A DNA stretch of 10,426 nucleotides from an uncultured Desulfobacterales bacterium. GTDB lineage: Bacteria; Desulfobacterota; Desulfobacteria; Desulfobacterales; UBA11574. The position numbers and the translations under genes are program-made. Positions 1 through 10,426 of the stretch are shown in pieces. The DNA lies in the NCBI GenBank assembly GCA_937925895.1, contig CALANC010000345.1, positions 1 to 10,426 on the forward strand. Reading direction: 5' to 3'. Numbering within the stretch: the stretch's first letter is position 1; every line of letters starts with the position of its first letter. The notes under the pieces were generated by a model. It saw nothing but the letters and a program-made list of their open reading frames with translations, was not told the DNA's origin and did not search any database.

Positions 1-303
1 TAATTTATATATAATTTTACAGAATTAGAATATATTGTAGCTTATTAGATTAAATTACTACATATTGTTAACAGACAAATCAAGAAACTGAGTAATTTCG
101 GACCGGTTTATTACCATGCCTATTTAAGTACCCCTAAAAAATTGAAGGTTAATCGAAATCAAATTGGTGTTGACTTGGCCTTTTGGTAAGGTAGTGCAAT
201 AGCCGTTTTTTCAAACAGGTGTTGCCCTTTTGCTTTTTCATGGATTTTTAGATATATGTATTTGGAGTGGCTATGGTGTGCTATTTAAATAAAACATACC
301 TAC
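1..303. other. AT-rich intergenic region, no gene supported
   Basis: This stretch is strongly AT-rich, most of all in the first 60 bases, and stop codons are frequent in all frames. I see no convincing gene, RNA or strong promoter in it. A TTGACT hexamer at 170-175 has no good -10 element at the usual spacing. It probably carries the upstream control region of the SET-domain gene and the end of whatever lies to the left. Confidence 0.5.
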
Positions 304-738
304 ATGTCCAGAAATACGGCAGGAAATATGAGCAAATTATCATCCAAACCCTTAATAAAGCACCCCCATATGGTTATAGCGCCGTGTAAATTCGGCTTTG
401 GTGTTTTCGCAACCGAAGATATACCAGCCAACACCACACTGGAGGAGTGTTATCACCTGCGCATCAGGAAGGAAGATTCCTCAGGTATTATCAATGACTA
501 CGTCTATGGTTTAGAGTCGGAGAAAGATCGTTCGGAAGAAGAGTCCGAATATTACTCGCTTCCCCTGGGATGGGGAAGTATTTTTAACCATGCCGATGAA
601 CACAATACAGAATATTGGCACGACACGGAACGGGATCTTATTGTTTTCCATACCATAAAAGATGTCTCTCCCGGCGAGCAGCTTTTTGTCAATTACGGCA
701 AGACGTGGTGGGAAACGCGTACGCAAACACCCGGGTAA
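304..738 (+). CDS. Stand-alone SET-domain protein
   Basis: This is a small protein (144 residues from the first ATG) made almost entirely of a SET domain, the fold of S-adenosylmethionine-dependent lysine methyltransferases. Three hallmarks are visible. A glycine-rich entry motif (GFGVFATEDIPANTTLEE) lies at about residues 31-48. The central NHADEHNTEYW stretch matches the family's NHxxxxN pseudoknot signature. The closing part, GEQLFVNYG, matches the usual GEEL..DYG ending and carries the tyrosine. There is no pre-SET or post-SET zinc cluster and no signal peptide, so it should be cytosolic. Substrates of bacterial SET proteins are mostly unknown, and none is assigned here. The start is uncertain: the ATG at 304 has no Shine-Dalgarno sequence, while an in-frame ATG at 328 follows AGGA by only three bases and would give 136 residues. 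The gene stands alone and converges on the beta-helix gene. The family is sure; the function is open. Confidence 0.85.
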   Translation: MSRNTAGNMSKLSSKPLIKHPHMVIAPCKFGFGVFATEDIPANTTLEECYHLRIRKEDSSGIINDYVYGLESEKDRSEEESEYYSLPLGWGSIFNHADEHNTEYWHDTERDLIVFHTIKDVSPGEQLFVNYGKTWWETRTQTPG

Positions 739-792
739 AACGAATATGGATGCCGCCTGAATGTTTACCAGCATTGATGCCGGAATTCCTTT

Positions 793-827
793 AAAAAAAA
801 TAATCCAGCCGAACTGATCTGTGGATT
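793..827 (-). terminator. Possible terminator of the beta-helix gene
   Basis: Between the two convergent genes, AATCCA (802-807) and TGGATT (822-827) form a six-base inverted repeat with a 14-base loop. Read on the minus strand, the stem is followed by one A-T step and a run of eight T (793-800), as expected of an intrinsic terminator just after the beta-helix gene. On the plus strand the T-run further right (836-841) is less well placed. The stem is short and AT-rich, so this is a weak call. Confidence 0.35.
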
Positions 828-843
828 GCAAAACTTGTTTTTA

Positions 844-2340
844 TTACTTATGGCTGAACTCGTAGGCTCCAAGATCGGGCCTGGCGCCACGATGGTTGCC
901 CTCCAGGTCTATTAGGGGGACGCTCCCGGTGGAGCCTCTATCGATGGCCGGGCTCTCTTTTTCCAAATGATAGTTCCCATCCTTTCCCCAAGCGGGCTCA
1001 ACAAAGAGAGGGGCAGCGTAAAAGTTGTTTCCAGGAAGGTCGGAGATGGTTTCGGCAGTGTATTCTTTGTCTCCATGGATAATTACTGAATCGGTCTGGG
1101 GCAAGTAAAACAGGTTGTTTTTCATGATGAGTTTAGTGGTTCGCCCGATAAAAATAGGGGAACTGGGCCCCATTCCTCTGAAGATTGTGTTCTGAATATT
1201 CAAGGATATGGGCAGGTCCGGATTATCATATTGCACGTACATCAAGTAGTTACCCCCTGCCATATCATCGACGGTGACATTCATTATCTCAAAACGGGCA
1301 TTTTTCTTCTCTGAATCTATCACAATCGTGGACCAAGGTGTTCTTTCGGCATTGCCATCACCCCTACCGTAAATAAGACTGTGTTCTATCCGGCTCCCAT
1401 CACCCCAGAGTTTAATACCGTCGCAGGAATTGTTGGCAACGATGGCTCGTCGTATGAGGGTGTTTTCAGCCTTGGAATCCAAGCCATCACCCAAGTTATG
1501 CGCTGCAACGGTGTCTACGATCTCAATGGGTCCTTCAGCCGGCTCAATCCCGAATCCATCGGGGCGATCGTAAGGTCGGTCGGAACCGTCACCTCCTTGG
1601 TAGTAATGTCCGCTATAGGAAAGGCGACATCCCTGAATGACGACATCTCTCCAGCCGCCATGCTCCCCTTTAGGTCCCCCAATAGAACCGTAACCGGCAT
1701 ATTCGATGCGGCAATTTATCATTTTAAGGTCTTGGATATCTTGAATATTGATGCCAAATTCATCCACATGATGGATGTAAAGATCTCTGAGAACAATGTG
1801 AGCGGCCGGCTTCTCTAAAATCTCAATTGCATCACGAAAATAGACCGCTTTTCCCTTTGCTCGTTCGTCGTGAGTAATCTCCAGGTTTTCAATATGTACG
1901 TGATTCGCACCGGAGAGATTAATGGCGGTTAACAGGTTGTTTTGTCCGACCAAAATTGGACGATGCCCCTCCTCCCCTCTAATCGTGACCACGGCTCCCG
2001 CTTTTCCGGATGGAGGGGTTAAAATGTCTTCGTCGAATCTACTCAAGACGTAACGTCCCCTCATAATTAAGAGCGTATCGCCCGGTTTCAATTTTCGTGA
2101 GGCATGACCTGGAGAAGCCCAGGGTGCGCTGCGATTCCCCGGATTATGATCATCGCCCGCAGGAGATACATAGTAGGTTGTGCCGGTGGATAACGCCAGG
2201 GCTTCGCTTGTCTCGGCAACTGGCAAGGTGAATAAAAGGGTCAACTGAAGCAAGAAGACTAACAGCTGTTTTTCCCCTACGCTTCCTCGTCCTTTTTTCG
2301 TTATCTTTCCATGAGCTGTTTGCTTCCCTTTGTCCTGCAC
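844..2340 (-). CDS. Secreted right-handed beta-helix protein (DUF1565-like, choice-of-anchor Q type end)
   Basis: This is an exported protein of about 498 residues. After a basic N-terminus it has a hydrophobic segment (LLVFLLQLTLLFTLP) and a likely signal peptidase I site near SEALA. The mature part opens with YYVSPAGDDHNPGN, followed by W, a KPGDTLLI turn and RGRY. This opening is typical of DUF1565/pectate-lyase-like parallel beta-helix proteins. The middle is a run of short strands (HIENLEIT, IVLRDLYIHH, VVIQGCRLSYSG, IRRAIVANN, FEIMNVTVDD) consistent with helix coils. The end, SPAIDRGS then DLEGN..G..PDLGAYEF, matches the closing module seen in many choice-of-anchor Q beta-helix proteins. 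A role in binding or cleaving polysaccharide is plausible, but no catalytic residues can be named. I chose a GTG start (2338-2340) because AAGGAGG lies six bases upstream. The longer TTG start at 2358 would place that site inside the gene. The closer ATG (2342) is out of frame and soon meets a stop. The gene is divergent from the c-di-GMP cluster and probably unrelated to it. Confidence 0.85.
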   Translation of the reverse strand: MQDKGKQTAHGKITKKGRGSVGEKQLLVFLLQLTLLFTLPVAETSEALALSTGTTYYVSPAGDDHNPGNRSAPWASPGHASRKLKPGDTLLIMRGRYVLSRFDEDILTPPSGKAGAVVTIRGEEGHRPILVGQNNLLTAINLSGANHVHIENLEITHDERAKGKAVYFRDAIEILEKPAAHIVLRDLYIHHVDEFGINIQDIQDLKMINCRIEYAGYGSIGGPKGEHGGWRDVVIQGCRLSYSGHYYQGGDGSDRPYDRPDGFGIEPAEGPIEIVDTVAAHNLGDGLDSKAENTLIRRAIVANNSCDGIKLWGDGSRIEHSLIYGRGDGNAERTPWSTIVIDSEKKNARFEIMNVTVDDMAGGNYLMYVQYDNPDLPISLNIQNTIFRGMGPSSPIFIGRTTKLIMKNNLFYLPQTDSVIIHGDKEYTAETISDLPGNNFYAAPLFVEPAWGKDGNYHLEKESPAIDRGSTGSVPLIDLEGNHRGARPDLGAYEFSHK

Positions 2341-2346
2341 ATTTGA

Positions 2347-2353
2347 CCTCCTT
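2347..2353 (-). promoter_or_regulatory. Strong Shine-Dalgarno deciding a GTG start
   Basis: On the minus strand AAGGAGG is followed by TCAAAT and then GTG, a six-base spacing. An ATG overlaps the GTG by one base but opens an out-of-frame reading frame of about a dozen codons. The site therefore fixes the beta-helix start at 2340. Confidence 0.7.
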
Positions 2354-2401
2354 TTCAACCCGATTTAAAGGAACCAATTTAACTTACGATTTTTTTTATG
2401 T

Positions 2402-2430
2402 CATTTACTTAAAATAAAGACAAGCGTCAA
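2402..2430 (-). promoter_or_regulatory. Weak candidate promoter for the beta-helix gene
   Basis: On the minus strand TTGACG (2425-2430) is followed after 17 bases by TAAATG (2402-2407). The -35 element is good and the -10 is poor (three of six consensus bases). Transcription would begin roughly 55 bases before the GTG start. This is inferred from consensus only. Confidence 0.25.
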
Positions 2431-2541
2431 TCTTTAAAGGTCGTTACTTGGGGTTGGTCGGATGGCTAAATAATTGAAATTTACAATATTGTCACACATC
2501 TCCCATAGCCTTCCAGCGCCATATACTGTATTGTTTTCCCC

Positions 2542-2570
2542 TTGACACACAACATACATTAAATTACAAG
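2542..2570 (+). promoter_or_regulatory. Candidate upstream promoter of the c-di-GMP cluster
   Basis: A perfect TTGACA (2542-2547) is followed after 17 bases by TACAAG (2565-2570), four of six matches to the sigma-70 -10 consensus. It lies 63 bases upstream of a second, similar element, so the two could form tandem promoters. Confidence 0.35.
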
Positions 2571-2604
2571 GTTATTAGGGCTTAATTGGGTATAGTTCAC
2601 ACAT

Positions 2605-2633
2605 TTGACATGTTATAGTGAGTGCAGTATTCT
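2605..2633 (+). promoter_or_regulatory. Candidate main promoter of the c-di-GMP cluster
   Basis: A perfect TTGACA (2605-2610) stands 17 bases before TATTCT (2628-2633), which keeps the TAT start and the final T of the -10 consensus. Transcription would begin near 2640 and leave a leader of about 120 bases before the HEAT-repeat start codon. This is the best sigma-70-like match in the divergent region. Confidence 0.45.
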
Positions 2634-2761
2634 TGCCGGAAAGTAGATCAGGTTAATGTAGCAGAGCTGGAAGTAGACATACGAGTGGAAGCAGAAGCGA
2701 TATAAAACGCAGAGATACCCGATAATAAGTCTAAAAACTGTATGCGCTGACAAGAGGACGT

Positions 2762-4534
2762 ATGGTTCAAGGACGCACAAAAGAAAGCATCGCTTCTTTT
2801 GCTGAAGGACAGACAGCCAAGGAACTTCAAGCCGTTAAAGCACTTGTCTCTTCCTTTGTTATCGCTGCTAAAAACTATGCCATCTATCCTGAAAATCATG
2901 TAACCTGCCAAAACACCCTCCAGACCGTCATGTCCCGTCTGGACATTTTTCTGAAAAATTATGGCGATCTCAAAATTGATGTCGAAAAGGACCGGCTTCT
3001 TTTTGAGGGCGCAACCGTTCACCAGGATGATCCCGAGAGAGAAAGATTGGCCTTTCCTCTATTTCGAGACGGCATCCAGTGGCTGGAGTTTCAGGAAGGA
3101 CTCGAGCTTCGGGAGATCTCTGGTTTTTTAAAAATTCTCAATCAATACGGAAGGCTGTATGAAGAGGCTGAAGGAGATCTTGTAACCGCCTTGTGGGAAA
3201 GCGATTTCCCTCATTTGCGTTACGCGGCCACGGATGTTCTATGGAAGGCCGGGACAGTAAAAGATTTTTCTGCCTTTAAAGTGACCGAGGATGAGCAACA
3301 GGCCACGTTTGATGATGAAGCTGAGCAGGCAGAACTGCATGATACGGCAAAGGAGGTGGTGGATGATGACCAACAGGCCGAAGCCCATAGGCCTGGAGAC
3401 CCGAGCACTGGTGCAGACATAATTCTCTCGACCATGGATAGAACCATCTGGCAGCTCACCCAAGAAGAATTGCGGGAGTTAGAGGAACTGGTTGCCGAAG
3501 AAGAAAGCCAAAGCAGAACCGATGACATGTTTGACCTCTGGACGGTCATTCTCCAGACCCGAAATACACCAGAGGAATACGAGACTATTCTTGAATTTAT
3601 AAAAGAGGAATTCAAGAACACCCTCGCTCAAGGTGAATTCCGGATCGCTCTCGATTTCCTGGAGAGTTTACAAAAGACCTACCAATCTGATAAAATTGAG
3701 AAATCCTGGGCTCGGCCTATGTTGGGCAGGTTCTTAATAGATATTTTCGACGTTCAGGTGCTAGGTGTTTTCCAGCAAATTTTGCCAACTCTTGATAAAC
3801 TACATATCGATCGTATCAAAGTTTTTCGGCGGTTGGCTCACCATTTCCCGCCGGCGGCTATTACCGCTCTCGCTCCCATTTTACTGGAGAAACTATCCGC
3901 ACCTGCAGAACGTCAGCTCATGGAAATCATCGGCTCGCTGGCACTAAAAGATATTCATCCTTTAAAACAGTTGCTGGATCGACCGGAAGAGGCTTTAGTC
4001 AAAAAGCTCGTCTATATTCTCGGACACATTAAAGGTGAAAAAACCAAGCTAATCCTACTCAAAATGACGCGCCATACATCGGGCCTGGTGCGTCTGGAAG
4101 CGCTGAAGGCCTTAACACGTCGGGATGCAAAAATGATCAAGGAGCTTTTTCCTCTCATAAACGACCCTATTCTCGCAATTCGCCGGCTGATGTGGAAGTA
4201 TCTGGAACAGCACAAAAACGACGAAATCGGGAACTTGATATTGAGTTATCTTGAGCAGAAAAAGATCCGTCGCAAAGACGATCAGCAGATTCTGAACTGC
4301 TACAAAATTCTCGGTCGTTGTAGCTCCCGCAGCACCATTCCATTTCTGCGCGAATCCCTACTCAGTCAAGGCTGGGATTTCAGTTCCAACAGGTCACTTC
4401 GGCGGCAGGGTGCCGTCGTCGCTTTGCTTGAGCTGCACACAGAAGAAGCCGAGGAAATTCTTAAGAAAGCTTCAAAAAGCCTGTTTCCAAGTGTCCGCTC
4501 TGCCTACCAAAAAGCCTTGAAGGATCACCGATGA
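2762..4534 (+). CDS. HEAT-repeat scaffold protein, first gene of the c-di-GMP cluster
   Basis: This is a cytosolic protein of 590 residues with no signal peptide or membrane segment. Residues 20-130 form an alpha/beta N-terminal module (helices around ALVSSFVIAAKNYAIYPENH, then LKIDVEKDRLLFEG, then LEFQEGLELREISGFLKIL). It resembles the N-terminus of the HD-GYP protein encoded next. Residues 175-255 are an acidic, Glu/Asp/Gln-rich linker. From about 290 to the end the chain is repeated amphipathic helix pairs of HEAT type, clearest at 385-480 (e.g. RQLMEIIGSLALKDIHPLKQLL, and GLVRLEALKALTRRD followed by LFPLINDPILAIRRLMWKYL) and again at 545-590. HEAT repeats bind other proteins, so a scaffold role is likely; no enzyme motif is seen. 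GAGG lies four bases before the ATG. The stop overlaps the start of the HD-GYP gene (ATGA), so translation of the two is probably coupled. The repeat family is well supported; the exact role is inferred. Confidence 0.85.
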   Translation: MVQGRTKESIASFAEGQTAKELQAVKALVSSFVIAAKNYAIYPENHVTCQNTLQTVMSRLDIFLKNYGDLKIDVEKDRLLFEGATVHQDDPERERLAFPLFRDGIQWLEFQEGLELREISGFLKILNQYGRLYEEAEGDLVTALWESDFPHLRYAATDVLWKAGTVKDFSAFKVTEDEQQATFDDEAEQAELHDTAKEVVDDDQQAEAHRPGDPSTGADIILSTMDRTIWQLTQEELRELEELVAEEESQSRTDDMFDLWTVILQTRNTPEEYETILEFIKEEFKNTLAQGEFRIALDFLESLQKTYQSDKIEKSWARPMLGRFLIDIFDVQVLGVFQQILPTLDKLHIDRIKVFRRLAHHFPPAAITALAPILLEKLSAPAERQLMEIIGSLALKDIHPLKQLLDRPEEALVKKLVYILGHIKGEKTKLILLKMTRHTSGLVRLEALKALTRRDAKMIKELFPLINDPILAIRRLMWKYLEQHKNDEIGNLILSYLEQKKIRRKDDQQILNCYKILGRCSSRSTIPFLRESLLSQGWDFSSNRSLRRQGAVVALLELHTEEAEEILKKASKSLFPSVRSAYQKALKDHR

Positions 4535-5976
4535 CTCAGGGAACCAGATCATTACACGAAGATTTTTTTAGGACTTTTTACAGACTGGTCTATTTGGCCA
4601 AGATCCATCAGGACAACAATCAGTTGATAGTGGAATGCCTTGATGATTTCATGCAGGTTATGAGACGGCTGTTTTTAGATGATGATCAAATTAAAATCCA
4701 GATTTCCCACGGGAGTATTTATTTGCAAGATGAGAAACTGCCCTACCGGCGAGAACTCGAAAGTCTTATTAACAATTTACACCAGTACTTCGAAAAGCGT
4801 AATCTTCAGGGACTTCGTTTTTCCACCGTTATCCAAGATGCACCCGTCGAAGAGATCCTCGCTTTCAGCCGCACCTTGAACAACACCGAGCAAGAGGAGG
4901 TTCCCTTGAATTGGCTCGTCGAACAATTTGAGAACCTGGGCCTCGTCTGGGCGGAAGTTGTCTATGAAGAAGATACGCCTTCTACAGAACAGATCCCTGA
5001 AACCGACCCCCAGGATCAGGTGCAAAAACGGAAGGAAAAAGCCCGACAATGTTACTTTTATGCCCTGGACTCGATAAAAGAGGTGGCCGAAAAGATTTCC
5101 TCCGCAAAAAAGGCAGGGGTTCGTAAACCTCTCCGGGTGATCCAAAACATCGCGAATCTCGTCTTAGAGGATGAGCCAATTGTGTTGGGGCTCAGCACCA
5201 TCCGTGATTTTGATGACTATACCTTTACCCATTCGATAAACGTAGCGATACTCTCCATATGCTTAGGACATCGCGCCGGGTTGTCGCGGGAATCTCTTCC
5301 CAGGCTGGGAATGTGTGGGCTTTTTCACGATCTTGGAAAGGTAAATATATCGGTTGATATTCTCAAAAAACCCGGGGAGCTGAACAAAAGGGAGCATGAG
5401 GAGATAGAGAAACATCCCCTATACAGTGTCATCCAAATTATCAAATTGCAGGCGGCCCATGATCTCAAGGCAAAAATCCTCCTCCCCCCCTTTGAACACC
5501 ATTTGAAGTATGATCTTTCGGGGTACCCCAAGACCACCCGCAAGAAGCCCTTGAGTTTCTTTGGCCGTATCCTAAACATTACAGACGTCTTTGACGCCAT
5601 AACCTCCCCTCGAGTATACCGCCATTTGTCTTTTAGTCCAGATCAGGCTCTTGGCTGGATGTTGGGCCGCGCAGGAACGGATTTTGATCCGGTTCTCCTT
5701 AAAGTGTTCATTAATATGCTTGGAATCTATCCCATAGGTTCACTTTTAGAACTGGATACGGGGGAGTTAGCCCTGGTAATGGATAACGGGGAAAAGCTCG
5801 ACGGGACGCGACCCATAATCGTGTTGTTGACTGCCGATGGACAGAATGGTTATAAAAAGATCGGTGAGGCGGACCTGGCTGAACGTGACGCCCAGTCCGG
5901 CGCATTCCGGCGAAACATTGTTAAAAGCCTGCATCCTTCTACCTTTGGGATTCAGCCTGCTGAGTTTCTTTGTTAA
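4531..5976 (+). CDS. HD-GYP domain protein, predicted c-di-GMP phosphodiesterase
   Basis: This 481-residue cytosolic protein has an N-terminal module (about 11-120) like that of the preceding HEAT protein, a charged linker (145-180) and a C-terminal HD-GYP domain (about 195-400). HD-GYP enzymes hydrolyse cyclic di-GMP to pGpG or GMP. The expected metal ligands are visible: H234 (in THSINVA), H266-D267 (in HDLGK, with K270), H295 (KHP), H323-H324, and D352 (in TDVFDAIT). The GYP motif is at 331-333. The motif reads HHLKYDLSGYP instead of the common HHExxDGxGYP, so the glutamate after HH and the DG pair are changed. Y230 sits where some trinuclear enzymes have a glutamate, which would suggest a two-metal site. 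No receiver, PAS or other known sensory domain is present, so the N-terminal module is the likely input. The residues 400-481 form an unassigned beta-rich tail. The start codon overlaps the previous stop by four bases. Activity is predicted, not shown. Confidence 0.9.
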   Translation: MTQGTRSLHEDFFRTFYRLVYLAKIHQDNNQLIVECLDDFMQVMRRLFLDDDQIKIQISHGSIYLQDEKLPYRRELESLINNLHQYFEKRNLQGLRFSTVIQDAPVEEILAFSRTLNNTEQEEVPLNWLVEQFENLGLVWAEVVYEEDTPSTEQIPETDPQDQVQKRKEKARQCYFYALDSIKEVAEKISSAKKAGVRKPLRVIQNIANLVLEDEPIVLGLSTIRDFDDYTFTHSINVAILSICLGHRAGLSRESLPRLGMCGLFHDLGKVNISVDILKKPGELNKREHEEIEKHPLYSVIQIIKLQAAHDLKAKILLPPFEHHLKYDLSGYPKTTRKKPLSFFGRILNITDVFDAITSPRVYRHLSFSPDQALGWMLGRAGTDFDPVLLKVFINMLGIYPIGSLLELDTGELALVMDNGEKLDGTRPIIVLLTADGQNGYKKIGEADLAERDAQSGAFRRNIVKSLHPSTFGIQPAEFLC

Positions 5977-6090
5977 AAACCAAAATTTCTTGCCATCTGG
6001 GATAGAAAGGATTAATCTACATTTGGATTTATTTGTAGCACAGGAAACAGCCAACATACCCGATACAATAATAATTCCACGGTGGGCTAG

Positions 6091-6960
6091 ATGAAATTAA
6101 AGTTAACGCTGATTGGTGTTGTGATTCTCTCGTGGTTCCCAATGGGATGGGCTCAGGCTGCCAACCTATTATATGCAAGGGCCGGAGAGCATGGATCTTT
6201 TACCAGAATTGTTTTTGAATTCCAAGATGTCGTTCGAGCCGAGAAACCCGTAATCACAGACAAAGGAAAATTTTACCTGGTTTTCCTTGATAGCTCCACG
6301 ACCTTGCCCCGCCAAACATTGAACAAGACAACCAAAGGTGTTGACGCCGTCGAATTTATTCAGAGAAAATTGCATTTGACAGCCAACATCACACTGGCTT
6401 TTCCATATTTTAAGCTTAAAACCTTTTCTCTGCCAAATCCCGACCGATTTGTCATTGACGCCTACCGGACATCTTCGCGCCCGAAGGAAATTGTGCAAAA
6501 AGAACCTGCGCCTACCGAGCCCATCGCGAGGGTATTCAAGGAACCAGCTCCAAGTAAACAGATAACTGATACGAAGAAGTCCTCAGCAGAGGTGGCAAGA
6601 ATCCCTTTAGAAATAGAACCCGAGACCCCGAATATACCGGCATTGGATGTGAGCCAGAGACGGGTGGAAAAAAAACCTGTTATACAGGCTCAACCGGCGA
6701 GTCAGGTGCCTGCAAAGCAGGATGAATTGCCCCCTTCTTTTTACGGAAATTACAACGTTCAGACTTACCTACTAATCCTTTTAAATTTTTCTACGGTTAT
6801 TATTATTGCAATATTGGGTTTCAATCTATTGAAGAAAAGACCCTCAATTGATTCAGGCCATCTTGACGAAATTTTGGGTTCTCTGAAGACGACAGACGAA
6901 AGTATTGCTGCCATAGATGTCATGATTAATAAAGAACTGAAAAAGCTAGATCACTCTTGA
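6091..6960 (+). CDS. AMIN-like periplasmic domain protein with C-terminal membrane anchor
   Basis: This 289-residue protein starts with a Sec signal peptide (KLKLTLIGVVILSWFPMGW, cleavage after AQA at about 23). Residues 24-127 are a beta-rich domain resembling the AMIN family, with FTRIVFEFQD, KFYLVFLDSS, the VDAVEFIQRKLHLTANI stretch and the NPDRFVIDAYR ending common in AMIN-type domains. AMIN domains bind peptidoglycan or secretin/pilus components in the periplasm. Residues 128-215 are a Pro/Lys/Glu-rich linker long enough to span periplasm. A single membrane helix follows at about 225-247 (YLLILLNFSTVIIIAILGF), then KKR and a cytoplasmic tail of some 40 residues predicted to be helical. 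The expected topology is periplasmic N-domain and cytosolic C-tail, so it could link the envelope to the cytosolic partners encoded around it. A 114-base gap separates it from the HD-GYP gene. The Shine-Dalgarno (GGTGG, five bases before ATG) is weak. The AMIN assignment is by pattern only. Confidence 0.7.
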   Translation: MKLKLTLIGVVILSWFPMGWAQAANLLYARAGEHGSFTRIVFEFQDVVRAEKPVITDKGKFYLVFLDSSTTLPRQTLNKTTKGVDAVEFIQRKLHLTANITLAFPYFKLKTFSLPNPDRFVIDAYRTSSRPKEIVQKEPAPTEPIARVFKEPAPSKQITDTKKSSAEVARIPLEIEPETPNIPALDVSQRRVEKKPVIQAQPASQVPAKQDELPPSFYGNYNVQTYLLILLNFSTVIIIAILGFNLLKKRPSIDSGHLDEILGSLKTTDESIAAIDVMINKELKKLDHS

Positions 6961-6974
6961 CCACTGGGGATAGT

Positions 6975-7286
6975 ATGACTGAAGAAGCCCAGACAGAATT
7001 CGCTATAGGCCTTTCGGACGAGGAAATAGAAGACCTCGGGAAAATGATAAAGTCACTCAAAGAGGAGCAGACTGTAAAACCCACGGGTTCAGCCGGCGAA
7101 GATGTTCAGAAGCAGATTGGATCCATGAGTGCAAACCTTGTCCAATTTGGTCACATGTTGCTGAAATTCGACGCTAAAATGAAGTCCTTTTACGAAATCA
7201 TACGCCTTTCTTGTAAAAAAGACGAGATGTTGAACCAACGTATGGACGCCATCATTAAAATTATGAAAGGTCGAACCAACTTATAA
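6975..7286 (+). CDS. Small helical protein of unknown function
   Basis: This acidic-then-basic protein of 103 residues has no family I recognise. It has no signal peptide, membrane segment or cysteine motif. The N-terminal part (LSDEEIEDLGKMIKSLKEE) and the longer C-terminal part (about 45-98, with hydrophobic residues spaced in heptad-like fashion through LVQFGHMLLKFDAKMKSFYE) look helical and perhaps coiled-coil. An adaptor or oligomerising partner is therefore possible. I start it at the ATG 6975, after GGGGA at a four-base spacing. A TTG at 6957 overlapping the previous stop would add six residues but has no ribosome site. It sits 14 bases after the AMIN-like gene and 16 bases before the PilZ fusion gene, so it is surely co-transcribed. 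It may be the partner of the short cytoplasmic tail of the AMIN-like protein, which is inference. Confidence 0.75.
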   Translation: MTEEAQTEFAIGLSDEEIEDLGKMIKSLKEEQTVKPTGSAGEDVQKQIGSMSANLVQFGHMLLKFDAKMKSFYEIIRLSCKKDEMLNQRMDAIIKIMKGRTNL

Positions 7287-7288
7287 CT

Positions 7289-7300
7289 AGGAGGGGGGGG
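7289..7300 (+). promoter_or_regulatory. Ribosome binding site merged with a run of eight G
   Basis: AGGAGG (7289-7294) runs straight into a homopolymer, giving eight consecutive G at 7293-7300 and then TA before the ATG at 7303. The spacing from AGGAGG to the start is eight bases. Loss or gain of G by replication slippage would change the spacing, and so the translation rate, of the PilZ fusion gene. Confidence 0.7.
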
Positions 7301-7302
7301 TA

Positions 7303-8481
7303 ATGATTGACCGAATTGAAAAACAGGACAGTCTCGTTAGGCGCATTGTTGATGGTTCTGTTACGATCGATTCCGTCAAGGAGTTTGAAAAGCTATTTAA
7401 GGTTTTTCCAAAAGATCCGTATCTCCATAGAGTTTTCGCCGACCTTTTGAAACAAAACAAATCGTTTGAAGCCGCTGTGGACGCATATGAATCGGCAACC
7501 CAGCTTTTTATCGAAGCAGATCTGACCTTGCAGGCTATTGTAACCAAAATCCTTGAATGGCGAATCTTTAGGCCGTCGGATCAAGAGGGACAAGCTTTCT
7601 ATTCATCTCTTCGTGAAGGCAGTGCCAAAAACACGGCACTGCAGCGTTTTTTTATCGACATGACATATCCTGAAATGATCGCTTTTATGTTTGCGTTGAT
7701 GCCCCGGCGTTTTTCTGCCGGCAGCACGGTGAAAAGATTTGGCGATGAAGAAGCCTCCCTCTATTTTGTAGTGTCTGGAGCTCTAGAAGAAACCACCTAC
7801 CATCGGCTGCTGACGGAGGGATGGATTCAAAAGAAATCATCGAAAGACTTGGTCGAAAACGATTTTTTTGGCGAAATTTATCCGTTTGAGGAGGAAAAAT
7901 TATCTCGATCAGATATCGAAACCATCACTCGTGTTGAATTAGTAGAAATCACCAAATCAAGGCTGATGACGATATGCAGAAAATATCCAAATATTAAGCC
8001 TCTTATGAATGACCTGTATGAGGCCCGTTCGGAATCTGATAAAGAAGGATTTTCAAGGACGGTTCGCAGAACAGTAAGGCACCAGCTGCCGATACAGATA
8101 AATCTCCAAATTTTTCAAGACCAACCTGACAAGGCCCCCATGGAGTTCACCGGATTCACGGAAAATATTTCATTGGGGGGGGCCCGTGTTGTTTTGAGCG
8201 AAAAACATTATCAAACCGGTCGTGCCGATTACCTGACCGGGAAAAAGGTTAAGATCAAAATTGGTTTGCCGACAGCGTCGGGCAAGCTTTCTATATTGGG
8301 TACTACCGTTTGGGGCAAGGAGGTTTATATTGAAGGAAAAGCAACCGCAGTGGTAGGCATCCAATTCCAAAAAATGACCGATACGGACCGCAGGGTGTTG
8401 GAAGATTATTATTATGGATCCGAGGGTGAGCAAAATCTGATCTGGAGCTTATGGGACTCGCTAATGGAAAAACAGCTCTAA
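7303..8481 (+). CDS. TPR-like / cyclic-nucleotide-binding / PilZ fusion protein
   Basis: This is a 392-residue cytosolic protein with three parts. Residues 24-95 are helical and TPR-like (FPKDPYLHRVFADLLKQ, then SFEAAVDAYESATQLFIEAD). Residues 125-240 have the pattern of a cyclic-nucleotide-binding (cNMP) beta-roll, with FSAGSTVKRFGDEEASLYFVVSGAL, then G190-E191 (NDFFGEI) and R202-S203. These align with the Gly-Glu and Arg-Ser of the phosphate-binding cassette of CAP-type domains. Residues 250-370 are a PilZ domain that keeps both c-di-GMP-binding motifs: RxxxR (R255 and R259 in RRTVR) and NxSxxG (N288, S290, G293 in NISLGG). PilZ proteins bind cyclic di-GMP and pass the signal to a partner. 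There is no helix-turn-helix, so this is not a CRP-type regulator. It may integrate two nucleotides. A strong but G-rich Shine-Dalgarno precedes it, and a second G8 run lies inside the PilZ motif. Confidence 0.85.
   Translation: MIDRIEKQDSLVRRIVDGSVTIDSVKEFEKLFKVFPKDPYLHRVFADLLKQNKSFEAAVDAYESATQLFIEADLTLQAIVTKILEWRIFRPSDQEGQAFYSSLREGSAKNTALQRFFIDMTYPEMIAFMFALMPRRFSAGSTVKRFGDEEASLYFVVSGALEETTYHRLLTEGWIQKKSSKDLVENDFFGEIYPFEEEKLSRSDIETITRVELVEITKSRLMTICRKYPNIKPLMNDLYEARSESDKEGFSRTVRRTVRHQLPIQINLQIFQDQPDKAPMEFTGFTENISLGGARVVLSEKHYQTGRADYLTGKKVKIKIGLPTASGKLSILGTTVWGKEVYIEGKATAVVGIQFQKMTDTDRRVLEDYYYGSEGEQNLIWSLWDSLMEKQL
8175..8182 (+). repeat. G8 homopolymer inside the PilZ motif
   Basis: Eight consecutive G occur at 8175-8182. 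They encode the end of L291, G292, G293 and the first base of the following alanine, i.e. the closing glycines of the NxSxxG c-di-GMP motif. A one-base slip here would frameshift the protein and destroy the rest of the PilZ domain. Confidence 0.75.
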
Positions 8482-8503
8482 ATTTTAAAATGATGGGGAT
8501 CAA

Positions 8504-9433
8504 ATGACAGAAGAGCAGGACAGTGAAATGGCACCCGCTCCAATTATATGGGCTGTAGGCGGAGGAAAGGGTGGCGTTGGAAAGAGTGTCGTAAGTACCC
8601 TATTGGCCTTTTGGCTGGCCCGGATGGGAAAAAGGACCGTACTTATAGACGTCGATTTGGGTGGTGCCAATCTCCACACCCTTTTGGGGATCAAAAACCC
8701 GCCCCGGACTTTAAACGATTTTATTACCAGAAATTTTGATTCCTTAGAAGAAATTTGTGTCGACACTGAGGCAAAAAACCTTCGCCTCATCAGTGGCTCC
8801 AGTGAAGTTCTTTCTTTAGCGAATCCCCATTTTAGCCAAAAAGTAAAACTCATCAATCACTTTTCCAGATTGGATGCCGACTATGTGGTAATTGATCTTG
8901 GGGCCGGGACGTCTTTTAACGTTCTGGATTTTTTTCTTGTGGCCCATGAAAAAATTATGGTCCTCGTTCCAGAGCCCACCTCGATTCAGAATGCCTATAT
9001 CTTTGTTCGCAATGCGGTTTACCGGAGGTTGAGCCGGCTTTCCACTAAAGACCCATCCCTCCAAACCCTGGTAAAAATTGCTATGGATCCCAAAAATGAG
9101 CTCAAAGTCCGTACCATCAAAGAACTTTTACAGTTCATTGAAGAGTCCGGGGGAAAAGAGGTGGCAGCGCCTCTTGAAAAAGAGGTCAGAGCAATTCAAC
9201 CCGCAATAATTACCAATATGGTTAATGATGATAAAGAAAAAAATGCCGGTCGTATTGTTCAAATTGTTGCTGAAAAGTATTTAATGATTCAATCCACAGA
9301 TTTGGGCAGCGTGTCTCATGATAGGCAGATTTTCTCAATGGTTTCCGACATGGCCCCTTTGATAAACCTGGACCAGTCAAGCCAGGCATTTGCCAACATG
9401 CATGAAATTGTAACAAAACTGTTGAAAAATTGA
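8504..9433 (+). CDS. MinD/FlhG-like deviant Walker A ATPase
   Basis: This 309-residue P-loop ATPase belongs to the ParA/MinD superfamily, closest in pattern to FlhG (also called YlxH or MinD2). It has a deviant Walker A with signature lysine (KGGVGKS, residues 22-28), a switch I region (LIDVDLGGANLHTLLG, D49 and D51) and Walker B (VVIDLGAGTS, D131). The stretch PEPTSIQNAY is typical of the FlhG branch. These ATPases dimerise on ATP, often on the membrane, and place structures such as flagella, pili or chemosensory clusters. The C-terminal helix (FANMHEIVTKLLKN) is amphipathic and might bind membrane, as in MinD. The N-terminus before the P-loop is only about 13 residues and lacks the DQAxxLR motif by which canonical FlhG activates FlhF. 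A flagellar FlhG role is therefore not supported, and no flhF lies next to it. GGGG lies five bases before the ATG. The gene follows the PilZ fusion by 22 bases. Confidence 0.88.
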   Translation: MTEEQDSEMAPAPIIWAVGGGKGGVGKSVVSTLLAFWLARMGKRTVLIDVDLGGANLHTLLGIKNPPRTLNDFITRNFDSLEEICVDTEAKNLRLISGSSEVLSLANPHFSQKVKLINHFSRLDADYVVIDLGAGTSFNVLDFFLVAHEKIMVLVPEPTSIQNAYIFVRNAVYRRLSRLSTKDPSLQTLVKIAMDPKNELKVRTIKELLQFIEESGGKEVAAPLEKEVRAIQPAIITNMVNDDKEKNAGRIVQIVAEKYLMIQSTDLGSVSHDRQIFSMVSDMAPLINLDQSSQAFANMHEIVTKLLKN

Positions 9434-9480
9434 AGGCACACGCCGCTTGTTCTATATTTATTGAGAGTAATTTCGTAATA

Positions 9481-9489
9481 AGGAGGAGG
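9481..9489 (+). promoter_or_regulatory. Strong Shine-Dalgarno deciding a TTG start
   Basis: AGGAGGAGG stands seven bases before a TTG codon at 9497. There is no in-frame ATG nearby, and the protein's RxxxR motif begins only six residues after this TTG. The TTG start is therefore well supported. Confidence 0.75.
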
Positions 9490-9496
9490 CAGAAAC

Positions 9497-9862
9497 TTGT
9501 CAATAAAGGAGAAAAGAAAGCATCCGAGAATTAAAACAGAAAATCTCTTATCTTATGTTTGTATCGATGATGAGGGCAATGAAATCGATGAGGGGATGGG
9601 AAAAATAAAAAATGTAAGCCTGGGAGGTGTCCTCATTGAAACGATTAAACCCATAGGAATGCAGGATATTTTGCTAACGACAATCGGTATTAATGATGAA
9701 ATAATCAATATGAAAGCCAAGGTCGTTTATTGCAAGAAGGAGATCTCCGGAATGTTTCGAACCGGCATTCAGTTCCTTGAAGCCAAAGAAGATAAACAAT
9801 TATTTGTCACAAACCTGATAAAAATTTCCAGCAAACAAAAAACCCAGTCACAAGATCGTTAG
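9497..9862 (+). CDS. Stand-alone PilZ domain protein, predicted c-di-GMP receptor
   Basis: This 121-residue cytosolic protein is a single PilZ domain. The RxxxR motif (R7 and R11 in RKHPR) lies at the extreme N-terminus, and the NxSxxG motif (N39, S41, G44 in NVSLGG) follows, so both c-di-GMP contacts are kept. The remaining strands (VLIET, MKAKVVYCKK, FRTGIQFLE) complete the six-stranded barrel, and a final helix and a polar tail (SSKQKTQSQDR) follow. Such small receptors act by binding a partner when c-di-GMP is bound. The partner here is likely encoded in the same cluster, with the MinD-like ATPase the nearest candidate. It starts with TTG after a very strong ribosome site, 63 bases after the ATPase gene, and appears to be the last gene of the unit. 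The family is sure; the partner is inferred. Confidence 0.88.
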   Translation: MSIKEKRKHPRIKTENLLSYVCIDDEGNEIDEGMGKIKNVSLGGVLIETIKPIGMQDILLTTIGINDEIINMKAKVVYCKKEISGMFRTGIQFLEAKEDKQLFVTNLIKISSKQKTQSQDR

Positions 9863-9958
9863 ATGTTGCCTATCATACTCGATTTAAATTAAAAGGAGAA
9901 GCCCTGTCAGACGGATTTGCCCTTCCGTAAAACTTACATGTTGTCACAACCGGCAGAT
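9863..9958. other. Short intergenic stretch after the cluster
   Basis: No gene is supported here. A five-base stem (ACGGA 9911-9915, TCCGT 9924-9928, eight-base loop) is present without a T-run, so no clear terminator for the cluster can be named. AAAGGAGA at 9892-9899 looks like a ribosome site but no reading frame follows it. Confidence 0.4.
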
Positions 9959-10162
9959 TTATTTTTCGTTTATGAATGGTTGTGCTTTTGGTTCTTTCTG
10001 CTTCGAGGTTATTTCATTGTACAGATGGGAAGCCCAACGGTAACTCGGATCATTTTTATTTGAAGTTAAATTCATTGCTTTTTTTAAATTTGCTCTCGCG
10101 GATTCAGAATTTTCAAAACCCTCCCACACAATTTTGGCTTTTATATACAGAGCTTCGGGAAA
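9959..10162 (-). pseudogene. Remnant of a TPR-like protein C-terminus
   Basis: On the minus strand an open stretch of 67 codons (10162 down to 9962, stop TAA at 9959-9961) reads like real protein. It contains EALYIKAKIVWEGFEN, then SESARANLKKAMNLTSN and DPSYRWASHLYNEITSKQK. This is a helical, TPR-like pattern of the kind seen at the end of repeat proteins. A TAA stop (10163-10165) lies directly before it in frame. The only possible starts are internal GTG or ATG codons with no Shine-Dalgarno. Upstream, a different minus-strand frame is open and hydrophobic (ILILTLFLSVFF, about 10170-10205), so a frameshift near 10160-10165 might have split a membrane-anchored TPR-like gene; this is speculative. 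It could also be a short real gene with a rare start. I favour a decayed gene. The plus-strand frame across the same bases (9976-10224) looks like its shadow. Confidence 0.4.
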
Positions 10163-10307
10163 TTACCGAAAAAAACGCTCAAAAAAAGAGTAAGGATAAG
10201 GATTGCCCTGTCCTGAAAAGATAAAGAAACAAAAAAAGTCGGGTATTTTCTTGAATGCTCCCATGTATCTCAGGTATCCTCTCAACAAACTTGGGTTTAA
10301 TTAAGAA

Positions 10308-10336
10308 TTGACTACCAATATCATTTCACTTAAATA
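10308..10336 (+). promoter_or_regulatory. Candidate promoter of the truncated gene at the right edge
   Basis: TTGACT (10308-10313) is followed after 17 bases by TAAATA (10331-10336). A perfect TATAAT overlaps at 10335-10340 but lies 21 bases from the -35, which is too far for ideal use. The region is very AT-rich, as expected upstream of a gene start, and a start codon follows about 45 bases downstream. Confidence 0.35.
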
Positions 10337-10384
10337 TAATATATAAAAAAAAAGACCCCATCAATCGCAATGAGGAATGGCACG

Positions 10385-10426
10385 ATGGATAGCTACTTGA
10401 AAATGATGAAACACATGGCCGATCTG
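10385..10426 (+). CDS. Start of an unidentified gene, cut by the window edge
   Basis: Fourteen codons beginning MDSYLKMMKHMADL run to the end of the window. GAGGA (10372-10376) stands eight bases before the ATG at 10385. Another in-frame ATG at 10370 would add five residues but overlaps that ribosome site. Too little is present to name a family. Confidence 0.45.
   Translation, partial: MDSYLKMMKHMADL

Follow-up and report, generated by a model that had tools for sequence, protein, structure and literature searches.

The window, the whole 10,426-nt stretch of DNA analysed here, raises the question of whether a run of seven neighbouring genes encodes a single c-di-GMP-controlled positioning or envelope system, as the original prediction proposed. 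All seven genes were confirmed to be real, intact and co-directional. The gene for a 590-aa HEAT-repeat protein (2762..4534, + strand, as are all that follow) overlaps by 4 bp the gene for a 481-aa HD-GYP phosphodiesterase-type protein (4531..5976). After an intergenic gap of 114 bp come the genes for a protein with an AMIN domain and a transmembrane (TM) segment (6091..6960), a 109-aa soluble protein (6957..7286; TTG start, with an in-frame ATG at 6975), a 392-aa protein with TPR-like, degenerate cNMP and PilZ regions (7303..8481), a 309-aa MinD/FlhG-class ATPase (8504..9433) and a 121-aa protein with a single PilZ domain and a TTG start (9497..9862). A weak promoter-like site (2605..2633, + strand, 10/12 matches) lies ~130 bp 5' of the HEAT gene; the count of such sites in the window hardly exceeds that expected from shuffled sequence.

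Judged by gene order in relatives, the run is two joined units and not one kept system. Unit A comprises the AMIN-TM, small protein, cNMP-PilZ and MinD-like ATPase genes, and its exact order is present in 32 of 44 core loci, with one further full copy in a genome (G740) outside the order surveyed. Unit B consists of the HEAT and HD-GYP genes, which adjoin each other in all 16 loci read and adjoin unit A in three of them (the window, L237 and L059). The expectation that the gene order would be kept together in relatives was thus not borne out by the neighbourhood check, in which the run falls apart: four genes form a core, and HEAT and HD-GYP a separate pair. Given these 3/16 loci, and because the pair was not found in the 7.5 kb preceding AMIN at L075, where the MinD protein is, among the matches listed, 86% identical to that of the window, we reject one conserved seven-gene operon. 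What stands of the proposed single system is a c-di-GMP/MinD envelope module with a kept gene order. The terminal PilZ gene is an optional satellite of unit A: relatives occur in the same place at L055 and between the HD-GYP and cNMP-PilZ genes at L237, and a PilZ gene on the opposite strand was detected at the HMM threshold within 1.5 kb past MinD in 10 of 44 loci.

An integrated seven-gene control system, with HD-GYP and HEAT proteins as its built-in off switch, would account for the co-direction and small gaps in the window and for the three adjacencies. HEAT matches are also found in 13 of 25 core genomes versus 5 of 32 others (raw counts, here and below, uncorrected for relatedness between genomes). 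Moreover, 27 loci carry short paralogues of the cNMP-PilZ protein, of which 26 could be assigned to an ORF; their most widely shared conserved neighbours are a 447-aa protein (8 loci) and an opposite-strand 97-aa protein (7 loci). The 8 loci with the 447-aa neighbour are those in which tblastn finds a region 23-31% identical to the HD-GYP protein of the window, so that cNMP-PilZ and HD-GYP proteins, albeit different ones, meet there too. We nevertheless consider such a system rather improbable: the pair lies away from the core in 13 of the 16 pair loci, as far as the contigs, some of which end nearby, allow it to be seen, and 12 of 25 core genomes yield no HEAT match at E < 1e-40. A functional link between the two units is likely, because the three adjacencies fall in two families, two as same-strand arrangements in one and one as a divergent arrangement in the other. 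Unit B is an independently distributed and presumably c-di-GMP-degrading pair that, beside unit A in the lineage of the window, plausibly sets the local signal of unit A.

The residues of the HD-GYP protein are consistent with this role. The metal-binding residues (the HD pair and further His ligands) and the GYP motif are kept in 3/3 sequences, with DLSGYP replacing DGxGYP, and the closest solved structure by sequence is 4mcw (E = 1.2e-24), making the protein a putative HD-GYP phosphodiesterase. It shares with the HEAT protein an unnamed N-terminal domain, for which Pfam returned nothing usable at E up to 5 and the predicted model was poor (mean pLDDT 45).

Within unit A, the AMIN-TM protein consists of an N-terminal hydrophobic, signal-like stretch, an AMIN domain (residues ~24-126), a disordered linker, one TM segment and a tail of ~40 residues that, from the likely topology, would be cytoplasmic. 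A Pfam search of the window protein gave no significant support for the AMIN domain. The predicted model has the AMIN beta-sandwich and matches the AMIN domains of AmiC and PilQ, with AmiC as the best fold match. An [IL]Dxx[IL] motif occurs in 30 of 34 tails, and the 109-aa protein keeps the motifs LSxxExxDL and KxxxxNxR across 12 sequences. In the cNMP-PilZ protein, RxxxR and [DN]xSxxG are invariant (37/37 sequences), as in PilZ receptors of c-di-GMP, and the protein is a predicted receptor; no relative of known structure was found by sequence. The phosphate-binding cassette of a ligand-binding cNMP domain has a Glu and an Arg. The window protein has E and R near the cassette places and a Pfam cNMP domain over the cut-off; across the family E is found in 15 of 37 sequences (D in 16) and R in 11 of 37, which makes a CRP-like ligand-binding domain unlikely family-wide. 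Finally, the MinD-like ATPase retains the deviant Walker A motif KGGxGK[ST] (KGGxGKS in the window) with its lysines, the A' aspartates and the Walker B aspartate in 37/37 sequences.

The solved structures nearest to this ATPase by sequence are FleN and FlhG, which would fit a flagellar number or placement ATPase with c-di-GMP input. Such a role is very unlikely, because no FliG passes the cut-off in 10 core genomes of 90% or higher completeness. FliG is present in 14 of 25 core versus 19 of 32 other genomes, it was not found over the cut-off in the window's own genome (69% complete), and inspection by eye noticed no flagellar genes in core neighbourhoods. Unit A resembles FlhG/FleN and MinD in ATPase class, deviant Walker A motif and nearest solved structures, and membrane-linked positioning would be expected here too; unlike them, its ATPase is not tied to flagella and travels with AMIN, small and PilZ proteins. 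Among distant MinD relatives, a PilZ gene lies within two ORFs in 3 of 65 loci by HMM. This count is too low, since four neighbours picked by eye (L079, L084, L082 and L085), one of them taken as its matched part, have PilZ over the Pfam cut-off, and the HMM count includes only L079. The pairing of PilZ with distant MinD relatives is old or recurrent, not general.

The distribution of unit A bears on a second alternative, a regulator of the division site or of cell-wall remodelling in which AMIN binds septal peptidoglycan as in AmiC and the ATPase acts on division. The fold match to AmiC and the MinD class of the ATPase both point this way. Unit A is, however, patchy: at E <= 1e-70 it was found in 47 of the 389 genomes that represent the order, and it is thus not essential to division in general; nor did reading the neighbour groups by eye reveal a kept division gene adjoining the core. 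We regard this role as improbable, if worth keeping in view. The small gene marks unit A: all 25 core genomes have it, although two of these were recognised via the small-gene search itself, versus 0 of 32 others. In the portions of the literature covered by our search we found no description of the combination; the original prediction had likewise not recognised its seven-gene set as a described system. Unit A is a conserved and apparently undescribed four-gene unit.

Which machine might unit A serve? The run had been described as lacking its target machine. This is true of the 10.4-kb contig, and most core loci have no target machine linked, but in some relatives mglB-mglA or a gene for a PilB-like ATPase lies near the core. 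In family f29, all 12 loci read have a same-strand MglA-like gene 2-5 ORFs 3' of MinD, and 11 of these 12 also have a roadblock (mglB) gene near MinD; a 13th genome, G292, falls outside this count. In G284 and G202, the gene for an MshEN-T2SSE (PilB-like) ATPase ends ~20 bp before the AMIN ATG on the same strand. This linkage is operon-like in these two genomes and loose elsewhere. PilB-like genes are abundant: one is nearby in 7 of 44 core, 3 of 27 short-paralogue, 1 of 13 HEAT-pair and 0 of 76 distant-MinD loci, and with 7/44 against 3/27 an enrichment at the core within the order is not clear. The L259-type ATPase was found at E <= 1e-130 in 6 of 57 genomes, the window's own genome not among them. 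MglA was found in 23 of 25 core versus 29 of 32 other genomes, the genome search failing to find it in core genomes G139 and G196, and PilT exceeded the cut-off in 24 of 25 versus 31 of 32. Because the type IV pilus and MglA are both nearly universal in the sampled genomes, these counts favor neither as the client.

A last alternative is that unit A, like BcsQ or GspE-type machines, might serve exopolysaccharide or protein secretion, as a regulator, rather than pili, a possibility to which we give little weight. In its favor, the linked T2SSE ATPases reach neither the PilB nor the GspE equivalog cut-off and have near-equal scores for the two, and BcsQ, which is MinD-like, serves cellulose secretion. 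Against it, reading the ORF lists near the core by eye brought up no gene for a polysaccharide synthase.

In the polar landmarks HubP and FimV, an exported wall-binding domain, a TM segment and a cytosolic part recruit ParA/MinD-type ATPases. Unit A would be alike in general design and differs in having AMIN in place of LysM, a short tail and no long repeats. The AMIN fold is also a possible reader of a wall mark in the septal targeting of AmiC, as in unit A. In Myxococcus xanthus, the AMIN domains of PilQ bring the pilus machine to the septal and polar wall (PMC10653833), again suggesting a possible wall-mark reader; unlike in PilQ and AmiC, where the fold sits on a secretin or an amidase, that of unit A sits on a single-pass membrane protein. 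The PilZ proteins PixA and PlpA of M. xanthus act on MglA polarity and on that of the pilus machine (PMC8316039), a likeness extended by the MglA-type GTPase and roadblock genes of family f29. In contrast to unit A, the consulted part of PMC8316039 mentions no MinD partner for PixA or PlpA, and G139 and G196 possess the core without an MglA match.

Taken together, we tentatively favor, at somewhat less than even odds, a reading of unit A as a wall-anchored, envelope-spanning, c-di-GMP-gated MinD-type positioning module, whose client would most likely be the type IV pilus or Mgl-type polarity. We infer that the exported AMIN domain, a putative wall binder, would read a peptidoglycan mark at the septum or pole, which the tail of the AMIN protein and the small protein would tie to the MinD-type ATPase. 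Binding of c-di-GMP to the PilZ protein would switch the ATPase between a membrane-bound dimer and a free monomer, so that assembly of the surface machine at the marked site would require the right level of c-di-GMP. More speculatively, unit A may represent an undescribed positioning class, whose MinD-type ATPase depends directly on c-di-GMP for its licence to act, conveyed by a dedicated PilZ adaptor, and on a peptidoglycan-reading AMIN anchor for its targeting, gating surface-machine assembly by both place and c-di-GMP level; the machine would probably be one with a T4P-type assembly ATPase carrying c-di-GMP-binding MshEN motifs.

To our knowledge, how c-di-GMP sets where, and not only whether, surface machines are built is largely an open question. 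The unnamed N-terminal domain of the HEAT and HD-GYP proteins and the 109-aa marker protein provide handles to find and test such systems. If the proposed reading is true, unit A would connect a wall mark with a positioning ATPase by way of a c-di-GMP receptor, in a compact form that can be separated genetically.

The seven co-directional genes divide into two units: a four-gene core (AMIN-TM, a small 109-aa gene, cNMP-PilZ and a MinD/FlhG-class ATPase; unit A) and a HEAT-HD-GYP pair (unit B; 2762..4534 and 4531..5976, both on the + strand). This two-unit anatomy is well supported, as are the AMIN fold, the intact PilZ and MinD motifs and an N-terminal domain common to the two pair proteins. 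HMM scans covered 48 loci (L-numbers; genomes carry G-numbers), cut to 44 (window included) for the gene-order count by leaving out L236, which shares a contig with L078, and L241, L242 and L243, whose MinD scored below 300 bits; L075 and L076 were kept out because they seem to duplicate the contigs of L209 and L059, respectively. The exact order AMIN/109-aa/cNMP-PilZ/MinD was present in 32 of the 44 loci. Among the exceptions, L043, L213, L215, L217 and L223 start at, or close to, the edge of a contig (in L043 a partial AMIN of 38 bits remains, below the 45-bit threshold), L238, L239 and L240 lack both AMIN and the small gene and have a MinD of a more distant kind (305-310 bits), and L221, L222, L235 and L237 lack at least one unit A partner. 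In a close relative, a frameshift apparently splits the AMIN gene (5237-6249 of L209 once turned, the contig being that of L075), and L060 carries a second cNMP-PilZ copy directly 3' of MinD on the same strand (4673-5836, -).

A MinD alignment search (E <= 1e-70) gave matches in 47 of 389 genomes of the window's taxonomic order and 19 of 150 genera, the window's genome included, the remoter distant MinD class making up about six of the 47. One more complete unit A copy lies outside the order, in G740; in a phylum sample (n = 395) with few listed genomes from this order, one genome besides the window's own had a match at E <= 1e-100. In 20 loci of distant MinD relatives (L083 and L086 are distant loci), the gene next after the ATPase encodes DnaJ plus HTH_25, called with Pfam on L083 and by eye elsewhere, and the one after that is, by eye, RluD-like.

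Profile counts for the 109-aa gene, HEAT, PilT, MglA, FliG and an L259-type ATPase used 57 hand-picked genomes: the window's own, 22 with core-type MinD and, among the genomes listed, 34 others, the latter two groups at least 90% complete. Genomes with distant MinD only were counted as others (G053, G085, G192) or excluded (G087, G101, G270). The 109-aa gene occurred in 25 of the 57, namely all 23 picked as core plus G170 and G186, both of which have AMIN, 109-aa and cNMP-PilZ genes; the G170 contig stops inside cNMP-PilZ, and no MinD was recognised in G186. With these two taken as core, which is circular for them, the gene is present in 25/25 core versus 0/32 other genomes.

HEAT and HD-GYP genes were neighbours in 16/16 pair loci read (window included), overlapping in most and separated by a gap in L059, L175 and L255, with split ORFs in L247, L249 and L252; five more genomes with HEAT matches at E < 1e-40 (G017, G022, G235, G274, G333) lie outside this set. 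In the 57-genome sample, such matches occurred in 13/25 core versus 5/32 other genomes (Fisher p = 0.0046, kinship ignored). The pair adjoins the core in only three of the 16 loci (window, L237, L059), some of the other 13 stopping at contig edges (e.g. L247), and the original prediction of seven genes acting as one c-di-GMP-controlled positioning or envelope-machine system is not supported insofar as it takes them for a single kept set. L237 (G284, from the window's family) reads HEAT, HD-GYP, PilZ, cNMP-PilZ, MinD, its genome carrying AMIN and the small gene on a different contig, while the pair in L059 (G139, from another family) is divergent from the core; at L075 (MinD 86% identical), no pair was found within 7.5 kb upstream of AMIN. 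Under a rough model that takes 3000 genes and 11 core genomes in which a pair was read, the chance of three adjacencies is 6e-6 and of two 6e-4; those of the window and L237 may be one ancestral event. The cNMP-PilZ/HD-GYP pairing of activities recurs, because a shorter cNMP-PilZ paralogue outside the core has a different HD-GYP gene nearby in eight loci (L044, L061, L065, L067, L069, L070, L073, L074). No description of this gene set was found by title or abstract start among the papers listed, a weak absence, most subscription papers lying beyond the search. Further genes of the window encode a small SET-domain protein (304-738, +; PF00856, E = 1.2e-13) and a right-handed beta-helix protein (844-2358, -; weak pectate-lyase-type match and choice-of-anchor Q match).

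Profile comparison placed an unnamed domain at the N-termini of both pair proteins (window 2762-3331 in HEAT, 4531-5145 in HD-GYP). Fourteen HEAT against 14 HD-GYP sequences matched with 96% probability (E = 4.3e-9, 122 columns), three control comparisons giving 0.1-0.4%; smaller sets gave 93.4% with six sequences each and 85.1% with five (controls on five, 0.1-0.5%). The domain had no Pfam match over cut-off, and its structure model was poor.

The cassette Glu and Arg and the PilZ motif residues have recognised roles. Across 37 cNMP-PilZ proteins, the key PilZ positions (R, R, D/N, S, G) are invariant; in the cNMP cassette, R fills the arginine position in 11 proteins, while the glutamate position holds E in 15 and D in 16, the window's protein having both E and R. 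Judged by these residues, the protein is probably a c-di-GMP sensor whose cNMP fold has probably lost cNMP binding in most members. The Walker motifs of MinD show no variation (37/37), and the HD-GYP metal residues are kept in 3/3 and line up with 4mcw, a solved enzyme. A single TM segment is present in the AMIN protein, and 30 of 34 tails carry an [IL]Dxx[IL] motif; among the four that lack it, one is interrupted by N and another is frame-shifted.

As for a client machine, FliG was over cut-off in 14/25 core versus 19/32 other genomes, a distribution that disfavours a flagellar client. PilT (24/25 versus 31/32) and MglA-like proteins (23/25 versus 29/32) do not discriminate between core and other genomes. 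Gene linkage offers two leads. The first is family f29, in which 13 genomes have the MinD and 12 loci were read. All 12 carry an MglA-like gene on the MinD strand, 2-5 ORFs downstream, and 11/12 have a roadblock/LC7 gene near MinD; the one MglA-like copy tested matches solved MglA proteins (E about 8e-51), and its roadblock neighbour is over the Pfam cut-off. A 207-aa protein directly after the MglA-like gene (L043 4152-4775) is kept in all 12. By eye, a CheB-like gene lies near the core in L043 (9997-11124), and in L056 the core has parA-parB-like genes about 5 kb away (1919-3548).

In two genomes of genus g105, a T2SSE ATPase with MshE-type c-di-GMP motifs heads the core genes (L259 378-2705, L260 4833-7160). 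The 775-aa ATPase gene of G284 and G202 precedes AMIN on the same strand and ends about 20 bp before its ATG, or overlaps it by 4 bp in G202 if an upstream TTG is the AMIN start. Four stretches of MshE-type c-di-GMP-binding motifs in the G284 protein are over the NCBIfam cut-off; the 775-aa ATPase scores highest as PilB, yet below the equivalog cut-off. In L215-L220 the core has related ATPases nearby, and in L257 it has PilM-, PilB- and PilC-like genes. ATPases of this kind are common, though: by locus class, they occur at 7/44 core (the two query loci among the seven), 3/27 short-paralogue, 1/13 HEAT-pair and 0/76 distant-MinD loci; at E <= 1e-130, the L259-type ATPase is found in 6/57 genomes, the window's not among them. 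By analogy with its protein families, unit A would act in positioning, and a pilus or polarity client, though unproved, is the best of the options tested.
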